Below the pieces are notes generated by a model. That model saw only the letters and a list, made by a program, of their open reading frames with translations. It did no database searches and was not told the DNA's origin. A program made the position numbers and the translations under genes. Of a DNA stretch of 64,000 nucleotides, positions 1 through 64,000 are shown in pieces. Position 1 is the stretch's first letter, and each line of letters opens with the position of its first letter. Source of the DNA: Lysobacter enzymogenes (GTDB taxonomy: Bacteria; Pseudomonadota; Gammaproteobacteria; Xanthomonadales; Xanthomonadaceae); contig NZ_CP067395.1 in assembly GCF_017355525.1 (NCBI RefSeq), forward strand, positions 5,716,501-5,780,500. Direction: 5' to 3'.

Positions 1-63
1 TCGCGGTCGCGGCTCGCGCCGCTCCTACAGGGAGCCCATGTAGGAGCGGCGCGAGCCGCGACC
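1..63. repeat. REP-like inverted pair
   Basis: Two facing copies of the approximately 25-base palindromic element that begins TGTAGGAGCGGCGCGAGCC, separated by about 9 bases. The same element recurs at nine more intergenic loci in this window. It lies just downstream of the amidohydrolase gene and could form a strong hairpin in its 3' mRNA end. Confidence 0.85.
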
Positions 64-92
64 CGACAATCCAACCACGACGAACCCCGGCT

Positions 93-1571
93 TCAGGGCT
101 TCGCAACCGCCTTGTCGGCCTCGACCCGCTGCTCCGCCACTTCCTTCGCCACCCCCGCCAACATCGCATCCAGCGCCGCGCGATCGTGCACCCGGCCGCG
201 CAGCACGAAGGTATCGATGCGCCGCGTCGCCGCGATATCGCGCAGTGGGTCGGCGTCGAGCAGCACGATGTCGGCCGCCTTGCCGGCCTCCAGCGATCCG
301 TGCTCCTTGTCGTGGCCAAGGAAGCGCGCGCCGTTGATCGTCGCCGCGCGCAGCGTCTGCGCCGGGGTCAAACCGCTCTCGACGAAGCGCTGCATCTCGT
401 CGTGCAGTCCCACGCCGGGGTAGTTGAAGGAATTGAGGAAGCCCGCGTCGGTGCCGGCGAGGATATTGACCCCGGCCTGCTGCAACAGCGGCAGGATCGC
501 GGCGTTGCGCTGGTAGCGCTCGTGCCGGCGCACGATCGCCGCAGCGTCGTCCTTGGCCGCGCGCTCCACCCGCCACGCGTAGGTGGCTTGCAGGCCCGGG
601 CCGATGTAGCGCAGGTACGGATCGTTCTTGTGGTCGTCGCGGTCCAGATACGTGGTGACGAAACTGCCGTTGAGCGTCGGCGTCACCGCGGTGCCGCGCT
701 CGGCCAGGCGGCGATACGCGGCCAACGCGGTCTTGCGCTCGAACGTGGCCTGGATGCGGTTCCAGCCCTCGCGGCTGTCGATCTCGCCGCGGCGGACCAT
801 CGCGCTGATTGCGGCCTCCTGCGACGAGCCGGCCTTGTACGCGTATTCGATATGCTCGATCGAGCTCAAGCCGGCCGCGCTGACCTCGTCGATCGGCAGC
901 ACGAACGGCACGTGCGCCGACACCTTGAACCCGCGCGCGCGTGCCTGTTTGAGCGCGTCGAGGAACAGTTCTGGCGACAAGGTGTTGTCGGTGATCTTGA
1001 CGAAGTCGACCTTCCAGCCCTGCAACTGGTCCAGCGCCTGGGAAATCTCCGCGCTGCTGCCGACTTCGATGTCGCCCGGCCAGATCGACTTGTAGCCTTC
1101 GAGCTTCGGGCCGGAAGTGAAGATCGTCGGCCCGTCCAGGCGCCCGGCGGCGACCGCGTCGCGCCACTCGAACACGCTCGGGCTGAGGTCGCCGGCGGCG
1201 TCGCGCACCGCGGCGATGCCGTGGGCGACGTACAGCGGCAGCAGGTTCTTGTTCTCCTCGATGAGCTTGTCGCCGCCGCCGAAGTGCACGTGCATGTCCC
1301 ACAGGCCCGGGATCGCGTACTTGCCGGCCGCGTCGATGCTGCGCTGCGCGGCGTAGCGCGCGGCGCGCGCGTCGGGCTCGATCGCGACGATGCGGTCGCC
1401 GCGCACCGCGATCAGGCGGTCGGCGCGCAGCTGGCCGGCGATCACGTCGACGACGTTGGCGTGGCGGATCAGCAGATCGACCGGTTCGGCCGCGCGTCCG
1501 GCGGCGTGGGCGCCGGCGCTCGCGCAGGCGAGGGCGAGAGCGGCGAGGCGGAGGCGGTGGAATCGGGTCAT
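93..1571 (-). CDS. Secreted metal-dependent amidohydrolase
   Basis: This 492-residue protein starts with a Sec signal peptide (cleavage expected after AHA near residue 24), so it should act in the periplasm or outside the cell. The amidohydrolase metal signature HxH is at H94/H96 (WDMHVHFGGG). Further family segments follow in the expected order: VKITDN near 192, SAHVP near 215, SIEHIEY near 237 and AGTDAG near 372, whose Asp is the usual catalytic or metal residue. The order fits the imidazolonepropionase/prolidase-like branch. The substrate cannot be inferred. The gene stands alone, with a REP pair downstream and no co-directional partner within 250 bases. Confidence 0.9.
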   Translation of the reverse strand: MTRFHRLRLAALALACASAGAHAAGRAAEPVDLLIRHANVVDVIAGQLRADRLIAVRGDRIVAIEPDARAARYAAQRSIDAAGKYAIPGLWDMHVHFGGGDKLIEENKNLLPLYVAHGIAAVRDAAGDLSPSVFEWRDAVAAGRLDGPTIFTSGPKLEGYKSIWPGDIEVGSSAEISQALDQLQGWKVDFVKITDNTLSPELFLDALKQARARGFKVSAHVPFVLPIDEVSAAGLSSIEHIEYAYKAGSSQEAAISAMVRRGEIDSREGWNRIQATFERKTALAAYRRLAERGTAVTPTLNGSFVTTYLDRDDHKNDPYLRYIGPGLQATYAWRVERAAKDDAAAIVRRHERYQRNAAILPLLQQAGVNILAGTDAGFLNSFNYPGVGLHDEMQRFVESGLTPAQTLRAATINGARFLGHDKEHGSLEAGKAADIVLLDADPLRDIAATRRIDTFVLRGRVHDRAALDAMLAGVAKEVAEQRVEADKAVAKP

Positions 1572-1784
1572 GCGGGCGGTCTCGTCGGCAGCGGCGGGAT
1601 CTCGCCGGTCAGGTCCGGATCATCGGCCGGGCTCCGGCATCGCGCCAGTACCGGGTCGGGCGGGGGAGATGGATTGGATCAGGTGTTTCGCAGAGCAGGA
1701 GCGGGGTTGGGGAACTGAAGTTTCGTTTCGGGCGGAGCGACGCGTTGCGGCTTGCGATTGCGCGAGCGGACGCTCGCTGCGGTC

Positions 1785-1815
1785 AAAAAAAAACGGGCCG
1801 GCATAAGCCGGCCCG
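1785..1815 (-). terminator. Rho-independent terminator of the M2 peptidase gene
   Basis: A perfect 9-bp GC stem (CGGGCCGGC/GCCGGCCCG, 1794-1815) with a four-base loop is followed on the minus strand by nine T residues (complement of 1785-1793). It sits just past the stop codon at 1840. Confidence 0.9.
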
Positions 1816-1839
1816 TCGCTATCGCTTGAAACCCGCCGC

Positions 1840-3876
1840 TCAGCCCTTGGCGGGCTTGGCCGGCGCTTCCGCCTTCGCCGCCGGCTTGGCCGCCGGCGCG
1901 GCCGGCGCCGCAGCGCCCGCCGCCGAGGCCTGCCAGCCGCAGCTCTTGCCTTCGTTCTGCTGCTTGAGCCAGGTCTGCAACGGCGCGAAGTATTCCAGCA
2001 CCGCCGAGGCGTCCATCTTCTCGCCGCCGGTCAGTTCCTTCATCGTCTGCTGCCACGGCTGGCTCGCGCCCTTGCTCAGCATCGCCTCGAACTTGGCGCC
2101 GGCGGCCTTGTTGCCGTAGAAGCTGCACTCGTACAGCGGGCCCTTGTAGCCGGCCGCGTCGCACAGCGACTTGTAGAACTGGAACTGCAGGATGTGCGAA
2201 AGGAAATAACGCGTGTACGGCGTATTGCCCGGCACGTGGTACTTGGCGCCGGCGTCGAAGAATTCCTCGCCGCGCGCTTCCACCGGCGCCACGCCCTGGT
2301 AGCGGGCCTTGAGATCCCACCACGCCTTGTTGTACTGGTCGGGCTTGATCGAGCCGTCGAACACGCCCCAGCGCCAGCGGTCGATCATCAGGCCGAACGG
2401 CAGGAACGAGACCTTGGCCAGGGCCATGCGCATCTGCGCGTTGATCAGCGCTTCCTGGCTCTGCTGCGGGTTGGCGACCATGCCGATCGACGACAGGTAC
2501 TTCGGCGTCATCGCCAGCACGATGGTGTCGCCGATGGCCTCGTGGAAGCCGTCGTGCGCGCCGGTCTGGAACAGCGGCGGCTGCTTGTTGTAGGCCAGGT
2601 AGTAATAGACGTGGCCGAGCTCGTGATAGATCGTGGTGAAGTCTTCTTCGTTCGGCTTGATGCACATCTTGGTGCGCACGTCGCCGCTCATGTTCATGTC
2701 CCACGCGCTGGCGTGGCAGACCACGTCGCGGTCGCGCGGCTTGATGAACTGGGTCTTGTTCCAATAGCTGTCGGGCAGCTTGGGCATGCCGAGCGAGACG
2801 TAGAAGTCCTGCGCGCGCTCGGTCATGCGCTTGGCGGTCGCGAGCGAGGCGTCGACTTCGATCTGCGCCTGGCGCGCGGCGCTTTCGCCGTCGCCGCCGG
2901 CCTTGGCCTGCTGCGCGTCGAACGCCTGCTGGTACTGGCGCGCCAGCGCGCCGTTGATGTCGAGGCTGCCGGCCTGCTGCTCGCTGTACGGCGCCAGCAC
3001 GTCCCACAGGTTGCCCCAGTCCTGCTGCCACATATTGCCGAGCAGGTGCGCCGGCAGCAGGCCGCCGCCGACCTGGCCCTTGTCCATGCCGTACTTGGTT
3101 TCCAGGCGCGAACGGGTGTAGCAGTGCAGCTGTTCGTACAGCGGCTTGACCTGGCCCCACAGGCGGTCGGTCTCGGCCGACAGTTCCGCCGGGCTCATGT
3201 CGTAGCCCGAACGCCACAGCTCGCCGGTGTCGGCGTAGCCGAGGTTGCGCGCGCCTTCGTTGACCAGTTCGACGAAGCGCGTGTAGTCCTTGCGCATCGG
3301 CTTGGAAATGCCGTGCCAGCCCTTCCACGCGTCGAGCTGGGCGTTGTAGTCGCGGCTGTTGCGCAGCACGTCCTCGAGTTCGCCGAGCTGGCGGCAATCG
3401 CTGTCGCCGGGGCCGGTGCAATAGCTGCCCGAGCCGTACATGCCTTCCATGCGGGTCGCGATCTGGGTCAGCTCGGCGAGCCGCGCCGGATCCTTCGGCG
3501 CCGGCATCGCGGTGCCGATCTTTAGCAACTGGATCGAACGCGCGGTGGCCGGCGACATCGGCTGGCCTTCGAACTTGCGCGACTGCTCGATCCAGCTGTT
3601 GAGCTGGGTCAGATAGCGCTCGTTGGCCTTGGCCGAGAGCAACTGGCTGTCGTCGTTGATGTAGGTCGACGACAGCCACTGCGCGGCGGTCATCTCCGGA
3701 TACATCTTCTTGTATTCGTCGTTGACCCGGGCGATGAACTGGTCCGCGGTCTCGCCGGCCGGCGCGGCGGCCGGGGCGGTGGCGCTCGGGGCGGAGGCGG
3801 GTTCCTTCTTGCAGCCGGCCAGGCCGATCACGGCCGCAGCGACGCCGAGCGCCAGTAAGGCGCGGACAGGTTTCAT
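1840..3876 (-). CDS. M2 family (ACE-like) metallopeptidase lipoprotein
   Basis: Peptidyl-dipeptidase of the angiotensin-converting-enzyme family, 678 residues. The zinc site is H418-E-L-G-H422 with a third ligand E446 in GFHEAIGD, exactly the 24-residue spacing of ACE. The start at 3876 gives a lipoprotein signal (VIGLAGCKKE, lipobox LAGC) and has a GGAGAG ribosome site. The open frame runs upstream to 4107 but that part is unlike a protein N-terminus. The C-terminal ~35 residues are Ala/Lys/Pro rich and look like a flexible tail. It should be anchored in the envelope and release dipeptides from oligopeptides. Monocistronic, ending in a strong terminator. Confidence 0.93.
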   Translation of the reverse strand: MKPVRALLALGVAAAVIGLAGCKKEPASAPSATAPAAAPAGETADQFIARVNDEYKKMYPEMTAAQWLSSTYINDDSQLLSAKANERYLTQLNSWIEQSRKFEGQPMSPATARSIQLLKIGTAMPAPKDPARLAELTQIATRMEGMYGSGSYCTGPGDSDCRQLGELEDVLRNSRDYNAQLDAWKGWHGISKPMRKDYTRFVELVNEGARNLGYADTGELWRSGYDMSPAELSAETDRLWGQVKPLYEQLHCYTRSRLETKYGMDKGQVGGGLLPAHLLGNMWQQDWGNLWDVLAPYSEQQAGSLDINGALARQYQQAFDAQQAKAGGDGESAARQAQIEVDASLATAKRMTERAQDFYVSLGMPKLPDSYWNKTQFIKPRDRDVVCHASAWDMNMSGDVRTKMCIKPNEEDFTTIYHELGHVYYYLAYNKQPPLFQTGAHDGFHEAIGDTIVLAMTPKYLSSIGMVANPQQSQEALINAQMRMALAKVSFLPFGLMIDRWRWGVFDGSIKPDQYNKAWWDLKARYQGVAPVEARGEEFFDAGAKYHVPGNTPYTRYFLSHILQFQFYKSLCDAAGYKGPLYECSFYGNKAAGAKFEAMLSKGASQPWQQTMKELTGGEKMDASAVLEYFAPLQTWLKQQNEGKSCGWQASAAGAAAPAAPAAKPAAKAEAPAKPAKG

Positions 3877-4395
3877 GTGTGCTCTCTCCAATAAAAAGTG
3901 CCGCGCCTTGCACGCGCGAACCGGAAGGCTAGAGGGCAGGCCGACACGGCGCAAGCCGCACTGCGACGCGAGCCGGAACCGGGACGTGGCGCGTGCCCGA
4001 GTGAGACGGGTTTGCGCAAATCGAGCACAGTCACGACGTTGAAAACGTTTACACAAAGCCCGCTCCAGGCGCGTTTTTGGCTGAGTCGGGCGTTTCATCC
4101 ATGACAAACTGCTGACAGGTTCGCGAAAATACGTTAAGAATGTGTTTCGTGTAACCGTTTAGATTGTTAAGCATTCGGTATTCACGATGCTTCTACGCAA
4201 CGCTTGAGCGCTGAACCGCGACTTCGTTCAGCCAAGGGAACGACCCGTGAAAGGCACTAGCGGGCCGCTGTCACGAAAAGGGATTTGATTTGTGACGCGA
4301 AAACGGAAAAAGTGACGTCCAAGGGCAGCCGCTCGTCGGCTGTCCGCGTCGGAGTGGGGACTTCGGCATCGGCATTGGCTGCAACCGGATGAGGC
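3877..4395. other. Intergenic region with AT-rich promoter zone
   Basis: 519 bases between divergent genes. The stretch 4035-4200 is far more AT-rich than the surroundings and contains the palindrome at 4040-4053, a CTGACA box near 4110 and TACGTTAAGAAT near 4131, plausible promoter elements. Direction is unclear. I see no ORF with coding character. Confidence 0.5.
4040..4053. promoter_or_regulatory. LacI-family-like operator palindrome
   Basis: TGAAAACGTTTACA is near-palindromic around AAACGTTT, the core recognised by many LacI/GalR regulators. It lies 164 bases upstream of the M2 peptidase start. No LacI-type regulator is encoded in this window, so the regulator is unknown and the match could be chance. 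Confidence 0.35.
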
Positions 4396-4776
4396 ATGAA
4401 ACAGACCCTGAGCTCCGCTAACGGCAAGTTGCACACGGCCACGCTGACGGCACTGCCGTTGCGCAGTCGCGATGGCAGCGCGCGCTCGTTCAGTGCCGAC
4501 TTGAGCTGGACCGAGTCCGCCGAAGCGCCGGTGCGCAGCCGTCCCGCGTTCGCCCGCCGCGCCGTCCGCATCGCGCTGTTCGCCCTGCTGGCGATGGCGG
4601 CGGTCGGGGTGGTGATGATCAACGGCCCGGCCGACGCCGGCCCCAACCGCAGCGCCGCGCGCGCCTTGCCCGATCCGGTCAGCGAAGCGGAGGTCGAAGT
4701 CGACCGCGCCGTGGCGCTGCCGGAACTGGCCGCGCCGGTGCCGCAACGCAGGCACGACCGGCTCGCCGCGCACTGA
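4396..4776 (+). CDS. Hypothetical single-pass membrane protein
   Basis: This 126-residue protein is not recognised. It has a Ser/Arg-rich N-terminal half, one predicted transmembrane helix (about 58-76, ALFALLAMAAVGVVMI) preceded by arginines (RRAVR), and a ~50-residue Ala/Pro/Glu-rich tail. The positive-inside rule suggests a cytoplasmic N-terminus of ~55 residues and a periplasmic tail, a layout seen in small membrane-anchored regulators, but no domain supports that. It stands alone behind the AT-rich region. A GGATGAGGC sequence precedes the ATG, giving a weak Shine-Dalgarno. Confidence 0.6.
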   Translation: MKQTLSSANGKLHTATLTALPLRSRDGSARSFSADLSWTESAEAPVRSRPAFARRAVRIALFALLAMAAVGVVMINGPADAGPNRSAARALPDPVSEAEVEVDRAVALPELAAPVPQRRHDRLAAH

Positions 4777-5151
4777 GCGCGGCGGCCACGAACTCGGGGA
4801 GAGTGGCGCCTGGAAGGCGCTTCAGGGGAAGGGAAGCACTGGTGCAGTGCAAGACGGGGCCGGCGTTATGGGGATAACCCGCTCCGCAAGGTTCGAATGG
4901 CGTCGGCGCCAGGGAGGGCGTCGGTGGCCGCTCGCGGCGATGCGCCGCGGACTCCCGGCTCCAGCTCCAGCTCCCGCGGCCCGCGCTTCCGGCAACGGCT
5001 TCGCGCTTGCGCGCAGCGCTTCGCTTCTGTGCGGGGAGCGTCAGCCCCGGTGCTCTCGTGTCCGCTTGCGGCGCAGAGCGGTTGCGTTCGCGGGTTGAGC
5101 GAAAAGCTTCGGGGCTGAACTGAAGTCCATCGCGCCGAAGCGGGCGACCGC
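4777..5151. other. Intergenic region, no feature recognised
   Basis: 375 bases between convergent genes. The short ORFs here have no coding character. There is no convincing terminator; a GGCTCCAGCTCCAGCTCC simple repeat lies near 4953. Confidence 0.4.
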
Positions 5152-5625
5152 TCAGGCAGCCAGCTTGCGCGCCGGCAGTTCGATCAGGCCGCGTTCGGCC
5201 AGCCAGCGCCACGAGGTTTCGGCGTCCTGTTCGACGTAAGCCTTCGCCGAGCCCAGGCGGAACGTGTAGCCCCACGCATCCATGTCGGCGTACATGCGTT
5301 CGCGGCCGACGCCGGGCAGGACCTGCGCGAGCGCGGTCTGCAACACCAGCACCGCATCTTCTTCCTCGATCGAATCGGTCGCGTCGGTGTGCACCGCCGC
5401 GCGCCGCTGCGGCGGCAGCACGATCAGATGGCAGGCTTCGTGCAGCATGGAATGCACCGGCGTGTCGGCGCGCACGTACACGGTGCTGGCGATGATGCCG
5501 GCCTCGCTGTCGCCCCAGTAGCTGCCCGGAATCGCCTCGCCGTCGGGCACGCGGACCAGGCTCAGCCCGTAGCGGGCGAGCAGGGCGGAGGCGTCGTCGA
5601 AGGCGATGTCGGCGAGGGTCAGCAT
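5152..5625 (-). CDS. HEXXH-containing hypothetical protein
   Basis: 157 residues. The start at 5625 (MLTLADIAF) is chosen because the upstream in-frame extension to 5694 is encoded by the REP palindrome and reads as its usual translation (AVAARAAPT). The sequence contains H62-E-A-C-H66, a zinc-protease-type motif in a context (HSMLHEACHLIVLP) like the active helix of small predicted metalloproteases of the DUF955/SprT type. There is no signal peptide, so it should be cytosolic. It follows minE on the same strand but a REP pair separates them. Catalytic activity is inference. Confidence 0.75.
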   Translation of the reverse strand: MLTLADIAFDDASALLARYGLSLVRVPDGEAIPGSYWGDSEAGIIASTVYVRADTPVHSMLHEACHLIVLPPQRRAAVHTDATDSIEEEDAVLVLQTALAQVLPGVGRERMYADMDAWGYTFRLGSAKAYVEQDAETSWRWLAERGLIELPARKLAA

Positions 5626-5646
5626 GGTCGGAGCGTTTTGCTTTTT

Positions 5647-5732
5647 TGTAGGAGCGGCGCGAGCCGCGACCGCGAGACCGCGCATACGACGCAACCGGCT
5701 ACCCTGCGGTCGCGGCTCGCGCCGCTCCTACA
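5647..5732. repeat. REP-like inverted pair
   Basis: Two inverted copies of the TGTAGGAGCGGCGCGAGCC element flank a ~30-base spacer, placed 22 bases upstream of the start codon at 5625 and 52 bases past minE. It may act as a transcript boundary between minE and the downstream gene. Confidence 0.85.
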
Positions 5733-5783
5733 GGTAGGTCGCGTAGAGGACGCCGCGGCCGGGAGGTCGGCCGCGTCAGCGCC

Positions 5784-6056
5784 TCAAGCCTGCGCCGGCG
5801 TCGAGCCGGGCGCGTCGGGCAGCGCCACCGAAATGTCGAGCACGTCGTGCTGGCCTTCCTTGACCACATCGACCTTGACCGCTTCGACATCGACGTTGAC
5901 GTACTTGCGGATCACTTCCAACAGTTCGCGCTGCAGCATCGGCAGGTAATCCGGGCCGCCGCGGCCGGCGCGTTCGTGCGCGACGATGATCCGCAGGCGG
6001 TCCTTGGCGACCGCGGCGGTTTGCTTCTTGGCCAGCAGGAAGTCGAACAGACCCAT
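5784..6056 (-). CDS. minE: Cell division topological specificity factor MinE
   Basis: 90 residues, normal for MinE. The N-terminal membrane-targeting and MinD-contact segment ([20 protein letters not shown]) is followed by the conserved [10 protein letters not shown] block and the C-terminal dimerisation domain. MinE stimulates the MinD ATPase and drives pole-to-pole oscillation so that MinC inhibition is lowest at midcell. It starts 4 bases after the minD stop and is surely co-translated in the GNAT-minCDE operon. Confidence 0.97.
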
Positions 6057-6060
6057 GAGC

Positions 6061-6870
6061 TCAGCCTCCGAAGATCTTGCTGAAGAAGCCCTTCTTTTCC
6101 ACTTGGGTGAAGCGCATCGGACGGGTGTCGCCGAGCAGGCGGGCGACGGCGTCGTCGTAGGCCTGGGCAGCGTCGGATTCGGTTTCCAGGATCACCGGCT
6201 CGCCCTTGTTGGACGCGTTGAGCACGTCGCCGGACTCCGGGATCACGCCGACGGTCTTGAGGCCGAGGATTTCCTCGACGTCGCCGATGCTGAGCATCTC
6301 GCCGGTTTCCACCCGCTTGGGGCTGTAGCGGGTCAGCAGCAGGTGTTCCTTGACGCGCTCGCCGTTCTCGGCGCGGCGGGTCTTGGACGAGAGCAGGCCG
6401 AGGATGCGGTCGGAGTCGCGCACCGACGACACTTCCGGATTCACCACCACCACCGCCTGGTCGGCGAAGTACATGGCCAGGAACGCGCCCTTCTCGATGC
6501 CGGCCGGCGAATCGCAGACGATGTAGTCGAAGCCTTCGGCGGTGAGGTCTTCGAGCACCTTCTGCACGCCTTCCTTGGTCAGCGCGTCCTTGTCGCGGGT
6601 CTGCGACGCGGCGAGGATGAACAAGGTGTCGAAGCGCTTGTCCTTGATCAGCGCCTGCTTCAGCGTCGCCTCGCCGTTGACGACGTTGACGAAGTCGTAC
6701 ACCACGCGGCGCTCGCAACCCATGATGAGGTCGAGGTTGCGCAGGCCGACGTCGAAGTCGATGACCGCGACTTTGTGGCCGCGTCGGGCCAGACCGCAGG
6801 ACAGGCTGGCGCTGGTCGTGGTCTTGCCGACGCCGCCCTTGCCCGAAGTGACAACAATAATCTCGGTCAA
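6061..6870 (-). CDS. minD: Septum site-determining ATPase MinD
   Basis: 269 residues. It has the deviant Walker A motif [10 protein letters not shown] (signature K11 and K16), the switch segment FDVGLRNLD, the DSPAGIE Walker B-like motif and a C-terminal amphipathic membrane helix ([11 protein letters not shown]). No ATG fits: translation begins at TTG 6870-6868, 8 bases after a strong GGAGG (6883-6879), giving (M)[10 protein letters not shown] as in other MinD proteins. MinD binds ATP, dimerises on the membrane, recruits MinC and is released by MinE. It lies 25 bases after minC. Confidence 0.97.
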
Positions 6871-6895
6871 AATTCGTTCCTCCGTTCGTGCGGCG

Positions 6896-7702
6896 TCAGT
6901 CCAGCGCCGCAATCTTGATTTGTTCGTCTTCCAGCCAGACCTGCACCGGCTTGCCGCGCAGGTCCTTGGGGATGTCTTCGAGCACTTTGTAGTGCCCTGC
7001 GATCGCCACCAGTTCGGCATAGAACTCGCGGCAGAAAATTCTGGCCTTGGCGTTGCCCTGCGCGCCGGCCAGCGCGCGGCCGCGCAGCGGGCCGTAGATG
7101 TGCACCGAGCCGTCGGCGATGACCTCCGCGCCGGCGCCGACCGAGGTCAGCACGGTCAGGTCGCGCTGGTCGGCGTAGATCTGCTGGCCGGAGCGCACCG
7201 GGGTGGATTGGATCATGCCAACCGAAGAGGTCGGAGAAACAGCCGCTGCGCCCATGGGAGACCGCGACGCCTTGGCCGGCTCAGCCACCGGCGCCGGAGC
7301 CGCCGCAACCGCCTCGCGCCGCGGCGCCGCAGCCGCAACCTCAGCCACGCCGCCTTCGCCGCGCTCATACGACGCCCGGAACTTCGCCAGCAACGGCAAC
7401 CCCAACGCCTGCGCCAACCGGTCGGTCTCGCTGGTGCCATAGGCCAGCGCCACCGGCAACACGCCGGCCGCGCGCAACCCGTCGAGCAGCGCCTGCGCCG
7501 TCGCCGCATCGGGCGTATGGCTGAGCCCGCCGAAATCGATCACCACCGCGGCGCGGCCGAACATGTTGGGCGCGCGCTGCACCCGGCTGCGCATTTCCTC
7601 GACCAGACGCGGGACGTCGAGGGTGCGGATGCGCAGGTTGGCGATGCCGACCTGGCCGATCTTGAGTTCGCCTGCCTGCTCGTAATCCACGGCCACGCTC
7701 AC
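6896..7702 (-). CDS. minC: Septum site-determining protein MinC
   Basis: 268 residues. The N-terminal FtsZ-inhibitory domain (about 1-105) is joined by an Ala/Pro-rich linker (about 120-165) to the C-terminal beta-helix domain that binds MinD, with the hallmark YGPLRGRALAG. The start is GTG at 7702: its first bases overlap the upstream GNAT stop as GTGA, which indicates translational coupling. MinC blocks FtsZ ring formation away from midcell. Confidence 0.95.
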   Translation of the reverse strand: MSVAVDYEQAGELKIGQVGIANLRIRTLDVPRLVEEMRSRVQRAPNMFGRAAVVIDFGGLSHTPDAATAQALLDGLRAAGVLPVALAYGTSETDRLAQALGLPLLAKFRASYERGEGGVAEVAAAAPRREAVAAAPAPVAEPAKASRSPMGAAAVSPTSSVGMIQSTPVRSGQQIYADQRDLTVLTSVGAGAEVIADGSVHIYGPLRGRALAGAQGNAKARIFCREFYAELVAIAGHYKVLEDIPKDLRGKPVQVWLEDEQIKIAALD

Positions 7703-8313
7703 GGGCACGTCCCGGTGGGACGCGGCGCGTCGGCGTGCAGGCGCGCGGCCGGCACGCGCGGACGGGTCAGCCAGGTGGCTTCGGGCAGGGCGTCGCCGTA
7801 GGTCTGGCGCACCCACTCGTAACTGCACAGCGGCTTCATCAGCATCGCCGCGCGCACGCCGGCTTCTTCCATCACGTGCTGGCCGACCTCGCGGAAACCG
7901 AAGCTGCCGTGGAACAGCAGGGCCGGGTCGTTGCCGCCTTCCAGGAACACCTCGCAGGCCAGCTGCGGATAGCGCAGCTCGGCGTAGCTCTGGGCGTCGG
8001 CGTAGAACGCGCGGCCGACGCCGCCGCCGCGACGGCGGCTGGCGACGACGATGCGGTCGATGTAGAAGAAATCCGGATAGCGCTCGCGGAACCAGCGGAA
8101 ATTGCTGCTGTCGTGGCCGGCGGCGGAACCTACGCCGATCAGGAAACCGGCCAGCGTGCCGTCGCGTTCGGCGACGCGGAAGTATTCGGCGGAATCGAAG
8201 AAGTGACGCAGACGCGCCGCATCCAGCGGCAGGATCGCAGGCCCGGCGGCGTTGTTGAGGGCAAGGACGGAATCCAGCTCGTGCTCGCGCACGTCGCGGA
8301 CGACGATCGACAT
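7699..8313 (-). CDS. GNAT family N-acetyltransferase, first gene of the min operon
   Basis: 204 residues with a GNAT fold: acetyl-CoA-binding motif A around [17 protein letters not shown] (about 110-126) and a C-terminal LFHGSFGFREVG strand near 155. Shine-Dalgarno GGAG lies 6 bases before the ATG. The stop overlaps the GTG start of minC, so it is the promoter-proximal gene of GNAT-minC-minD-minE. The substrate is unknown. The coupling suggests co-expression with the division-site machinery; a functional link is inference. Confidence 0.88.
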   Translation of the reverse strand: MSIVVRDVREHELDSVLALNNAAGPAILPLDAARLRHFFDSAEYFRVAERDGTLAGFLIGVGSAAGHDSSNFRWFRERYPDFFYIDRIVVASRRRGGGVGRAFYADAQSYAELRYPQLACEVFLEGGNDPALLFHGSFGFREVGQHVMEEAGVRAAMLMKPLCSYEWVRQTYGDALPEATWLTRPRVPAARLHADAPRPTGTCP

Positions 8314-8457
8314 TCCAGGCTCCAGATAGTTGCAAGCCGGCGCGAAATCCGTGCCGGCGACCCGGATTATCGCACGGGGGGCGGCCGGGGGGCGAACGGC
8401 CAAGTCCATGACTTTCGGACGGCTCGGGCCGGAGCCCGCTACCGTTAGCATGCATTC

Positions 8458-9660
8458 ATGCTGGCCCGCCTCACCCCCACCCAACTGATGCGATTCGCCG
8501 GGCTGTTCACCTGGGGGGTGGCCGGGTGCTGGCTGGTGATCATGTGGCTCGAACCCGAGGCGGCGGCGTCGCTGCCCGGCGGCAGCGAGCACACCTTCTT
8601 CCTGCTGATCCTGCGCTGGGTCGCGATCCACCTGGCGTTCGGCGCGGTGTACTGGTGGGCCAGCCGCGGCCTCGGCCAGCGCCGGCCGGGGCCGGCCGAC
8701 CACGCCCTGCTGCTGGTGCTGACCGCCTGCGCGATCGGCGTGGGCTACTACTCCAACAGCGGCATCGGCAGCATCCTGCTGATGGTCGTGGCCGGGCTGC
8801 TGCCGTGGCTGCTGCCGCTGCGGGTCGGGGTGGCCTGGCTGATCCTGAGCAACCTGTCGATCATCCCGGTGTTCGTGATCGCGATCGGCCAGCCTTTGCT
8901 GGTGGCGATCGTGCAGTCGGTGGCCTACGCCGGCTTCTCCAGCCTGGTCTTCGTCAGCTCGCTGGTGGCGATGCAGCAGGCGCAGGCGCGCGAGGACCAG
9001 CGCCGGCTCAACGCCGAACTGCGCGCGACCCGCGCCCTGCTGGCCGAAAGCGCGCGCATCAACGAGCGCACCCGGATCTCGCGCGAGCTGCACGATCTGC
9101 TCGGCCACCACCTGACCGCGCTGAGCCTGAACCTGGAAGTGGCCGGGCATCTGTCGGAAGGGCGGGTCAAGGAACACGTGCAGCAGGCGCATACTCTGGC
9201 CCGGCTGCTGCTCACCGACGTGCGCGAGGCGGTCAGCCAGCTGCGCGAGAACGGCGCCATCGACCTGGCGCTGGCGCTGCGCCCGCTGGCCGAAAACGTG
9301 CCCTCGCTGGACATCCGCATGGACATCGAGACCCCGCTGACCCTGGACGACCCGGAGCGCGCCCACGTGCTGTTGCGCTGCACCCAGGAAATCATCACCA
9401 ATGCGGTGCGCCACGCCGGCGCCCAGCATCTGTGGATCGACGTGCGCCGCGACGACGGCCACATCGTCATGAGCGCGCGCGACGACGGCCGCGGCGCCGA
9501 CCACCTGATCGCCGGCAACGGCCTGCGCGGCATGCGCGAGCGGCTGATGCAGTACGGTGGCCAGCTTCGAATCGAAACCCGGGCCGAGGCCGGCTTCAGC
9601 CTGCGCCTGACCCTGCCCGCCACCGCGGCCTCGATGGGCCGCGAAGGAGCTCCGACATGA
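8458..9660 (+). CDS. NarL-type sensor histidine kinase
   Basis: 400 residues. About six transmembrane helices (roughly 10-170) form the sensor with little extracytoplasmic sequence, followed by a short coiled segment and a HisKA_3 dimerisation domain with the phospho-acceptor H212 in RELHDLLGHHLTALSLNLE. The HATPase domain follows, with the N box near TNAVRHAG and the G box DDGRGAD then GNGLRGMRER. This layout matches DesK/LiaS-like membrane-state sensors. It overlaps the downstream regulator by ATGA (9657-9660), so the two form a coupled two-component system. The stimulus is unknown. Confidence 0.93.
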   Translation: MLARLTPTQLMRFAGLFTWGVAGCWLVIMWLEPEAAASLPGGSEHTFFLLILRWVAIHLAFGAVYWWASRGLGQRRPGPADHALLLVLTACAIGVGYYSNSGIGSILLMVVAGLLPWLLPLRVGVAWLILSNLSIIPVFVIAIGQPLLVAIVQSVAYAGFSSLVFVSSLVAMQQAQAREDQRRLNAELRATRALLAESARINERTRISRELHDLLGHHLTALSLNLEVAGHLSEGRVKEHVQQAHTLARLLLTDVREAVSQLRENGAIDLALALRPLAENVPSLDIRMDIETPLTLDDPERAHVLLRCTQEIITNAVRHAGAQHLWIDVRRDDGHIVMSARDDGRGADHLIAGNGLRGMRERLMQYGGQLRIETRAEAGFSLRLTLPATAASMGREGAPT

Positions 9661-10310
9661 TCCCCAACCCCATCCGCGTGCTGCTCGTCGACGACCAGAC
9701 CCTGGTCCGGCAGGGCGTGCGCTCGCTGCTCGCCCTGGCCGAAGGCATCGAGGTCGTGGCCGAGGCCGGCGACGGCCGCCAGGCGGTCGAGATGATCCCG
9801 GGCCTGCGCCCGGACGTGGTCCTGATGGACATGCGCATGCCGGTGATGTCCGGCCTGGAGGCGCTGCAGGCGCTGGCCCGCTCGGGCTACCTGCCGCCGA
9901 CGATCATCCTGACCACCTTCGACGACGACCAACTGGTGCTGGCCGGGCTCAAGGCCGGGGCCAAGGGCTATCTGCTCAAGGACGTCTCGCTGGAGCAACT
10001 GGTCGGGGCGATCCAGGCCGTCGCCGACGGCGGCTCGCTGGTGCAGCCGGCGATGACCCAGCGCCTGCTGTCGGGCCTGGAACACATGCGCAACGACTTC
10101 GTCAGCCTGGACCGGCCCGACCCGCTGACCGAGCGCGAGACCGAGATCCTGCGGCTGATGGCCGGCGGCTTCTCCAACAAGGAAATCGCCAACTCGCTCG
10201 GCGTGGCCGAGGGCACGATCAAGAACCACGTGTCGAACATCCTGTCCAAGCTCGGCGTGCGCGACCGCACCCGCGCGGTGCTGAAGGCGTTCGAGCTGCA
10301 ACTGGTCTGA
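9657..10310 (+). CDS. NarL/LuxR-type response regulator
   Basis: 217 residues. Receiver domain (5-120) with acidic residues D12/D13, phospho-acceptor D58 (VVLMDMRMP) and the conserved Lys in GYLLKDVS. A LuxR-type helix-turn-helix occupies about 145-208 (LTERETEILRLMAGGFSNKE, then GTIKNHVSNILSKL). Its start codon overlaps the kinase stop, so it is the cognate partner. It should bind DNA as a phospho-dimer; no target can be named. Confidence 0.94.
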   Translation: MIPNPIRVLLVDDQTLVRQGVRSLLALAEGIEVVAEAGDGRQAVEMIPGLRPDVVLMDMRMPVMSGLEALQALARSGYLPPTIILTTFDDDQLVLAGLKAGAKGYLLKDVSLEQLVGAIQAVADGGSLVQPAMTQRLLSGLEHMRNDFVSLDRPDPLTERETEILRLMAGGFSNKEIANSLGVAEGTIKNHVSNILSKLGVRDRTRAVLKAFELQLV

Positions 10311-10816
10311 GGGATGCCGCCGCGCCGGCCCGCCGCAGCGCGGCGGGCGCCGGTGCGGGCGGCGCATCCGCGGGCGGATCGGCCGGCGGATCGGGCAGGG
10401 CGAGGCCCCAGCCTCGCCGAGCGGCGGCCGCGCGCAGGCCGCCGCCCACTGCCGCGATGGCCCGCGAGCGTCTCCCGCCCCGGCGCGTTCTACTTTCGTC
10501 GTACTCCGCCGCCGGCCCGCGCCGCGCTGCGGGCGCACGGGTGCGCGCCGCGGCGTGCGCGGCGGCGATCCGACTTGTCCGTATTTGCGCTTACGCGCCT
10601 GCGCGGCCCCGGCGACGGCTGGCCTGCCGGTGCGAATGCGGCGCCGAAGCGGCACAAAGCCGGCCAGTTGCGCGCTTTTCGCGGCCCGGGCCCGGCGCCG
10701 CGCGCTCCGACGGGATTTCTTGCTTGTGACGGCTGCCCTTGCCGGGATTTATCTTTGCTACGATTGCGGGTCTGCGCCCCTGGCCCGCACCTGGGCCCGG
10801 CCCTGGAGAACCCTGA
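10311..10816. other. Very GC-rich intergenic region
   Basis: 506 bases after the response regulator, about 80% GC by eye up to 10700, without an ORF that shows coding character. The last 100 bases become more AT-rich; a TTGTGA/TTTATC pair near 10724-10753 is a possible promoter of the SRPBCC gene. The sequence CCTGGAGAACCCTGA gives that gene its ribosome site. Confidence 0.4.
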
Positions 10817-11902
10817 ATGACCCGTCTGATCGAGATTCTGATTTCCCTGGCGATCGTCGCCGTGCTGTTCCTGGTCGTCGGCATCGTTCTGCCGTCGAGC
10901 CGCCACCTGTCGCATTCGGTGGAGACCAACCGCAAGATGACCATCGTGTTCGACACTTTGAACAGCCTGCGTCGCTTCAAGGAGTGGAACCCGCTGGCGC
11001 TGCGCGATCCGGCGATGGAGATCAAGCTGGTCGGCAAGGAAGAGGGCGTCGGCGCCCGCCTGGAGTACTCCTCCAAGGAGCGCGGCCTGGGCAACGGCAG
11101 CTGGGAAATCGTCAAGAGCGAGCCGGGCAAGCTGGTCGGCTACAAGATCACCAACCCCGAGCGCGGCGACAACAAGCGCTCGGAGTTCACCTTCAAGCCG
11201 ACCGGCCGCAACAACCGCAACGTCGAGATCACCCAGAGCTACGACGTCGACTACGGCTTCAACCTGCTCGGCCGCTACTCCGGCCTGTACGTCAGCAGCA
11301 GCGTCGGCGAAGACATCAAGATGGGTCTGGCGCGCCTGAGCAACCTGCTCGCGACGGTGCCGAACTACGACTACGCCAAGCTGTCGGAAACCGACCCGAA
11401 CAACGCGCCGAAGGCGATCGACCGTCCGGCCGAGAACATCCTCAGCGTCAACGCCGCGGTCGAGCGCAACAACGACAAGATCAAGGGCCAGATCCACGCC
11501 AACATGGAGTGGATCAACAAGGTCATCGCCGCCAACGGTCTGGAAGCGGTCGGCCCGGTGCGCATCGTGACCAACGAGTTCGGCGCCGAGACCTACGACT
11601 TCGACACCGTCCAGGTCGTGCGCAAGAAGGGCGACACCGCGACCGGCGACGCCACCGCGATCGACGTCAAGGTCGAAGGCCCGGTCAAGGCCTCGCTGCT
11701 GCCGGCCTCGAAGGTCGTCGTCGCGTCCAGCGGCGGCCACAACTTCGCCGCGCTGCCGCCGGTGCGCGACGCCGTGCGCGCCTGGGCGATGACCCGCGGC
11801 TACACCACCAGCGACCGTCCGTACGAGTCGTGGAAGGCCGGCATCGACCAGAGCTTCGACCCGGCCCTGGGCCAGTTCGACGTCTACTGGCCGGTCAAGT
11901 AA
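10817..11902 (+). CDS. SRPBCC-fold protein with N-terminal membrane anchor
   Basis: 361 residues. One hydrophobic helix at 5-27 (ILISLAIVAVLFLVVGIVLP) is followed by a START/SRPBCC ligand-binding-type region (about 30-175). Typical segments are FDTLNSLRRFKEWNPL and GNGSWEIVKSEPGKLVGY. The second half (180-361) is a less familiar domain that may bind an effector (GyrI-like layout). It probably faces the periplasm, tethered to the inner membrane. The ligand is unknown. Single gene with its own terminator. Confidence 0.8.
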   Translation: MTRLIEILISLAIVAVLFLVVGIVLPSSRHLSHSVETNRKMTIVFDTLNSLRRFKEWNPLALRDPAMEIKLVGKEEGVGARLEYSSKERGLGNGSWEIVKSEPGKLVGYKITNPERGDNKRSEFTFKPTGRNNRNVEITQSYDVDYGFNLLGRYSGLYVSSSVGEDIKMGLARLSNLLATVPNYDYAKLSETDPNNAPKAIDRPAENILSVNAAVERNNDKIKGQIHANMEWINKVIAANGLEAVGPVRIVTNEFGAETYDFDTVQVVRKKGDTATGDATAIDVKVEGPVKASLLPASKVVVASSGGHNFAALPPVRDAVRAWAMTRGYTTSDRPYESWKAGIDQSFDPALGQFDVYWPVK

Positions 11903-11944
11903 TCCCGCCGCCCGCGTTCGCGCGGGCCGGCTGCGACACCCGAA

Positions 11945-11974
11945 CGCGCCGCGGATTCCGCGGCGCGTTTTTTT
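11945..11974 (+). terminator. Rho-independent terminator
   Basis: Ten-base-pair stem CGCGCCGCGG/CCGCGGCGCG with a three-base loop, followed by seven T residues; 43 bases after the SRPBCC gene stop. Confidence 0.9.
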
Positions 11975-11998
11975 GTGCGTACGAGTCGGCGGCTCCTC

Positions 11999-12085
11999 TG
12001 TAGGAGCGGCGCGAGCCGCGACCGCGGGGTTCCAATCTCGCGCCGGACGTCGGAAGTCGCGGTCGCGGCTCGCGCCGCTCCTACA
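11999..12085. repeat. REP-like inverted pair
   Basis: Two inverted copies of the TGTAGGAGCGGCGCGAGCC element around a ~35-base spacer, immediately after the SRPBCC terminator and 68 bases before the DUF423 gene. Confidence 0.85.
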
Positions 12086-12153
12086 AGGGCGAGTCCGCGC
12101 ACCGCGCCAACGCTGCTATCGTTGGACGCCTTCCACTTCCGACGTTCGCCCGC

Positions 12154-12540
12154 ATGAGCGCAAACGTTCCCGAACTCCGCGCCGCCGCGCCGCTGTCCGC
12201 GCGCCTGCTCGCTTGCGCCGGCGGCGTACTCGCCGCGCTCGCGGTCGCGCTGTCGGCCTACGCCGCGCACGCCGGCGCCGATCCGCAGGCGCAGGTGCGG
12301 CTGCATACCGCCGCGGTGTTCGCGTTCGGCCACGGCATCGCCCTGGCCGCACTGGCGCCGCCGGCGCGGCGCGCGCTGACCCGCTGGCTGCTGGGCGCGT
12401 TGCTGCTCGGCGTGGCGGTGTTCGCCGGCGGGCTCGCGGCGGCGCATTTCTTCGGCGCCTCGACCCGGCTGGTGCCTTACGGCGGCAGCCTGATGATCTT
12501 CGCGTGGCTCGGCTACGCCGCCGACGCGGTGCGGCGCTGA
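12154..12540 (+). CDS. DUF423 family inner-membrane protein
   Basis: 128 residues with four hydrophobic helices. The first reads ALAVALSAYAAHA, and the family hallmark HTAAVFAFGHGIALAAL follows in the second. The third and fourth are near 75-95 and 103-122 (GGSLMIFAWLGYA). DUF423 proteins (YgdD-like) are small membrane proteins of unknown role. The stop is one base before the glycosylase ATG, so the two genes are almost certainly one transcript. Confidence 0.85.
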   Translation: MSANVPELRAAAPLSARLLACAGGVLAALAVALSAYAAHAGADPQAQVRLHTAAVFAFGHGIALAALAPPARRALTRWLLGALLLGVAVFAGGLAAAHFFGASTRLVPYGGSLMIFAWLGYAADAVRR

Positions 12541-12541
12541 C

Positions 12542-13231
12542 ATGCCGCGCCAGGTCCGCGGTTTCGACGCCGCCGCCGCGCACGCGCATCTGGGCCGCGC
12601 CTGCCGCCGGCTCGGCGCGTGGATGAAGAAAGTCGACAAGCTCGAGAACGGGCCGATCCCGAACGACCCGCGCTGGCGCCAGCGCTTCGATCCGGTCGAC
12701 GCGCTGGCGCGCGCGATTTTGTTCCAGCAGCTCAGCGGCAAGGCCGCCTCGACCATCGTCGGGCGGGTCGAAACCGCGATCGGCAGCCAACGCCTGCATC
12801 ACGACACCCTCGGCCGCTGCGACGACGCGGCATTGCGCGCCTGCGGCGTGTCCGGCAACAAGCTGCTGGCGCTGCGCGACCTGGCCGCGCGCGAGGCGCG
12901 CGGCGAAATCCCCGACCTGCGCGCGATGGCGCACATGGACAACGAGGCCATCGTCGCCGCGCTGGTGCCGATCCGCGGCATCGGCCGCTGGACCGTGGAG
13001 ATGATGCTGATGTTGCGTCTCGGCCGTCCCGACATCCTGCCGGTCGACGACCTCGGCGTCCGCAGGGGCGCGCAGTTCGTCGACAAGCTCGAGGAGATGC
13101 CGGCGCCGAAGGCCTTGGCCGAACTCGGCGAGCGTTGGGGGCCGTACCGCACCTACGCCAGTTTGTATCTGTGGCGGATTGCGGATATCGGTTCGGGCGT
13201 GGCCAAGCCGGTCGAGCGCTCGCAGGGCTGA
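12542..13231 (+). CDS. DNA-3-methyladenine glycosylase (AlkA-like, HhH-GPD)
   Basis: 229 residues. The helix-hairpin-helix is LVPIRGIGRWTVEMMLM (about 141-157), followed by the catalytic segment LPVDDLGVRRG with D169/D170, one of which is the general-base Asp of the HhH-GPD superfamily. The FQQLSGKAASTIVGR block near 61-75 is also typical. It excises alkylated bases such as 3-methyladenine to start base excision repair. It lacks an AlkA N-terminal TBP-like domain, as in the shorter archaeal/Mag-type enzymes. Adjacent to DUF423 (1-base gap). Confidence 0.93.
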   Translation: MPRQVRGFDAAAAHAHLGRACRRLGAWMKKVDKLENGPIPNDPRWRQRFDPVDALARAILFQQLSGKAASTIVGRVETAIGSQRLHHDTLGRCDDAALRACGVSGNKLLALRDLAAREARGEIPDLRAMAHMDNEAIVAALVPIRGIGRWTVEMMLMLRLGRPDILPVDDLGVRRGAQFVDKLEEMPAPKALAELGERWGPYRTYASLYLWRIADIGSGVAKPVERSQG

Positions 13232-13249
13232 GCCAGCGCCGGGATGCCG

Positions 13250-13471
13250 GCTGCAGGAGCGGCGCTGCAAAGGGATTCCTTTCAGTCGAGCCGCGACCTC
13301 GGCATCGTGCTTGCGACGCGATCTGCAATCCCGCGGTCGCGGCTTGCGCCGCTCCTACAGTGAGCGGCGTTGCAGCGATACCGACTGTAGGAGCGGCGCG
13401 AGCCGCGACCGCGACATCGCGCTTACGACGCAATCTGCGGCCCCGCGGTCGCGGCTTGCGCCGCCCCTGCA
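13250..13471. repeat. Cluster of REP-like elements
   Basis: At least four full or partial copies of the palindromic element in alternating orientation, some diverged (GGAGCGGCGCTGCAAAGG variant near 13256; GCCGCCCCTGCA near 13460). It fills the gap between convergent genes and could terminate both transcripts. Sub-repeats such as TGCTTGCGACGCGATCTGC / GCTTACGACGCAATCTGC show that spacers are duplicated too. Confidence 0.85.
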
Positions 13472-13481
13472 TGAGCGTCCG

Positions 13482-14186
13482 TTACTTCGCCGCCACTGCG
13501 CACAGGATCAGCGACGCGGGCTTCCCCGTCTGCGGATGCAGCGGTTCGCGCAACTCGCGCAACGCCAATCCGCTGCCGCGCAGCAGCGCCAGCCAGCCGC
13601 CGATGGTGCGGAAGTACCACGGCGCCGGTTCGCCGAACGCGCCGTCGCAGCCGGCCCAGCTGCCGTCGCGCCAGCCGTCGCGGTAGGCCGCGTCGCCGCA
13701 GGCGGTCGGCGGGTGCAAGGTCTGGATCAGCACGTGTCCGCCGTCGCCCAGGTGCGCCGGCAATGCGGCCAGCACGGCGTCGACCGCGGCGCCGCCGAGC
13801 AGCGAGAAGTTGCACACGATCAGGTCGTAGCGCGCGTCCAGCGCGCCGGCGGCGATGTCTTCGTAGCGCAGGCGGGCATAGCGCCGCGGCGGCGCTTCGG
13901 GATCGGCGCGGCGCGCGGCCTCGATCAGCTCGTCGATCGCGTCGACGCCGTCGGCGGCGATGCCGCGGGCGCGCAAGGCGCGGGTCAGCCAGCCTTCGCC
14001 GCAGCCCAGGTCGAGCGCGTCGCGCGGCGCGAGCCGCAGCGCGGCGTCGAGGATGGCGCGGTCGGTGACCAGGCGGCGGCTGGCGATGGCCTGGGCGCGC
14101 ACGGTCTGCGTCCACGGCGCCGCGTTTTCGCGCCACGCGGCGAGCACGCGCGCGTCGCTGTGCAGCGGGTCGTCGTCGGCGCCCAT
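13482..14186 (-). CDS. Class I SAM-dependent methyltransferase
   Basis: 234 residues with a Rossmann-type methyltransferase fold: motif I LDLGCGEGWLTRAL (about 58-71), the acidic post-I segment DGVDAIDELIEAA and motif IV YDLIVCNFSLLGG (about 118-130). Similar proteins methylate small molecules; the substrate cannot be inferred. It starts 13 bases downstream of the M15 peptidase stop and is probably transcribed with it. No signal peptide, so cytosolic. Confidence 0.9.
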   Translation of the reverse strand: MGADDDPLHSDARVLAAWRENAAPWTQTVRAQAIASRRLVTDRAILDAALRLAPRDALDLGCGEGWLTRALRARGIAADGVDAIDELIEAARRADPEAPPRRYARLRYEDIAAGALDARYDLIVCNFSLLGGAAVDAVLAALPAHLGDGGHVLIQTLHPPTACGDAAYRDGWRDGSWAGCDGAFGEPAPWYFRTIGGWLALLRGSGLALRELREPLHPQTGKPASLILCAVAAK

Positions 14187-14199
14187 CGCGGCGTCCGGC

Positions 14200-15003
14200 T
14201 CAAGCCGGCGCGTAACGCCAATGCCAGGGTTCGTAGACGATGCCGTGCGGGTTGTCGCGCGGATAGCTCATCGCGAAACCGTGGCCGCCGGCGTTGGCGC
14301 GCAGCCAGGCGAAGGCCGCGGTGCGTTCGAAGGATTCTTCCGCCGGCGGCTCGCCGGGCGCGCCGATGTCCACGGCCAGCCCGCTGTGGTGTTCGCTGTA
14401 GCCGGGCGCGGCGTTGACGGTCAGGATCTCGTCGACGCGCTGGCCGCGCGCGAGCTTGCGCTCGAAGATGCCCAGTTGGTAGTCGTGGCTGCGGTAGCCG
14501 GAGATCGCCTCGAGCACGAGGCCTTCGCCCAGCGCCGCGTCGCGCAGGTGGGTCCAGGCGCGCGCGGCGGCGGGATGCAGCCACAGCGGGCGGCGGTAGC
14601 GGTCGAAGCCGGCCAGGGCCAGGCGATCGGGCTCGGCGATCAGTTCCAGGCCGGTGCGCGCCTCGTAGCCGGCCGCGTCCAGGCCGAGCGCGTCGAGCCG
14701 TTGTTCGAGCCGGTCCAGCGGCAGTTCGGCGACCCGCACCAGGCCTTCGCGGCGGTAGTCGACGCTGCGTTCGAGCGCGTCGAGCGCGGCGTCGATGCCG
14801 TCCTCGCGCATCAGCCGATACACCAGCGGCAGGATGCCTTCGGGCAGGTCGGCGGCGAGGAAGCGGCCGTCGCGCTTGCGCCGCAGCACGTGGCGCGCGC
14901 GCGCCAGGGCGCGGGCGTCGGCGTTGCTGCGCGCGCGCAGCAGGCCGCCGGGCCAGACTTCGATGTCGGGGGTGTTGATCAGGACGTGGCCGGGTCCGCG
15001 CAT
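14200..15003 (-). CDS. M15 family (VanY-like) D-Ala-D-Ala carboxypeptidase
   Basis: 267 residues. The zinc site SEHHSGLAVDIG (SxHxxGxAxD) lies near 209-220 and the third ligand is in EPWHWRY near 258-264, the full VanY/DD-carboxypeptidase signature; GYRSHDYQ precedes it. About 140 extra N-terminal residues have no recognisable domain. No clear signal peptide is visible, unusual for an enzyme that trims peptidoglycan stem peptides, so export or intracellular recycling is open. The start at 15003 was taken over one at 15039 because similarity begins there. Confidence 0.85.
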   Translation of the reverse strand: MRGPGHVLINTPDIEVWPGGLLRARSNADARALARARHVLRRKRDGRFLAADLPEGILPLVYRLMREDGIDAALDALERSVDYRREGLVRVAELPLDRLEQRLDALGLDAAGYEARTGLELIAEPDRLALAGFDRYRRPLWLHPAAARAWTHLRDAALGEGLVLEAISGYRSHDYQLGIFERKLARGQRVDEILTVNAAPGYSEHHSGLAVDIGAPGEPPAEESFERTAAFAWLRANAGGHGFAMSYPRDNPHGIVYEPWHWRYAPA

Positions 15004-15085
15004 GCGGGCAGGGTAGCGCGCATGGGGGCGGGCTGCCACGGTGGCGGCGTTCGTTCGGAGCGGGAGTCGCGTCGTTGCTGCGGTG

Positions 15086-15170
15086 GCGCGGTCGCGGCTC
15101 GCGCCGCTCCTACAGGGGGCGGTCGCAACGGCGATTCAGACTGTAGGAGCGGCGCGAGCCGCGACCGCGA
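15086..15170. repeat. REP-like inverted pair
   Basis: Two inverted copies of the TGTAGGAGCGGCGCGAGCC element around a ~30-base spacer, between the DUF4177-like gene and the M15 peptidase gene. Confidence 0.85.
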
Positions 15171-15203
15171 CACCGCGCCAACGTCGAAAGCACGAACCCG
15201 CCC

Positions 15204-15383
15204 TCAACCCGGCCGCTTGAAATACAACCGCGTCCCCAACACGCCCGGATCGTGCTCCACCGCGACCAGTTCCCACCCCAGCGCGCCCTGCCGGTCGAGC
15301 TCGTCCTGCAAGCGCTCGCGCATCGGCGCCTCGAACAGTTGGTAGGTCAGTTCGATGACGAGATGCTTCCAGGTCTGGCTCAT
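15204..15383 (-). CDS. Small DUF4177-like protein
   Basis: 59 residues ([18 protein letters not shown]...). It shows the DUF4177-type pattern: an initial WxxxVIEL strand, a helix with [18 protein letters not shown], and a final TRLYFKRPG strand. Function unknown. Its ATG overlaps the stop of the Arc-like gene (ATGA at 15383-15380), so it is the last gene of a tightly coupled four-gene operon with the SPFH protein. Confidence 0.8.
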
Positions 15384-15568
15384 GCGTCTTCCTCGGGCGA
15401 TGGGGGCGGCGTTTCCTGGCGCGGCAGCCGGCCGTTGCGGCGCAGCGCGTCGCGCAGCACATATTCGATCTGGGCGTTGAGCGAGCGCAACTCGTCGTCG
15501 GCCCAGCGCTGCGCGGCGGCCAGCACCTCGGCGCTGATGCGCAGCGGGTAGGCCTTCTTCTCGCTCAC
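15380..15568 (-). CDS. Arc/MetJ-like ribbon-helix-helix protein
   Basis: 62 residues from GTG 15568, which overlaps the upstream stop as GTGA. The N-terminal strand KKAYPLRIS and helices [17 protein letters not shown] / [15 protein letters not shown] match the Arc ribbon-helix-helix fold, the second helix resembling the Arc LNxxIexxLrxaL block. It should be a dimeric DNA-binding protein and is the natural candidate to bind the two palindromes 29 bases upstream of the operon. Target binding is inference. Confidence 0.8.
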
Positions 15569-15936
15569 CGCCGGCCGGTCCGCTGGTCGTCGCGCGGGGC
15601 GCGGTAGTCGCGCTTGAGCTTGGCCAGCGCAACCATCATCGCCACCGCCACGCCGTTGACCGCGACCAGCAGCGCGATGGTCACCCACATCGTCCGGCTC
15701 TGGTCGCCGTGGGCCCAGTAGAAGCCCAGCGCGGCCAGCAGCATCGCGATCGCCACCATCGCCAGCAGCTTGCCGAAGCGCGATGCGGCGGCCGCCGGAT
15801 CGCGCAGGCGCGAGGCGTCCAGGCCGTTGATCAGTTGCAGGTTGCCGCGCGCGACCAGCACCGCGGCGACCAGGATCGGCGCCGCGCTGATCAGCATGAT
15901 CGCGGGCAGCACGAATTCGTTGTTCGGCATATTCAT
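15565..15936 (-). CDS. Hypothetical three-helix membrane protein
   Basis: 123 residues. Hydrophobic helices at about 9-29, 55-75 and 84-105, the last followed by a basic cytoplasmic tail ([19 protein letters not shown]). Not recognised beyond this. GAGGAG precedes ATG 15936 by 6 bases. It sits between the SPFH protein and the Arc-like regulator with only 10 bases to the former and an overlap with the latter; likely a partner of the SPFH protein in the membrane. Confidence 0.75.
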
Positions 15937-15946
15937 CGCGCGCTCC

Positions 15947-16807
15947 TCAGTACAGGCTGCCGGTGTTGACGATGGGCTGGGTGCCGCGTTCGCCGCACAG
16001 CACCACCAGCAGGTTGCTGACCATCTGCGCCTTGCGCTCCTCGTCGAGCTGGACCACGCCGTTCTTCTGCAGTTCGGCCAGCGCCATCTCGACCATGCCG
16101 ACCGCGCCGGCGACGATGCGGGTGCGCGCGGCGATCACCGCGTTGGCCTGCTGGCGCTGCAGCATGGCCTGGGCGATTTCCGGCGCATAGGCGAGGTGGC
16201 TGATGCGCGCGTCGCCGACTTCGACCCCGGCGTCGGCCAGGCGCTCCTGCAATTCCTGCTTGAGATGCAGGGAAATCTCGTTGGCGTGGCTGCGCAGCGA
16301 CAGCTGGCCGTCCTCGTGCTGGTCGTAGGGATAGCTGGTGGCCATCGCCCGCAGCGCCGATTCGGACTGGATGTGGACGAAGGTTTCGTAATCGTCGACG
16401 TTGTAGACCGCTTCGGCCGAATCCACGACCTGCCAGACGATCACTGCGGCGATCTCGATCGGGCTGCCGTCGAGCTCGTTGACCTTGAGCTTGCCGCTTT
16501 CGAAGTTGCGCACGCGCTGGCTGACCTTGCGCTTGGCGTAGAGCGGGTTGTTCCAGCGCAGGCCGTTGTCCTTGACCGTGCCGACGTACTTGCCGAACAG
16601 GCTCAGCACCGCGGCCTGGTTGGGTTCGACCATGTACAGGCCGAACAGGCAGAACACCGCGAGCAGGCCGACCAGGACCGCGATCACGGTGATGGCGCTG
16701 GGGCCGGCGGCGCTGGAGAGGAAGACGTAACCGGCGCCGATGGCGACGGCGAACAAGCCGAGCAGGGCCGGGATGCCGGGCAGGGACTGGGTGGGGTTCT
16801 CTTTCAT
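15947..16807 (-). CDS. SPFH/band 7 (prohibitin-like) membrane protein
   Basis: 286 residues. Two N-terminal transmembrane helices (about 10-30 and 38-58) precede the SPFH domain (about 60-200; [25 protein letters not shown]) and a C-terminal helix rich in Ala/Gln typical of oligomerising flotillin-like proteins. It is known that SPFH proteins form large membrane rings and scaffold partners. It is the first gene of the SPFH/membrane protein/Arc-like/DUF4177-like operon, with two tandem TGATATCA palindromes 29 bases upstream. Confidence 0.93.
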
Positions 16808-16835
16808 GGCGGCTCGTCCTTGGGATCTGGTGATT

Positions 16836-16857
16836 TGATATCAGATTGATATCAGAT
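16836..16857. promoter_or_regulatory. Two tandem TGATATCA palindromes, likely operator
   Basis: The 11-mer TGATATCAGAT occurs twice head to tail (16836-16846, 16847-16857). Each holds the perfect palindrome TGATATCA, so two dyads are spaced one helical turn apart. They lie 29 bases upstream of the SPFH start codon, in the expected promoter or leader position. The cognate regulator may be the Arc-like protein of the operon. Confidence 0.6.
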
Positions 16858-16886
16858 CGTCAGCTGCCGTCCGTCGGGATGCTCCC

Positions 16887-17041
16887 TGTAGGAGCGGCGC
16901 GAGCCGCGACCAAACGCAGCGACGCAGGCAAGCGCTTCTTCCGAAGCCCGGCCAATCGGCGGTCGGATCCCACCCTTGCGAAAATTTCATGGTTTCGACG
17001 CAAACGGCTGCCCCGCGGTCGCGGCTTGCGCCGCTCCTACA
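16887..17041. repeat. REP-like inverted pair with long spacer
   Basis: Two inverted copies of the palindromic element (left copy TGTAGGAGCGGCGCGAGCC, right copy its GGCTTGCGCC variant) separated by ~95 bases. Confidence 0.8.
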
Positions 17042-17055
17042 GGTAGGCATCGAAG

Positions 17056-18054
17056 TTACGGCGCGATCCGGTACAACGGCGCCGGAATGAACTCGCCGGT
17101 GGCATAGAGGAAACGCCCGTCGGCCGACCAGCCCAGCGCCTCGGCCTGCGGCAGCCACGGCAGCTCGCTGACCCGCGGCGCGCCGGCCACGGCCTGGGCC
17201 CAGTCCTGTTGCGGCTGGCGCGGGTACAGCAGCAGGTAGCGGTAGGTCATCACCGCCAGGGTGCGGCCGTCCGGCGAGACATCGGCGGCGGTGACCTGGC
17301 CCTGCAGCCTGGCCCGGAACGCGTTGGACTGGCGCAGTTGCGCGTCGGGCTCGGGAATGCCGGCCAGCGCGCCGATCCGGGTCGCGGTCTGCAGGGCGTT
17401 GCCGGCCGGCATCAGCGGCAAAGAGAACAACTCCGGCGGCTGGCGCTTCTTCGAGATCAGCAGGATCTGCCGGCGCGCCGCGTCGACCGCGACCGCCTCG
17501 CAGTCGCGCGCGCCGTCGGGCCAGCGGAACGCGATCGACCAGGCCGGCTTGAGCCGCGCGTTCTCGATCCGCTCGGGTTCTTCGATGATGTGCAGTTGCA
17601 GGCTGCGGCGCAGGCCGCCGTTGTCGCCGGTGTCGGCGATCAGCAGGTAATGGCGGCCGTCGAGCTCGAACGCCGCCATGTCTTCCCAATCGGTCTTGAT
17701 CGCGCCCTCGATGCGCGCGGTGGCGAGGCGGTCGCCGTTTTCCGCGACCGCGAACAGGCGCTCGGGGTTGCCGCCGTCGTCGTGCATCCACAGCACCCCG
17801 GGATGCCGGCGCGACGCCGCCAGGCCGCTGATTTCCGACAGCTGCGGGTCCAGCAGCATCCCGGCCAGCTCGCTGGTGCCCGGCGCCGGCGGCTGCGCGC
17901 GGTGCGCGCGCCACAGCGTCCAGGCCGCCGCCAGCAGCGCCGCGAGCAGGCTGCCGGCGATCAGCCAGCGCCAGCGCCGCGGCGCGGACGCGCGGGCGGC
18001 AGGGACAGCGGGGGCGGCGGCACGTGCGGCGTGCCGTTCGGACGCGGGGGACAT
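17056..18054 (-). CDS. Membrane-anchored beta-propeller-like hypothetical protein
   Basis: 332 residues from the ATG at 18054; in-frame ATGs also exist at 18066 and 18090, and none has a clear ribosome site. An Ala-rich N-terminus is followed by one transmembrane helix (about 30-48, WLIAGSLLAALLAAAWTLW). The extracytoplasmic part has repeated strand motifs: GVLWMHDDGGNPERLFAV, YLLIADTGDNGG, ILLISKKRQPPELF, TAADVSPDGRTLAVMTY, ALGWSADGRFLYATGE. This is typical of a six-bladed propeller of the SdiA-regulated/esterase-like phytase type. Enzymatic activity cannot be asserted. Divergent from purT. Confidence 0.75.
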   Translation of the reverse strand: MSPASERHAARAAAPAVPAARASAPRRWRWLIAGSLLAALLAAAWTLWRAHRAQPPAPGTSELAGMLLDPQLSEISGLAASRRHPGVLWMHDDGGNPERLFAVAENGDRLATARIEGAIKTDWEDMAAFELDGRHYLLIADTGDNGGLRRSLQLHIIEEPERIENARLKPAWSIAFRWPDGARDCEAVAVDAARRQILLISKKRQPPELFSLPLMPAGNALQTATRIGALAGIPEPDAQLRQSNAFRARLQGQVTAADVSPDGRTLAVMTYRYLLLYPRQPQQDWAQAVAGAPRVSELPWLPQAEALGWSADGRFLYATGEFIPAPLYRIAP

Positions 18055-18158
18055 GGCCGACAGCATCGCATGCGGTCGCGCCGCCGCCATAGCCCGAAAG
18101 GCTGCGGCGGTCGTGGAAAGTTAGACTAGGCTCATCCCCACGCTTCGAGGCTGCACCC

Positions 18159-19358
18159 ATGACCACGCTCGGCACGCCGCTGTCCCCGCACGCTTACCGC
18201 GTGCTTCTGCTCGGTTCGGGCGAGCTGGGCAAGGAGGTGGCGATCGAGCTGCAGCGCTTCGGCGTGGAAGTGATCGCCGCCGACCGCTACGCCGACGCGC
18301 CGGCGATGCAGGTCGCGCACCGCAGCCACGTGCTCGACATGCTCGACGGCGAGGCCGTGCGCGCGCTGATCGCGGCCGAGCGGCCGAACCTGATCGTGCC
18401 GGAGATCGAAGCGATCCACACCCAGACCCTGGTCGAGCTGGAACAGGAATTCGCCGGCCGCGGCAGCGACACCCGAGTGATTCCGACCGCGCGTGCCGCG
18501 CGTCTGACGATGGACCGCGAAGGCATCCGCCGCCTCGCCGCCGAGACGCTGCAATTGGCGACCTCGCCGTACCGCTTCGTCGACACGCTCGAGGACTACC
18601 GCGTCGCGGTCGCCGAAGTCGGCCTGCCGTGCGTGGTCAAGCCGGTGATGTCGTCCTCGGGCAAGGGCCAGAGCCTGGTTCGCGGCGCGGACGACATCGA
18701 CGCGGCCTGGAACTACGCCCAGACCGGCGGCCGCGCCGGCGCCGGCCGGGTCATCGTCGAAGGCTTCATCGACTTCGACTACGAAATCACCCTGTTGACC
18801 GTGCGCCACGCCGGCGGCACCACGTTCTGCGCGCCGATCGGCCACCTGCAGCGCGACGGCGACTACCGCGAAAGCTGGCAGCCGCAGCCGATGAACCCGG
18901 TCGCGCTGGCGCGCGCGCAGGAGATCGCCCGCGCGATCACCGACGACCTCGGCGGCTACGGCGTGTTCGGCGTCGAGCTGTTCGTCAAGGGCGAGGACGT
19001 GTGGTTCAGCGAAGTCTCGCCGCGGCCGCACGACACCGGTCTGGTGACCCTGATTTCGCAGGACCTCAGCGAGTTCGCGCTGCATGCGCGCGCGATCCTC
19101 GGCCTGCCGATTCCGACCATCCGCGAACACGGCCCGTCCGCGTCGTGCGCGGTGCTGGCGCAAGGCCACGGCGTGCCGGTGTTCTCCGGCGTCGACGCGG
19201 CGCTGGGGCAGGTCGACACCCAGTTGCGCCTGTTCGGCAAGCCGCGCGTGGAAGGCCACCGCCGCGTCGCGGTGACCCTGGCGCTCGGCGACGACATCGA
19301 CCAGGCCCGCGCCAAGGCGCGCGAAGCCGCGGCGCAGTTGCGGATCGAATTGCGCTGA
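18159..19358 (+). CDS. purT: Formate-dependent GAR transformylase PurT
   Basis: 399 residues, full length. It uses formate and ATP to formylate glycinamide ribonucleotide in de novo purine synthesis, a folate-independent alternative to PurN. Landmarks: N-terminal [23 protein letters not shown]-grasp loop [14 protein letters not shown] near 165, [17 protein letters not shown] near 203, and [13 protein letters not shown] near 286. Cytosolic. Monocistronic, with TTAGACTAG upstream as a possible -10 region. Confidence 0.97.
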
Positions 19359-19413
19359 GCGCGGTCCAAGCTGCACCCACCTTGCGGGCGCCACCTTTTC
19401 CAGCGGAGCGACG

Positions 19414-19833
19414 ATGAACGAGACCCAGGGTTATGCCGTGTTCTTCTTCCCGCAGGCGCTCGAAGCGCTCGGCGAGGCGATCCGTCCCTATCTGCTCGAC
19501 GGCCCCGCGGGGCCGCACGTGCTGTGCAAGGAGATCGACACCGGCGGCGCGTTCACCGAAATGACGTTGGAAGGCCGCACCGCCGACGGCCGCGACCTGA
19601 CCCTGGAACTGATGGTGCCCGGCAGCATGCTGCGGATGATCGTGTCCGCGCATGGCGAGGGTTCGTTCGGCTTCGGCTCGCGCGCGGCTGCGCGTCCGGC
19701 GGCGAAGCCGGCCGCGGCTGCGGCGCCGGCGTCTGCGCCGGCACCGCAATCGCCGCCGGCGCCGCAAACGCCCGCGCCGGCGGTGCCGGATGCGCCGTCG
19801 CCGGTGGTCGCGGGCGAAGACAAACCGAAGTAG
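19414..19833 (+). CDS. Hypothetical protein with Ala/Pro-rich tail
   Basis: 139 residues, unrecognised. The first ~95 residues form a compact alpha/beta-looking domain (FFFPQALEALGEAIRPYLLD, then LTLELMVPGSMLRMIVSAHG). The last ~45 are a low-complexity Ala/Pro linker (APAPQSPPAPQTPAPAVP) ending in charged residues. No signal peptide. GGAG sits upstream of the ATG. It lies 55 bases after purT and may be cotranscribed; it has its own terminator. Confidence 0.65.
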   Translation: MNETQGYAVFFFPQALEALGEAIRPYLLDGPAGPHVLCKEIDTGGAFTEMTLEGRTADGRDLTLELMVPGSMLRMIVSAHGEGSFGFGSRAAARPAAKPAAAAAPASAPAPQSPPAPQTPAPAVPDAPSPVVAGEDKPK

Positions 19834-19920
19834 GCGCGGGTTGTCGTGGAAGGGCCTGAAACGCCCTTCCACAACACCGACGCGGCCTTGGCGCTGCACA
19901 CGCTCTGATTTACCCTGCCC

Positions 19921-19947
19921 ACGGCCGCGAGAACGCGGCCGTTTTTC
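19921..19947 (+). terminator. Rho-independent terminator
   Basis: Eight-base-pair stem ACGGCCGC/GCGGCCGT followed by TTTTT, located between the Ala/Pro-tailed protein and the next gene on the plus strand. Confidence 0.8.
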
Positions 19948-19966
19948 GTTCACAAGGATTCGTGTC

Positions 19967-20323
19967 ATGCAAGGCAACACCGTCACCCTGTACCGCCCGG
20001 TCGGCCCCATCGAGTTGCAGCGTCTGCGCGAGAACGCGTTCAAGCGCTGGCCGCCGCGCCTGCCGGAGCAACCGATCTTCTACCCGGTCACCAACGAGCG
20101 CTACTCCGCCGAAATCGCCGAACGCTGGAACGTCAAGGACAGCGGCTACGGCGCGGTGACCCGCTTCGAAGTCGACGTCGGTTTCATGGCGCGTTACCCG
20201 ATCCAGAAAGTCGGCGGCGCGCACCATACCGAGTGGTGGGTGCCGGCGGAGGAACTGGACGCCTTGAACGACGCGATCGTCGGGTCGATCGAGGTGGTTC
20301 GCGAATTCCGCCGCGCGGACTGA
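19967..20323 (+). CDS. Small conserved protein of the 'ADP-ribosylation/crystallin J1' annotation family
   Basis: 118 residues beginning VTLYRPVGPIELQRL. The conserved blocks FPPRLPEQPIFYPV-like (RWPPRLPEQPIFYPV), WNVKDSGYGAVTRFEV, RYPIQKVGG and HTEWWVPAEELDALN identify a widespread small cytosolic family. It is often auto-named ADP-ribosylation/crystallin J1 in databases, although the name is not supported by function. AAGGA precedes the ATG by 9 bases. Role unknown. Confidence 0.8.
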   Translation: MQGNTVTLYRPVGPIELQRLRENAFKRWPPRLPEQPIFYPVTNERYSAEIAERWNVKDSGYGAVTRFEVDVGFMARYPIQKVGGAHHTEWWVPAEELDALNDAIVGSIEVVREFRRAD

Positions 20324-20404
20324 CGCGCAAACGGGCGCCGCTTTCCGGCGGCGCCTTGCGTCCGCGTCGTTTCGCCGTCGCGCAAGCGCGCGCCGGCGTC
20401 CGCC

Positions 20405-20752
20405 TCAATCGACCGGACAACCGCCGTCGAGCCAGCCGCCGAGCTGCGCGCCCACGGCGACGAAATCGGCTTCGCTCATGCTGCCGTGGCCCACGACGAA
20501 CACCGTCGGCGGAACCAGCGCGCCGTGCACCACGACCGCGCGCCCGCCGCCGTCGTCGCCGAGGGTGAGGTAGCCCGGGCAGTACTCGCGGCTTTCGTAC
20601 GTCAGATTGCGTTCGACGATTTCGTCGGTCGAATAGAACCGTACGTCCCCGACTTCGCGGCCACCCCAAGCGAGCACGAACGCGCGCAGCGGCGCGGCCA
20701 GCGGCGCGCCGTACCAGCGCTCGAGTTCGGCCAGCGCCGCCGCGTCGCTCAT
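20405..20752 (-). CDS. SMI1/KNR4-like small protein
   Basis: 115 residues. The pattern LxELERWYGAPLAAPLRAFVLAWGG, followed by RFYSTDEIVERN, is that of SMI1/KNR4 (SUKH-type) domains, which often serve as immunity or scaffolding proteins. Its ATG overlaps the stop of the ATP-grasp gene (ATGA), so the two are coupled. The tail GHGSMSEADFVAVGAQ is less typical. No toxin gene is adjacent, so an immunity role is not supported here. Confidence 0.65.
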   Translation of the reverse strand: MSDAAALAELERWYGAPLAAPLRAFVLAWGGREVGDVRFYSTDEIVERNLTYESREYCPGYLTLGDDGGGRAVVVHGALVPPTVFVVGHGSMSEADFVAVGAQLGGWLDGGCPVD

Positions 20753-21549
20753 GCCCGCGCCGCGAAGTGCGCCGTCACCGCGGCGACGATCTTCTCGATG
20801 TCGTGCGCGTAGAAACCGGACGAGTTGAAGGTGTTGAACTCGATCACCTTGTAGCCCGCCTCGGTCAGCACCACGTCCATGACGCAGGTGCGGTGCGGCA
20901 GCCAGCCGTCGGCCAGAGCCTGCGCGATCGCGTACAACTCCGGCCGCGCCACCGCATTGGCCATGCGCTGGCCGGCGATGCGGTAGGACGAGCCGTCGAC
21001 CACGCGGCCGTCGACCACGAAGAAACGCCACTCGCCGTGCAGTGTCTGCACCGGCGCGACGATCACCTCGGTTTCGGCGTCGAAGCTGTAGTTGCCCGAA
21101 TCCACGCTGCTCATCCAGCGCCGGATCTCCTTGGCCACGGTCACGGTGCCGTCGAAATGCTTGAGGTCCTGCACCGGCCGCACGAACCACACGCTGTCTT
21201 CGTCCTCGTCCTGCATCGCCGCCATGCACTCGCGCACGCTCATCTGCCGCACGTGCTGGTTGAGCATGTCGTCGCGATGGCGGTTCCAGGCGTCGACGCG
21301 GAACGCGGCCTCGTCGAAACACAGGCCGCGCCAGCCGCGCGTCTGCGCGAGCCGGGTGAGCTTGGTCGCGCCGTAGGGAACCACCACGCCTTCGAGCGGC
21401 GGCACTTCGTTGCCGAGTTCGTCGGAGAACGGGATGACGAGCACTTCCTGCACGCGCGCGCCGGCGTCCTCGGCGGCGGACCAGACTCTGCGGATCTGGT
21501 CGTCGGCGATGAAGTTGGTCTGGATGGCCCAGGTGACCGGCGTGTTCAT
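20749..21549 (-). CDS. ATP-grasp domain protein (DUF4343-like)
   Basis: 266 residues. The C-terminal half shows ATP-grasp features: VWFVRPVQDLKHFDG (about 121-135), a phosphate-binding lysine region, EWRFFVVDGRVVDGSSYR near 172-189, and the metal-binding end VLTEAGYKVIEFNTFNSSGFY with the E/N pair. The N-terminal part (EVLVIPFSDEL...) fits a pre-ATP-grasp fold. Such enzymes ligate a carboxylate to an amine; the substrates are unknown. Coupled to the SMI1-like gene by ATGA overlap. GGAT precedes the start. Confidence 0.8.
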   Translation of the reverse strand: MNTPVTWAIQTNFIADDQIRRVWSAAEDAGARVQEVLVIPFSDELGNEVPPLEGVVVPYGATKLTRLAQTRGWRGLCFDEAAFRVDAWNRHRDDMLNQHVRQMSVRECMAAMQDEDEDSVWFVRPVQDLKHFDGTVTVAKEIRRWMSSVDSGNYSFDAETEVIVAPVQTLHGEWRFFVVDGRVVDGSSYRIAGQRMANAVARPELYAIAQALADGWLPHRTCVMDVVLTEAGYKVIEFNTFNSSGFYAHDIEKIVAAVTAHFAARA

Positions 21550-21735
21550 GTCGAATCCTTTGCGTTGCGCGTTCGCCGCCAGTCCTGTGGCGGCGCGCAA
21601 TACTAGCCCGTCGATCGTGGGTCGACGGATGTCGACCGTTCGGTGACGACGGAAGGCTTGGACGAAGCGCGCACGCGCGGGCAGTGCGCTATGCCGCAGG
21701 CGGCGACGGCCGACAGCCGGCTTTCGCGTGCGGGC

Positions 21736-22971
21736 TCACTTCGCCAAATCCACCCACACCAAATGATGATCGCTGGCCTCGGACACCTTCGATTCCTCCG
21801 TCCCGGCCTTCGGCCAGAACACGCCCGTACCCTCGACCTTCCAGCCGCGCGACGGCAGCACGTAGTCCAGCCGCAGCGTTCCGGCCTTCGGGCCGAAGTC
21901 GCCGGTGTGGGTGGCGATGTCGCCCTTGCGCGCGAAGCCGTAGCCGCGCGCGCGTTCGCTCGCGCCTTCGCTGCGCGGCACGTGGGTGGAATCCACGCGC
22001 GGGTGGTCGAGCAGTTGCTTGATCGCGCCGGGCACGCCGTCGCCGTCGACCGGGTCGGCGTTCATGTCGCCGACGATGACGAAGCGCGCGTCGCCGGCGA
22101 GGCCGCCGCAGCGGCCCTGGTCGTCGCACAGCCACGACGGCGAGCCGCCGTCGAGGTAGCGCGCCCACAGCGCGATCTCGTCGTGATTGCGCGCGCCGTT
22201 GCGGTCTTCGGGGCCGTCGAACACCGGCGGGGTCGGGTGCGCGGCGAGGAAGTGCAGCACGCCGAACGGCGTTTGCACCGGCACGTCCCAATGCGATTTC
22301 GACGACAGGCGCATCTGCGGCCACACCGTCGGCGAATACCACGGCTTGCCGGTCGACGGGTCGCGCGGCTGGCGCGCGTTCGGCAGGTTCGCCCACCTGA
22401 AGGTCTGGAAGCTGCGCACCGCGGCGGCGTCGATGGGGTACTTCGACAGCACCAGCATGCCGTACTGGCCCGGGTGCAGGCCGTAGCCCCAGGCGTCGTT
22501 GCCGCGCGCGCGGTCGCTGCGCGCGGCGTCGCTGGACTGGCCGTCGCCGTCGAGGTCCAGGCCGCTCGGCACGCCGGTGTTGACCGGCGCGAGGTAGCGG
22601 TAGGGATAGCGCAGCGCGTCGCCGCCGCCGGGCTGGGCGACTTCGAGGTAGTCGCGCTGGAACAGTTCGGCCGCGCGCTGCTGCGGGTCGTAGTCGAATT
22701 CGTTGAGCAGGACCAGGTCCGGGCGCACCCGTTGCAGCACCGCGGCGATCTTGCGCGCGTTGTCGTCGCCGGCTTCGAGGCGGCGGATCAGGCCGCCGTC
22801 GGCTTCGTCGTAGAGCGAGGTGTTGTAGGTGGCCACGCGCAGCCGCGCCGGCGCCGCGGCTTCGTTCTGGGCGCGCACGTAAGCCTGGGGATCGCCGTGG
22901 ACGTTCACTTGCGTGCAGCCCGCGAGCAGGGCCGCGGCGAGCGCGGCGCAGGGAAGGAGGAGTCTGGACAT
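21736..22971 (-). CDS. Endonuclease/exonuclease/phosphatase family lipoprotein
   Basis: 411 residues with a lipoprotein signal (ALLAGCTQ, lipobox LAGC). The EEP-fold signatures appear in order: RVATYNTSLYD near 50, a DLVLLNEFDYD motif with the catalytic Glu near 91, HPTPP, the FVIVGDMNADPVDGDG metal/His-support loop near 310, and a terminal ASDHHLVWVDL with the catalytic Asp-His. It should hydrolyse phosphodiesters outside the cytoplasm, either DNA or phospholipid-type substrates. GGAGGAG sits before the ATG at 22971. Confidence 0.9.
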   Translation of the reverse strand: MSRLLLPCAALAAALLAGCTQVNVHGDPQAYVRAQNEAAAPARLRVATYNTSLYDEADGGLIRRLEAGDDNARKIAAVLQRVRPDLVLLNEFDYDPQQRAAELFQRDYLEVAQPGGGDALRYPYRYLAPVNTGVPSGLDLDGDGQSSDAARSDRARGNDAWGYGLHPGQYGMLVLSKYPIDAAAVRSFQTFRWANLPNARQPRDPSTGKPWYSPTVWPQMRLSSKSHWDVPVQTPFGVLHFLAAHPTPPVFDGPEDRNGARNHDEIALWARYLDGGSPSWLCDDQGRCGGLAGDARFVIVGDMNADPVDGDGVPGAIKQLLDHPRVDSTHVPRSEGASERARGYGFARKGDIATHTGDFGPKAGTLRLDYVLPSRGWKVEGTGVFWPKAGTEESKVSEASDHHLVWVDLAK

Positions 22972-23118
22972 GGCGCGGATGATGGCATGGACGTGTGCTG
23001 AGAGAGTTACCGCAGCAGGGGCGAAAGCGGAACCACGGCGAAGGGCGGAATCGGCAAGGCGATCAGGCCTGGATGCCTGCGACGCGGCTTTCTCCTCTTT
23101 AAGCTTTTCCCGTGCCGC

Positions 23119-23149
23119 AAAAAACAACGCCCCGGCCGAAGCCGGGGCG
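23119..23149 (-). terminator. Rho-independent terminator
   Basis: Nine-base-pair stem CGCCCCGGC/GCCGGGGCG with a CGAA loop (23128-23149), followed on the minus strand by a T-rich tract (complement of 23119-23124). It ends the Ala/Pro-rich lipoprotein gene. Confidence 0.85.
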
Positions 23150-23175
23150 TCGTCGATCCTACGTTGGCCGGACGC

Positions 23176-23625
23176 TTACAGCGTGCAGCCCAGCGCCGAG
23201 TACTGCGCCTTGCTCTGCTCCAGCGCGGTCTTGCAGGCGCCGGCCAGGGCGGTCTTGCCCTGCGGGGTGGCGGCCATCTGGACCCAGGCGCTCTGGCTCT
23301 GATCGAGCGCGGCCTGGAAGCCGGCGCGCTGGTCGGCCGGGACCTTGTCGGTCAGGCACGCGCGCACCTTGGCCAGGTAGTCGTCGCACTCGGGCACGCC
23401 GACGCTGGCGGTCGGCGCGGCGGCCGGAGCGGCAGCGGCGTCGGCCGGGGCAGCGGCCGGAGCGTCGGTCGGCGCCGGGGTGGCGGCCGGGGCGGCGTCG
23501 GTCGGGGCGGTCGCGGCCGGGGCGGCGTCGGCCGGAGCGGCGTCGGCCGGCTTGTCGGCGGGCTTGTTGCAGGCGGCCAGCGCCAGGGTGACGGCGGCGG
23601 CGAGGAACAGGACCTTCAATTTCAT
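23176..23625 (-). CDS. Ala/Pro-rich lipoprotein
   Basis: 149 residues. Signal and lipobox LALAACNKP, then ~65 residues of imperfect PADAAPADAAP/PTDAPAA repeats forming an extended linker, then a ~75-residue globular domain with four cysteines (ECDDYLAKVRACLTDKVP, LAGACKTALEQ, ALGCTL) probably joined as two disulfides. This resembles a family of Xanthomonadaceae lipoproteins of unknown role. The start at 23625 is set by GGAG six bases upstream. The linker should let the domain reach away from the membrane. Confidence 0.8.
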   Translation of the reverse strand: MKLKVLFLAAAVTLALAACNKPADKPADAAPADAAPAATAPTDAAPAATPAPTDAPAAAPADAAAAPAAAPTASVGVPECDDYLAKVRACLTDKVPADQRAGFQAALDQSQSAWVQMAATPQGKTALAGACKTALEQSKAQYSALGCTL

Positions 23626-23750
23626 TGCGGACTCCATGTGGCGGTAAGTGTTGAGGGCGGCGGCTCCATTGCCAGGCCAGCGAGTGGCGCCATCCCGCGC
23701 GTCGTGGTTACGACGCGGCTACGAGATACACGACCTGAACGTGACGCGTG

Positions 23751-24494
23751 TTACGAATGTGTAAAAACCCGCCAATCGCGGCCATCGAAGGCCTCCAACG
23801 GTCGGAACCGGCGCTTGTAGTCCATCTTCGGATGGCCGGCGATCCAGTAACCCAGGTACAGGTGGCGGCGGCGCTCGCGCCGCGCCCATTCGATCTGGCG
23901 CAGGATCGCCAGGGTGCCGAGGCTGCGGTCGGCGAAGTCGGGGTCGTAGAAGGTGTAGACCGCCGACAGCGCGTCGTCGACCACGTCGGTGACCGCGACC
24001 GCGAGCAGGCGGCCGTGGCCGGCTTCGCGCAGTTCCAGGAAGCGGTTCTCGCTCCAGCTGCCGATCAGGAACTGGTCGAACTCGATCGCGCCGTGGCCGT
24101 CCATGCCGCCGCCGGCGTGGCGCGAGGCGAGGTAGCGCTTGTACAGCGCCAGTTGCTCGGGCGTGCGCTCGGCGCGGTGCACGCGCATTTCCACCTGCGC
24201 GTTGCGCGCCAGGCAGCGGCGCTGGCCGCGGTCGGGTACGAAACGTTCGACCGGGATGCGCACCGCGACGCAGGCGCGGCAGCCGCTGCAATGCGGGCGG
24301 TAGACGATGTCGCCGGAACGGCGGAAGCCCCAGCCCAGCGCGTGCGGATACCAGTCGCGCAGGCGCGGGTCGCGCGGGTCGCGCGGGTCGAGCACCAGGT
24401 CGCGGGCGATGCGCTCGGGCCAATAGCCGCAGGCGTGCTCGCCGGTGTGAAACAGGCGGAGGTCGTCGCTGTCCGGCTGCGGTTGCGTGCCCAT
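23751..24494 (-). CDS. bpt: Aspartate/glutamate leucyl- (arginyl-)tRNA--protein transferase
   Basis: 247 residues. It transfers an amino acid from aminoacyl-tRNA to the N-terminus of substrate proteins, feeding the N-end rule (ClpAP) degradation route. Diagnostic features are an N-terminal HACGYWPE with a conserved Cys, [27 protein letters not shown] (two Cys-x-x-Cys-type cysteines), and a GNAT-like second half ([41 protein letters not shown]). Bacterial Bpt type rather than Aat. An in-frame ATG at 24530 is less likely. Confidence 0.95.
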
Positions 24495-24676
24495 GCGCTC
24501 AGCATAGCGCCGGCTCGGTGAGTTGCGCATGCAATGGCTCCCGGTTTGCGCAGCCGCGCGCGGCCGGCGCGGCGCTGAACGGTTTCGGGCCGTTGCGGGC
24601 CCTTGTCAACCGCCACGCGATCCAGGCGTTGATCCGGTCATCGGCGCCGCGGTGGCGCCTCCCGCAGGAGTCGACG

Positions 24677-25342
24677 ATGACCCGTATCCCGCTGTTTCTC
24701 GCCGCGATCACCGCGGCCGCCATGTTCGCCGGCGCGGCGACCGCCGTGTTCGCTTCGCCGCAGGCCGCCGGCCCCGGCGCGGGCGCAGGCCCCGACGGCG
24801 CGCAGCGCCCGCGCATGAAGATCGACGCCAACGGCGACGGCGTGATCTCGCGTGAGGAAGCGGCCAAGTTCCCGCGCCTGGCCGAGCATTTCGACGAACT
24901 CGACAAGAACCACGACGGCAAGCTCGACGCCAGCGAACGCCCGCAGCGGCGCGGCGGGCGCGAGCACGGCGGCCGCCACGGCGGGCCGGGCGGCGCGGCC
25001 AAGCTCGACAGCGACGGCGACGGCCGCATCAGCCAGGCCGAAGCGGCCAAGTCGCCGCGGCTGGCGCAGAACTTCGCCAAGATCGACAGCAACAAGGACG
25101 GCTACATCGTGCGCAGCGAACTGCGCGCGTACTTCGAACGCGAACGCCCCAAGTTCGAGGCCGAGCGCGCCAAGCGCTTCGACGCCAAGTTCGCCGAAGC
25201 CGACCTCAACCACGACGGCAAGCTCAGCAAGATCGAAGTGCAGGAAAAAATGCCGCGGCTGGCTACGCAGTTCGCCTTCCTCGACGAGAACCGCGACGGT
25301 TTCCTGAGCAAGACCGAACTCAAGCCGGATTGGCGGCGCTGA
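24677..25342 (+). CDS. Exported six-EF-hand calcium-binding protein
   Basis: 221 residues. A signal peptide (about 1-27, ending TAVFASP) precedes six canonical DxDxDG calcium loops: DANGDGVIS, DKNHDGKLD, DSDGDGRIS, DSNKDGYIV, DLNHDGKLS and DENRDGFLS. Loops 2 and 3 are separated by a Gly/Arg/His-rich stretch. The regular pairing of loops suggests three EF-hand pairs. Likely a periplasmic or secreted calcium buffer or sensor. CAGGAG lies 6 bases before the ATG. Own terminator follows. Confidence 0.93.
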   Translation: MTRIPLFLAAITAAAMFAGAATAVFASPQAAGPGAGAGPDGAQRPRMKIDANGDGVISREEAAKFPRLAEHFDELDKNHDGKLDASERPQRRGGREHGGRHGGPGGAAKLDSDGDGRISQAEAAKSPRLAQNFAKIDSNKDGYIVRSELRAYFERERPKFEAERAKRFDAKFAEADLNHDGKLSKIEVQEKMPRLATQFAFLDENRDGFLSKTELKPDWRR

Positions 25343-25387
25343 GTTCCAGCGGCCGCGCAGGCCGCGGACCCCTCCCTAGCTGTAGTT

Positions 25388-25415
25388 CAGGGCGCCGCGA
25401 GGGCGCCCTGTTTTT
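25388..25415 (+). terminator. Rho-independent terminator of the EF-hand gene
   Basis: Nine-base-pair stem CAGGGCGCC/GGCGCCCTG with a five-base loop, followed by TTTTT. Confidence 0.9.
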
Positions 25416-25524
25416 GTCCGGCGTTCTTTGATCCAGCGTTTATCGTCCGGCATTCGCCTTTGCGGTCGCGCAATGCCGGCCTCGCGCGCGGCCTGCGCGC
25501 GAGCCGCGCGCACCGTAGCGAGGT

Positions 25525-26799
25525 TCAGCCGAAGCGGCCGTCGCGATACAGCACCATCGCCATCATCGACAGCAGCAAGACGTTGCTCCACACCATCGCC
25601 TGCGGACCCAGCAGCCAGCGGTAGCGCGGGGCCTGCCGCGGGTCGCGGCCGGTCTGGCGGCGGATGCGCGCGAACATCGGTTCGAGCCGGCGCGGCATCC
25701 ACACCAGGGCTTGCCAGGTCGAGAACGCCGCGAACAGCACGGTGAACGCGCCCGGCGCCAGCCAGCCGCGGCTGGCCGTCATGACCGCGAGCAGGCCGAG
25801 GCAACTCGCGGCCGCGGTCGCGAACAGCCAGACCATCATCGAGACGATGCGGCGGCGCTCCTCGCGGTCGGCGGCGTAAGCGAACAGGTAGCGGGTCATG
25901 GCGTAGCCGACGATCGCGCCGCCGGCCACGCCGCCGGCGATGGCGCCGATGTCCGCCCCGCGCGCGAACGCATACAGCGTCGCCTGCATGCCTTGCCCGA
26001 GCGGATGCGCGGCGGCCGGCGCGGCGGCCTGTTGCAGCAGCGCCAGCGCGCCGCCGCCGGCCGCGCCGCCGCTGGCGCTGGCCGCGCCGAGGCCGAGCTT
26101 GCCGGCCAAGCCCGAGCCGGCCGCACCGCCGACCAAGGCCGCGGTGGCGATCGACGGCGGCGCCAGCAGGCCCAGCGCCGAGGCCACCGCGGTGGTGAAG
26201 CCGACCGACGGCGCGCTGGCGCGGGCGAACACGGCGAAGCGCTGCATCAGCTCCTCGCGTACCGCGCCGCGCGCGCGCGACAGGCGCTTGCGCACCGCCG
26301 CGTCGCTGAGCCCGAGCAGGGCGGCGACCTGTTGCGAGCTTTGGCCTTCGCGGTAATACAGCAGCAGCGCTTCGCGGCTTTCGTCGGGCAGCGCCGAGAT
26401 CAGCTCGGCCGCGACCCGGGCGCGTTCGGCGTCGAGCAGGCGCTCGATCGCGCCGGGCGCGGGATCGGCGGCCAGTTCGATCGCCAGCTCGGCATCCTCG
26501 GCCTCGCGCGGCTGGCGCCCGCGCCCGCGCAGGTGGTCGCGGGCGAGGTTGCGGGTGATCTGGCGCAGCCACGGCAGGAAGCTGGCCGGGTTGTGCAGTG
26601 CGCGGATGTTCTGCCAGGCGCTGAGGAAGGCTTCCTGGGCGATGTCCTCGCTGGCCTGGACGTCGCGCACCATCGCCAGGGCGATCGCGGTGATCGAGTT
26701 CTGGCAGGCGCCGACGATGCGCGAATAGGCCGCGGTGTCGCCGCGCGAGGCCAGCGGCAGGTCGTGGCCGATCAGCGAGTGCAGGGCGTCGGCGTTCAT
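25525..26799 (-). CDS. ECF-type sigma factor with fused C-terminal membrane region
   Basis: 424 residues. Sigma region 2 lies at about 15-90 (AMVRDVQASEDIAQEAFLSAWQN, a sigma-2 motif) and region 4 at about 130-185 (ISALPDESREALLLYYREGQ, then LGLSDAAVRKRLSRARG). The remainder is a Gly/Ala-rich segment and several hydrophobic stretches near 220-425 (ATAALVGGAAGSGLAGK, WLFATAAASCLGLLAVM, WSNVLLLSMMAMVLY). Membrane fusion could replace a separate anti-sigma factor; no anti-sigma gene is adjacent. The start at 26799 replaces a 23-residue Pro/Arg-rich extension. Confidence 0.88.
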   Translation of the reverse strand: MNADALHSLIGHDLPLASRGDTAAYSRIVGACQNSITAIALAMVRDVQASEDIAQEAFLSAWQNIRALHNPASFLPWLRQITRNLARDHLRGRGRQPREAEDAELAIELAADPAPGAIERLLDAERARVAAELISALPDESREALLLYYREGQSSQQVAALLGLSDAAVRKRLSRARGAVREELMQRFAVFARASAPSVGFTTAVASALGLLAPPSIATAALVGGAAGSGLAGKLGLGAASASGGAAGGGALALLQQAAAPAAAHPLGQGMQATLYAFARGADIGAIAGGVAGGAIVGYAMTRYLFAYAADREERRRIVSMMVWLFATAAASCLGLLAVMTASRGWLAPGAFTVLFAAFSTWQALVWMPRRLEPMFARIRRQTGRDPRQAPRYRWLLGPQAMVWSNVLLLSMMAMVLYRDGRFG

Positions 26800-26960
26800 C
26801 GCGTGCGGCGTCCGGCGGGGCGGCGATGGGCGGGGCTGCGCATGCGGACGGGCTCCTGGCTGGGGCATCGGGCGATGCCTGCAAGTCCTGGACGGCGGCT
26901 GCGAGAAAATGTGACCGCTCGGCCTCGCAGAACCCAGCCGGAGGCGACGGCGCTGTTGCG

Positions 26961-27046
26961 GCAGGGGCTTCAGCCCCGACGCTCTTGGCTCAAATGGATG
27001 CGTCGCGTCGGGCCGAAAAGCGTCGGGACTGAAACCCCTCCCACAA
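26961..27046. repeat. Second REP family, inverted pair
   Basis: GGGGCTTCAGCCCCGACGC faces an imperfect inverted copy ending GTCGGGACTGAAACCCCTCCC. It differs in sequence from the TGTAGGAGC family. Located in the 277-base gap between the pathogenicity-like gene and the sigma factor gene. Confidence 0.75.
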
Positions 27047-27076
27047 AGACAGCCCGCAGAGCCCGCGCGACCGGCC

Positions 27077-27928
27077 TCACCCCATCGCGCGCACGGTCTT
27101 GACCGTCTTGACCACGCTCCACTTGCCGCCGACGCGCTTGACTTCGAGCGTCTTGTACACCGCCACCGAACGGTTGAAGTAAGCGCTGTACTTGATCGTC
27201 CCGCCGTCCTTCGAGGTCGGCCGGAACGCGCCGACTTCGACCACTTCGGCCGGCTGGCCGTCGCGCGCGCGGCTGCCCGCGTCGTCGGCGATTTCCTCGC
27301 ACTGGCTGGCCGGCAGCAGGCGCAGCTTCGGCTGCGCCAGCGCGGCCAGCAGCACGCGCGGGGCGTCGCCGCGGTCCAGGCGCAGGCATTGGGTCGGCTC
27401 GGCCGCCTCGCTCAATTGCGCGGCGAACACCGCCAGCGCCAGCGCGCGCGGAGTCGCGGCGACGCTGCCGTCGAAGGCGTGCGCGGCCAGCGCGGTTTCG
27501 GCCGGATCGGCCGGCTTCGCGCTCGGCGCCGGACGATGGCGCACGCCCTGGAACAGCGCCAGCCCCATAGCCACCGCGATGCACACCAGCAGCCCGACCT
27601 TGATCCGCAGCATGCGCTTGTCGCCGGGACGGCGCGCCACCTCGGCGTCGGAGCGGAAACGGTACGGCGCCTGATGCGACTGCTCGGCGCGGGTGCTGTC
27701 GATCAGCCCGGCCTCGCGCAGCAGGTCGCGCGCGCGCAGCTGGTCTTCGGAGCGGATCACCCACACCGCCGGGCGTTCTTTCGATTCTTGGCTGTAGCTG
27801 AAGCCGGAGCGGCGGTTGCCCTTGTACGAGCGGTCGTTGGTGACGCGCACGTCGATGCCCGCCTCGCGCAGCAACTGCGCGACGCCTTCGACGTTCTCCA
27901 GGCGCGAACTGCTGAAGACCTGCCTCAT
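27077..27928 (-). CDS. DUF2007-containing 'pathogenicity-like' membrane protein
   Basis: 283 residues. The N-terminus MRQVFSSSRLENVEGVAQLL, with GIDVRVTNDRSY, matches the DUF2007 domain (about 1-80). A single transmembrane helix follows (about 108-127, VGLLVCIAVAMGLALFQGV) and then a ~150-residue extracytoplasmic region with two cysteines (QCLRL, QCEEI). Related Xanthomonadaceae proteins are named pathogenicity-like, without established biochemistry. One base separates it from tesB, so they form an operon. Confidence 0.8.
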   Translation of the reverse strand: MRQVFSSSRLENVEGVAQLLREAGIDVRVTNDRSYKGNRRSGFSYSQESKERPAVWVIRSEDQLRARDLLREAGLIDSTRAEQSHQAPYRFRSDAEVARRPGDKRMLRIKVGLLVCIAVAMGLALFQGVRHRPAPSAKPADPAETALAAHAFDGSVAATPRALALAVFAAQLSEAAEPTQCLRLDRGDAPRVLLAALAQPKLRLLPASQCEEIADDAGSRARDGQPAEVVEVGAFRPTSKDGGTIKYSAYFNRSVAVYKTLEVKRVGGKWSVVKTVKTVRAMG

Positions 27929-27929
27929 G

Positions 27930-28829
27930 TCATTCCTTCGCCGGTACGTGCGTGGCCGCGGCCGGATCCTGCACGACGCGGATCAGGCCTTCCTGCGCGG
28001 TGCTGGCCACCAGCCGGCCGTCGCGGTCGTAGATCTGCCCGCGCGCGAGGCCGCGCGCGCCCTGCGCGCTGGGGCTGTCGATCGAATACAGCAGCCACTC
28101 GTCGGCGCGGAACGGGCGATGGAACCACAGCGCGTGATCGAGCGACGCCATCTGCACGTTGGGCTGGTAATAGCTGATGCCGTGCGGAAACGTGGCGGTG
28201 CCGAGCAGATGGAAATCCGACGCGTAGGCCAGCAGCGCGCGATGCAGCTCCGGCGCGTCGCCGACGCGTTCGCTGAGGCGGAACCACACCTGCTGATACG
28301 GCGGCCGCTTGGGCGGGTTGAGCTCGTCGCGCGGATACACGTGGCGGAACTCGAACGGCCCCTGCCGCGAGAGCCAGCGCTGCACCTTGTTCGGCAGCGT
28401 CGCCATGACCTCCGGCGGCACCGGCGGCGCCGGCGCGATGTCCTCGGGTTTGGGCACTTCCGGCATCGACAGCTGATGCTCGCCGCCGTCCTGTTCGACC
28501 TGGAACGACGCGGCGAGGAAGAAGATCGGCTGGCCGTGCTGGATCGCGGTGACCCGGCGCACCGAGAAGCTGCCGCCGTCGCGGGTGCGGTCGGCCTGAT
28601 AGACGATCGGCGCTTCGATGTCGCCGGCCTTGAGGAAATACGCGTGCAGCGAATGCGCCGCGCGCGGCGAATCCAGGGTGGCCTGCGCGGCCGACAGCGC
28701 CTGGCCGAGCACCTGTCCGCCGAACACGTACTTGGTGCCGATGTCGCGGCTCTGGCCGCGGAACAGATTGTCTTCGAGCCGTTCCAGCGACAGCAGTTCG
28801 ATCAGTTCGGAAACGGGGGAGGACGGCAT
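27930..28829 (-). CDS. tesB: Acyl-CoA thioesterase II
   Basis: 299 residues, close to E. coli TesB. It hydrolyses acyl-CoA to free fatty acid and CoA in the cytosol. Double hot-dog fold: the first half has IGTKYVFGGQVLGQAL and SLHAYFLKAGD, and the second has MASLDHALWFHRPF carrying the catalytic Asp and STAQEGLIR carrying the catalytic Gln. It is cotranscribed with the pathogenicity-like gene one base downstream. Confidence 0.96.
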   Translation of the reverse strand: MPSSPVSELIELLSLERLEDNLFRGQSRDIGTKYVFGGQVLGQALSAAQATLDSPRAAHSLHAYFLKAGDIEAPIVYQADRTRDGGSFSVRRVTAIQHGQPIFFLAASFQVEQDGGEHQLSMPEVPKPEDIAPAPPVPPEVMATLPNKVQRWLSRQGPFEFRHVYPRDELNPPKRPPYQQVWFRLSERVGDAPELHRALLAYASDFHLLGTATFPHGISYYQPNVQMASLDHALWFHRPFRADEWLLYSIDSPSAQGARGLARGQIYDRDGRLVASTAQEGLIRVVQDPAAATHVPAKE

Positions 28830-28935
28830 CGGGGCGCTCGAAGCGTGACGAAGCCGGCAGTATAGCGGAGGCCTCCCGCGCCTCCGCGCAGGCCCGGGCG
28901 CCGGTCGGCGCCCGGGCGGAACCCGGGCGCGAGGC

Positions 28936-30333
28936 TCAGCGCGCGCAGGCGGGGGGCGTGGCGTCCAGCCCGGCGGGGGCGGCGAAATCGGCCAGATAGA
29001 CCGCGCCGGAGGTGATGCCCGGCATCAGGTTGCTGGACGAGGACTCGAACGCGACGCGAAGCCCGTCGGAGCTGATCGTGGCGCGCTGGCTGACCCCGTT
29101 CTCGGGCACGACCCGGCCGCCCGGGTTGCCGCGGGTCAGCAGCACCGGGACGCCGCCAGCGACTTCGCGCAGGTAGATGCCGGACATCTTTTCGCCGGGC
29201 TGGTAATCGATGTTCCAGGAGTTGTACGCGACCAGGCCGCCGTCGTAATCCAGCGCGGGCATGCGGTCGCGATGGTTCGGGTCGGCGAAGGTGATCGCGG
29301 TGAGGGTCTGGGCGACGGTATCGCGCACGTACACCACCGAGCGCCCACTGTCGCTGTTGACGCCGGCGAGCAGATCGGTGGCGTTGCTGGCGAAGGCCAC
29401 ATAGCGGCCATCGCCGCTGATCGACATCAGCGGCTCGGATTCCGTTTGCGGCCGGCCGTTGCTGCCGACGACGGTCGGGGGCGACGGCAGCGCGCCGGGC
29501 GGTCGGTCGACCAGATCGATGGCGCCGGTGCGGCGGTCGTAGACGTAGGCGTGCGGCGAACTGTTCACCGGGTTGGGCAGCAGATCCATGCTGCTGCTGA
29601 AGAACAGAACGCGGTTGCCGTCGGCGCTCAGACGCGGATTCATGCTGCTCATCGACGGCAGGCCGCCGCTGGGCGTGTTGCTGGCGCGCACGTAGGTGCC
29701 GGCGGCGATGTCGTAGAGATAGATCTGCTGGCTGGTGCTGCCGGGGCCCGACACCAGGCCGCGGTAGTTCGACGAGAACGCGACGTAGCGTCCGTCCGCG
29801 CTCACCGACGAGCTCAGCGAATAACCGTTGAGCGTGTTGTATTCGATGTCCGCGTCTGGCAGCAGCGCGGGCGGGCCGAGGCGCTTGAGCTCGTTGGTGC
29901 CGCGGTCGTACAGGAACACGTCGGAGCGGCCCGGGCTGGGATCGCCGGGCAGCATCGGCGAGGCCGAGGTGAAGCTGACATAGCGGCCGTTGGCGCTGAT
30001 CGACGGGGCGAAATCGGACACGCCCCGGTCCAGGCCGTACTGCGAGAGGCTGACGCGCTCGGCCTCGCGGCAGACCGTGTCGTAGACGAACACGTCCTTG
30101 TAGCCGTTGTCGTCGGCGCGCGAAGTCAGATCGCTGGCGCCGGAAACGAAGGCGACGTAGCGGCCGTTGGCGCTGAGCGCGGGGCGTTCGGCGTTGCGCG
30201 ATTCGGACGGTTGGCCGTAGGACTGGCTGATCAGGCGCAGGGTCGGGATGGCCGGCGCCGGCGCGGCGGGCGCGGCGCCGGCGAGCGTGGCGAGCAGGGC
30301 GCAGGAAAGTACGCAAGGCAGGAAGCGCGGCAT
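28936..30333 (-). CDS. Secreted TolB/WD40-like beta-propeller protein
   Basis: 465 residues with a signal peptide (LLATLAGAAPAAPAP). It contains six or more repeats of the PD40/TolB pattern xxSxxGRYVAFxS: ALSANGRYVAFVSG, SISANGRYVSFTSA, SVSADGRYVAFSSN, RLSADGNRVLFFSS, SISGDGRYVAFASN, TISSDGLRVAFESS. YVYD/FLYD/YLYD strands alternate between them. Cysteine is rare. Such propellers usually bind proteins or glycans; no catalytic residues are evident. Start chosen by GAGGAC and the signal peptide; the open frame upstream to 31218 is antisense noise. Confidence 0.9.
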   Translation of the reverse strand: MPRFLPCVLSCALLATLAGAAPAAPAPAIPTLRLISQSYGQPSESRNAERPALSANGRYVAFVSGASDLTSRADDNGYKDVFVYDTVCREAERVSLSQYGLDRGVSDFAPSISANGRYVSFTSASPMLPGDPSPGRSDVFLYDRGTNELKRLGPPALLPDADIEYNTLNGYSLSSSVSADGRYVAFSSNYRGLVSGPGSTSQQIYLYDIAAGTYVRASNTPSGGLPSMSSMNPRLSADGNRVLFFSSSMDLLPNPVNSSPHAYVYDRRTGAIDLVDRPPGALPSPPTVVGSNGRPQTESEPLMSISGDGRYVAFASNATDLLAGVNSDSGRSVVYVRDTVAQTLTAITFADPNHRDRMPALDYDGGLVAYNSWNIDYQPGEKMSGIYLREVAGGVPVLLTRGNPGGRVVPENGVSQRATISSDGLRVAFESSSSNLMPGITSGAVYLADFAAPAGLDATPPACAR

Positions 30334-30458
30334 GACGGAGTCCTCGAGCGACAGGGAAGCGCAGCGGCCCCGCGCGCGGACGCGGCGCCGATGGCGTGCG
30401 GCACGGGCCGCACCTGGGCTTACTCGCGCAATCGCGGCCGAACGGCTCAAGCCGCGCG

Positions 30459-31022
30459 TTATCGCGCCTCGGGACGCAGCCGTTCCAGGCCGCAGCGCTC
30501 CATCACCCGCGGCCATGGAAACTGCGGGCCGGGATCGCGCTTGCGCGGCACCTGCACGGCCGCGTCGTCGCTGGCTTCGATGCAGGCCGTGTCGAGGTCT
30601 TCGTGCCCGGCGATCCAGCGCAGCGACGGCAGGCGCGCGCGCAGGTCGGCGAGCAGCGCCAGCAAGGCCTCGACCTGCGCCGGCGGATACGCCTCGTCCA
30701 TGGCCTGGTGGCGCGAATCCAGCCAGTGCGGATAGCGCCCGGTGTTGACCAGCTCGATCCCGAGCGAACGCGGGTTGTAGCCGCGCACGTGGTGGGCGAT
30801 GCGGTCCTCGGCGACGTAGCGCAGGGTCGCGCCGTCGCGGTCGATGTAGTAGTGGCCGCTGTTGCCGGTGCCGGAGGCCGGGTAGAGCACGCGTTCGCCG
30901 TACTCGCGCGCCGTGGCCAGGTCCGGCAGCTCGGTGCAATGGATCACGACCAGATCGATCGCGGCCGGATCGCGCGCGTCCAGCCGGGTTTCGTAGGGCA
31001 GGGGCGCGAGGGCGAAATTCAT
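30459..31022 (-). CDS. N-acetylmuramoyl-L-alanine amidase (AmpD/Amidase_2 family)
   Basis: 187 residues with an Amidase_2 domain. The strand IDLVVIHCTELPD carries the first zinc His near 28, GHYYIDRDGATLRYVAEDRIAHHV carries the middle, SLGIELVNTG follows, and WIAGHEDLDT near 139 supplies the second His. It cleaves the bond between muramic acid and the stem peptide. No clear signal peptide, so it may be a cytosolic AmpD-like enzyme for anhydromuropeptide recycling. In-frame ATGs at 31031 and 31049 are alternatives. Confidence 0.88.
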   Translation of the reverse strand: MNFALAPLPYETRLDARDPAAIDLVVIHCTELPDLATAREYGERVLYPASGTGNSGHYYIDRDGATLRYVAEDRIAHHVRGYNPRSLGIELVNTGRYPHWLDSRHQAMDEAYPPAQVEALLALLADLRARLPSLRWIAGHEDLDTACIEASDDAAVQVPRKRDPGPQFPWPRVMERCGLERLRPEAR

Positions 31023-31072
31023 GGGCGGCATGGGCCCGGATGCTACCATTCGCCCTTGCTCCGGAGCCCGCC

Positions 31073-31585
31073 ATGACCGTTTTGCCCCCCGCCGACTCCG
31101 CGCTAGGAAAGCTGATGGCCGCCTTGCCGCGGCCGGGCCGGATCGAGTGGATCGGCCTGCGCCCGGCGCGCGGCGTGGCGATGCGCGAGGTCGACGAGGC
31201 GCTGGCCGAGACCGGCAAGGGCCTGGCCGGCGACCGTTACCAGGGCGCCAGCGGCAAGCGCGGGATCACCCTGATCCAGGCCGAGCATCTGCCGGCGGTC
31301 GCGGCCCTGGCCGGGCTCGACGCGGTCGCGCCGGCGACGCTGCGGCGCAACGTGGTGGTGTCGGGCCTGCCGCTGATCGCGCTGAAGGGGCGCCGCTTCC
31401 GTTTGGGCTCGGCGCTGCTGGAGATCACCGAATCCTGCGATCCGTGCTCGCTGATGGAAGCCGCGCTCGGTCCGGGCGGCTACAACGCGATGCGCGGGCA
31501 CGGCGGCTGGTGCGCGCGGATCGTCGAAGGCGGCGCGCTGCGGCGCGGCGATGCGTTGACGGTCGTGAGCGATGCCGCAGCTTGA
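31073..31585 (+). CDS. MOSC domain protein
   Basis: 170 residues. Typical MOSC segments: GLAGDRYQG (about 61-69), GITLIQAEHL, LRRNVVVSGL near 100, and TESCDPCSLMEAALG with GHGGWCARIVEGG near the C-terminus. MOSC domains bind a molybdenum cofactor and transfer sulfur or reduce N-hydroxylated compounds. This stand-alone form is like YiiM, with cysteines at the expected end of the domain. GGAG before the ATG. The 64-base tandem repeats start 84 bases downstream. Confidence 0.88.
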   Translation: MTVLPPADSALGKLMAALPRPGRIEWIGLRPARGVAMREVDEALAETGKGLAGDRYQGASGKRGITLIQAEHLPAVAALAGLDAVAPATLRRNVVVSGLPLIALKGRRFRLGSALLEITESCDPCSLMEAALGPGGYNAMRGHGGWCARIVEGGALRRGDALTVVSDAAA

Positions 31586-31897
31586 GCGCGAATGCGTTCG
31601 TTGTGCGTCGTGCGCGAACGGCGGCCGCCGCGCTGGCGCGCGGCCGCTGCGGACCTGATTCGTTGAACTTGGCGCGACCTGTGATCGCTCGACCTCGGCC
31701 GCAAGACGCGCGTTGCGCGCTCGACGATCGATGCGGCGCGATCTGCGGCCACTCAAGCCCGGCTCCAAGACGATCGTTGCGCACTCGATGATCGATGCGG
31801 CGCGATCTGCAACCACTCAAACTCGGCTCCAGGACGATCGTTACGCATTCGATGATCCATGCGGCGCGACCTGCAACTACTCAACCTCGGCTCTAAG
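31586..31897. other. Intergenic region made largely of a tandem repeat
   Basis: 312 bases between the MOSC gene and the hydrolase gene. Bases 31586-31668 carry nothing recognised; the remainder is the 64-base tandem repeat described separately. No promoter is obvious inside it. Confidence 0.6.
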
Positions 31898-31905
31898 ATG
31901 ATCGT
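31669..31905 (+). repeat. 64-base tandem repeat, about 3.7 copies
   Basis: Units begin at 31669 (63 bases, diverged), 31732, 31796 and 31860 (partial). Units 2 and 3 share about 90% identity (TGCGGCGCGATCTGC ... CGATCGTT.CGCA.TCGATGATC.A). The final unit breaks off just inside the hydrolase gene: where earlier units read AAGACGATCGTT, the last reads AAGATGATCGTT, which creates the start codon. The 64-base period does not divide by three, so it is not a protein repeat. Confidence 0.88.
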
Positions 31906-32428
31906 TAACGGCCACTGCATCCTGTCTCATGGCTTCGAAAGCGGCCCCGACGCGACCAAGGTCACCGCCTTGGCCGACGCCGCGCACAGCCTGGGCTGGA
32001 CCGCCGAGCGCCCCGACTACACCGACCTGGACGCGCGCAGCGAGGTCAGCAAGTACGGCGACGTGTATGCGCGCATCGAGCGTCTGCTCGGGTTGGCGCG
32101 CGCGGCCGCCGAACGCGGGCCGGTGGTGCTGGCCGGTTCCAGCCTGGGCGCGTACATTTCCGGCGCGGTGTCGATGCAGGTGCGGCCGGCCGGCCTGTTC
32201 CTGATGGCGCCGCCGATCTACATGGGCCCGGCGCCGGCGCTGCAGGCGGCCGACGTGCCGCTGAGCCTGCTGCACGGCTGGAACGACGAACTGATTCCGG
32301 CCAGCGACGTGGTCGCCTGGGCGCAGCCGCGCCGCGCGCGGCTGTTGCTGGTCGACGACGGGCATCGCCTGTCCGCTCACGTCGACGCCAGCGCCTCCGC
32401 TTTTCGCCGTCTGTTGCAGAGTCTGTAA
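31898..32428 (+). CDS. Alpha/beta hydrolase (YqiA/RBBP9-like)
   Basis: 176 residues. Motifs of a small alpha/beta hydrolase: oxyanion region ILSHGFESGP (HG near 11-12), nucleophile elbow VVLAGSSLGAYIS with Ser near 83, SLLHGWNDELIP with the likely catalytic Asp, and LLLVDDGHRLS with the catalytic His near 155. It should be a cytosolic esterase-like enzyme of unknown substrate. The ATG (31898) lies inside the last unit of the tandem repeat and has a weak ribosome site, so its expression may depend on the repeat. Confidence 0.85.
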   Translation: MIVNGHCILSHGFESGPDATKVTALADAAHSLGWTAERPDYTDLDARSEVSKYGDVYARIERLLGLARAAAERGPVVLAGSSLGAYISGAVSMQVRPAGLFLMAPPIYMGPAPALQAADVPLSLLHGWNDELIPASDVVAWAQPRRARLLLVDDGHRLSAHVDASASAFRRLLQSL

Positions 32429-32434
32429 ATACGC

Positions 32435-34786
32435 ATGAGCAAGTTCTACGCAAGCTGCGGCAAGGGCCTGGAATACCTGTTGGCCGACGAACTGGCCGCG
32501 CTGGGTTGCCAGCGCGCCACCGCCGCGACCGCCGGCGCCAACGTCGAAGGCACGCTCGCCGACGCTCAGCGCGCGGTGCTGTGGTCGCGCCTGGCCAGCC
32601 GGGTGCTGTGGCCGATCGCCGAATTCGACTGCCCCGACGAACACGCGCTGTACGCCGGCGTCGCCGCGGTGGCGTGGCCCGATCACCTGGAAGCGGTGCA
32701 CACCCTGGCGGTGGACGCGCACGTGTCGGGCGAGGCCATCACCCACGCGCGCTATGCCGCGCAGCGGGTCAAGGACGCGGTCGTCGACGTGATGCGCGCG
32801 CGCACCGGCGCGCGTCCGGACGTGGACACCGAAGCGCCGGACCTGCGCCTGAATCTGGTCGTGCGCAAAGGCCGCGCGATCCTGTCGGTCGATCTCGGCG
32901 GCGGCCCGCTGCACCGGCGCGGCTGGCGCCAGCACCAGGGCGAGGCGCCGTTGAAGGAGAACCTCGCCGCGGCGGTGCTGCTGCGCGGGCAATGGCCGAA
33001 GCTGTACGCGCAGGGCGGCGCGCTGTTCGACCCGATGTGCGGCAGCGGCACCTTGCTGATCGAAGGCGCGCTGATGGCCGCCGACGTGGCGCCGGGCCTG
33101 TTGCGCCACGGCCTGCTGCCGCCGACGCGCTGGCGCGGTTTCGATTTCGCCGGCTGGCGCGCGCTGTGCGAGGAAGCGCGTTCGCGCGAGACCGCCGGTT
33201 TGACCGCGTTGCGGCCGGTGTTCGCCGGCAGCGATATCGACCCGCAGGCGATCCGCGCGGCGCGCGAGAACGAGGCGATGGCGGGGCTGGCGGGGTTGAT
33301 CCGTTGGGACGTGGCGGCGGTGGAGGCATTGCGGGTGGTGCCGGAGCCGTTGCGGGCGAGCGCTGCTGCGCAAGCCGACGTTGTTGCGCAAGACGAATCG
33401 CAACCCTCCGACCGTCATCCCCGCGAAGGCGGGGATCCAGGGCTTCATCGCGACGGATCTGGCGACGTGCGAAAGAGCGGGGCCGGGCAGGAACGCGGCT
33501 TCGCCGATGGGGCACTGGCGGATGGGGGCGCGGCTACCCCAGTTGGCCTAGCCGTCTGCAACCCCCCCTACGACGCCCGCCTCGCCGCCGACCCCGCGCT
33601 CTACCGCGCCCTCGGCGAAGCGCTCAAGCGCCTGGTCCCGTCCTGGCGCGCGAGCCTGCTGTGCGGCGACCCCGCGCTGGCCCAGGCCACCGGCCTGCGC
33701 GCGAGCAAGAAGTACCAGGTGTTCAACGGCGCGATCGAATGCGCGCTGATCGTCTGCGACCCGATCGCCCGCGTCGGCCACGCCGAACAGCGCGCGATGG
33801 AACAAGACGCCGCGCCGCAGCCGCTCAGCGAAGGCGCGCAGATGGTCGCCAACCGCCTGCGCAAGAACCTGCGCAAGCTCAAGTCCTGGCGCCAGCGCGA
33901 GGGCGTGAGCTGCTTCCGCGCCTACGACGCCGACCTGCCCGAGTACGCCGCGGCCATCGACGTCTACGCCAGCGACGAAGCCGCGCCGCGCACCTACCTG
34001 CACGTGCAGGAGTACGCCGCGCCGGCCGACATTCCCGAGGCCGACCAGCGCCGCCGCCGCAACGAACTGCTGGCCGCGGCGCGCGAAGTGTTCGAAGTGC
34101 CGCGCGAACGCATCGCGGTGAAGACCCGCGCGCGCGGCAAGGGCGGCAGCAAGTACGGCCAGTTCGACCAGCGCGGCGAGTTCGTGCCGGTGCGCGAGGG
34201 CGCCGCGCGCCTGCGCGTGAACCTGTTCGACTACCTCGACACCGGCCTGTTCCTCGATCACCGGCCGATCCGCCTGCGCATCGCCGAGGAAGCGCGCGGC
34301 AAGCGCTTCCTCAACCTGTTCGCCTACACCGGCGCGGCCAGCGTGCAGGCCGCGGTCGGCGGCGCGGCGCAGACCGTTACGGTCGATCTGTCGTCGACCT
34401 ATCTGCAATGGTGCGCCGACAACCTGCGCGAAAACGGCCTCGGCGGCGCCCAGCACCAGCTGATCCACGCCGACGCGATCGCCTGGCTGGAAGCCGAACG
34501 CAGCCGTTACGACCTGATCTTCTGCGACCCGCCGACCTTCTCCAACTCCGCGCGCGCCGACGACTTCGACATCCAGCGCGAACACGTGCGCCTGCTGCGC
34601 GCCGCGGTCGCGCGCCTGGCCGACAACGGCGTGCTGTACTTCTCCAACAACTTCCGCCGTTTCCGCCTGGACACCGAGGCGATCGCGCAGTTCGCCCGCT
34701 GCGAGGACATCAGCGCCGCGACGATTCCGCCGGATTTCGAACGCGACGCGCGCATCCACCGTTGCTGGCGCCTGGAGCCGCGTTGA
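32435..34786 (+). CDS. rlmKL: Bifunctional 23S rRNA methyltransferase RlmKL
   Basis: 783 residues; the E. coli enzyme has 702. An N-terminal THUMP/RlmL half ([44 protein letters not shown]376-P-P-Y) makes m2G2445 and the C-terminal RlmK half ([24 protein letters not shown]) makes m7G2069 in 23S rRNA. About 70 extra residues (roughly 305-372) lie just before the NPPY motif; residues 327-341 are encoded by a genomic palindromic repeat (HPREGGDPG). The reading frame stays open. The gene starts 6 bases after the hydrolase stop. Confidence 0.95.
33413..33456 (+). repeat. CCCGCGAAGGCGGGG repeat inserted in rlmKL
   Basis: The element CGTCATCCCCGCGAAGGCGG continues GGATCCAGGGCTTCATCGCGAC and contains a perfect 8-bp stem (ATCCCCGC/GCGGGGAT). 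The same element, including the CCAGGGCTTCATCGCGACGGA tail, recurs at 48595-48638. Here it is within a coding sequence and in frame. Confidence 0.85.
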
Positions 34787-34886
34787 TGATCGCCCGCAGT
34801 GTTATCGGGGCGTCCGCAAGCGGCGCCGCCGCGGCGTGGCCTGTCGACGGCCGCGCCGCCAGGGACTGTACCGCCCGGAGCCGCGC

Positions 34887-35480
34887 ATGAAGCCGCACCG
34901 CAAGCCCGGCGCCTGGACCTTCTTTCGCCAGTGGCTGAAGAACCCGTTGCGAGTGGCCGCGGTGGCGCCGTCCAGCGCCGAACTGGCCGCGGCGATGATC
35001 GCCGAACTGCCCGACGACGCGGCCCGGGTGATCGAACTCGGCGGCGGCACCGGCGCGATCACCCGCGCCTTGCTCGACGCCGGCATCGCCGACGCCGACC
35101 TGCTGGTGCTGGAGCTCAACGAAGAACTGCACGCGCACCTGCAAGTGCGCTTCCCGCAGGTGCCGGTGCTGCTCGGCGACGCGCGCATGCTTCCGCAACT
35201 GGCGCGCGAGCAGGGCTACCTGGCCGGCGGCCCGGCCGACGCGATCGTATCCGGTCTGGGCTTGCTGACCATGCCGCATCCCTTGCAGCGCGACATCATC
35301 GCCGCCGCGTTCCAGTGCCTGCGCCCGGGCGGCGTGTTCGTGCAATTCACCTACGGCCCGGCCGCGCCGGTCGCCGACGCGGTCGCGCGGCAGCTGTCGC
35401 TGCGCGTGCGCCGCGGCGAATTCGTTCTGCGCAACGTGCCGCCGGCGACGGTGTACGTCTACACCCGCGAGCCGGGCTGA
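34887..35480 (+). CDS. PmtA-like phospholipid N-methyltransferase
   Basis: 197 residues. The N-terminal FFRQWLKNPLRVAAVAPSS amphipathic segment and motif I VIELGGGTGAITRALL (about 46-61), LVLELNEELHAHL, AIVSGLGLLTMP and FVQFTYGPAAP match the PmtA family that methylates phosphatidylethanolamine toward phosphatidylcholine. Related proteins can also be dimethyladenosine-like enzymes, so the lipid substrate is inferred. CGGAG precedes the start at 34887; an in-frame ATG at 34836 is less likely. It lies 100 bases after rlmKL. Confidence 0.82.
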   Translation: MKPHRKPGAWTFFRQWLKNPLRVAAVAPSSAELAAAMIAELPDDAARVIELGGGTGAITRALLDAGIADADLLVLELNEELHAHLQVRFPQVPVLLGDARMLPQLAREQGYLAGGPADAIVSGLGLLTMPHPLQRDIIAAAFQCLRPGGVFVQFTYGPAAPVADAVARQLSLRVRRGEFVLRNVPPATVYVYTREPG

Positions 35481-35527
35481 GGCGCGCGGCCGCGGTTTTC
35501 TGTCGGAGAGTCACCTGCGAGGTTTGC

Positions 35528-35962
35528 ATGGACGAGCAACGCGCACTACAGGCCCAGCAAGTGTTCTCCGGGTTCGCCGAGGCGATGAACGCCTGGGAAG
35601 TCGAGGCCTATGCGCTCAGCCGGCCCGAGAACGGCGGGCTGGAGGCGCACCTGGCGCCGATCCGGGCCGGGCTCGTCGCGATCTACGACCGGTTCCTGAC
35701 CGTGAGAGAGCGCAAGATCGGCCGCCTGGCCGGCCCCGATGTCGGCTATCCGCCCGAATACGACCCGGCCAACGAGCGCGTGGTCGCGGTGCAGGACCTG
35801 GGCAAGAAGTTCGTGCTGGAGACCGTGTGGACCCATCCGGTCATGCGCGATTATTCGCGGCAGCAGCGCTACACGCTGGTGTTCGCCCGTGAGGCGTGGC
35901 GGATCGACAAGAAGGAAGTCCTGCGTGCGACAACGGGCAAGTGGACGAATCAGACGTTCTGA
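35528..35962 (+). CDS. NTF2-like hypothetical protein
   Basis: 144 residues. A helical N-terminus (QQVFSGFAEAMNAWEVEAYA) then strands ERVVAVQDLGKKFVLETVW and QQRYTLVFAREAWRIDKKEV suggest an NTF2/SnoaL-type cone fold, as in some NTF2-fold immunity proteins. No catalytic residues are evident. No toxin is adjacent. GAGG lies upstream of ATG 35528. It is 47 bases after the PmtA-like gene, so cotranscription is likely. Confidence 0.7.
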   Translation: MDEQRALQAQQVFSGFAEAMNAWEVEAYALSRPENGGLEAHLAPIRAGLVAIYDRFLTVRERKIGRLAGPDVGYPPEYDPANERVVAVQDLGKKFVLETVWTHPVMRDYSRQQRYTLVFAREAWRIDKKEVLRATTGKWTNQTF

Positions 35963-35983
35963 CGAACCGCCGCGTCGGCCCCC

Positions 35984-36081
35984 TGTAGGAGCGGCGCGAG
36001 CCGCGACCGCGCCAACCCGGCTACGGCGCAGCTTGCGGCGCGATCGGATACCCCGCAGTCGCGGCTTGCGCCGCTCCTACA
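35984..36081. repeat. REP-like inverted pair
   Basis: Two inverted copies of the TGTAGGAGCGGCGCGAGCC element, right copy of the GGCTTGCGCC variant, after the NTF2-like gene; possible transcript end. Confidence 0.85.
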
Positions 36082-36206
36082 GGAGGCTCCGGCCGAGTTC
36101 GTTCTGTTTTTGTTACAGATGATTGCGGTTATCGTTGTATCGTTCTGAAAATGCAGTGGCATCCTGTGCCCAGCGCCAGTCCGGCGATCCCTCAGGAGCA
36201 AGATCC

Positions 36207-37064
36207 ATGGCCACCACCGCCACCACTTACGCCCGCGTCGGCCGCAAGCTGCGCGGCCAGGCCACCTCCGACGGCGCCGGCGTGCGCCTGACCCGGGTCA
36301 TCGGCGGGCCGCAGCTGCCCGACCTCGATCCGTTCCTGCTGCTCGACGAGTTCGGCACCGACCAGCCCGAGGATTATCTCGCCGGCTTCCCCGAGCATCC
36401 GCACCGCGGCTTCGAGACGGTGACCTACATGCTCGACGGCCGCATGCGCCATCGCGACAACCACGGCAACGAAGGCGTGCTGGTGCCCGGCAGCGTGCAG
36501 TGGATGACCGCCGGCCGCGGCCTGGTGCATTCGGAGATGCCCGAGCAGGAGGAAGGCCGCATGCGCGGCTTCCAGCTGTGGGTGAACCTGCCGGCGCGCG
36601 AGAAGATGACCGAGCCCAAGTACCAGGAGTTCGCGCCGGAGCGCATCGTCCAACTGGCGCCGGCCGAGGGCGTGCAGGTCAAGCTGATCGCCGGCCGCAT
36701 CGGCGAGGCGCGCGGGCCGATCTCGCAGCCGGCGACCGACCCGGTCTATCTCGATGTCGAACTGCAAGCCGGCGCGGTGTGGGAGTACGAATTGCCCGAA
36801 GGCCACAACGCGTTCGCCTACGTGTACGAAGGCGGCGTGTCGGTCGGCGACGGCGAGGATGCGCGTGCGGTCGCGGCGCAGGAAATGGCGGTGTTGGCGG
36901 GCGGTTCGACGCTCAAGCTCGGCAACGGCGATGCGGCCAGCCGGTTGATCGTGATCGCGGGGCGTCCGTTGCGCGAGCCGGTGGCGCGGTATGGTCCGTT
37001 CGTGATGAACACGAAGCAGGAGATCATGCAGGCGTTCGTCGATTTTCAGGAAGGCAAGTTCTGA
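36207..37064 (+). CDS. Pirin family protein
   Basis: 285 residues. The pirin cupin motifs are present: FPEHPHRGFETVTYMLDG with the metal-binding HPH near 67, MRHRDNHGNEGVLVPGSVQWMTAGRGLVHSE with His ligands near 86 and 118, and a second cupin half (FAYVYEGGVSVGD). Bacterial pirins may act as quercetinases or redox-responsive partners; which applies here is unknown. CAGGAG upstream of ATG 36207; a start at 36123 lacks one. A second pirin is at 39389-40249. Own terminator follows. Confidence 0.93.
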   Translation: MATTATTYARVGRKLRGQATSDGAGVRLTRVIGGPQLPDLDPFLLLDEFGTDQPEDYLAGFPEHPHRGFETVTYMLDGRMRHRDNHGNEGVLVPGSVQWMTAGRGLVHSEMPEQEEGRMRGFQLWVNLPAREKMTEPKYQEFAPERIVQLAPAEGVQVKLIAGRIGEARGPISQPATDPVYLDVELQAGAVWEYELPEGHNAFAYVYEGGVSVGDGEDARAVAAQEMAVLAGGSTLKLGNGDAASRLIVIAGRPLREPVARYGPFVMNTKQEIMQAFVDFQEGKF

Positions 37065-37108
37065 GGTGTGCGGCTGCGGACGAAGGCCGCGTACGAGAGC
37101 GATAGAGG

Positions 37109-37135
37109 AAGGCCACGCTTCGGCGTGGCCTTTTC
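37109..37135 (+). terminator. Rho-independent terminator of the pirin gene
   Basis: Stem AGGCCACGC/GCGTGGCCT with a TTCG loop followed by TTTTCG; 45 bases after the pirin stop. Confidence 0.8.
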
Positions 37136-37180
37136 GTTGCGGTTTTCTTTGAGGCGAGCGGAAAGGTCCGTATCCCCTCC

Positions 37181-37334
37181 TGTAGGAGCGACGCAAGTCG
37201 CGACCGCGAAAACACAACTACGACGAAACCTGCGCAATGGCTGCGCTTCCGCAGTCGCGACTCGCGTCGCTCCTACAGCCGGACACGAAGTTTGCCGAAG
37301 CCCCTGTAGGAGCTGCGCGAGCTGCGACCGCGAC
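37181..37334. repeat. Diverged REP-like triplet
   Basis: Three copies of a diverged element (TGTAGGAGCGACGCAAGTCGC, GCGACTCGCGTCGCTCCTAC and TGTAGGAGCTGCGCGAGC). The first two form an inverted pair; the third is a further direct copy. Confidence 0.8.
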
Positions 37335-37437
37335 AACTGAACTACCGCGCCCTTGTCTTTCCGTGTTGATTTCGCCGTTGGCGGTGTGTCGTGTGACGAC
37401 CAGCGAAGATCAACGGCTTCCGTCCGCAAGCGGCCGG

Positions 37438-37478
37438 GTCACTTTCTTTGTCTTGCCAAAGAAAGTAACCAAAGAAAG
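37438..37478. repeat. Inverted repeat with CTTTCTTTG arms
   Basis: GTCACTTTCTTTG and CAAAGAAAGTAAC (37438-37450, 37457-37469) form a near-perfect 13-bp dyad around TCTTGC, and a further CAAAGAAAG copy follows at 37470-37478. Elements of this look are known as dispersed repeats in Xanthomonadaceae; copy number cannot be judged here. Confidence 0.6.
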
Positions 37479-37785
37479 GCGCTTTCCTTGTCTTCGAATC
37501 AAGAGCCACTATGGTTCGGAGCTTGCGCAGGGATGCGGGACAAGGGCCATCCTGGCCCGGTCCCGCACGCGCGCATCCATGCGCGCGCCCTTCGGGTCTC
37601 TGTTTGTCTGTGGCGAGTTCGCAGCGGCGGGGGGAGCGAAGGGCAACGGCAACGGCAAGATCGAAATGGATTGCGGTTTTTGCTGGAATGATGGATTAGG
37701 ACGAGGCTTCGGAAGTTACGGCAGTGCCGCCTCGCTTCAGCGGACTACGCACGCGCACAACTCGCGCGACTGCCTCGCCGCCATG

Positions 37786-37815
37786 AAAAAAGCCGCGCAT
37801 CGGCGCGGCTTTTTT
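37786..37815. terminator. Bidirectional terminator after aqpZ
   Basis: Stem GCCGCGC/GCGCGGC with ATCG loop flanked by A6 on the left and T6 on the right, so it can serve as a terminator on either strand. It lies 18 bases past the aqpZ stop codon. Confidence 0.9.
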
Positions 37816-37833
37816 CTTGACGCATGCGGACGA

Positions 37834-38547
37834 TCAATCGTCCTTGCCCAACCACCGATACACCGCGCCGCCGATCAGCCCGCCCAGGATCGGCGCGACC
37901 CAGAACATCCACAGCTGCCCCAGCGCCGCGGCGCCGGCGAACAGCGCCACGCCGGTCGAACGCGCCGGGTTCACCGAGGTGTTGGTCACCGGAATGCTGA
38001 TCAGGTGGATCAGGGTCAGGCCCAGGCCGATCGCGATCGGGGCGAAGCCGGCCGGCGCGTTCTTGTGGGTCGCGCCGAGGATGATGACCAGGAACATCGC
38101 GGTCATGACCACTTCGGTCAGGAACGCCGCGCTCGCCGAATAGCCGCCCGGCGACATCAGGTCGTAGCCGTTGCTGGCGAAGGTGCCGGCGGCGTTGGGA
38201 TCGATGCTGAAGCTGCCGGTGCCGCTGGCGATGTGGAACAGCACGAAGCCGGCGAGGATCGCGCCGAGCACCTGGGCGACGATGTACGGCACCAGGTCCT
38301 TGGCCGGGAAGCGGCCGCCGGCCCACAGGCCGAAGCTGACCGCCGGGTTGAAGTGGCCGCCGGAGATGTGGCCCAGCGCGTAGGCGCCGGTCAGCACGGT
38401 CAGGCCGAACGCCAGCGCCACGCCGAGCAGGCCGATGCCGAGCGGATTGCCGGCGCCGCCGAAGTTGGCCGCGAGCACGGCGCTGCCGCAACCGCCGAGC
38501 ACCAGCCAGAAGGTACCGATGAACTCCGCACCCAGTCGCTTGATCAT
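37834..38547 (-). CDS. aqpZ: Aquaporin Z
   Basis: 237 residues, six transmembrane helices. The two NPA half-helices are present: [13 protein letters not shown] near 65 and [15 protein letters not shown] near 187, the second followed by the selectivity-filter Arg. This is the water-selective type: no glycerol-facilitator insertion. It mediates water flow across the inner membrane during osmotic change. Monocistronic with a terminator 18 bases past the stop. Confidence 0.97.
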
Positions 38548-38728
38548 GATGTCTTTCCTTAAGAAGGGATGGGCGACTCTCTTGCGAGAGGCAGCGGCCC
38601 CGGGATCGACGATCGCGCCTGTTCAGCAGGGAATGGCGTTAACGCAGACCCTGTTCAGCCAGGCCGATTCTCATGCTGCTCGAACTCGGAAAAATGTGCA
38701 ATGCATCACAGAATGTGCCGCTGAAGCA

Positions 38729-38765
38729 GCAAAACGATGCCACCGCCCAGAGGACGGTGGCATCG
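38729..38765 (-). terminator. Rho-independent terminator
   Basis: Stem GATGCCACCG/CGGTGGCATC (38736-38764) followed on the minus strand by GTTTTGC. Twenty-seven bases past the stop of the secreted protein at 38792-39262. Confidence 0.75.
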
Positions 38766-38791
38766 GATCATTTGCGCTGTGATGAGGCGGT

Positions 38792-39262
38792 TTACTTGCT
38801 GCTCAGTCGCGACGACTGAAATCGCAGCCCCTCGGTCTGGCCGAGGATCTCCTTGAGCTGGTCGGCCGACTGCGCCTGCAGCCAGACGTGGGCGATCTTG
38901 CCGTTGCCGACCTCGATCAGCGTCTCGCGCGCCTGCACGCCGGGCTGGCCGGCGATTTCGCTGCGGTACCAGTGGACCGGCTTGCCGTCGATGTTGGTTT
39001 CCTCGGCGCGGTTGCCGCGCTTGGGCTCGAACGGCGATTTCGACGCGATGTACAGGCCGAACGCCTCGCTGCCGTCCTCGCGCAGCGCGCGGCAGAAATC
39101 CGAGTCGGCGGTGCCGCGGTATTCCCAGTGCAGGCCGGTCGAGGCCGGCAGCATCGGGCAGTTGCCCTTGGCCGGTTCGGCTTCCTGAGCCTTGGCGCTG
39201 GCGCACAGCACGAACAGCAGTCCCAGCCACGGCAACGCGCGGCCCTTCCCCCATGACTTCAC
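38792..39262 (-). CDS. Hypothetical secreted protein
   Basis: 156 residues with a signal peptide (LPWLGLLFVLCASAKA). The mature protein has two Cys (NCPMLP, DFCRALRED) and a pattern of strands (LHWEYRGTADSDFC, GLYIASKSPFEP, ETNIDGKPVHWYRSEI, ETLIEVGNGKIAHVWLQA) suggesting a small beta-rich periplasmic domain. No family recognised. Single gene. Confidence 0.72.
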   Translation of the reverse strand: MKSWGKGRALPWLGLLFVLCASAKAQEAEPAKGNCPMLPASTGLHWEYRGTADSDFCRALREDGSEAFGLYIASKSPFEPKRGNRAEETNIDGKPVHWYRSEIAGQPGVQARETLIEVGNGKIAHVWLQAQSADQLKEILGQTEGLRFQSSRLSSK

Positions 39263-39388
39263 GACACGTCCCCCTGAAAACCGTCTGTTGGTTTAAGCAG
39301 TGTTGCGAGAGCCTTCGAGCGTGACCTTAGTCGAGTTTGCGGGGATTGACAAACGCTTGTGCAAAGTCATAGAGCAGATTCGGAAAAA

Positions 39389-40249
39389 TCATCGCTCCGG
39401 CAGCGGGATGAATTCGTGCTCGCCGGGGATCTGGCCGAAGCGGCCCGCGGCCCAGTCCTGTTTAGCCTGCTCGATCCGCTCGCGCGAGCTGGACACGAAG
39501 TTCCACCACAGGTGGCGCGGGCCGTCGAGCGGCTCGCCGCCGAGCAGCATGGCCTTGAGCGGGGTCTTGGCGCGCAGGCGCGGGCGGGTGCCCGGGTCGA
39601 GCACGATCAGGTGCTTCTCCGGCAGGTCGGCGCCGTCGAGCTGGGACTGGCCTTCCAGGATGTACAGGGCGCGCTCGGCGTGGCTGTCCTCGATGTCCAG
39701 CTCGGCGTCGGGGTCGAGGTCGATGGCGACGTACAGCGTGTCGGCGAACACCCGCACCGGCGATTCGGCGCCGAAGCCGCGGCCGGCGACGACGCGCAGC
39801 CAGGCGCCGTCGCGGCGCTGCTGCGGCAGGGTCGCGGCCGGATGGTGGTGGAAGGCCGGCGCGGTTTCCTCGAACGAGCGCGGCAGCGCCACCCAGGTCT
39901 GCAGGCCGTGCACGGCCTGGCCGGCGGCGCGCGGCGCGTCGGGGGTGCGTTCGGAATGGGCGATGCCGCGGCCGGCGGTCATCCAGTTGACGTCGCCGGG
40001 ATGGATGTCCTGGACGCTGCCGAGGGTGTCGCGATGGCCGATCGCGCCGGACCACAGGAAGGTGACCGTGGCCAGGCCGATGTGCGGATGCGGCCGCACG
40101 TCGATGCCCTGGCCGGGCGCGAATTCGGCCGGGCCCATGTGGTCGACGAACACGAACGGACCGACCGAACGCGCTTGCAGGCTGGGCACGGCGCGGCGCA
40201 CCTGGAAGCCGCCGAGGTCGTGAACGCGCGGGGCGACGAGGATGGTCAT
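39389..40249 (-). CDS. Pirin family protein (second paralogue)
   Basis: 286 residues. Pirin motifs: RPHPHIGLATVTFLWSG near 51-68, IHPGDVNWMTAGRGIAHSE near 82-100, with metal-binding His near 53, 55 and 98. A second cupin-like half follows (AERALYILEGQSQLDG). It is clearly more distant from the paralogue at 36207 than a recent duplicate. Function unknown beyond the family's proposed quercetinase or redox-sensing activity. Confidence 0.9.
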   Translation of the reverse strand: MTILVAPRVHDLGGFQVRRAVPSLQARSVGPFVFVDHMGPAEFAPGQGIDVRPHPHIGLATVTFLWSGAIGHRDTLGSVQDIHPGDVNWMTAGRGIAHSERTPDAPRAAGQAVHGLQTWVALPRSFEETAPAFHHHPAATLPQQRRDGAWLRVVAGRGFGAESPVRVFADTLYVAIDLDPDAELDIEDSHAERALYILEGQSQLDGADLPEKHLIVLDPGTRPRLRAKTPLKAMLLGGEPLDGPRHLWWNFVSSSRERIEQAKQDWAAGRFGQIPGEHEFIPLPER

Positions 40250-40446
40250 GACGGGCTCTCCTGCAGGACTGATGCAGGCAGATTGGCACGTCTTGGCTGC
40301 AATCGCGCAACCGGGGCTGCAACTCGGTGTTGCAGGCTCGGGGTGTTGCGTTGCGTTGGTTGCGCGGTGGTGCGGCGCTGCGTTTGCTTAGGAAAAAGTT
40401 AAGCGAATTGGCCGCCGGAATGAGGATTTCGCTGCGGTCGCCGCGC

Positions 40447-40830
40447 TTACTGCGCTTCGAGCTTCACCGTCGCTTGCGGCGGCTCGGCGAAATCCAGCGC
40501 TTGCAGCTCCACCGTCCAGGCGCCGGCGTGCTGGCGTGGCTCGGCCGAGGTGTCGAACGACAGCGCCGACTTGGCGCCGTCGCCGCCGGTCAATTCGAAC
40601 GCCAGCACCGCTTCGCCGGCGCGGATGCATTGCATCTGCGGGCGGCAGCGCGAGTCGTTGACGACTTCGACGAAGCGCAGCCGCGATTGGTCGGGCAGGA
40701 CGACGCTGTCGCCGGGATGCAGTTGCGCCGACTGGCCGGCGGCGAGGCTGCGGCCCGCGCCGCCGGCGTGGGCGCACGCGGACAGGGCGAGCGTGCAGGC
40801 GAGGGCAAGGGCGAACGGGACGGATTTCAT
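40447..40830 (-). CDS. Hypothetical lipoprotein
   Basis: 127 residues. Lipoprotein signal LALSACAHA. The mature domain has HPGDSVVLPDQSRLRFVEVVNDSRCRPQMQCIRAGE with two Cys (about 62 and 68) and a beta-sandwich-looking pattern. Similar small proteins occur in related genera without known function. Own ribosome site (GGAGCCTGCG upstream of ATG). Next gene upstream on the same strand starts 185 bases away. Confidence 0.72.
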   Translation of the reverse strand: MKSVPFALALACTLALSACAHAGGAGRSLAAGQSAQLHPGDSVVLPDQSRLRFVEVVNDSRCRPQMQCIRAGEAVLAFELTGGDGAKSALSFDTSAEPRQHAGAWTVELQALDFAEPPQATVKLEAQ

Positions 40831-41015
40831 CGCAGGCTCCTGGGGCCGGCATCGCGGCGGGTTGCGGCGGGCGGGTCGGCGAGAGCCGGCGCGGCCCGCG
40901 TCGTTGCGATCCTCGGCGATCCGCAGCGCGCCGTCCAGACGCGCGCGCCGCGGTTGCGCGCGGCGTCACCGATCGCGGCGACGATCGCGGCGGCGGCGCG
41001 ACCGTGCCGACGCAG

Positions 41016-41540
41016 TCAGCGGTCGCGTTCGATCCGCAAGCTGGCGCGGCCTTGCGCGTCGATGTCGACGATCATGCGCCGGTCGTACTCGGTCTCCGGC
41101 ATCGGCTCGACCGCGCAGGCGCACAGCGCGGCGGCGATGTCCGGCGCGGTGTTGCTGTGGCCGACCACCAGGGTCGCGCCGTCGCCGCGTTCGCGGCGCA
41201 ACTGCGCGGCGAATTCGGCGGCCGGGCGCTTGGCGTCGTAGACGATCGGGGTCAGCGCGTGTTCGCGCGCGGCCGGCTCGCCGGTCTGCAAGGTGCGGCG
41301 GTAGGCGGTGACGTAGACCGCGCGCAGCGGTTCCTCGCGCACGCGCGCTGCCAGGCGTTGCGCGCGCTCGCGGCCGGCCGGCGCGAGCTCGGGATCGCGC
41401 GTGCCGTCGTCGGCTTTCTCGGCGTGGCGCACCACGATGTAGCGCGCGGAGGGCGCAGACGCTGCGGGCGGTGCGCCGGCGCAGCCGGCCAGGCCCGCCA
41501 GCAGCGCGGCGGACGACAACGTTGCGGCGATTCGATGCAT
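41016..41540 (-). CDS. Histidine-phosphatase (SixA-like) lipoprotein
   Basis: 174 residues. Lipoprotein signal LAGLAGCAGA. Histidine-phosphatase superfamily motifs: RHAEKAD (nucleophile His near 39), TAYRRTLQTGEP near 99, and VVGHSNTAPDI (second His near 126). SixA-type enzymes dephosphorylate phospho-His; here the lipobox places it in the envelope, so an extracytoplasmic phosphate ester is more likely. Substrate unknown. Confidence 0.85.
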   Translation of the reverse strand: MHRIAATLSSAALLAGLAGCAGAPPAASAPSARYIVVRHAEKADDGTRDPELAPAGRERAQRLAARVREEPLRAVYVTAYRRTLQTGEPAAREHALTPIVYDAKRPAAEFAAQLRRERGDGATLVVGHSNTAPDIAAALCACAVEPMPETEYDRRMIVDIDAQGRASLRIERDR

Positions 41541-41597
41541 GGCGGCTTCCCGTGGCGATGCGGCAGCCGGCAGCTTACTGCAAGCCGTTGCGGCGGC

Positions 41598-42083
41598 TCA
41601 CTTCAGCAGATCGGCGCCGGCCTGGGCGATCTGCCCGTCCTGCGCGGCCTGCGCGCCGGACACGCCGATGCCGCCGATCACCTGATCGCCGAGCAGCAGG
41701 CGCACGCCGCCTTCGATCGGCAGCGAGTGCGGCAGGCCCAGCACGACGTTGTTGCCTGCTTCCAGCAGCTTCTGATGGAAACCGCTGTCGCGGCGGTAGT
41801 CGGCGGCGTGTACGGCCTTGCCGATGGCGACTTCGACGCTGGAGTTGGGCGTACCGTCCATGCGCTGGAAATGCAGCAGCCGGCCGGCTTCGTCGACGAT
41901 GGCGATCGACACCGACAGGTTCTGCGCGCGCGCCTTGGCTGCGGCGGCCGCGGCGATCTGCTCGGCGGCGGCGAGGTTGAGCACGGTGCGCTGCGGGAGC
42001 TGGGTCTTGAGCGGCGGGGCGGCGAGGGTCGGCATGGCGGCGAGGCAGAGGGCGGCGGCTAGAGCGAGCGAAGTGCGGAGCAT
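41598..42083 (-). CDS. Exported GlcG/HbpS-like heme-binding family protein
   Basis: 161 residues with a signal peptide (ALCLAAMPTLAAPP). The GlcG/HbpS core is evident: LSVSIAIVDEAGRLLHFQRMD, AIGKAVHAADY, GGVRLLLGDQVIGGIGVSGAQAAQDGQIAQAG. Members bind heme or small ligands and act outside the cytoplasm in some species. The gene lies 57 bases upstream of the SixA-like gene on the same strand, so cotranscription is possible. Confidence 0.85.
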   Translation of the reverse strand: MLRTSLALAAALCLAAMPTLAAPPLKTQLPQRTVLNLAAAEQIAAAAAAKARAQNLSVSIAIVDEAGRLLHFQRMDGTPNSSVEVAIGKAVHAADYRRDSGFHQKLLEAGNNVVLGLPHSLPIEGGVRLLLGDQVIGGIGVSGAQAAQDGQIAQAGADLLK

Positions 42084-42177
42084 GCGCGAAGGCTCGGCGG
42101 GAGGGTGCGCGCAGGCTAGCGGAGGGGCGGGCGGGGCGGCAGTGCTTTTTGTACTGGTGCTTGCGGCGTAGTCGAGG

Positions 42178-42288
42178 TGTCGCGGTCGCGGCTTGCGCCG
42201 CTCCTACAGGGGCTGCGGCCGGTACGCGCAAGGCCGTCGAATCCCGGTAGCTCTTGTAGGAGCGGCGCGAGCCGCGACCGCGACACCT
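42178..42288. repeat. REP-like inverted pair
   Basis: Two inverted copies of the palindromic element (left copy GGCTTGCGCC variant, right copy the common form) between mfd and the GlcG-like gene. Confidence 0.85.
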
Positions 42289-42336
42289 CGCTGGCGACGC
42301 GCGCCGGCGATCCGACGATCGCCGCGCCGCCGCCGC

Positions 42337-45300
42337 TCAATGCTTGGTATCGAGCAACATCAACAGCCCCTTCGCCGCCGCCAGCCGCGCCGGCGCATCC
42401 GGCAGATCGAGCTTGATCCGCAGCTTGTCCGGCCCGTCCATCTGATACAGCTTCGGCTGCCCCTGGATCATCTTGATGATCGACAGCGGGTCGACATTGG
42501 GCCGCTCGATGAACTGCAGGCGGCCGCCCTTGTCGCCGAGGTCGAGCTTGCGGATGCCCAGCGCGGTCGCGGCGAGCTTGAGCTCGGCCACCGCGAACAG
42601 GTGCTTGGCCGCGTCCGGCAGCAGGCCGAAGCGGTCGATCATCTCCACTTGCAGCTCGCGCAGTTCCTCGCTGCCGCGCGCGCCGCTGATGCGCTTGTAC
42701 AGGGTCAGGCGGGTGTGCACGTCGGGCAGGTAGTCCTCGGGGATCAGCGCCGGAATGTGCAGCTCGACTTCGGCGCCGCGCGCGTCGGTCGAATCCACGT
42801 CCGGCAGCTTGCCCTGGCGGATCGAGCGCACCGCGCGCTCCAGCAGTTCGGTGTAGAGGCTGAAGCCGACCTCGGCCATCTGCCCGCTCTGGTCCTCGCC
42901 GAGCAGCTCGCCGGCGCCGCGGATTTCCAGGTCGTGGGTGGCCAGGGTGAAGCCGGCGCCGAGTTCGTCCATCGAGGCGATCGCCTCCAGCCGCTTCTGC
43001 GCGTCGGCGGTGACCGAACGCTGGTCCGGGATGACCAGATAAGCGTAGGCGCGATGGTGCGAACGGCCGACGCGGCCGCGCAGCTGGTGCAGCTGGGCCA
43101 GGCCGAACTTGTCGGCGCGGTTCATGATGATGGTGTTGGCGTTGGGGATGTCGATGCCCGACTCGATGATGGTCGTGCACAGCAGCACGTTGAAGCGCTG
43201 CTTGTGGAAGTCGAGCATCACGCTCTCGAGTTCGCGCTCGGCCATCTGGCCGTGGGCGATGCCGATGCGCGCTTCCGGCACCAGTTCTTCGAGCTGGCGC
43301 TTCATCCGGCCGATGCTCTCGACGTCGTTGTGCAGGAAGTACACCTGCCCGCCGCGCGACAGCTCGCGCTGGAACGCCTCGCGCAACTGCATGTCGTCCC
43401 ACGGCACGACGAAGGTCTGCACCGCCAGCCGGTGCGCCGGCGGGGTGGCGATGATGCTGAGGTCGCGCAGCCCGGCCATCGCCATGTTCAGCGTGCGCGG
43501 GATCGGCGTGGCGGTCAGCGTGAGCAGGTGCACGTTGGCGCGCAGCGCCTTCAGCGCTTCCTTCTGGCGCACGCCGAAGCGTTGTTCCTCGTCGACGATG
43601 ACCAGCCCGAGGTCCTTGAAGCGCACGTCGCTCTGCAACAGGCGATGGGTGCCGACGACCACGTCGATCTTGCCTTCGCTCAGCTTCTCCAGTTCGGCCT
43701 TGATCTCCTTGCTGGTCTTGAAGCGCGACAGCACTTCGACCTTGAGCGGCCAGTCGGCGAAGCGGTCGCGGAAATTGCGGTAGTGCTGTTCGGCCAGCAG
43801 CGTGGTCGGCACCAGCACCGCGACCTGCTTGCCGGCGGCGGCGGCGACGAAGGCCGCGCGCACCGCGACTTCGGTCTTGCCGAAGCCGACGTCGCCGCAG
43901 ACCACCCGGTCCATCGGCTGGCTGCTGCCGAGGTCGCGGATCACCGCTTCGATCGAGGAGTGCTGGTCGGGCGTTTCCTCGAACGGGAACGCCGCGGCGA
44001 ACGGTTCGTACATCGCCCGGTCGACGTCCAGCGCGAGGCCCGCGCGGGCCTGGCGCTTGGCCTGGATTTCCAGCAGTTCGGCGGCGACGTCGCGGACTTT
44101 CTCCGCGGCCTTGCGCTTGGCCTTGGTCCACTGCTCGCCGCCGAGCGAATGCAGCGGCGCGGTTTCCACCGACGCGCCGGAGTAGCGGCTGATCAGGTGC
44201 AGCTGCGCGACCGGCACGTACAGCCGGTCGCCCTTGGCGTATTCGATTTCCAGGTATTCGCCGGGCTGGCCGCCGGCTTCGAGCACGATCAGGCCGCGGT
44301 AACGGCCGACGCCGTGGTCCTCGTGCACGATCGGCGCGCCTTCGGACAGTTCGCCGAGGTCGCGGATGATCGCCTCGGGCTCGCGCCCGGCGCGCTTGCG
44401 CCGGCGCGGCTGCGAGGCGCGCTCGGGGAACAGCTGGCGTTCGGTCAGGATCGCCAGCGCCGGTTCGTCGATCGCGAAGCCGTCGTCGAGCGGCGCCACC
44501 GCGATGGCGAAGCGCGCCGCGCCGTCGCGGAACGCGGTCCAGTCGGCGACGGTCTCGGGGCGCAGCCCGGCCGATTGCAGCACTTCCAGCAAGGCCTCGC
44601 GGCGGCCGGCGGTGTCGGCGGCGATCAGCACCCGGCCCGGATAGCTGGCGAGAAACGATTTGAGCGCTTCGGCCGGCGCGGTGTCGCGCGCGGCCACCGG
44701 CAGGTTCGGCGCGGGCTGCTCGCCGAGCGCCAGCGCGCGCGGACGCTGCGCGTGCTGCTCGCCGCACAGTTCGATGCGCTCGCCCTGGTTGAGCCGTTCG
44801 CGCAGGCCGACCGGAGTCAGATACAACTGGTCCGGCGGCAGCAGCGGCCGTTCGATGTCGTGGCGGCGTTGTTCGTAACGCTCGCCGGTGTGGGCCCAGA
44901 ACGCGTCGGCGGCTTCGAGCGCGCCGTCGGCGATCACCGGCAGCACGTTGCCGGCGAGGTAATCGAACAGGGTCGCGGTCTGTTCGAAGAACAGCGGCAG
45001 GTAGTACTCGATGCCCGACGGCGCCAGCCCGGCCTTGAGGTCCTGGTACAGCGCGCTGCGCCGGGTGTCGAGGTCGAAGCGTTCGCGCAGCGCGTCGAGC
45101 GCGCGCTTCAGCGAGGCCTCGTCGAGCGGCACTTCGCGGCCCGGCAGAAGGCGCACGCGTTCGATCTTGTCGAGCGAGCGTTGCGATTCGGGATCGAACG
45201 CGCGGATGGTCTCGATCTCGTCGTCGAGCAGTTCGACCCGGAACGGCGAGTCCGCGCCCATCGGATAGACGTCGAGCAGGCCGCCGCGCACGGCGAAATC

Positions 45301-45795
45301 GCCGGGGTCGAGCACCTGCGGCACGTTGCGGTAACCGGCCGATTCGAGCCGGCGCTTTTCGCCGTCGAGGTCCAGGCGCTGGCCGACGCGCACGTCGAAG
45401 CTGCCGCCGACCACGTGGCGCAGCGGTGCGAGCTTCTGCAGCAGCGTCTGCACCGGCACCACGACGATGCCGCGCTTGAGCGACGGCAGCCGGTGCAGCG
45501 CGGACAGGCGTTGCGAGACGATGTCCGGATGCGGGCTGAAGACGTCGTAAGGCAACGTCTCCCAATCCGGGAACGGCAGCACCGGCAGCGCGCCGTCGGC
45601 CGCGCCTTCGGCGCCGAGCAGGGTGCGCAGATCGGCTTCGAGCTGATGCGCGCCGTGGTTGTCGCGGGTCACCGCCAGCAGCGGGCCGTCGTGTTCGCCG
45701 GCGGCGCGGGCGATCGCCCAGGCCAGCGCGGAGGGCGAGGCCGGCGCGCGCCACCAGGCGCGCTGCTGGCCGGGTTTGGGCAGAAGAGCGGACAC
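42337..45795 (-). CDS. mfd: Transcription-repair coupling factor Mfd
   Basis: 1152 residues, normal length. N-terminal UvrB-homology module, a CarD-like RNA-polymerase interaction domain (VHEDHGVGRYRGL near 490), and a RecG-like translocase: Walker A GDVGFGKTE near 635, DEEQ-type motif VDEEQRFGV near 733, GRVGRSHHRAYAYL. A TRCF C-terminal domain ends the protein. It displaces stalled RNA polymerase and recruits UvrA to lesions in transcribed strands. Alone in its transcript unit. Confidence 0.98.
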   Translation of the reverse strand: MSALLPKPGQQRAWWRAPASPSALAWAIARAAGEHDGPLLAVTRDNHGAHQLEADLRTLLGAEGAADGALPVLPFPDWETLPYDVFSPHPDIVSQRLSALHRLPSLKRGIVVVPVQTLLQKLAPLRHVVGGSFDVRVGQRLDLDGEKRRLESAGYRNVPQVLDPGDFAVRGGLLDVYPMGADSPFRVELLDDEIETIRAFDPESQRSLDKIERVRLLPGREVPLDEASLKRALDALRERFDLDTRRSALYQDLKAGLAPSGIEYYLPLFFEQTATLFDYLAGNVLPVIADGALEAADAFWAHTGERYEQRRHDIERPLLPPDQLYLTPVGLRERLNQGERIELCGEQHAQRPRALALGEQPAPNLPVAARDTAPAEALKSFLASYPGRVLIAADTAGRREALLEVLQSAGLRPETVADWTAFRDGAARFAIAVAPLDDGFAIDEPALAILTERQLFPERASQPRRRKRAGREPEAIIRDLGELSEGAPIVHEDHGVGRYRGLIVLEAGGQPGEYLEIEYAKGDRLYVPVAQLHLISRYSGASVETAPLHSLGGEQWTKAKRKAAEKVRDVAAELLEIQAKRQARAGLALDVDRAMYEPFAAAFPFEETPDQHSSIEAVIRDLGSSQPMDRVVCGDVGFGKTEVAVRAAFVAAAAGKQVAVLVPTTLLAEQHYRNFRDRFADWPLKVEVLSRFKTSKEIKAELEKLSEGKIDVVVGTHRLLQSDVRFKDLGLVIVDEEQRFGVRQKEALKALRANVHLLTLTATPIPRTLNMAMAGLRDLSIIATPPAHRLAVQTFVVPWDDMQLREAFQRELSRGGQVYFLHNDVESIGRMKRQLEELVPEARIGIAHGQMAERELESVMLDFHKQRFNVLLCTTIIESGIDIPNANTIIMNRADKFGLAQLHQLRGRVGRSHHRAYAYLVIPDQRSVTADAQKRLEAIASMDELGAGFTLATHDLEIRGAGELLGEDQSGQMAEVGFSLYTELLERAVRSIRQGKLPDVDSTDARGAEVELHIPALIPEDYLPDVHTRLTLYKRISGARGSEELRELQVEMIDRFGLLPDAAKHLFAVAELKLAATALGIRKLDLGDKGGRLQFIERPNVDPLSIIKMIQGQPKLYQMDGPDKLRIKLDLPDAPARLAAAKGLLMLLDTKH

Positions 45796-46121
45796 GTGAG
45801 GAAGGCTTCGCTGGGGGCGGCTAGGTTAGCCGCTGGTGGACAGGGCGTCACCCTGGCTGCGCGGCGTGCGGCGCGGCGGCGGGTTGGGCGGAGAGTGTGG
45901 TTCAGATGGGGGCGAATGCTGCGAAAACAATCGGTCCGGGGCATCGATGATGCGGCACTGCGTGCCCCGGCGCATAAGGATTAATGTCACCTGTGCGCAA
46001 TGCGTGCATGAAGGTTGCATATGCGCGAAAAACCCCTGGAAAACAGCTGCGGAAACGGTGTTAGGCTCGCCGCGGCCGCATCGGTTTGCGGCCGTTCTGA
46101 CTCAAGGTCGAGGAGGGGAGC
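45796..46121. other. Divergent intergenic region upstream of mfd
   Basis: 326 bases between divergent mfd and the first small secreted-protein gene. A sharp AT-richer stretch at 45935-46070 holds the likely promoter of the latter (GTTAGGCT near 46060 as a possible -10). GGTCGAGGAGGGGAGC supplies its ribosome site. No ORF. Confidence 0.45.
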
Positions 46122-46394
46122 ATGCAGAACCAGAAGCGTTGGCGCGCGCTGCGGCGCGTGGCGGCCGTCGGGCTGATCGCGGCGGGCGGTTTGTTTTCGC
46201 TGAGCAGTTTCGCTTTTCCGGAAGGCAACGATTTCCTGTTGATCCGCACCTATTACGCCGAGGGCGATTCCGTCCGGACCGAGAGGGTCGGCGCGTCCTA
46301 TGGCGGTTACTGCCGCATAGTGGTTCGCCCGAAAGATTGGGGGCGGCAGACCTCGAACTACCTCGATCAACGCATTCCTTGCAACCAACTGTAG
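46122..46394 (+). CDS. Small secreted two-Cys protein, array member 1
   Basis: 90 residues. Signal peptide (about 1-32, ...LFSLSSFAFP). Mature part ~58 residues with LLIRTYYAEGDSVR, two cysteines (YCRIVV, PCNQL) and a WGRQTSNYLDQ block. It aligns loosely with the proteins at 46815 and 47130: a strand of type LLIxTYxxEG, a Cys, WGxxT, and a final Cys. It recalls the DUF6289 set of small exported proteins (not verified). Function unknown. Confidence 0.75.
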   Translation: MQNQKRWRALRRVAAVGLIAAGGLFSLSSFAFPEGNDFLLIRTYYAEGDSVRTERVGASYGGYCRIVVRPKDWGRQTSNYLDQRIPCNQL

Positions 46395-46814
46395 GCAGGC
46401 GCGTTATCCGATGTTGCGGGCGCCGCCGCCCGCCGCCGGGCAATGCGGCGGCGGGCGGCTCGATTCGAGGCGCGACGCCCTGCGCCGCTGCACATCGGGC
46501 AGGGGCGCAGCGTCATCCGGCCCGCCGGCGGCTGCGGCGTGCGCGCTTTGCGTCCGGTGTCGCGGAAGCGCGCGACGCAACGCGCTATACCGGACAGCGC
46601 CAGTCCGCATGAAGCCTGGGCACGAGACCGGCGAATGCGGTGTGGGCTGCGGGCGCGTACCGATGCGCGGACGCCCGTCCGAACGCAGTCCGTCTTGGAT
46701 GGAGGCAGGGGACGCCGAATCAATCACGGCATCGCGGCCGCAGCGGCCGCATCCATCGTTCCCGGCCGCGCGTTCGCGCGGGCCGATGGCGTGCCGACGC
46801 TAAGGAGAAGCCCG
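46395..46814. other. Intergenic region between array members 1 and 2
   Basis: 420 bases with no credible ORF. A long GC hairpin (GCCGCCGCCCGCCGC / GCGGCGGGCGGC, 46423-46463) stands just after gene 1 and may end its transcript, though it lacks a T-run. Confidence 0.45.
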
Positions 46815-47069
46815 ATGAAGCGCAAGACAGTCAAATGGTCGCTCGCCGCCGCGGTGCTCGCGCTGGCCGGCTCGTTTTCGCTGGGGTTGTCGGCATTGCC
46901 GTATCCGCCCGACAACGGCTGGATGATCGTGACCTGGAGCAGCGACGGCGTCGCCCATGGCCAGCGGCATTACGGCAACTGCCCGCCGAACACGCCGTAT
47001 CCGCTGGACTGGGGTTATACCGGCGGCACGCCGACGATCACCTACATGGACTGCGCCAGCGTCGAGTAA
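46815..47069 (+). CDS. Small secreted two-Cys protein, array member 2
   Basis: 84 residues. Start set by AAGGAG 8 bases upstream of ATG 46815. Signal peptide (about 1-28, SLGLSALPYPP). Mature part has WMIVTWSSDGVAHGQRHYGN, cysteines in NCPPNTP and YMDCASVE, and WGYTGGTPTITYM. It is distinct in sequence from members 1 and 3 but shares the plan. Presumed periplasmic or secreted. Confidence 0.8.
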   Translation: MKRKTVKWSLAAAVLALAGSFSLGLSALPYPPDNGWMIVTWSSDGVAHGQRHYGNCPPNTPYPLDWGYTGGTPTITYMDCASVE

Positions 47070-47129
47070 ACGCGACGTCGGCAGCATCGACCGCCGCGCA
47101 CGCGGCGACGATTCGGGAGGAACGATGCG

Positions 47130-47408
47130 ATGAACAGGATCATGCGCGATTCGCGCGTACGCCGCGGCGGGCTGGGATTGGCGCTGGTGGCGCTGGCGGC
47201 GTTCGCGCCGCTGGGGCTGGCCGGGCCGGTGGTGCCCAACGGCAAACTGCTGATCACCACCTACTGGTTCGAAGGCGAGGCGGTCGGCGGCGATGTCGAC
47301 GGGGTCTGTCCCGAAGGCGCGCCGATGCCGTTGCCGTGGGGGCGGCGCACCAGCCAGAAGACGTATTCGTACATGGCTTGCGCGGCGCCGCCGGGCACCG
47401 AGCCCTGA
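47130..47408 (+). CDS. Small secreted two-Cys protein, array member 3
   Basis: 92 residues. Signal peptide (about 1-31, ALAAFAPLGLAGP). Mature part: KLLITTYWFEGEAVGG, a Cys in GVCPEGAPMPLPWGRRTSQKTYS and another in YMACAAPP. GGGAGG precedes the ATG at 47130. The core KLLITTYWFEGE and the final WGxxTxxxxxY(M)xC are nearest to member 1 and to member 2 respectively. Confidence 0.8.
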   Translation: MNRIMRDSRVRRGGLGLALVALAAFAPLGLAGPVVPNGKLLITTYWFEGEAVGGDVDGVCPEGAPMPLPWGRRTSQKTYSYMACAAPPGTEP

Positions 47409-47502
47409 GCGAAAGCTTGCAGCGGTTCGCCCCCGTCGCCGAATGCGGCGGCGGGGGCCGCGGCTGGCGCCGGAGGCGCCATGCCGGGATCAGGAGACGG
47501 GG

Positions 47503-47554
47503 GCGCGACACGCCCAATCAGGCGCCTGTGGCGCGACATTCCCAATCAGGCGCC
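47503..47554. repeat. 28-base direct repeat at the GNAT 3' end
   Basis: GCGCGACACGCCCAATCAGGCGCC (47503-47526) recurs as GCGCGACATTCCCAATCAGGCGCC (47531-47554). The second copy carries the stop codon of the GNAT gene on the minus strand; the first lies just downstream of it. Small duplication, no known function. Confidence 0.7.
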
Positions 47555-48121
47555 GCTGGCGCCTTCGGCAGCCGTCGGCTTGTTGCGCAGGTCCAGCGAC
47601 ACCCGGATCAGGCCCGGCGAATCCTGGTGGAACTCGCGTTCGAAGCCGAGCGAGTGGGCCAGCGACAGCATCGGCGTGTTGTGTTCGAACACGTCGCCGT
47701 ACAGCCGGTGCACCTTCTTGCCGCGCGCCCACTTCACCAGCCGGGTCATCAGATAGCGGCCCAAGCCCATGTTGGCGATGTAGCGGCTGACCAGGATCGC
47801 GAACTCCGCGTCCTGGGTGCGCTCGTCGATCACGACCCGCGCGACCGCGCCGACCAGGGCCTCGCCCGGCGGCAGCGGCTCGGCTGCGACCAGGGCGAAC
47901 TCGGTGCGCGGATCGACCCGGGTGAAGCGCTCGGCCATCTCGGGGGTGAGCTCCTTGAGCGCGTAGAGGAAGCGCTGGCGCACCTCGTCGGGCTGGAGCA
48001 GGGCGAAGCCGGCGCGCAGAGGATCGGCGTCCTCGGGCCTGACCGGTCGGATCAGGACTTCGCGTCCGTTGGGGAGCCGCTGGCGTTCGTGCCAGGGCGG
48101 GAGACGTTCACGCGTGGCCAT
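47546..48121 (-). CDS. GNAT family N-acetyltransferase
   Basis: 191 residues. GNAT domain from EVLIRPVRPEDADPLRAGF; motif A region FAILVSRYIANMGLGRYLMTRLVKWA (about 125-150) with the GLGRYL acetyl-CoA loop, and HRLYGDVFEHNTPMLSLAHSLGF, typical of the Rim-like or acyl-CoA-synthetase-linked GNATs. Substrate unknown. The start at 48121 is preferred; an in-frame ATG at 48139 also exists and neither has a strong ribosome site. Confidence 0.83.
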   Translation of the reverse strand: MATRERLPPWHERQRLPNGREVLIRPVRPEDADPLRAGFALLQPDEVRQRFLYALKELTPEMAERFTRVDPRTEFALVAAEPLPPGEALVGAVARVVIDERTQDAEFAILVSRYIANMGLGRYLMTRLVKWARGKKVHRLYGDVFEHNTPMLSLAHSLGFEREFHQDSPGLIRVSLDLRNKPTAAEGASGA

Positions 48122-48764
48122 GAGCGGATAGTGGCACATTGTGACGAATTTGGCCCTTCATCCGATTCTCGGCGGCGGCACCGGCGGCCCGGCGACACTG
48201 AACAGCCTGAATACGCTTCCGGCGGGGTGAAGGGTGGGCCCTGCCGGGCTGGTACGGCACTTTCGATGGGTACGGCCGTCGCGGGGGGATGCGGACGAGA
48301 GGCATGATGGCCGTGTGAATGCGGCCTGACAATGCCCAGCCGACGGACGCGACGCCAGTGCCGGAGGGGGTGGGCCTGGCACGGGCGGTGTGTGCTGGGC
48401 AGGTCGAGGGTTCGCCGGGACAGAGGGAAGACCATACGGCCCGTCGTGCATCTAGCGGACGTCATGCCCGCGAAGACGGGCATCCAGGGCTCCACCCAGG
48501 CAGGACACCGAAGTCTCTGGATCCCCGCCTTCGCGGGGATGACGATCTCTAAGAGGCGCCGCGAACTTCAAGAGGCGCCGCGAAACCCACCCGCCGTCAT
48601 GCCCGCGAATGCGGGCATCCAGGGCTTCATCGCGACGGAATTACCGCGCGCCCCAACATCGACGCATCCCGCGCGAACACCCGCGCCTGCCAAGCGCAAG
48701 CCACTCAACCGCCAGCATCGGCAATGCTAGACTCCGGCGCCTCGACCCAAGGAGCAGTTCAGTC
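48122..48764. other. 643-base intergenic region with repeats
   Basis: Between divergent GNAT and CDF genes. Contains three copies of the CCCGCGAAGNCGGG palindrome (48460-48492, 48515-48543 inverted, 48595-48638), plus a short direct repeat AAGAGGCGCCGCGAA at 48552 and 48570. Frames here are repeat translations, not genes. The last ~40 bases hold the CDF ribosome site AAGGAG. Confidence 0.65.
48460..48638. repeat. Cluster of CCCGCGAANNCGGG palindromic repeats
   Basis: Copies at 48460-48492 (plus), 48515-48543 (minus) and 48595-48638 (plus). Each has a perfect or near-perfect hairpin such as TGCCCGCGAAGACGGGCA; the third also shares the tail CCAGGGCTTCATCGCGACGGA with the copy inside rlmKL. 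Confidence 0.85.
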
Positions 48765-49679
48765 ATGGCAGGTGGTGGTGATTCGACCCGCGCGATCTTG
48801 TTCGCGCTCGGCGCCAATTTCGCGATCGCGGTGGCCAAGGGCGTGGCCGCGTTCTTCACCGGCTCCAGCGCCATGCTGGCCGAGACCGTCCACTCGCTGG
48901 CCGACTGCGGCAACCAGGGTCTGCTGATCCTCGGCCTCAAGCAGGCCAAGCGCCCGCCGTCGCCGGACTATCCGCTGGGTTACGGCAAGGCGATCTACTT
49001 CTGGTCGTTCCTGGTCGCGGTGATGCTGTTCACCGTCGGCGGCATGTTTTCGCTGTACGAAGGCATCCACAAGCTGCAGCATCCCGAGCCGCTGAAGCAG
49101 TGGTGGTGGGCGGCCGGCGTGCTGGTGTTCGGCATCGTCGCCGAAGGCATTTCGATGCGCGCCTGTCTGCAGGAAGTGGCCAAGGCGCGCGGCCAGCGTT
49201 CGCTGTGGCAGTGGTTCCGCGAGAGCCGCCAGGCCGAGCTGGTGGTGATCTTCGGCGAAGACCTGGCCGCGCTGCTGGGCCTGGTGCTGGCGCTGATCGC
49301 GGTGATGCTGACGGTGGTCACCGGCAACCCGATCTGGGACGCGATCGGTACGGTGTGCATCGGCGCGCTGCTGATCATCGTCGCGGTGTTCGTCGCCATC
49401 GAGGTCAAGGCGATGCTGATCGGCCAGAGTGTCGACCCGCTGCGCCAGCAGCAGATCCGCGAATTCCTCGACGCGCGCCCGGAAGTGGCGCGCGTGATCA
49501 GCCTGATCACCCTGCAACTGGGCAACGAGGTGATGGTGTCGGTGCAGGCGCAGATGCGCGAGGAGCACAGCGTCGCCGGCCTGACCGAGCAGATCAACGC
49601 GGTCGAGCGGGCGATGAAGCAGGCCTTCCCGGAAGTGCGCTGGAGCTTCTTCGAGCCGGACTTCAAGCCGGCGGCGTAA
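48765..49679 (+). CDS. Cation diffusion facilitator (CDF) family transporter
   Basis: 304 residues. Six transmembrane helices, with TM2 motif AMLAETVHSLADCGNQ (metal-binding H/D near 43-47), YPLGYGKAIYFWSFLVAV and a second metal site in IFGEDLAALLGLV near 161-173. The C-terminal cytoplasmic ferredoxin-like part runs from ~210. CDF proteins export Zn2+, Fe2+, Co2+ or Mn2+ by proton antiport; the metal is not predictable. The HxxxD/ExxxD arrangement is atypical of the ZitB set, so iron/zinc remains open. Terminator follows. Confidence 0.88.
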   Translation: MAGGGDSTRAILFALGANFAIAVAKGVAAFFTGSSAMLAETVHSLADCGNQGLLILGLKQAKRPPSPDYPLGYGKAIYFWSFLVAVMLFTVGGMFSLYEGIHKLQHPEPLKQWWWAAGVLVFGIVAEGISMRACLQEVAKARGQRSLWQWFRESRQAELVVIFGEDLAALLGLVLALIAVMLTVVTGNPIWDAIGTVCIGALLIIVAVFVAIEVKAMLIGQSVDPLRQQQIREFLDARPEVARVISLITLQLGNEVMVSVQAQMREEHSVAGLTEQINAVERAMKQAFPEVRWSFFEPDFKPAA

Positions 49680-49699
49680 GCCGCGGCGTTGCGCGAAAC

Positions 49700-49724
49700 A
49701 GCCCGGCCCCGCGCCGGGCTTTTC
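49700..49724 (+). terminator. Rho-independent terminator of the CDF gene
   Basis: Stem AGCCCGGC/GCCGGGCT with CCCGC loop followed by TTTTCG, 21 bases past the stop. Confidence 0.85.
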
Positions 49725-49792
49725 GTTTGCGCGCTTTGTTCGCGCGTCGGTCGCGGCGATAATCCGACCGTAACGGACAGGGAAGGGATGCG

Positions 49793-50836
49793 ATGAACAC
49801 GGGCAAGGCGGTGTTGTTGTCGAGCGCGATCGTGCTGGCCTTGCTCGGCGCGGCCGGCGGCGGGCTGTATTTGCTGGACCGCAAGATGAAACATACCTAC
49901 TACCGCTTTCAGCTCAATACGCCGGGCGACAAGTCGCGGAACCTGACCGGCGACAAGACCCCGAAGCAGACCCGAGGCGAGCCCGCGGACGCCGAGGGCT
50001 GCGGCTTGAAAGACGAGCACGCCCTGGCCAAAGCCGCGCTGGCCCCGGCCGCGCTGGCGCTGGAGCGCAGCCAGCGGCCGTTGCTGCGCATCGCGCTCGC
50101 GCCGATGGCGCGCGACGAAACCCGCGCCAGCAAGGTCGGCGGCCGCGCCTACTGGGCGGCCGGGCGCGAGTATCCGCGCGATCCGCAGGGCCGGCCGTTG
50201 AGCCTGCTGGCGCAGATCGATCTGGCCGCGGTGCCGAAGATGCCCGGCTATCCCGAGCGCGGCCTGTTGCAGTTCTTCATCAGTGGCGACGACTACTACG
50301 GCGCCGCGCTCGACGCCGCCGACCGCGGCGACCGCATGCAGGCGCTGGCGCAGCAAAAGGGTTTCCGCGTGGTGTATTGGGCCGACGCCTCGGCGCCGGA
50401 CGTCGCGCCGCCCGCGGGCGCGGCGGCCGAGCAGCTGCCGTTCGATCCGGCCAAGCCGCGGCGGATGACGTTCTCCACCGATTACGAGAGCATCGGCATC
50501 GCCGATGTCGGCTTGAACGACGCCTTGGGCGGCGATCCGGCCGAGCTGGCGGCGCAGTATCTGCGCGAGCATCCGCAGACCACGGACAGCTACGAGGAAC
50601 TCACCGACAAGGTGTCCGAGTACCTCGACCGCAGCGGCCACAAGCTCGGCGGCCACCCGCAGTTCACCCAGAGCGACCCGCGCGAGCCCGGCGACCGCCG
50701 GGTGCTGCTGTTCCAGCTCGACAGCGACGATCAGATGATGTGGGGCGATTCGGGCATCGCCAATTTCTTCATCGATCCCGACGATCTGGCGCGCGCGGAT
50801 TTCAGCCGTGTGTCGTATCACTGGGATTGCTACTGA
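49793..50836 (+). CDS. DUF1963 (YwqG-like) protein with membrane anchor
   Basis: 347 residues. One N-terminal hydrophobic helix (about 7-27), then a DUF1963/YwqG-type domain: SKVGGRAYWAAGREYPRDPQG and PLSLLAQIDLAAVPKMPGYPERGLLQFFISGDDYYG near 130-165, and LGGHPQFTQSDPRE, LLFQLDSDDQMMWGDSGIANFFI near 284-332. These are the family landmarks. Role unknown. A GGGAAGGG ribosome site precedes ATG 49793. Anchor suggests an extracytoplasmic location, uncommon for the family. Confidence 0.85.
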   Translation: MNTGKAVLLSSAIVLALLGAAGGGLYLLDRKMKHTYYRFQLNTPGDKSRNLTGDKTPKQTRGEPADAEGCGLKDEHALAKAALAPAALALERSQRPLLRIALAPMARDETRASKVGGRAYWAAGREYPRDPQGRPLSLLAQIDLAAVPKMPGYPERGLLQFFISGDDYYGAALDAADRGDRMQALAQQKGFRVVYWADASAPDVAPPAGAAAEQLPFDPAKPRRMTFSTDYESIGIADVGLNDALGGDPAELAAQYLREHPQTTDSYEELTDKVSEYLDRSGHKLGGHPQFTQSDPREPGDRRVLLFQLDSDDQMMWGDSGIANFFIDPDDLARADFSRVSYHWDCY

Positions 50837-50859
50837 CGTCCCGGCGAAATTCGCTGCGG

Positions 50860-51103
50860 CGAGCGTGCGCCGCCACCGGCGCCAGAACCGCGCGCCCTGC
50901 ATCGTCCTGTTCGACAGCGACGTGCCCGGCTGTTTCGCGGCGGGCGCGCGCTTGCCGCGCAGGCGTCTGCACGCATCGACGCCGACCCTGCATCGGCCGC
51001 GACGGTCGTCGAGACCACGCGGCGCTCCCGCGATTTCTACCCGCGCCACGGCTTCGTCGCCAGCCGCAGGCCGTACTACGGATTCGCGCCGGCCACGGCC
51101 TGA
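50860..51103 (+). pseudogene. Possible GNAT acetyltransferase remnant
   Basis: One frame ends with SRDFYPRHGFVASRRPYYGF and a TGA at 51101-51103. This matches the C-terminal strand of GNAT proteins (FYxRxGFV). Upstream of ~50950 the reading shifts between frames and no start codon or acetyl-CoA motif is found. I read it as a decayed fragment, not a gene; the match is only to a short motif. Confidence 0.4.
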
Positions 51104-51178
51104 CCGAGATGCGGCGGCTGTCGCCGCGCGCTGCGGCCGGACAAGCCGGGCCGCGACTGCGCGGCCCGGCCGGGACCG

Positions 51179-51379
51179 TCAGGGAAGCACGCAGCCGCAG
51201 CGGCGATAGCAATTGGCGTAGTTCAACTCGCAGTTCGTGGTGGCCGGGTTGCAGCTGGCGTAGGCGCGCTCGCAACCCAGGCGGCAGGTGTTGTTGCAGG
51301 CGGCGACCGCAGTGGCGGTCATGCCGATGCCGAAGGCGAACGCGCAGCAGGCGAGCAGGACGGCTTTCTTCCTAAGCAT
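51179..51379 (-). CDS. Small secreted Cys-rich protein
   Basis: 66 residues. Start at 51379 has an AAGGA-type ribosome site. A signal peptide (about 1-27, ...TATAVAA) releases a ~39-residue peptide with eight cysteines: ACNNTCRLGCERAYASC, NCELNYANC, YRRCGC. Four disulfides would give a compact knot, as in defensin-like or metal-binding peptides. No homologue recognised. Single gene, ending near the GNAT remnant. Confidence 0.75.
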   Translation of the reverse strand: MLRKKAVLLACCAFAFGIGMTATAVAACNNTCRLGCERAYASCNPATTNCELNYANCYRRCGCVLP

Positions 51380-51574
51380 GGCGAAATCCTTGTCTGGGCC
51401 CGTCATTGGGCGCCGTCGGTCTTACGGCATGCGCCGTCGCGGCGGCAAGGCGGCAGCGGCGGAACTGTGATGCCGGCGCGCGCGCGGCGCTGTGCGCGTG
51501 CCGGCGGCGCAGCGCCGGCGGCGGTTTTCGTTGCGTTGCAGCGCGCGATTGCGACGGCGCGCCCGTCGGCCCGC

Positions 51575-52435
51575 TCAGTCGGCCTGCTTCAACCACTGCA
51601 CCGCGCCGGCCGCATCCGCCGTCTCGCCGAGCGTGCGCGCCAGCGCCGGCAGCACCGCCTGCATCTGCTGGTCGAAATGCCACGGCGCGTTGAGCACCAG
51701 CAGGCCGCTGCCGTTCATGCGCAGCGGCGAATCGTCGGCGCGCACCAGCAGTTCGACGGTCAGCGCGGACTTGGCCGGCAAGGTCGCGGCGCGGCGGTAG
51801 AACGGTTGCAGCGCGCGCCGGCGCTTGATCGGGTACCACAGCGCGTAAGTGCCCTGCGGCCAGCGCGTGAGCGCGTCGCGCAGCGCGGCCAGGGCGGTGT
51901 CGAACTCGGCCAGTTGCGCTTCGAACGGCGGGTCGATCAGGACCAGGCCGCGGTTGTAGCGGGTTTCGCCGATGCGCGGCGGCAGCAGCGCCTTCATCGC
52001 CGCGTAGCCGTCGCGCTGGTGCGCGGCGACGCGCTCGTCGCGCGCGAACACGTGCTTGAGCTGGGCCGCTTCTTCCGCTTGCAGCTCGCACGCGGCGATG
52101 CGGTCGTCGCTGCGCAGCGCGTGCGCCAGCAGCCACGGCGAGCCCGGATAGGCGGCGCCGCCGTGCTCCTGGCGGCAGGCGCGCACGGCGGCCAGATAGC
52201 GTCCGATCAGCGGCTGCTTGGGCGCCTCGGCGATCAGCCGGCCGATGCCGCCCTCGGCTTCGCCGGTGCGCTGGGCCGAATTGCCGTCCAGCGCGTACAG
52301 CCCGCGCCCGGCATGGGTGTCCAGGGCGAACAGCGGCGCCGGCTTGGCGGTCAGCGCATCGCACAGGGCGAGCAGGGCGATGTGCTTGAGCACGTCGGCG
52401 TGGTTGCCGGCGTGGAAGGCGTGGCGGTAGTTCAT
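51575..52435 (-). CDS. rlmJ: 23S rRNA (adenine-2030-N6)-methyltransferase RlmJ
   Basis: 286 residues. Hallmarks: MNYRHAFHAGNHADVLKH at the N-terminus, LDTHAGRGLYAL (SAM-binding loop near 40), and catalytic LVLIDPPFEAQLAEF with the DPPF motif near 165. It methylates A2030 of 23S rRNA. The start at 52435 gives the conserved N-terminus; an upstream in-frame ATG at 52492 is not used. It is divergent from creB across a 176-base region containing inverted repeats. Confidence 0.96.
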   Translation of the reverse strand: MNYRHAFHAGNHADVLKHIALLALCDALTAKPAPLFALDTHAGRGLYALDGNSAQRTGEAEGGIGRLIAEAPKQPLIGRYLAAVRACRQEHGGAAYPGSPWLLAHALRSDDRIAACELQAEEAAQLKHVFARDERVAAHQRDGYAAMKALLPPRIGETRYNRGLVLIDPPFEAQLAEFDTALAALRDALTRWPQGTYALWYPIKRRRALQPFYRRAATLPAKSALTVELLVRADDSPLRMNGSGLLVLNAPWHFDQQMQAVLPALARTLGETADAAGAVQWLKQAD

Positions 52436-52447
52436 TCGGCGGGGATC

Positions 52448-52605
52448 GGGATTCGGGATTCGGGATTGGTACAAGCGGTCCGGCGGGGACATTATGGGTC
52501 AGCCGGCCGGTTCGCGCCGGCGTCCGGCATTCCAGAGTCCCGCACTACCCCATAATGACCGCGAAAGCCGCTTTTGCTGATCCCGAATCCCCAATCCCGA
52601 ATCCC
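52448..52605. repeat. Nested inverted repeat between rlmJ and creB
   Basis: Outer arms GGGATTCGGGATTCGGGATT and CCCGAATCCCCAATCCCGAA face each other around 52448-52470 and 52582-52605; inner arms CATTATGGG (52490-52498) and CCCATAATG (52549-52557) lie symmetrically inside. The whole ~158-base unit looks like a MITE-type or operator-rich inverted element. The GGGATTCGGGATT unit is a common intergenic repeat in Xanthomonadaceae. The creB start has no strong Shine-Dalgarno in this repeat. Confidence 0.65.
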
Positions 52606-52611
52606 TGCTCC

Positions 52612-53295
52612 ATGCGCATCCTCCTGGTAGAAGACGAATCCGCCATCGCCGACACCGTGCTCTACGCGTTGCGCGCCGAGGGCTTCCAGGCGGTGCACTG
52701 CCTGACCGGCGGCGACGCGCTGCGCGAAGCGGCGCGCGAGCCGTTCGATCTGGCCGTGCTCGACGTGGGCCTGCCCGACATCGGCGGCTTCGCGCTGTGC
52801 CGCGAGCTGCGCCGCGAGCGCGATCTGCCGGTGATCTTCCTGACCGCGCAGAACGCCGAGGCCGACCGCATCCTCGGGCTGGAGATCGGCGCCGACGACT
52901 ACGTCACCAAGCCGTTCTCGCCGCGCGAGCTGGCGACGCGGGTGCGGGTGGTGCTGCGCCGCGTCGGCGGCGTCGGCGCGGCCGGCGCCGCGGCCGCCGA
53001 GCCGGAGCGCGGCTTCGTCCACGACAACGAGGGCAAGCGCATCCGCTACCGCGGCCAGGCGCTGGACCTGACCCGCTACGAATACGGCCTGCTGGCCGCG
53101 CTGCTGCAACGCCCCGGCGCGGTGCTGTCGCGCGCGCAGCTGATGGACCGGGTCTGGGGCGACGCGCTCGACAGCGGCGACCGCACCGTCGACACCCACA
53201 TCAAGACCCTGCGCGCCAAGCTGCGCGACGTCGATTCCGACGCCGATCCGATCCGCACCCATCGCGGCCTGGGCTATTCGCTGGACAACGGCTGA
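52612..53295 (+). CDS. creB: Response regulator CreB
   Basis: 227 residues. OmpR/PhoB-type: receiver domain with phospho-acceptor D51 (DLAVLDVGLP), T80-region and VTKPFS lysine near 101, and a winged-helix DNA-binding domain (about 135-227; LTRYEYGLLAALLQRPG, then DRTVDTHIKTLRAKLR). Partner is creC, 16 bases downstream. In Enterobacteria and Aeromonas, CreB binds TTCAC-N6-TTCAC sites; a perfect one precedes creD here. The start at 52612 was chosen because the upstream 19 residues translate a repeat. Confidence 0.93.
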   Translation: MRILLVEDESAIADTVLYALRAEGFQAVHCLTGGDALREAAREPFDLAVLDVGLPDIGGFALCRELRRERDLPVIFLTAQNAEADRILGLEIGADDYVTKPFSPRELATRVRVVLRRVGGVGAAGAAAAEPERGFVHDNEGKRIRYRGQALDLTRYEYGLLAALLQRPGAVLSRAQLMDRVWGDALDSGDRTVDTHIKTLRAKLRDVDSDADPIRTHRGLGYSLDNG

Positions 53296-53311
53296 GCGAA
53301 GGCGCGCGCGC

Positions 53312-54754
53312 ATGAAAATCGGACTGCGGATCTTCCTGGGCTACTTCCTGATCGTGGCGCTGGCCGCGACCCTGCTGGCGCGGGTGTTCGTGGCCGAGGT
53401 CAAGCCGGGCGTGCGCCAGGCGATGGAAGACACCCTGGTCGACACCGCCAACGTGCTGGCCGAACTGGCCGCCGACGATTTCCTCGCCGGCCGCATCGAT
53501 CAGGGCGATTTCGCCAAGCGCGTGCGCGCGCTGGCGGCGCGCGACGTCGGCGCGGCGATCTGGGGCTTCCGCAAGCGCTCGTCGAACTACCGCGTCTACG
53601 TCACCGACGCCGCCGGCAAGGTGGTGTTCGACAGTTCCGGGCGCGACGTGGGCAAGGACTATTCGCGCTGGAACGACATCTACCTGACCTTGCGCGGGCG
53701 CTACGGCGCGCGCTCCAGCCCCGGCGAGAGCGGCGATCCGGACGACACGGTGATGCACGTGGCCGCGCCGATCCGCGACGACGCCGGCCGGATAGTGGGA
53801 GCGCTCAGCGTGGCCAAGCCGAACAGCGCGATCGCGCCGTTCATCGCCCGCAGCCAGCACGTGGTAGTGCGCTGGGGTTTCGTGCTGATGGGTGCGGCCT
53901 TGCTGGTCGGGGTCGGCGTGTCGTGGTGGCTGTCGCGCCAGATCGGCCTGCTGCGCCGCTACGCCAACGCGGTCACCGCCGGCGCGCGCGCGACTGCGCC
54001 GGACGCGGCCGGCGAGTTCGGCGAACTCGGCCGCGCGCTGGAGACGATGCGCACGCGCCTGGAAGGCAAGCAGTACGTCGAGCAGTACGTGCACACCCTG
54101 ACCCATGAGATGAAAAGCCCGCTCGCGGCGATCCGCGGCAGCGCCGAGCTGCTGGAATCGCCGCCCGGCGAAGGCGGCATGAGCGGCGCCGACCGCGCCC
54201 GCTTCGCCGGCAGCATCCGCCGCCAGGCCGAGCGGCTGGCGCAGATGATCGACAAGCTGCTGGCGCTGGCCGCGGTCGAGCATCGCCAGAGCCTGGACAA
54301 GCCCGAGCCGGCGGCGCTGGCGGCGATCGCCCAGGAAGCGGCCGAGCATTGCGCGCAGCGCCTGCGCGACAGCGGCGCCAAGCTGCTGCTCGACCTGGAG
54401 CCGAACCTGCCGCCGGTGCAGGGCGACGCGTTCCTGCTGCGTCAGGCGCTGGTCAACCTGATCGACAACGCCGCCGATTTCTCGCCCGACGGCGGCGAGA
54501 TCCTGCTGCGCCTGCGCCGCGACGGCGACCGCCAGCGCATCGAGATCGGCGACCGCGGCCCCGGCGTGCCCGATTACGCGCTGGGCCGGGTGTTCGAACG
54601 CTTCTATTCGCTGCCGCGCCCGGCCGGCGGCAGCCGCAGCAGCGGCCTGGGGCTGTGCTTCGTGGCCGAGGTGGCCGCGCTGCACGGCGGCGAGGCCGCG
54701 TTGAGCAATCGCGAAGGCGGCGGCGCGCAGGCGAGTTTGAGCGTGCCGGGCTGA
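53312..54754 (+). CDS. creC: Sensor histidine kinase CreC
   Basis: 480 residues. N-terminal LGYFLIVALAATLLARVFVAEVKPGVRQ, then the periplasmic/cytoplasmic sensor part with YVTDAAGKVVFDSSGRDVGKDYSRWNDIYLTLRGRYGARS, strongly like E. coli CreC. Second transmembrane helix about 190-210, HAMP-like linker, phospho-acceptor H265 in LTHEMKSPLAAIRG, then HATPase motifs (NLIDNAADF, GDRGPGVPDY, SGLGLCFVAEVA). It phosphorylates CreB. Stimulus in other bacteria: carbon/acetate metabolism and beta-lactam exposure. Confidence 0.93.
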   Translation: MKIGLRIFLGYFLIVALAATLLARVFVAEVKPGVRQAMEDTLVDTANVLAELAADDFLAGRIDQGDFAKRVRALAARDVGAAIWGFRKRSSNYRVYVTDAAGKVVFDSSGRDVGKDYSRWNDIYLTLRGRYGARSSPGESGDPDDTVMHVAAPIRDDAGRIVGALSVAKPNSAIAPFIARSQHVVVRWGFVLMGAALLVGVGVSWWLSRQIGLLRRYANAVTAGARATAPDAAGEFGELGRALETMRTRLEGKQYVEQYVHTLTHEMKSPLAAIRGSAELLESPPGEGGMSGADRARFAGSIRRQAERLAQMIDKLLALAAVEHRQSLDKPEPAALAAIAQEAAEHCAQRLRDSGAKLLLDLEPNLPPVQGDAFLLRQALVNLIDNAADFSPDGGEILLRLRRDGDRQRIEIGDRGPGVPDYALGRVFERFYSLPRPAGGSRSSGLGLCFVAEVAALHGGEAALSNREGGGAQASLSVPG

Positions 54755-54802
54755 GCATGCCGCGCTGAACGCGCCGCCTGCGAGGGCGGCGCGCTTCGCC
54801 GC

Positions 54803-56836
54803 TTACAGCGCCGCGTCTTCGCCTTCGCCGGGCAGCCCGCGGCGCCGGGCGCGGTTCTGCGCCATCGCGAACTTCATCCGGCTGAAGAACGAATCGCCCT
54901 CGACGAAGTCGAGCGCGTTCTGCACGTATTCGCTGTCCGGCTGCAGATGGCGCGCGGCCTCGATCCAGTACACCGCTTCGTCGTACTGGTAGCCCGGCAG
55001 CTTCTTGTCGCCGTACCACCACGCCAGCGAGACCATCGAATCCAGGTAGCCGTCGTTGGCGAATTCGAGCACATGCGGCTCGGCGCGCCGGCGCGCCGAC
55101 AGCGGCGGCCAGTCGAAGCGCAGGATCACGCCGAAGTAATTGCGGACGCGGTCGAGCAACTGCACGTCGAATTCCTGATGATCGCCTTCCAGGACTTGTT
55201 CGATCCGGGTCCGCGCGCGTTCGAGATAGTCCAGCGCCTCGCCGGCGATGGCGTCGGCCTGCGCGCCGGACACTTCGCCTTCGCGCACCGGCGCCATCGC
55301 CAGCCAGGCGACGTTGAACATCGCCACTTCGTGACGGTTGTCGGCGGCCTGGCGGTAGTACTGCAGCGCGCGTTCGGTGTCGGCGCGTTCGTCGTGGAAG
55401 TAGGCGCCGCAGCTGAACTGCGCGGACGCGTCGCCGAGCGCCGCGGCCTTGAGCCACATCGGCAGCAGCGCGTCCGCGCCCAGCGTTTCGCCGAGCGGCG
55501 CCAGCGCATTGAACGGCGAGTCGGGCACGATGCTGCGGTCGGCGGTCTTCGCCGCGGCGAGTTCGAACCAGCCGTCGGCGACCTGCGCGTCGCGCTCGAT
55601 CCCGGCCCAGCCGTTGAGGCTCAACAGGCCGTACAGCGCCGCGCCGTGCGCGCTGACCAAGCGGTTCACCTCGGCGATCTTGCCGAGCCACGGCCCGCGC
55701 TCGTCGCTGGCGCACCACGTCGACACCGCGCGCACCAGGGCCCATTGTTCGTAGTGATTGTGCGGGGCGCTGTGGGCGTAATGGGCGCAGGCGGCTTCGA
55801 TCCGGTCGTTGCGCACTTCCAGGTAAGCCAGATACTTGTGCACGCGGCCGCGCAGGTTCTCCGCCAGCGGCCGCTCCAGCAACTGCTGGCCCAGGCGCAG
55901 GTGATGGCGCAGCACGCGCGGGTCTTCGAGCATGTCGCTGTCGTCGACTTCCAGCTCGTCGAACCAGGCGAAGAAGCGCAGCGTGTTGCGTTCGTGTTCG
56001 TCGAAACGTTCGCACAGCGGCGAGTCGGCGAAGGCGAGCATTTCCTCCCAGCTGCCGCCCCAGCGCGGCATGCGCAACGACACGTAGGCGGCGGCCGCGT
56101 CCAGCGCGTGCGGGTCCAGCGCGAAAGCGACGCGCAGCCAGTATTGCAGCGCCGCGTCGTCCTGGTCGGACTGTTCGCGCCGCCACGCCAGCGGCTCGGC
56201 GGTCAGCGGCGGCGGCAGGTGTTGCGGCAGCGCGCGCAGATACTCGGCCAGCTCGGCGGCCGCGCCGGACGGCGCCAGCATCGCTTCGATCTCGGCCGAT
56301 TCGCCGTGGCCCGGCAGCGCGGTGGGCCGTTCGCCCTTGAGCAGCCAGCGCCGCCACCATTTGGGTTCGCCGAACGCGGCCTCGCTGTAGAGCACGCTGG
56401 TGATCGCCGGCCACTCGCCGTGGCCGCCGTCGAGCATGCGGATCACCGCGCACAGCATCGCGTCCTGGGCGGTGCGCGCGCAGGCGCGCATCGCCGGCGT
56501 GACCCGGTCGGCGGTGGTGGTGCTGCGGTACTCGCCGAACCACGCGGCCCAGTAGGCGACTTCGAGCATCGCCGGAAAGCGGCTGTCGGGCCGTTGCGCG
56601 CGCCATTGCCGCAGTTGCGCGAGCGCGTCGCGGCCGTGCGCGAGGGCGTGGCCGAAGAAATCGCCGTAGACCTCGATGTAGTCCAGCGCGGGCTGCGGTT
56701 CGCTCTGCGCATCGCGCACCGCTTGCAGCGCGCGCTCGAGCTCGTCCCAGCGTTGCTGCGGCAGCCACGCGGCGTAGTCGACGCGGCCTTCCGCGGCGAT
56801 GGCCTCGGCGACGCTGACGGCTTTGAGTGGGGACAT
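54803..56836 (-). CDS. Large TPR/Sel1-like protein inserted between creC and creD
   Basis: 677 residues, cytosolic (no signal or membrane helix). The N-terminal ~280 residues (LPQQRWDELERALQAVRDA...) resemble a DUF4034-type helical domain; the C-terminal half has Sel1/TPR-like units (LPMWLKAAALGDASAQFSCGAYF, ALQYYRQAADNRHEVAMFNVAW, AVYWIEAARHL). Probably a protein-interaction scaffold. It runs opposite to creC/creD, and its start is 36 bases downstream of the PcfJ-like gene, so the two are an operon. Function unknown. Confidence 0.82.
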   Translation of the reverse strand: MSPLKAVSVAEAIAAEGRVDYAAWLPQQRWDELERALQAVRDAQSEPQPALDYIEVYGDFFGHALAHGRDALAQLRQWRAQRPDSRFPAMLEVAYWAAWFGEYRSTTTADRVTPAMRACARTAQDAMLCAVIRMLDGGHGEWPAITSVLYSEAAFGEPKWWRRWLLKGERPTALPGHGESAEIEAMLAPSGAAAELAEYLRALPQHLPPPLTAEPLAWRREQSDQDDAALQYWLRVAFALDPHALDAAAAYVSLRMPRWGGSWEEMLAFADSPLCERFDEHERNTLRFFAWFDELEVDDSDMLEDPRVLRHHLRLGQQLLERPLAENLRGRVHKYLAYLEVRNDRIEAACAHYAHSAPHNHYEQWALVRAVSTWCASDERGPWLGKIAEVNRLVSAHGAALYGLLSLNGWAGIERDAQVADGWFELAAAKTADRSIVPDSPFNALAPLGETLGADALLPMWLKAAALGDASAQFSCGAYFHDERADTERALQYYRQAADNRHEVAMFNVAWLAMAPVREGEVSGAQADAIAGEALDYLERARTRIEQVLEGDHQEFDVQLLDRVRNYFGVILRFDWPPLSARRRAEPHVLEFANDGYLDSMVSLAWWYGDKKLPGYQYDEAVYWIEAARHLQPDSEYVQNALDFVEGDSFFSRMKFAMAQNRARRRGLPGEGEDAAL

Positions 56837-56872
56837 GGACGATCCTTGTGCGTGGGGATTGGGGGAAGGGAC

Positions 56873-58774
56873 TTAGACAGCGACGGTCGAACCCGGTGGG
56901 TCCGACCCGGTCGCGATCGCCTCGCTCAGGTCGAACCCGGACCAGCTCAGCCGCGTCCACGGGCAATCGTACTGGTCCAGATAATCGGCGATCGCCACTT
57001 CGGTGGCGCGGGCGTTGCGCGCCTCGTGGCTGCTCCAGCGCAGCCAGGTGGCATGGCCGCGGCCGGCGGCGGCGCCGAACGCGCGCCAATCGGCGAAGCC
57101 GTCCTGCACGCGCTGGGCGTTGAGCAGCAGCAGCGGCCAGCCGCGCGCATCGTCGATCAGGCCCCAGGCCGCGAGCAGGCGCAGCAGGTAGCCCTGGCGC
57201 ATGGCGTGCCAGGCCAGCAGATCGCGCACGGGATCCGCGCCGGGTGCGGCCGGGTCCGGCGCGGCGGCCGTTTCCAGCAAATTCGGGTGAGAGAAGCAGG
57301 GCACGCGGAAGAACTCGGCGCAAAAGTTCCGCACCGCCGCCTCGGCGCCGTCGCGCGCGAAGCCCAGTTCGGATTCGACCTGGGTGCGGATGCGTTGCGG
57401 GATTCCCGCCGGCGCGGCCAGCCGGGTGTCGTGGCCGACCAGGCCGATGCGGAACAGCAGCGGATCGGACACCGCCAGCGCCCAGCGCCGGTGCGTCGGC
57501 GCCGCCTGCGCCGGCCCGCCCTTGCCGAGCAGCCGCGCCAGCCAACCGCCGCCGCGCGGCGCGTCCGCGGGTGCGAACGAGGCGGCGAGCCATTGCGGGA
57601 ACACCTGTTTCAGCGCGGTTTCGCACAGCTCGCTCTGCGCCGCGGCGTAGGCCGCCTGCTCGCCGTCGTCGCCGGCCGCCTCGGCGCGCCGCATCGCCAG
57701 CGCAGCGGCGACGACGGGCCCGTGCGGTACGGCGACCTGCTCGACGACGGCCGCGCGAGCGCCCAGTCCCAGCCATTGTTCGAGCGGGCCCGGAGCCGGA
57801 TGGTGGCCGAGCAGATGCGGATAGGCGGCCAGCAGCGCGCGCTGGCGCGCGACGTCGTCGAGTTCGCCGAACGCGACATAGCCGGCTGCGCCGTCGCCGC
57901 CGGCGGCGACGAGGCCCAGCAGCAGCAAGTCGCCGCAGCCGCCGTCGTGCGGGCGCAATTGTTCGAGCAGGGCCCGCACGTCGGGCAGGTACTTGGCCGC
58001 GGGCACGGTGTTCTGCTTGCCCTTGATCTGCTCCAGGCTCCACTCGCCGAGTTCCAGCGCCAGACTGACGGTGACGTGCGGGCGGTTGTGTTCGTCGCGC
58101 AGGCTGAACAAGCGGATCCGGCCCTGTTCGCAATTGCGCGCGTAATGCTCGCCGTAGCCGCCTTCGAGCCGCTCGCGCTGGGCGAACTGGCCCAGGCAGT
58201 GCTGCATGTGGAACGACTCGTAGGCCAGTTCCGCGCGCAGGGTATGGCCGCTGGCGCGCAACTCGACGAAGCGGCCGTTCGGCGTCGCCGCGATGTCGGC
58301 CAGCGCATGCGGCTGGCTCGGCCACCAGCCGCGCCGGCTGCGCCGCTGCATGCGTTCGTGGTCGCGCCGCCACGCGGCGTCGGCGGCGGCGAAGGCGATG
58401 CGGTGGAATTTGCCGGCCAGGCGCGTGTCCAGGCGCGCGGCAAAGAATTCGACCATGCGCAGTTCGTGTTCGCGCAGCAGATGGTGCTCGGGGTCGATGT
58501 AGAGCATGTCCGCGTCGCCCTGCGCCAGCTTGCGCAGGAACCATGGCGCCGGCGCCTGCGCGCTCATGCACACGCGCCAGTTGTCCTCGCTGCGCACCGG
58601 CAGCACTTGGGCGAAGCGGTTGACGACCCAGCGGAAGAAATGGCTGCGCAGCCAACGCGCGATGTCGGCGTGATCGCGGCGCTGCTGGCTGCGGCGCACG
58701 ATCGCGGCGCGGATCGCGTCGGCGTTGATGACGTCGCGCGCGGTCGGCGGCGATGAGAGGGCGGGAGAGTCCAT
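56873..58774 (-). CDS. PcfJ-like protein upstream of the TPR/Sel1 gene
   Basis: 633 residues. A central block matches PcfJ-like proteins: SFHMQHCLGQF near 187-197, YGEHYARNCEQGRIRLFSLRD, then HVTVSLALELGEWSLEQIKGKQN and PAAKYLPDV. The PcfJ family has an H-x-x-x-C and a Q-x-K-G-K-x-N motif of uncertain biochemistry. The C-terminal half (ALKQVFPQWLAAS, DPVRDLLAWHAMRQGYLLRLLAAW) is unrecognised. Start at 58774 (ATG preceded by AGGA). Transcribed toward the TPR gene with 36 bases between; divergent from creD. Not a plasmid-conjugation context. Confidence 0.82.
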   Translation of the reverse strand: MDSPALSSPPTARDVINADAIRAAIVRRSQQRRDHADIARWLRSHFFRWVVNRFAQVLPVRSEDNWRVCMSAQAPAPWFLRKLAQGDADMLYIDPEHHLLREHELRMVEFFAARLDTRLAGKFHRIAFAAADAAWRRDHERMQRRSRRGWWPSQPHALADIAATPNGRFVELRASGHTLRAELAYESFHMQHCLGQFAQRERLEGGYGEHYARNCEQGRIRLFSLRDEHNRPHVTVSLALELGEWSLEQIKGKQNTVPAAKYLPDVRALLEQLRPHDGGCGDLLLLGLVAAGGDGAAGYVAFGELDDVARQRALLAAYPHLLGHHPAPGPLEQWLGLGARAAVVEQVAVPHGPVVAAALAMRRAEAAGDDGEQAAYAAAQSELCETALKQVFPQWLAASFAPADAPRGGGWLARLLGKGGPAQAAPTHRRWALAVSDPLLFRIGLVGHDTRLAAPAGIPQRIRTQVESELGFARDGAEAAVRNFCAEFFRVPCFSHPNLLETAAAPDPAAPGADPVRDLLAWHAMRQGYLLRLLAAWGLIDDARGWPLLLLNAQRVQDGFADWRAFGAAAGRGHATWLRWSSHEARNARATEVAIADYLDQYDCPWTRLSWSGFDLSEAIATGSDPPGSTVAV

Positions 58775-58895
58775 TCCTGCGGCGTTTCCGGGGGCGGGGT
58801 CCTGACGATGGCGGGGCGGCCGCGCCCAGTATCCTCGCTGCGCGCCCGCAGCCCAAGCGCCCGGCCCGGCGCCGCGGATCGGCCGCGGCGCGCGC

Positions 58896-58911
58896 TTCAC
58901 CGACGCTTCAC
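58896..58911 (+). promoter_or_regulatory. CreB binding site (cre/blr tag)
   Basis: TTCAC at 58896-58900 and again at 58907-58911, with six bases (CGACGC) between, is a perfect TTCAC-N6-TTCAC tag, which is the known CreB/BlrA operator in E. coli and Aeromonas. It lies 93 bases upstream of the creD start on the same strand and 121 bases upstream of the PcfJ-like start on the other. I found no second perfect tag in the window by eye. Confidence 0.8.
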
Positions 58912-59003
58912 CGTCGCCGCACCGCCTCGCCATCGCGCCTCCGCACAAGCCGCCCAAGCTTGCCGCCAAGGTCGCGGACAACGTCGCGCACAGGGAGAAC
59001 GAC

Positions 59004-60434
59004 ATGCGGGTCTGGTTGAAGATGTTGATGGTGCTGGGGCTGACCCTGGCGATTCTGGTGCCGCTGCTGATGATCGGCGGGGTCATCGACGAGCGTCAGA
59101 CCTACCGCGCCCAGGCGGTGGCGACGGTCGCGCGCAGCTACGCCGGCGCGCAGGCGTTCTCCGGCCCGGCGCTGATCGTGCCGTACGAGGACACCTGGAT
59201 CAGCGAAGAAAAGGACGACAAGGGCGTGGTCAAGCGCATCGCCCATCGCGAGCAGGGCCGCTGGACCTACTTCCCGGCCAAGCTCGAAGTCTCCGGCGAG
59301 ATCGTGCCGCGCGAACGCACGCTCGGCTTGTACAAGGTGCTGGTGTACGAATGGCAGGGCAAGGCCCAGGCCAGCTTCAACGCCAACATCCCGGCCAACC
59401 CGGTCGCCGCGCCCGGCACCACGGTCAACGGCATCGCCCGCAGCATCGGCAAGCCGTGGCTGAGCTACGCCTTCGCCGACGTGCGCGGCCTGCGCGATCC
59501 CAAGCTGCGTCTGGACGGCGTCGAGGCGGCGATCGAAGACGGCCAGGGCGCGCGCGACGGCGGCGGCATCCACGCCCGTCTGGCCGCGCCGGCGCCGGCG
59601 ACTCAGCTGAAGGCGCAGACCGAACTGGAGTTCACCCTCGGCGGCACCGAATCGCTGGCGCTGGTGCCGCTGGGCAAGGACAACCGCTTCTCGCTGCGTT
59701 CCAAGTGGCCGCACCCGAACTACGGCGGCAGCTTTCCGCCGAGCTCGGACAGCATCGGCGCCGACGGCTTCCGCGCCGACTGGCGGGTGTCGTCGGTCGC
59801 CACCAACGCCCAGCGTCAGTACACCGCCGGCGCGGTGCTGCCGTCGGTCGGCCTGACCGAAAGCTATGAGGCCGCCGCGGGGCCGGAAGGCGCGATCGGC
59901 AGCGAGATCAACGCGGTCCAGATCACCCTCAAGGACCCGGTCAACGTCTACTCGCAGGCCGAACGCGCGACCAAGTACGGCCTGCTGTTCGTGTTGCTGA
60001 CCTTCGTCGGCTTCTTCATGTTCGAACTGATCAAGCAACTGCGCATCCACCCGATCCAGTACGGCCTGGTCGGCCTGGCCCTGGCGATCTTCTTCCTGCT
60101 GCTGGTGAGCCTGAGCGAGCACATCGACTTCGGCGTGTCGTACCTGATCGCCAGCGTCGCCTGCATCGGTTTGCTGGTGTTCTATCTGAGCGCGGTGTTG
60201 CGCAGCCTGGTCCGCGCGCTCGGCTTCGGCGCGATGCTGGTGACGCTGTACGGCGCGCTGTACGGCCTGCTGATCTCCGAGGACAACGCCCTGGTGCTCG
60301 GCGCCGGCCTGCTGTTCCTGATCCTGGCCGCGATCATGGTCGTCACCCGCAAGGTCGACTGGTACCAGCTCGGCGCCAGCGCGCCCGGCAAGCGCGCCGA
60401 GCCGTCGCCGCCGCCGCTGCCGGACGCGCAGTGA
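59004..60434 (+). CDS. creD: Inner membrane protein CreD
   Basis: 476 residues. N-terminal transmembrane helix (about 7-27), an extracytoplasmic domain (30-300; YAGAQAFSGPALIVPY, WTYFPAKLEVSGEI, DSIGADGFRADWRVS) and five to six C-terminal helices from ~325 (LLFVLLTFVGFFMFELIK, YGLVGLALAIFFLLLVS). Typical CreD. It is the main regulon member of CreBC and contributes to envelope integrity or colicin E2 tolerance. Preceded by a perfect CreB tag. The pair PcfJ-like/TPR separates it from creBC. Own terminator. Confidence 0.95.
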   Translation: MRVWLKMLMVLGLTLAILVPLLMIGGVIDERQTYRAQAVATVARSYAGAQAFSGPALIVPYEDTWISEEKDDKGVVKRIAHREQGRWTYFPAKLEVSGEIVPRERTLGLYKVLVYEWQGKAQASFNANIPANPVAAPGTTVNGIARSIGKPWLSYAFADVRGLRDPKLRLDGVEAAIEDGQGARDGGGIHARLAAPAPATQLKAQTELEFTLGGTESLALVPLGKDNRFSLRSKWPHPNYGGSFPPSSDSIGADGFRADWRVSSVATNAQRQYTAGAVLPSVGLTESYEAAAGPEGAIGSEINAVQITLKDPVNVYSQAERATKYGLLFVLLTFVGFFMFELIKQLRIHPIQYGLVGLALAIFFLLLVSLSEHIDFGVSYLIASVACIGLLVFYLSAVLRSLVRALGFGAMLVTLYGALYGLLISEDNALVLGAGLLFLILAAIMVVTRKVDWYQLGASAPGKRAEPSPPPLPDAQ

Positions 60435-60466
60435 CCGCCGCGGGGTTCGCCGGCGGCTGAACCCGA

Positions 60467-60501
60467 ACGGCGGCGGGCCGCGCGCCCGCCGCCGTTTTTT
60501 T
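60467..60501 (+). terminator. Rho-independent terminator of creD
   Basis: Twelve-base-pair stem ACGGCGGCGGGC/GCCCGCCGCCGT (60467-60478, 60484-60495) followed by seven T residues. Confidence 0.95.
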
Positions 60502-60548
60502 GCCCGCGCGCCGCCGCGCCGGGCCGCGCTTTTGCCTAAGATGGCCGG

Positions 60549-61157
60549 ATGAAGAAACCGATGCCCACGCTGCGCAGCTACACCGGCGCCGAGATCGCGC
60601 CCTACCTGAACGCGATCGCCGCACTGCGCATCGCGGTGTTCCGCGAATGGCCTTACCTGTACGACGGCGACGCCGCCTACGAGGCCAAGTATCTGCAGGT
60701 GTACCGCGACTCGTGGCGCGGCGTGGCGGTGCTGGCCTTCGACGGCGAGCGCATCGTCGGCGCCTCCACCGGCCTGCCGCTGATCGACGAGATGCCCGAG
60801 ATCCGCGCCGCCTTCGACGGCCATCTGGTCCAGCCCGAGCACGTGTTCTATTGCGGCGAGTCGGTGCTGCTGCCCGAGTACCGCGGCCGCGGCGTCGGCC
60901 ACCGATTCTTCGACCTGCGCGAAGCGCATGCGCGCGCGTTCGGCGAATACCGCTGGACCACGTTCTGCGCGGTCGAACGCGACCCCGGCGATCCGCGCCG
61001 GCCGGCGTTCCACCGCGGCAACGAGGGGTTCTGGAAGAAGCGTGGCTACACCCACCGTCCGGAACTGGTGGCGAAGCTGGCCTGGAACGAGGTCGCCCGC
61101 GGCGAGCGCGAGCATTCCCTGAGTTTCTGGCTGCGGCCGCTGGAGCGCGCGCGATGA
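60549..61157 (+). CDS. GNAT family N-acetyltransferase
   Basis: 202 residues. GNAT core: FREWPYLYDGDAAYEAKYLQVY near 33, VFYCGESVLLPEYRGRGVGHRFFD (motif A with RGRGVGHRF, about 100-124) and FHRGNEGFWKKRGYTHRPE near 155. It acetylates an unknown small molecule or protein. The stop overlaps the ATG of the nitrilase-family gene (ATGA), so the two enzymes are coupled and may work on linked substrates. A ribosome site is weak (AAGATGGCCGG). Confidence 0.88.
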   Translation: MKKPMPTLRSYTGAEIAPYLNAIAALRIAVFREWPYLYDGDAAYEAKYLQVYRDSWRGVAVLAFDGERIVGASTGLPLIDEMPEIRAAFDGHLVQPEHVFYCGESVLLPEYRGRGVGHRFFDLREAHARAFGEYRWTTFCAVERDPGDPRRPAFHRGNEGFWKKRGYTHRPELVAKLAWNEVARGEREHSLSFWLRPLERAR

Positions 61158-62047
61158 AAGTGGCCGTAGCGAAATACCGCATCGGCGCGCCGCGCGACTT
61201 CGCCGAGTTCGCCGACAAGCAGGCGCAGTGGCTCAGCGCCGCGCGCAACGGCGGCGCGCAACTGGCGGTGCTGCCCGAATACCTGTCGCTGGAACTCGGC
61301 GCGACCTTCGGCGCGGCGACCCAGGGCGACCTGCACGCCTCGCTGGTGGCGACCCAGCAGTACCACGGCGCGTGGCTGGACCTGTTCGGCCTGCTCGCGC
61401 GCGAGCTGCGCCTGCACATCGTCGCCGGCAGTTTTCTCTACGACCCCGGCCACGGCCGCTACCGCAACCGCAGCTACGCGTTCGCGCCCGACGGCGGCCG
61501 CGTGTGGCAGGACAAGCTGCAACTGACCGGTTTCGAGAAGCAGGCCGGGGTGATCGAGCCCGGCGACGCGCTGCGCACCTTCGAACTGGCCGGCCAGCGT
61601 GCCGGCATCGCGGTCTGCTACGACATCGAGTTCCCGCTGCCGGTGCGCGCGCAATGCGAGGCCGGGGCCAAGCTGCTGATCGCGCCGAGCTGCACCGACA
61701 CCGACGCCGGCGCGACCCGCGTGCGCGTGGGCTGCCTGGCGCGCGCGCTGGAGAACCGCGCCTTCGTCGCCCAGGCGGTGACCGCGGGCGAAGCGCTGTG
61801 GAGCCCGGCGCTGGACACCAACACCGGCGAGGCGGCGGTGTACGCGCCGATGGACCACGGCCTGCCGGCCGACGGCGTGCTTGCGCACACTCGGGGATCG
61901 CAGCCGTGGGCGTTCGCCGATCTGGATTTCGCCGCGTTGGAAGCCAGCCGCGAACGCGCGCAGGTGGCCAACGATCGCGATTGGGTCGGGCAGTGCAAGC
62001 CGGCGTTGGTGCGGGCGCAGATGGCGCAGTGGGGCGAGCAGAAATAG
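61154..62047 (+). CDS. Carbon-nitrogen hydrolase (nitrilase superfamily)
   Basis: 297 residues. The catalytic triad is complete: E42 (LAVLPEYLS), K121 (WQDKLQLT) and C155 (GIAVCYDIEFPLPVR). It hydrolyses an amide or nitrile; the set with a PVRAQCEAGAKLL segment resembles predicted amidases such as Nit2/YafV-type omega-amidases. Its ATG overlaps the upstream GNAT stop. REP pair downstream. Confidence 0.92.
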   Translation: MKVAVAKYRIGAPRDFAEFADKQAQWLSAARNGGAQLAVLPEYLSLELGATFGAATQGDLHASLVATQQYHGAWLDLFGLLARELRLHIVAGSFLYDPGHGRYRNRSYAFAPDGGRVWQDKLQLTGFEKQAGVIEPGDALRTFELAGQRAGIAVCYDIEFPLPVRAQCEAGAKLLIAPSCTDTDAGATRVRVGCLARALENRAFVAQAVTAGEALWSPALDTNTGEAAVYAPMDHGLPADGVLAHTRGSQPWAFADLDFAALEASRERAQVANDRDWVGQCKPALVRAQMAQWGEQK

Positions 62048-62071
62048 GCCACGCGGCGAGCGTGAGCGATC

Positions 62072-62138
62072 ACGGTCGCGGCTCGCGCCGCTCCTACAGG
62101 TAGCCCATGTAGGAGCGGCGCGAGCCGCGACCGCGACA
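62072..62138. repeat. REP-like inverted pair
   Basis: Two inverted copies of the TGTAGGAGCGGCGCGAGCC element with a ~9-base spacer, the same compact arrangement as at 1-63. Sits between the convergent nitrilase-family and PAP2 genes. Confidence 0.85.
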
Positions 62139-62157
62139 CTTCAACTGCCGCGCAACC

Positions 62158-62709
62158 TCAACCGAACAACGACACCCCAGGCACCAACCACAGCGAAATC
62201 CCCGCCAAGGTCGAGCCGATCACCGTCGCCGCCAGCACATCGCTGGGATAGTGCAACCCCAGCACCACCCGCGACGCCGCCACCGACGCGGTGAACGGCA
62301 CCAGGATCCAGCCCAGCGCGGGGTAATGCGCCATCGCCACCAGGCTGAAGGCGACCGCGTGCAGGGTATGCCCCGAGGGGAAGCTGAATTCGTCCAGCGG
62401 CGCGACCCAGGCATGGATGCGCTGGTCCGACGCGAACGGACGCGGACGCCGGGTCCAGCGCTTGAGCAGCTTGTACAGCGCCAGCGCGATCACGCCGGTG
62501 GCGGCCAGATGCGCGGAGGCGCGCAGGCCGTCGTAACCGTCGGCGAGTACCAGCACCGCCATCAGCGCGTACCAGAACACGCCGTCGCCGAGCCGGCTGA
62601 CCGCGGCGAAGTACGCGCGCGAACCGCTGCGTTCGCCGAGCCGGTTGGCGCGCAGGCACCAACCCGATTCGCCGGCGATCAGACGCTTGCGCAAGGGCAA
62701 CCGGTTCAT
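62158..62709 (-). CDS. PAP2 family phosphatase
   Basis: 183 residues, six hydrophobic helices. The tripartite phosphatase signature is present: KRWTRRPRP near 85-93 (K-x6-RP), SFPSGHTLHAVA near 109-120 (PSGH) and SRVVLGLHYPSDVLAA near 144-159 (SR-x5-H-x3-D). It removes phosphate from undecaprenyl-PP, phosphatidic acid or lipid A-type substrates at the membrane. The ATG overlaps the glycosyltransferase stop (ATGA). Shared use of a lipid-linked sugar is inference. Confidence 0.92.
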   Translation of the reverse strand: MNRLPLRKRLIAGESGWCLRANRLGERSGSRAYFAAVSRLGDGVFWYALMAVLVLADGYDGLRASAHLAATGVIALALYKLLKRWTRRPRPFASDQRIHAWVAPLDEFSFPSGHTLHAVAFSLVAMAHYPALGWILVPFTASVAASRVVLGLHYPSDVLAATVIGSTLAGISLWLVPGVSLFG

Positions 62710-63896
62710 ACGACCTCCTGCTCGGGTTTGTTGTCGGGACGGGACTCTTGGCTCAGCCGCAGCGGCATGCCGCTGCGGTCGGCCAGGCCGTGCAGCACCG
62801 CGTCGAAATCGGCGGCGACCTGCTGCGGGCGCAGGCCGCCGATCGCCTCGCGGCCGGCGCGGGCCATGCGCGCGCGCAGCGCGTCGTCTTCGGCGATGCG
62901 CGCGGCCGCGGCGATGAAGCCGGCCTCGTCGCCGCTGGGCAGCGCCGCGCCGTGTTCGCCGTCGCGCAGGTGTTCGTGCGCGGCGCCGTAGTCGAACGCC
63001 ACCGTCGGCACGCCGCTGGCCATCGCTTCCAGGGTCACGTTGCCGAAGGTTTCGCTGAGGCTGGGGAACAGGAACAGGTCGCCGCTGGCGAAGTGCGCGG
63101 CCAAGGTCTCGCCGCGCTTCACGCCGCAGAACACGAAGTCGGGATGGTCGCGCTGCAGTTTCTCGCGCGCCGGGCCGTCGCCGACCCAGACGAAGCGCGC
63201 GTCGGGACGGCGCTGTTGCAGCGCGCGGAACGCGCGCACGGCCAGGTCCAGATTCTTCTCCGGCGCGATCCGGCCGACGTAGATCGCGACCAGGGTGCTG
63301 TCGTTCGCGCCCCATTCGCCGCGCAGCGCCGGGTCGCGGCGCGAGGGTTCGAACAGCGCGGTGTCGACCGCGCGCGGCAGCCGCACCACGTCGTGGAAAC
63401 CGCTGGAGCGCAGGAACTGCGCCAGCTCGCGCGTCGGCACCAGGGTCGCGTCGGCGCCGTTGTGGAAGCGGCGCATCCACGCCAGCGCGGTGCCGACCAG
63501 GAACGGCGCGCCGTAGTCGCGCATGTATTCGTCGAAGCGGGTGTGGAAGCCGGTCGCGGCCGGAATCGCCAGCGCGCGCGCCGCCTTCAGCGCCGACCAG
63601 CCCAGCGGGCCTTCGGTGGCGACGTAGATCGCATCGGGCTTGCGCGCCGACCAAGCCTGGCGCAGCCGCGCGGCGCAGGGCAGGCCGAAGCGCAGGCCGG
63701 GGTAGCGCGGCAGCGGCAGGCCGCGCACCAGCAGTTCGTGATCGGCGCCGTCGCCCTGGCCGTCGGCGTCCTGGCGCGGGCGCACCACGCCGACCTCGTG
63801 GCCGCGCGCGCGCAGACCCTGCTCCAGACCGTGGACGGTCAGGGCGACGCCGTTGATTTCCGGCGGATAGGTCTCGGTGACGATCGCGTAGCGCAT
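62706..63896 (-). CDS. GT4 family glycosyltransferase
   Basis: 396 residues. GT-B fold. N-terminal MRYAIVTETYPPEINGVALTV (acceptor half); C-terminal donor half with IYVGRIAPEKNLDLAVRAF near 210-230, FCGVKRGETLAAHFASGDLFLFPSLSETFGNVTLEAMASG with the E-x7-E motif, and VAFDYGAAHEHL. Similar enzymes transfer hexose or mannose to lipids or glucans in the Xanthomonadaceae. Coupled to the PAP2 gene by a 4-base overlap; together they may handle lipid-linked glycans. Confidence 0.92.
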   Translation of the reverse strand: MRYAIVTETYPPEINGVALTVHGLEQGLRARGHEVGVVRPRQDADGQGDGADHELLVRGLPLPRYPGLRFGLPCAARLRQAWSARKPDAIYVATEGPLGWSALKAARALAIPAATGFHTRFDEYMRDYGAPFLVGTALAWMRRFHNGADATLVPTRELAQFLRSSGFHDVVRLPRAVDTALFEPSRRDPALRGEWGANDSTLVAIYVGRIAPEKNLDLAVRAFRALQQRRPDARFVWVGDGPAREKLQRDHPDFVFCGVKRGETLAAHFASGDLFLFPSLSETFGNVTLEAMASGVPTVAFDYGAAHEHLRDGEHGAALPSGDEAGFIAAAARIAEDDALRARMARAGREAIGGLRPQQVAADFDAVLHGLADRSGMPLRLSQESRPDNKPEQEVV

Positions 63897-64000
63897 GCCG
63901 CGGCTCCCGGTTTGCGCAATCTTGTGCGCGCGCCGTGTCCCTGCGGTTGCCGGCGCATGACGCAGGCATGACCGCAGCCGGTAATCGTTTTCCGGAACCG
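63897..64000. other. Window edge upstream of the GT4 gene
   Basis: 104 bases; the glycosyltransferase leader region. GGAGCCGCGG precedes its start. I see no other feature. Confidence 0.4.

Follow-up and report, generated by a model that had tools for sequence, protein, structure and literature searches.

A predicted CreB operator of creD conserved in Lysobacter and its relatives, and the probable cargo genes beside it

The cre locus and its gene content

The window, by which we mean the whole stretch of 64,000 nucleotides analysed here, lies within a 5.95-Mb contig of the source genome and carries creB, creC and creD as one cluster, all three scoring above the cut-offs of the NCBIfam equivalog models (Table 1). 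The interval between creC and creD is about 4.2 kb long and contains a pair of genes, PcfJ-like and DUF4034. Elsewhere in the window, a long inverted repeat (tcgcggctcgcgccgctcctac ... gtaggagcggcgcgagccgcga) occupies positions 62075-62140, downstream of a carbon-nitrogen hydrolase gene.

Table 1. Genes and predicted regulatory elements of the cre locus, in window coordinates.
Feature	Position	Strand	Basis and remarks
creB, OmpR/PhoB-type response regulator	52612..53295	+	NF008296 CreB equivalog 339 bits, cut-off 273; ORF
creC, sensor histidine kinase	53312..54754	+	NF008312 CreC equivalog 630 bits, cut-off 356; ORF
DUF4034 protein with weak Sel1/TPR-like repeats, probable cargo	54803..56836	-	PF13226 133.5 bits; Sel1/TPR below cut-off
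PcfJ-like domain fused to DUF1266, probable cargo, divergent from creD	56873..58774	-	PF06889 32.1 bits; PF14284 14.4 bits, below cut-off
Possible -10 (GATACT) of the PcfJ-like gene	58828..58833	-	Putative; in the window, L195 and L196
cre/blr tag, predicted CreB operator of creD, units 1 and 2 of an 11-bp array	58896..58911	+	Conservation
Third 11-bp unit, degenerate (nnCAC)	58918..58928	+	Within the genus, main Lysobacter clade only
Fourth unit GCCATCGCGCC, nnCATC element	58929..58939	+	Tag+35 here, tag+24 in five other genomes of the genus
Weak -10-like CAAGCT, putative creD promoter	58955..58960	+	Tag+59; 2-3 of 6 consensus letters
creD, inner membrane protein	59004..60434	+	PF06123 439.7 bits; NF008712 448 bits, cut-off 275

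The earlier note on this DNA had called the two intervening genes PcfJ-like and TPR. For the first, a Citrobacter relative scores above the Pfam cut-off (L121, PF14284 28.4 bits against 25) and the window protein falls below it, as does a further relative (L136, 16.1 bits); the C-terminus of the window protein is DUF1266 (cut-off 27). The second protein is a DUF4034 protein (cut-off 21.3), and its Sel1/TPR matches are below cut-off. The closest PcfJ-like relatives in named genomes are from L. enzymogenes ATCC 29487 (67%) and Lysobacter sp. ISL-50 (61%), and M, H, C, G, Y, R and QxKGKQN positions are invariant across 27 aligned PcfJ-like proteins. In two structure predictions the PcfJ-like domain (window residues ~156-300; L121:9968-11164) is modelled with a GNAT-like arrangement. 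Foldseek returned nothing at E 0.001, and the two solved structures matched by sequence, at E 0.41, were left unused. PADLOC had no match for the pair, and PHROGs gave one weak match, to the DUF4034 protein. Among the literature titles listed, none concerned the function of DUF4034, DUF1266 or PcfJ-like proteins. Of 29 loci from named genomes, 15, the two from Lysobacter among them, have a homologue of the DUF4034 protein adjoining the PcfJ gene. The PcfJ/DUF1266/DUF4034 module of Citrobacter and its relatives, for which the Pfam matches are those of L121, has the gene order of the window. PcfJ and DUF1266 form one protein in Lysobacter, one ORF in Rhizobium (L118) and two genes in Citrobacter, and no creD was found with the Citrobacter-type module, unlike the Lysobacter pair.

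The tag and its conservation before creD

The spacer between creD and the PcfJ-like gene contains TTCACCGACGCTTCAC, a perfect TTCAC-N6-TTCAC on the plus strand, as the earlier note had stated in describing a perfect CreB tag at this place. The tag is separated from the creD ATG (59004) by 92 bases and from that of the divergent gene (58774) by 121. From composition, 7.7e-5 perfect tags would be expected in the 229-bp spacer. With at most one mismatch allowed, two matches occur in the window versus 1.2 expected. Genome-wide there are two perfect copies, one copy of the reversed control pattern and about 2.0 copies expected from composition; by count alone a perfect copy is unremarkable, and it is position and conservation that set this tag above chance. 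As genome-wide matches with up to one mismatch (67) are not clearly above the control (63), no wider CreB regulon is proposed. Across 20 genomes of the genus we counted 39 perfect tags, 20 at creD and 19 elsewhere, versus 36 occurrences of the reversed pattern. The 19 tags away from creD are not in excess of this control, and since all 39 together show no clear excess either, the case for the tag rests on its position and not on number.

The only other perfect tag of this genome (L001:1501-1516; G000:C1:3257476-3257491) lies 33 bases before a gene that we take to encode a TPR protein, followed by an ORF that presumably resembles a type III secretion SctS/FliQ protein. It was rejected as a regulon member because the repeat is broken in four close homologues in other genomes. 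Another perfect tag, TTCACGCTGTTTTCAC, is common to three of the 20 genomes (position 1501 of L219 and L231, from G200 and G207, and G208:C1:5835196) and absent from the genome of the window; in L219 and L231 an ATG follows it after 37 bases, and it is possibly a lineage-specific CreB site.

For the comparison at creD, 100 loci were used, each oriented with creD forward: 89 from the 151 creD-matching genomes of a family sample (n = 198) and 11 further ones from the genus. The tag score of a locus is that of the best repeat, out of 10 letters, starting 160 to 41 bases before creD. Two of the creD matches, those of L160 (G204) and L163 (G062), contain one TGA. Among creD loci of the family that are linked to creBC, 83 of 88 score at least 9/10 (43 perfect, 40 with one mismatch), and the remaining five (L053, L074, L091, L096, L213) score only 7-8. 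TTCAC-N6-TTCAA accounts for 24 of the 40 one-mismatch tags. None of the 12 creD loci without creBC in the compared stretch reaches 9/10 (Fisher 5.9e-12, uncorrected for relatedness, so that related genomes enter as non-independent counts), and among 2000 windows drawn at random from these loci, matched in size and strand, only one does so. Because the tag is present with creBC and absent without it, it tracks the combination of creBC and creD. Within the genus a perfect tag lies 81-108 bases before creD in 20 of 20 genomes (the window and 19 loci).

Ten of the 12 loci without creBC come from genomes without a CreC match at E 1e-60 among the best candidates scored, at most seven per genome; in the other two, CreC is unlinked (G128) or about 10 kb away (G040). 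In G040, creD lies at C2:897533-898813 and CreC at C2:908549-909997, and the best tag before creD scores 8/10; here, too, an insertion may have separated creC from creD, in this case with a decayed tag.

Anatomy of the operator

Read from the tag in 11-base units, the window has TTCACCGACGC TTCACCGTCGC CGCACCGCCTC GCCATCGCGCC. At perfect-tag loci outside the main Lysobacter clade, the five such genomes of the genus included, 27 of 29 have CATC (25) or CGTC (2) at tag+24, which is unit 3. In the main clade (15 genomes, the window among them) CATC stands at tag+35, in unit 4, and CAC is retained in the extra unit in 15/15; CATC at tag+35 is also found at one unrelated locus, L206. The weak -10-like element of creD is at tag+59 in the 15 main-clade genomes (set by eye for the window and L196, where the computed register is +60) and at tag+48 in the five others, a shift by the same 11 bp, or one helical turn. 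Since main-clade genomes that lack the PcfJ-like/DUF4034 pair have the extra unit as well, the insertion did not produce it. A scan of 58700-59100 on both strands with the E. coli sigma-70 consensus found no promoter.

The gap between creC and the tag

In nine of the 20 genomes the stretch between creC and the tag is a short gap of 29-411 bp, and in 11 it holds other DNA: the PcfJ-like/DUF4034 pair in five (the window, L040, L195, L196, L199), a minus-strand cluster in three (L036, L202 and L203, alike by their ORFs, with an EAL gene by Pfam in L203), a plus-strand alpha/beta hydrolase in two (L197 by Pfam, L198 alike by ORF) and an uncertain ORF in one (L200), Pfam having been run on the gap cargo of L203, L197 and L200 only. 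These 11 gaps (54755-58895 in the window) thus hold at least three, perhaps four, types of cargo, and the gap looks like a recurrent insertion slot in Lysobacter. The hydrolase gene ends just before the tag, with its 3' end 15 (L197) and 3 (L198) bases away, which rules out the tag as a promoter element of that gene. In a tree of CreB plus CreC, the five genomes with the pair and the two with the hydrolase form one clade (support 96/96), which would fit either one arrival and one replacement or two arrivals.

Relation of the tag to the PcfJ-like/DUF4034 pair

All of the 20 genomes have creD and five have the PcfJ-like gene, so that the tag is kept without the pair in 15. Beyond the genus, a search for relatives in named genomes gave the 29 loci mentioned above, of which the two from Lysobacter have creD and an adjoining tag. 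The 27 others gave no creD hit in the stretch searched. In the 26 of these that could be scored (the 27th, L129, has 36 bases of upstream sequence and was left out), 400 bases upstream on both strands contain no tag upstream of the gene. The upstream regions reach at most 8/10 in 24 cases, and the related Citrobacter L121 and Buttiauxella L122 share the same 9/10 match, which lies inside the coding start; 19 of 1040 random 400-bp windows reach 9/10. Perfect tags occur 2.3 and 3.9 kb away in two of the PcfJ-relative loci. A tag upstream of the pair and independent of creD was thus found in none of the testable loci outside Lysobacter (0/26), and the suggestion of the earlier note that the pair shares the tag is not supported by these counts.

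In the five genomes with the pair, ungapped identity counted outwards from the tag is 72% on the creD side and 37% on the pair side, with a composition baseline of 31%, indels lowering the pair-side figure. In a gapped alignment, a GATACT patch is common to three of the five. This possible -10 of the pair lies 62 (window), 64 (L195) and 47 (L196) nt from the tag, and in the remaining two genomes the best candidate lies at 37 nt, so that the five distances (62, 64, 47, 37, 37 nt) are out of phase. The tag is 121, 123, 133, 143 and 143 nt from the ATG of the pair; these steps of about 10 nt were not accepted as phasing because they come from three lineages only.

Discussion

Response regulator CreB is phosphorylated by CreC in this system. 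The reading that we prefer, with a probability of roughly 0.8, is that the tag is the ancestral CreB operator of creD and that the pair is an independent neighbor placed between creC and this operator. CreB would bind the direct repeat as a head-to-tail pair and set creD transcription from a promoter some 50-60 bp downstream, the position of which is suggested by conservation. In the main clade the distance between operator and promoter appears longer by exactly one 11-bp unit that is itself like a degenerate half-site, and because the spacing grew by exactly this unit, the operator would have kept its face of the helix. In one subclade the pair would have entered the stretch between creC and the operator, on one or two occasions and leaving the operator intact, and would be expressed from a promoter of its own. 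The conservation in 83/88 creBC-linked loci and 20/20 genomes of the genus strongly supports the tag as a real and functional operator of creD, as predicted, in agreement with the earlier proposal that creD is a CreB target. This much is an ordinary case, a known operator type at a known target, and the one-turn expansion and the variable slot are modest new details.

That the tag match is a chance occurrence might be argued from the copy number: a genome of this size should hold about two, and two are found. This reading deserves practically no weight; it is ruled out by the conservation of the tag before creD, at 81-108 bases in every genome of the genus and in 83/88 family loci versus 1/2000 controls. 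A further reading, which we consider unlikely, is that CreB at the one tag regulates both creD and a divergent PcfJ-DUF1266/DUF4034 operon. It has in its favor that the tag is within 121-143 nt of the start of the pair in all five genomes that have it, and that the pair is inside the cre locus in each of them (5/5). Also, the absence of the tag elsewhere is not full proof, since Salmonella CreB can bind a promoter lacking the typical tag, according to the available part of PMC7873081. Against it stand the 26/26 testable loci outside Lysobacter without a tag upstream of the gene, the persistence of the tag without the pair in 15/20 genomes, the near-baseline identity on the pair side, the possible -10 elements out of phase with the tag and the direct repeat itself, which points towards creD. 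Given the counts of tag and neighbor, the one-sided conservation, the unphased -10 candidates and the lack of a tag excess, the pair is best read as cargo beside the creD operator, most likely changeable and expressed independently of the tag, by a promoter of its own. Nothing was found in the sequences compared that ties the pair to the CreB regulator, and such a tie would be unsupported.

The sign of the regulation is a separate matter. Lysobacter and S. maltophilia are related bacteria, a point in favor of a reading under which the tag is real and CreB represses creD in Lysobacter as reported for S. maltophilia, with the extra unit tuning repression; we regard this as a tentative alternative, less probable than not. 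In E. coli and other bacteria, creD rises when CreB is activated (available parts of PMC4689548 and PMC3962086), and creD is induced by colicin M (PMC3599342, in part). In S. maltophilia, the available text of PMC4689548 reports that creD rises on deletion of creBC, meaning that CreBC lowers creD, that creD responds neither to beta-lactams nor to phosphomimic CreB, and that creD is transcribed from a promoter of its own, where a homologue of the tag sits at about -80 to -65. The family may thus depart from the classical activation model, and exposure to beta-lactams may be a poor test in Lysobacter. Repression is also favored by the 24/40 one-mismatch family tags of the type TTCAC-N6-TTCAA, which the same source names. 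It is weakened by the Lysobacter tags being perfect in both halves, like the E. coli/Aeromonas consensus quoted there, and by the fact that no binding test was found in the available part of that source (PMC4689548).

Under the preferred reading, in which the pair is a neighbor of the creD operator, a likely CreB operator of creD is fixed across a bacterial family, and the comparison offers a way to separate the true target of an operator from a neighbor that merely adjoins it. A cargo slot would explain why an uncharacterised pair is found inside a cell-envelope regulatory locus. In the main clade the slot would lie beside an expanded, four-unit operator, and divergent cargo such as this module could have been captured by it; we think this improbable. 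If it were true, envelope-stress signalling through CreBC would switch lineage-specific cargo, possibly a GNAT-like modifying enzyme. Should the additional 11-bp unit prove functional, Lysobacter would provide a natural test of what one helical turn of extra operator spacing does.

Comparison with known cre systems

No title on cre in Lysobacter was among the literature matches listed, and in the available part of PMC5402928 a search for the tag found no passage on it. E. coli creABCD, Aeromonas blrABD and P. aeruginosa creBCD also have TTCAC-N6-TTCAC before creD, with creBC in the cluster, according to the available part of PMC4689548. The same source describes a tag homologue before creD for S. 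maltophilia creBCD, as in Lysobacter, but there the tag is TTCAC-N6-TTCAA and the creC-creD gap is 81 bp, whereas the Lysobacter tag is perfect (PMC4689548, in part). Unlike in E. coli, Aeromonas and P. aeruginosa, 1.7-6.1 kb of DNA lie between creC and the tag in 11 of the 20 Lysobacter genomes, and in the main clade one more 11-bp unit follows the tag before the predicted promoter is reached.
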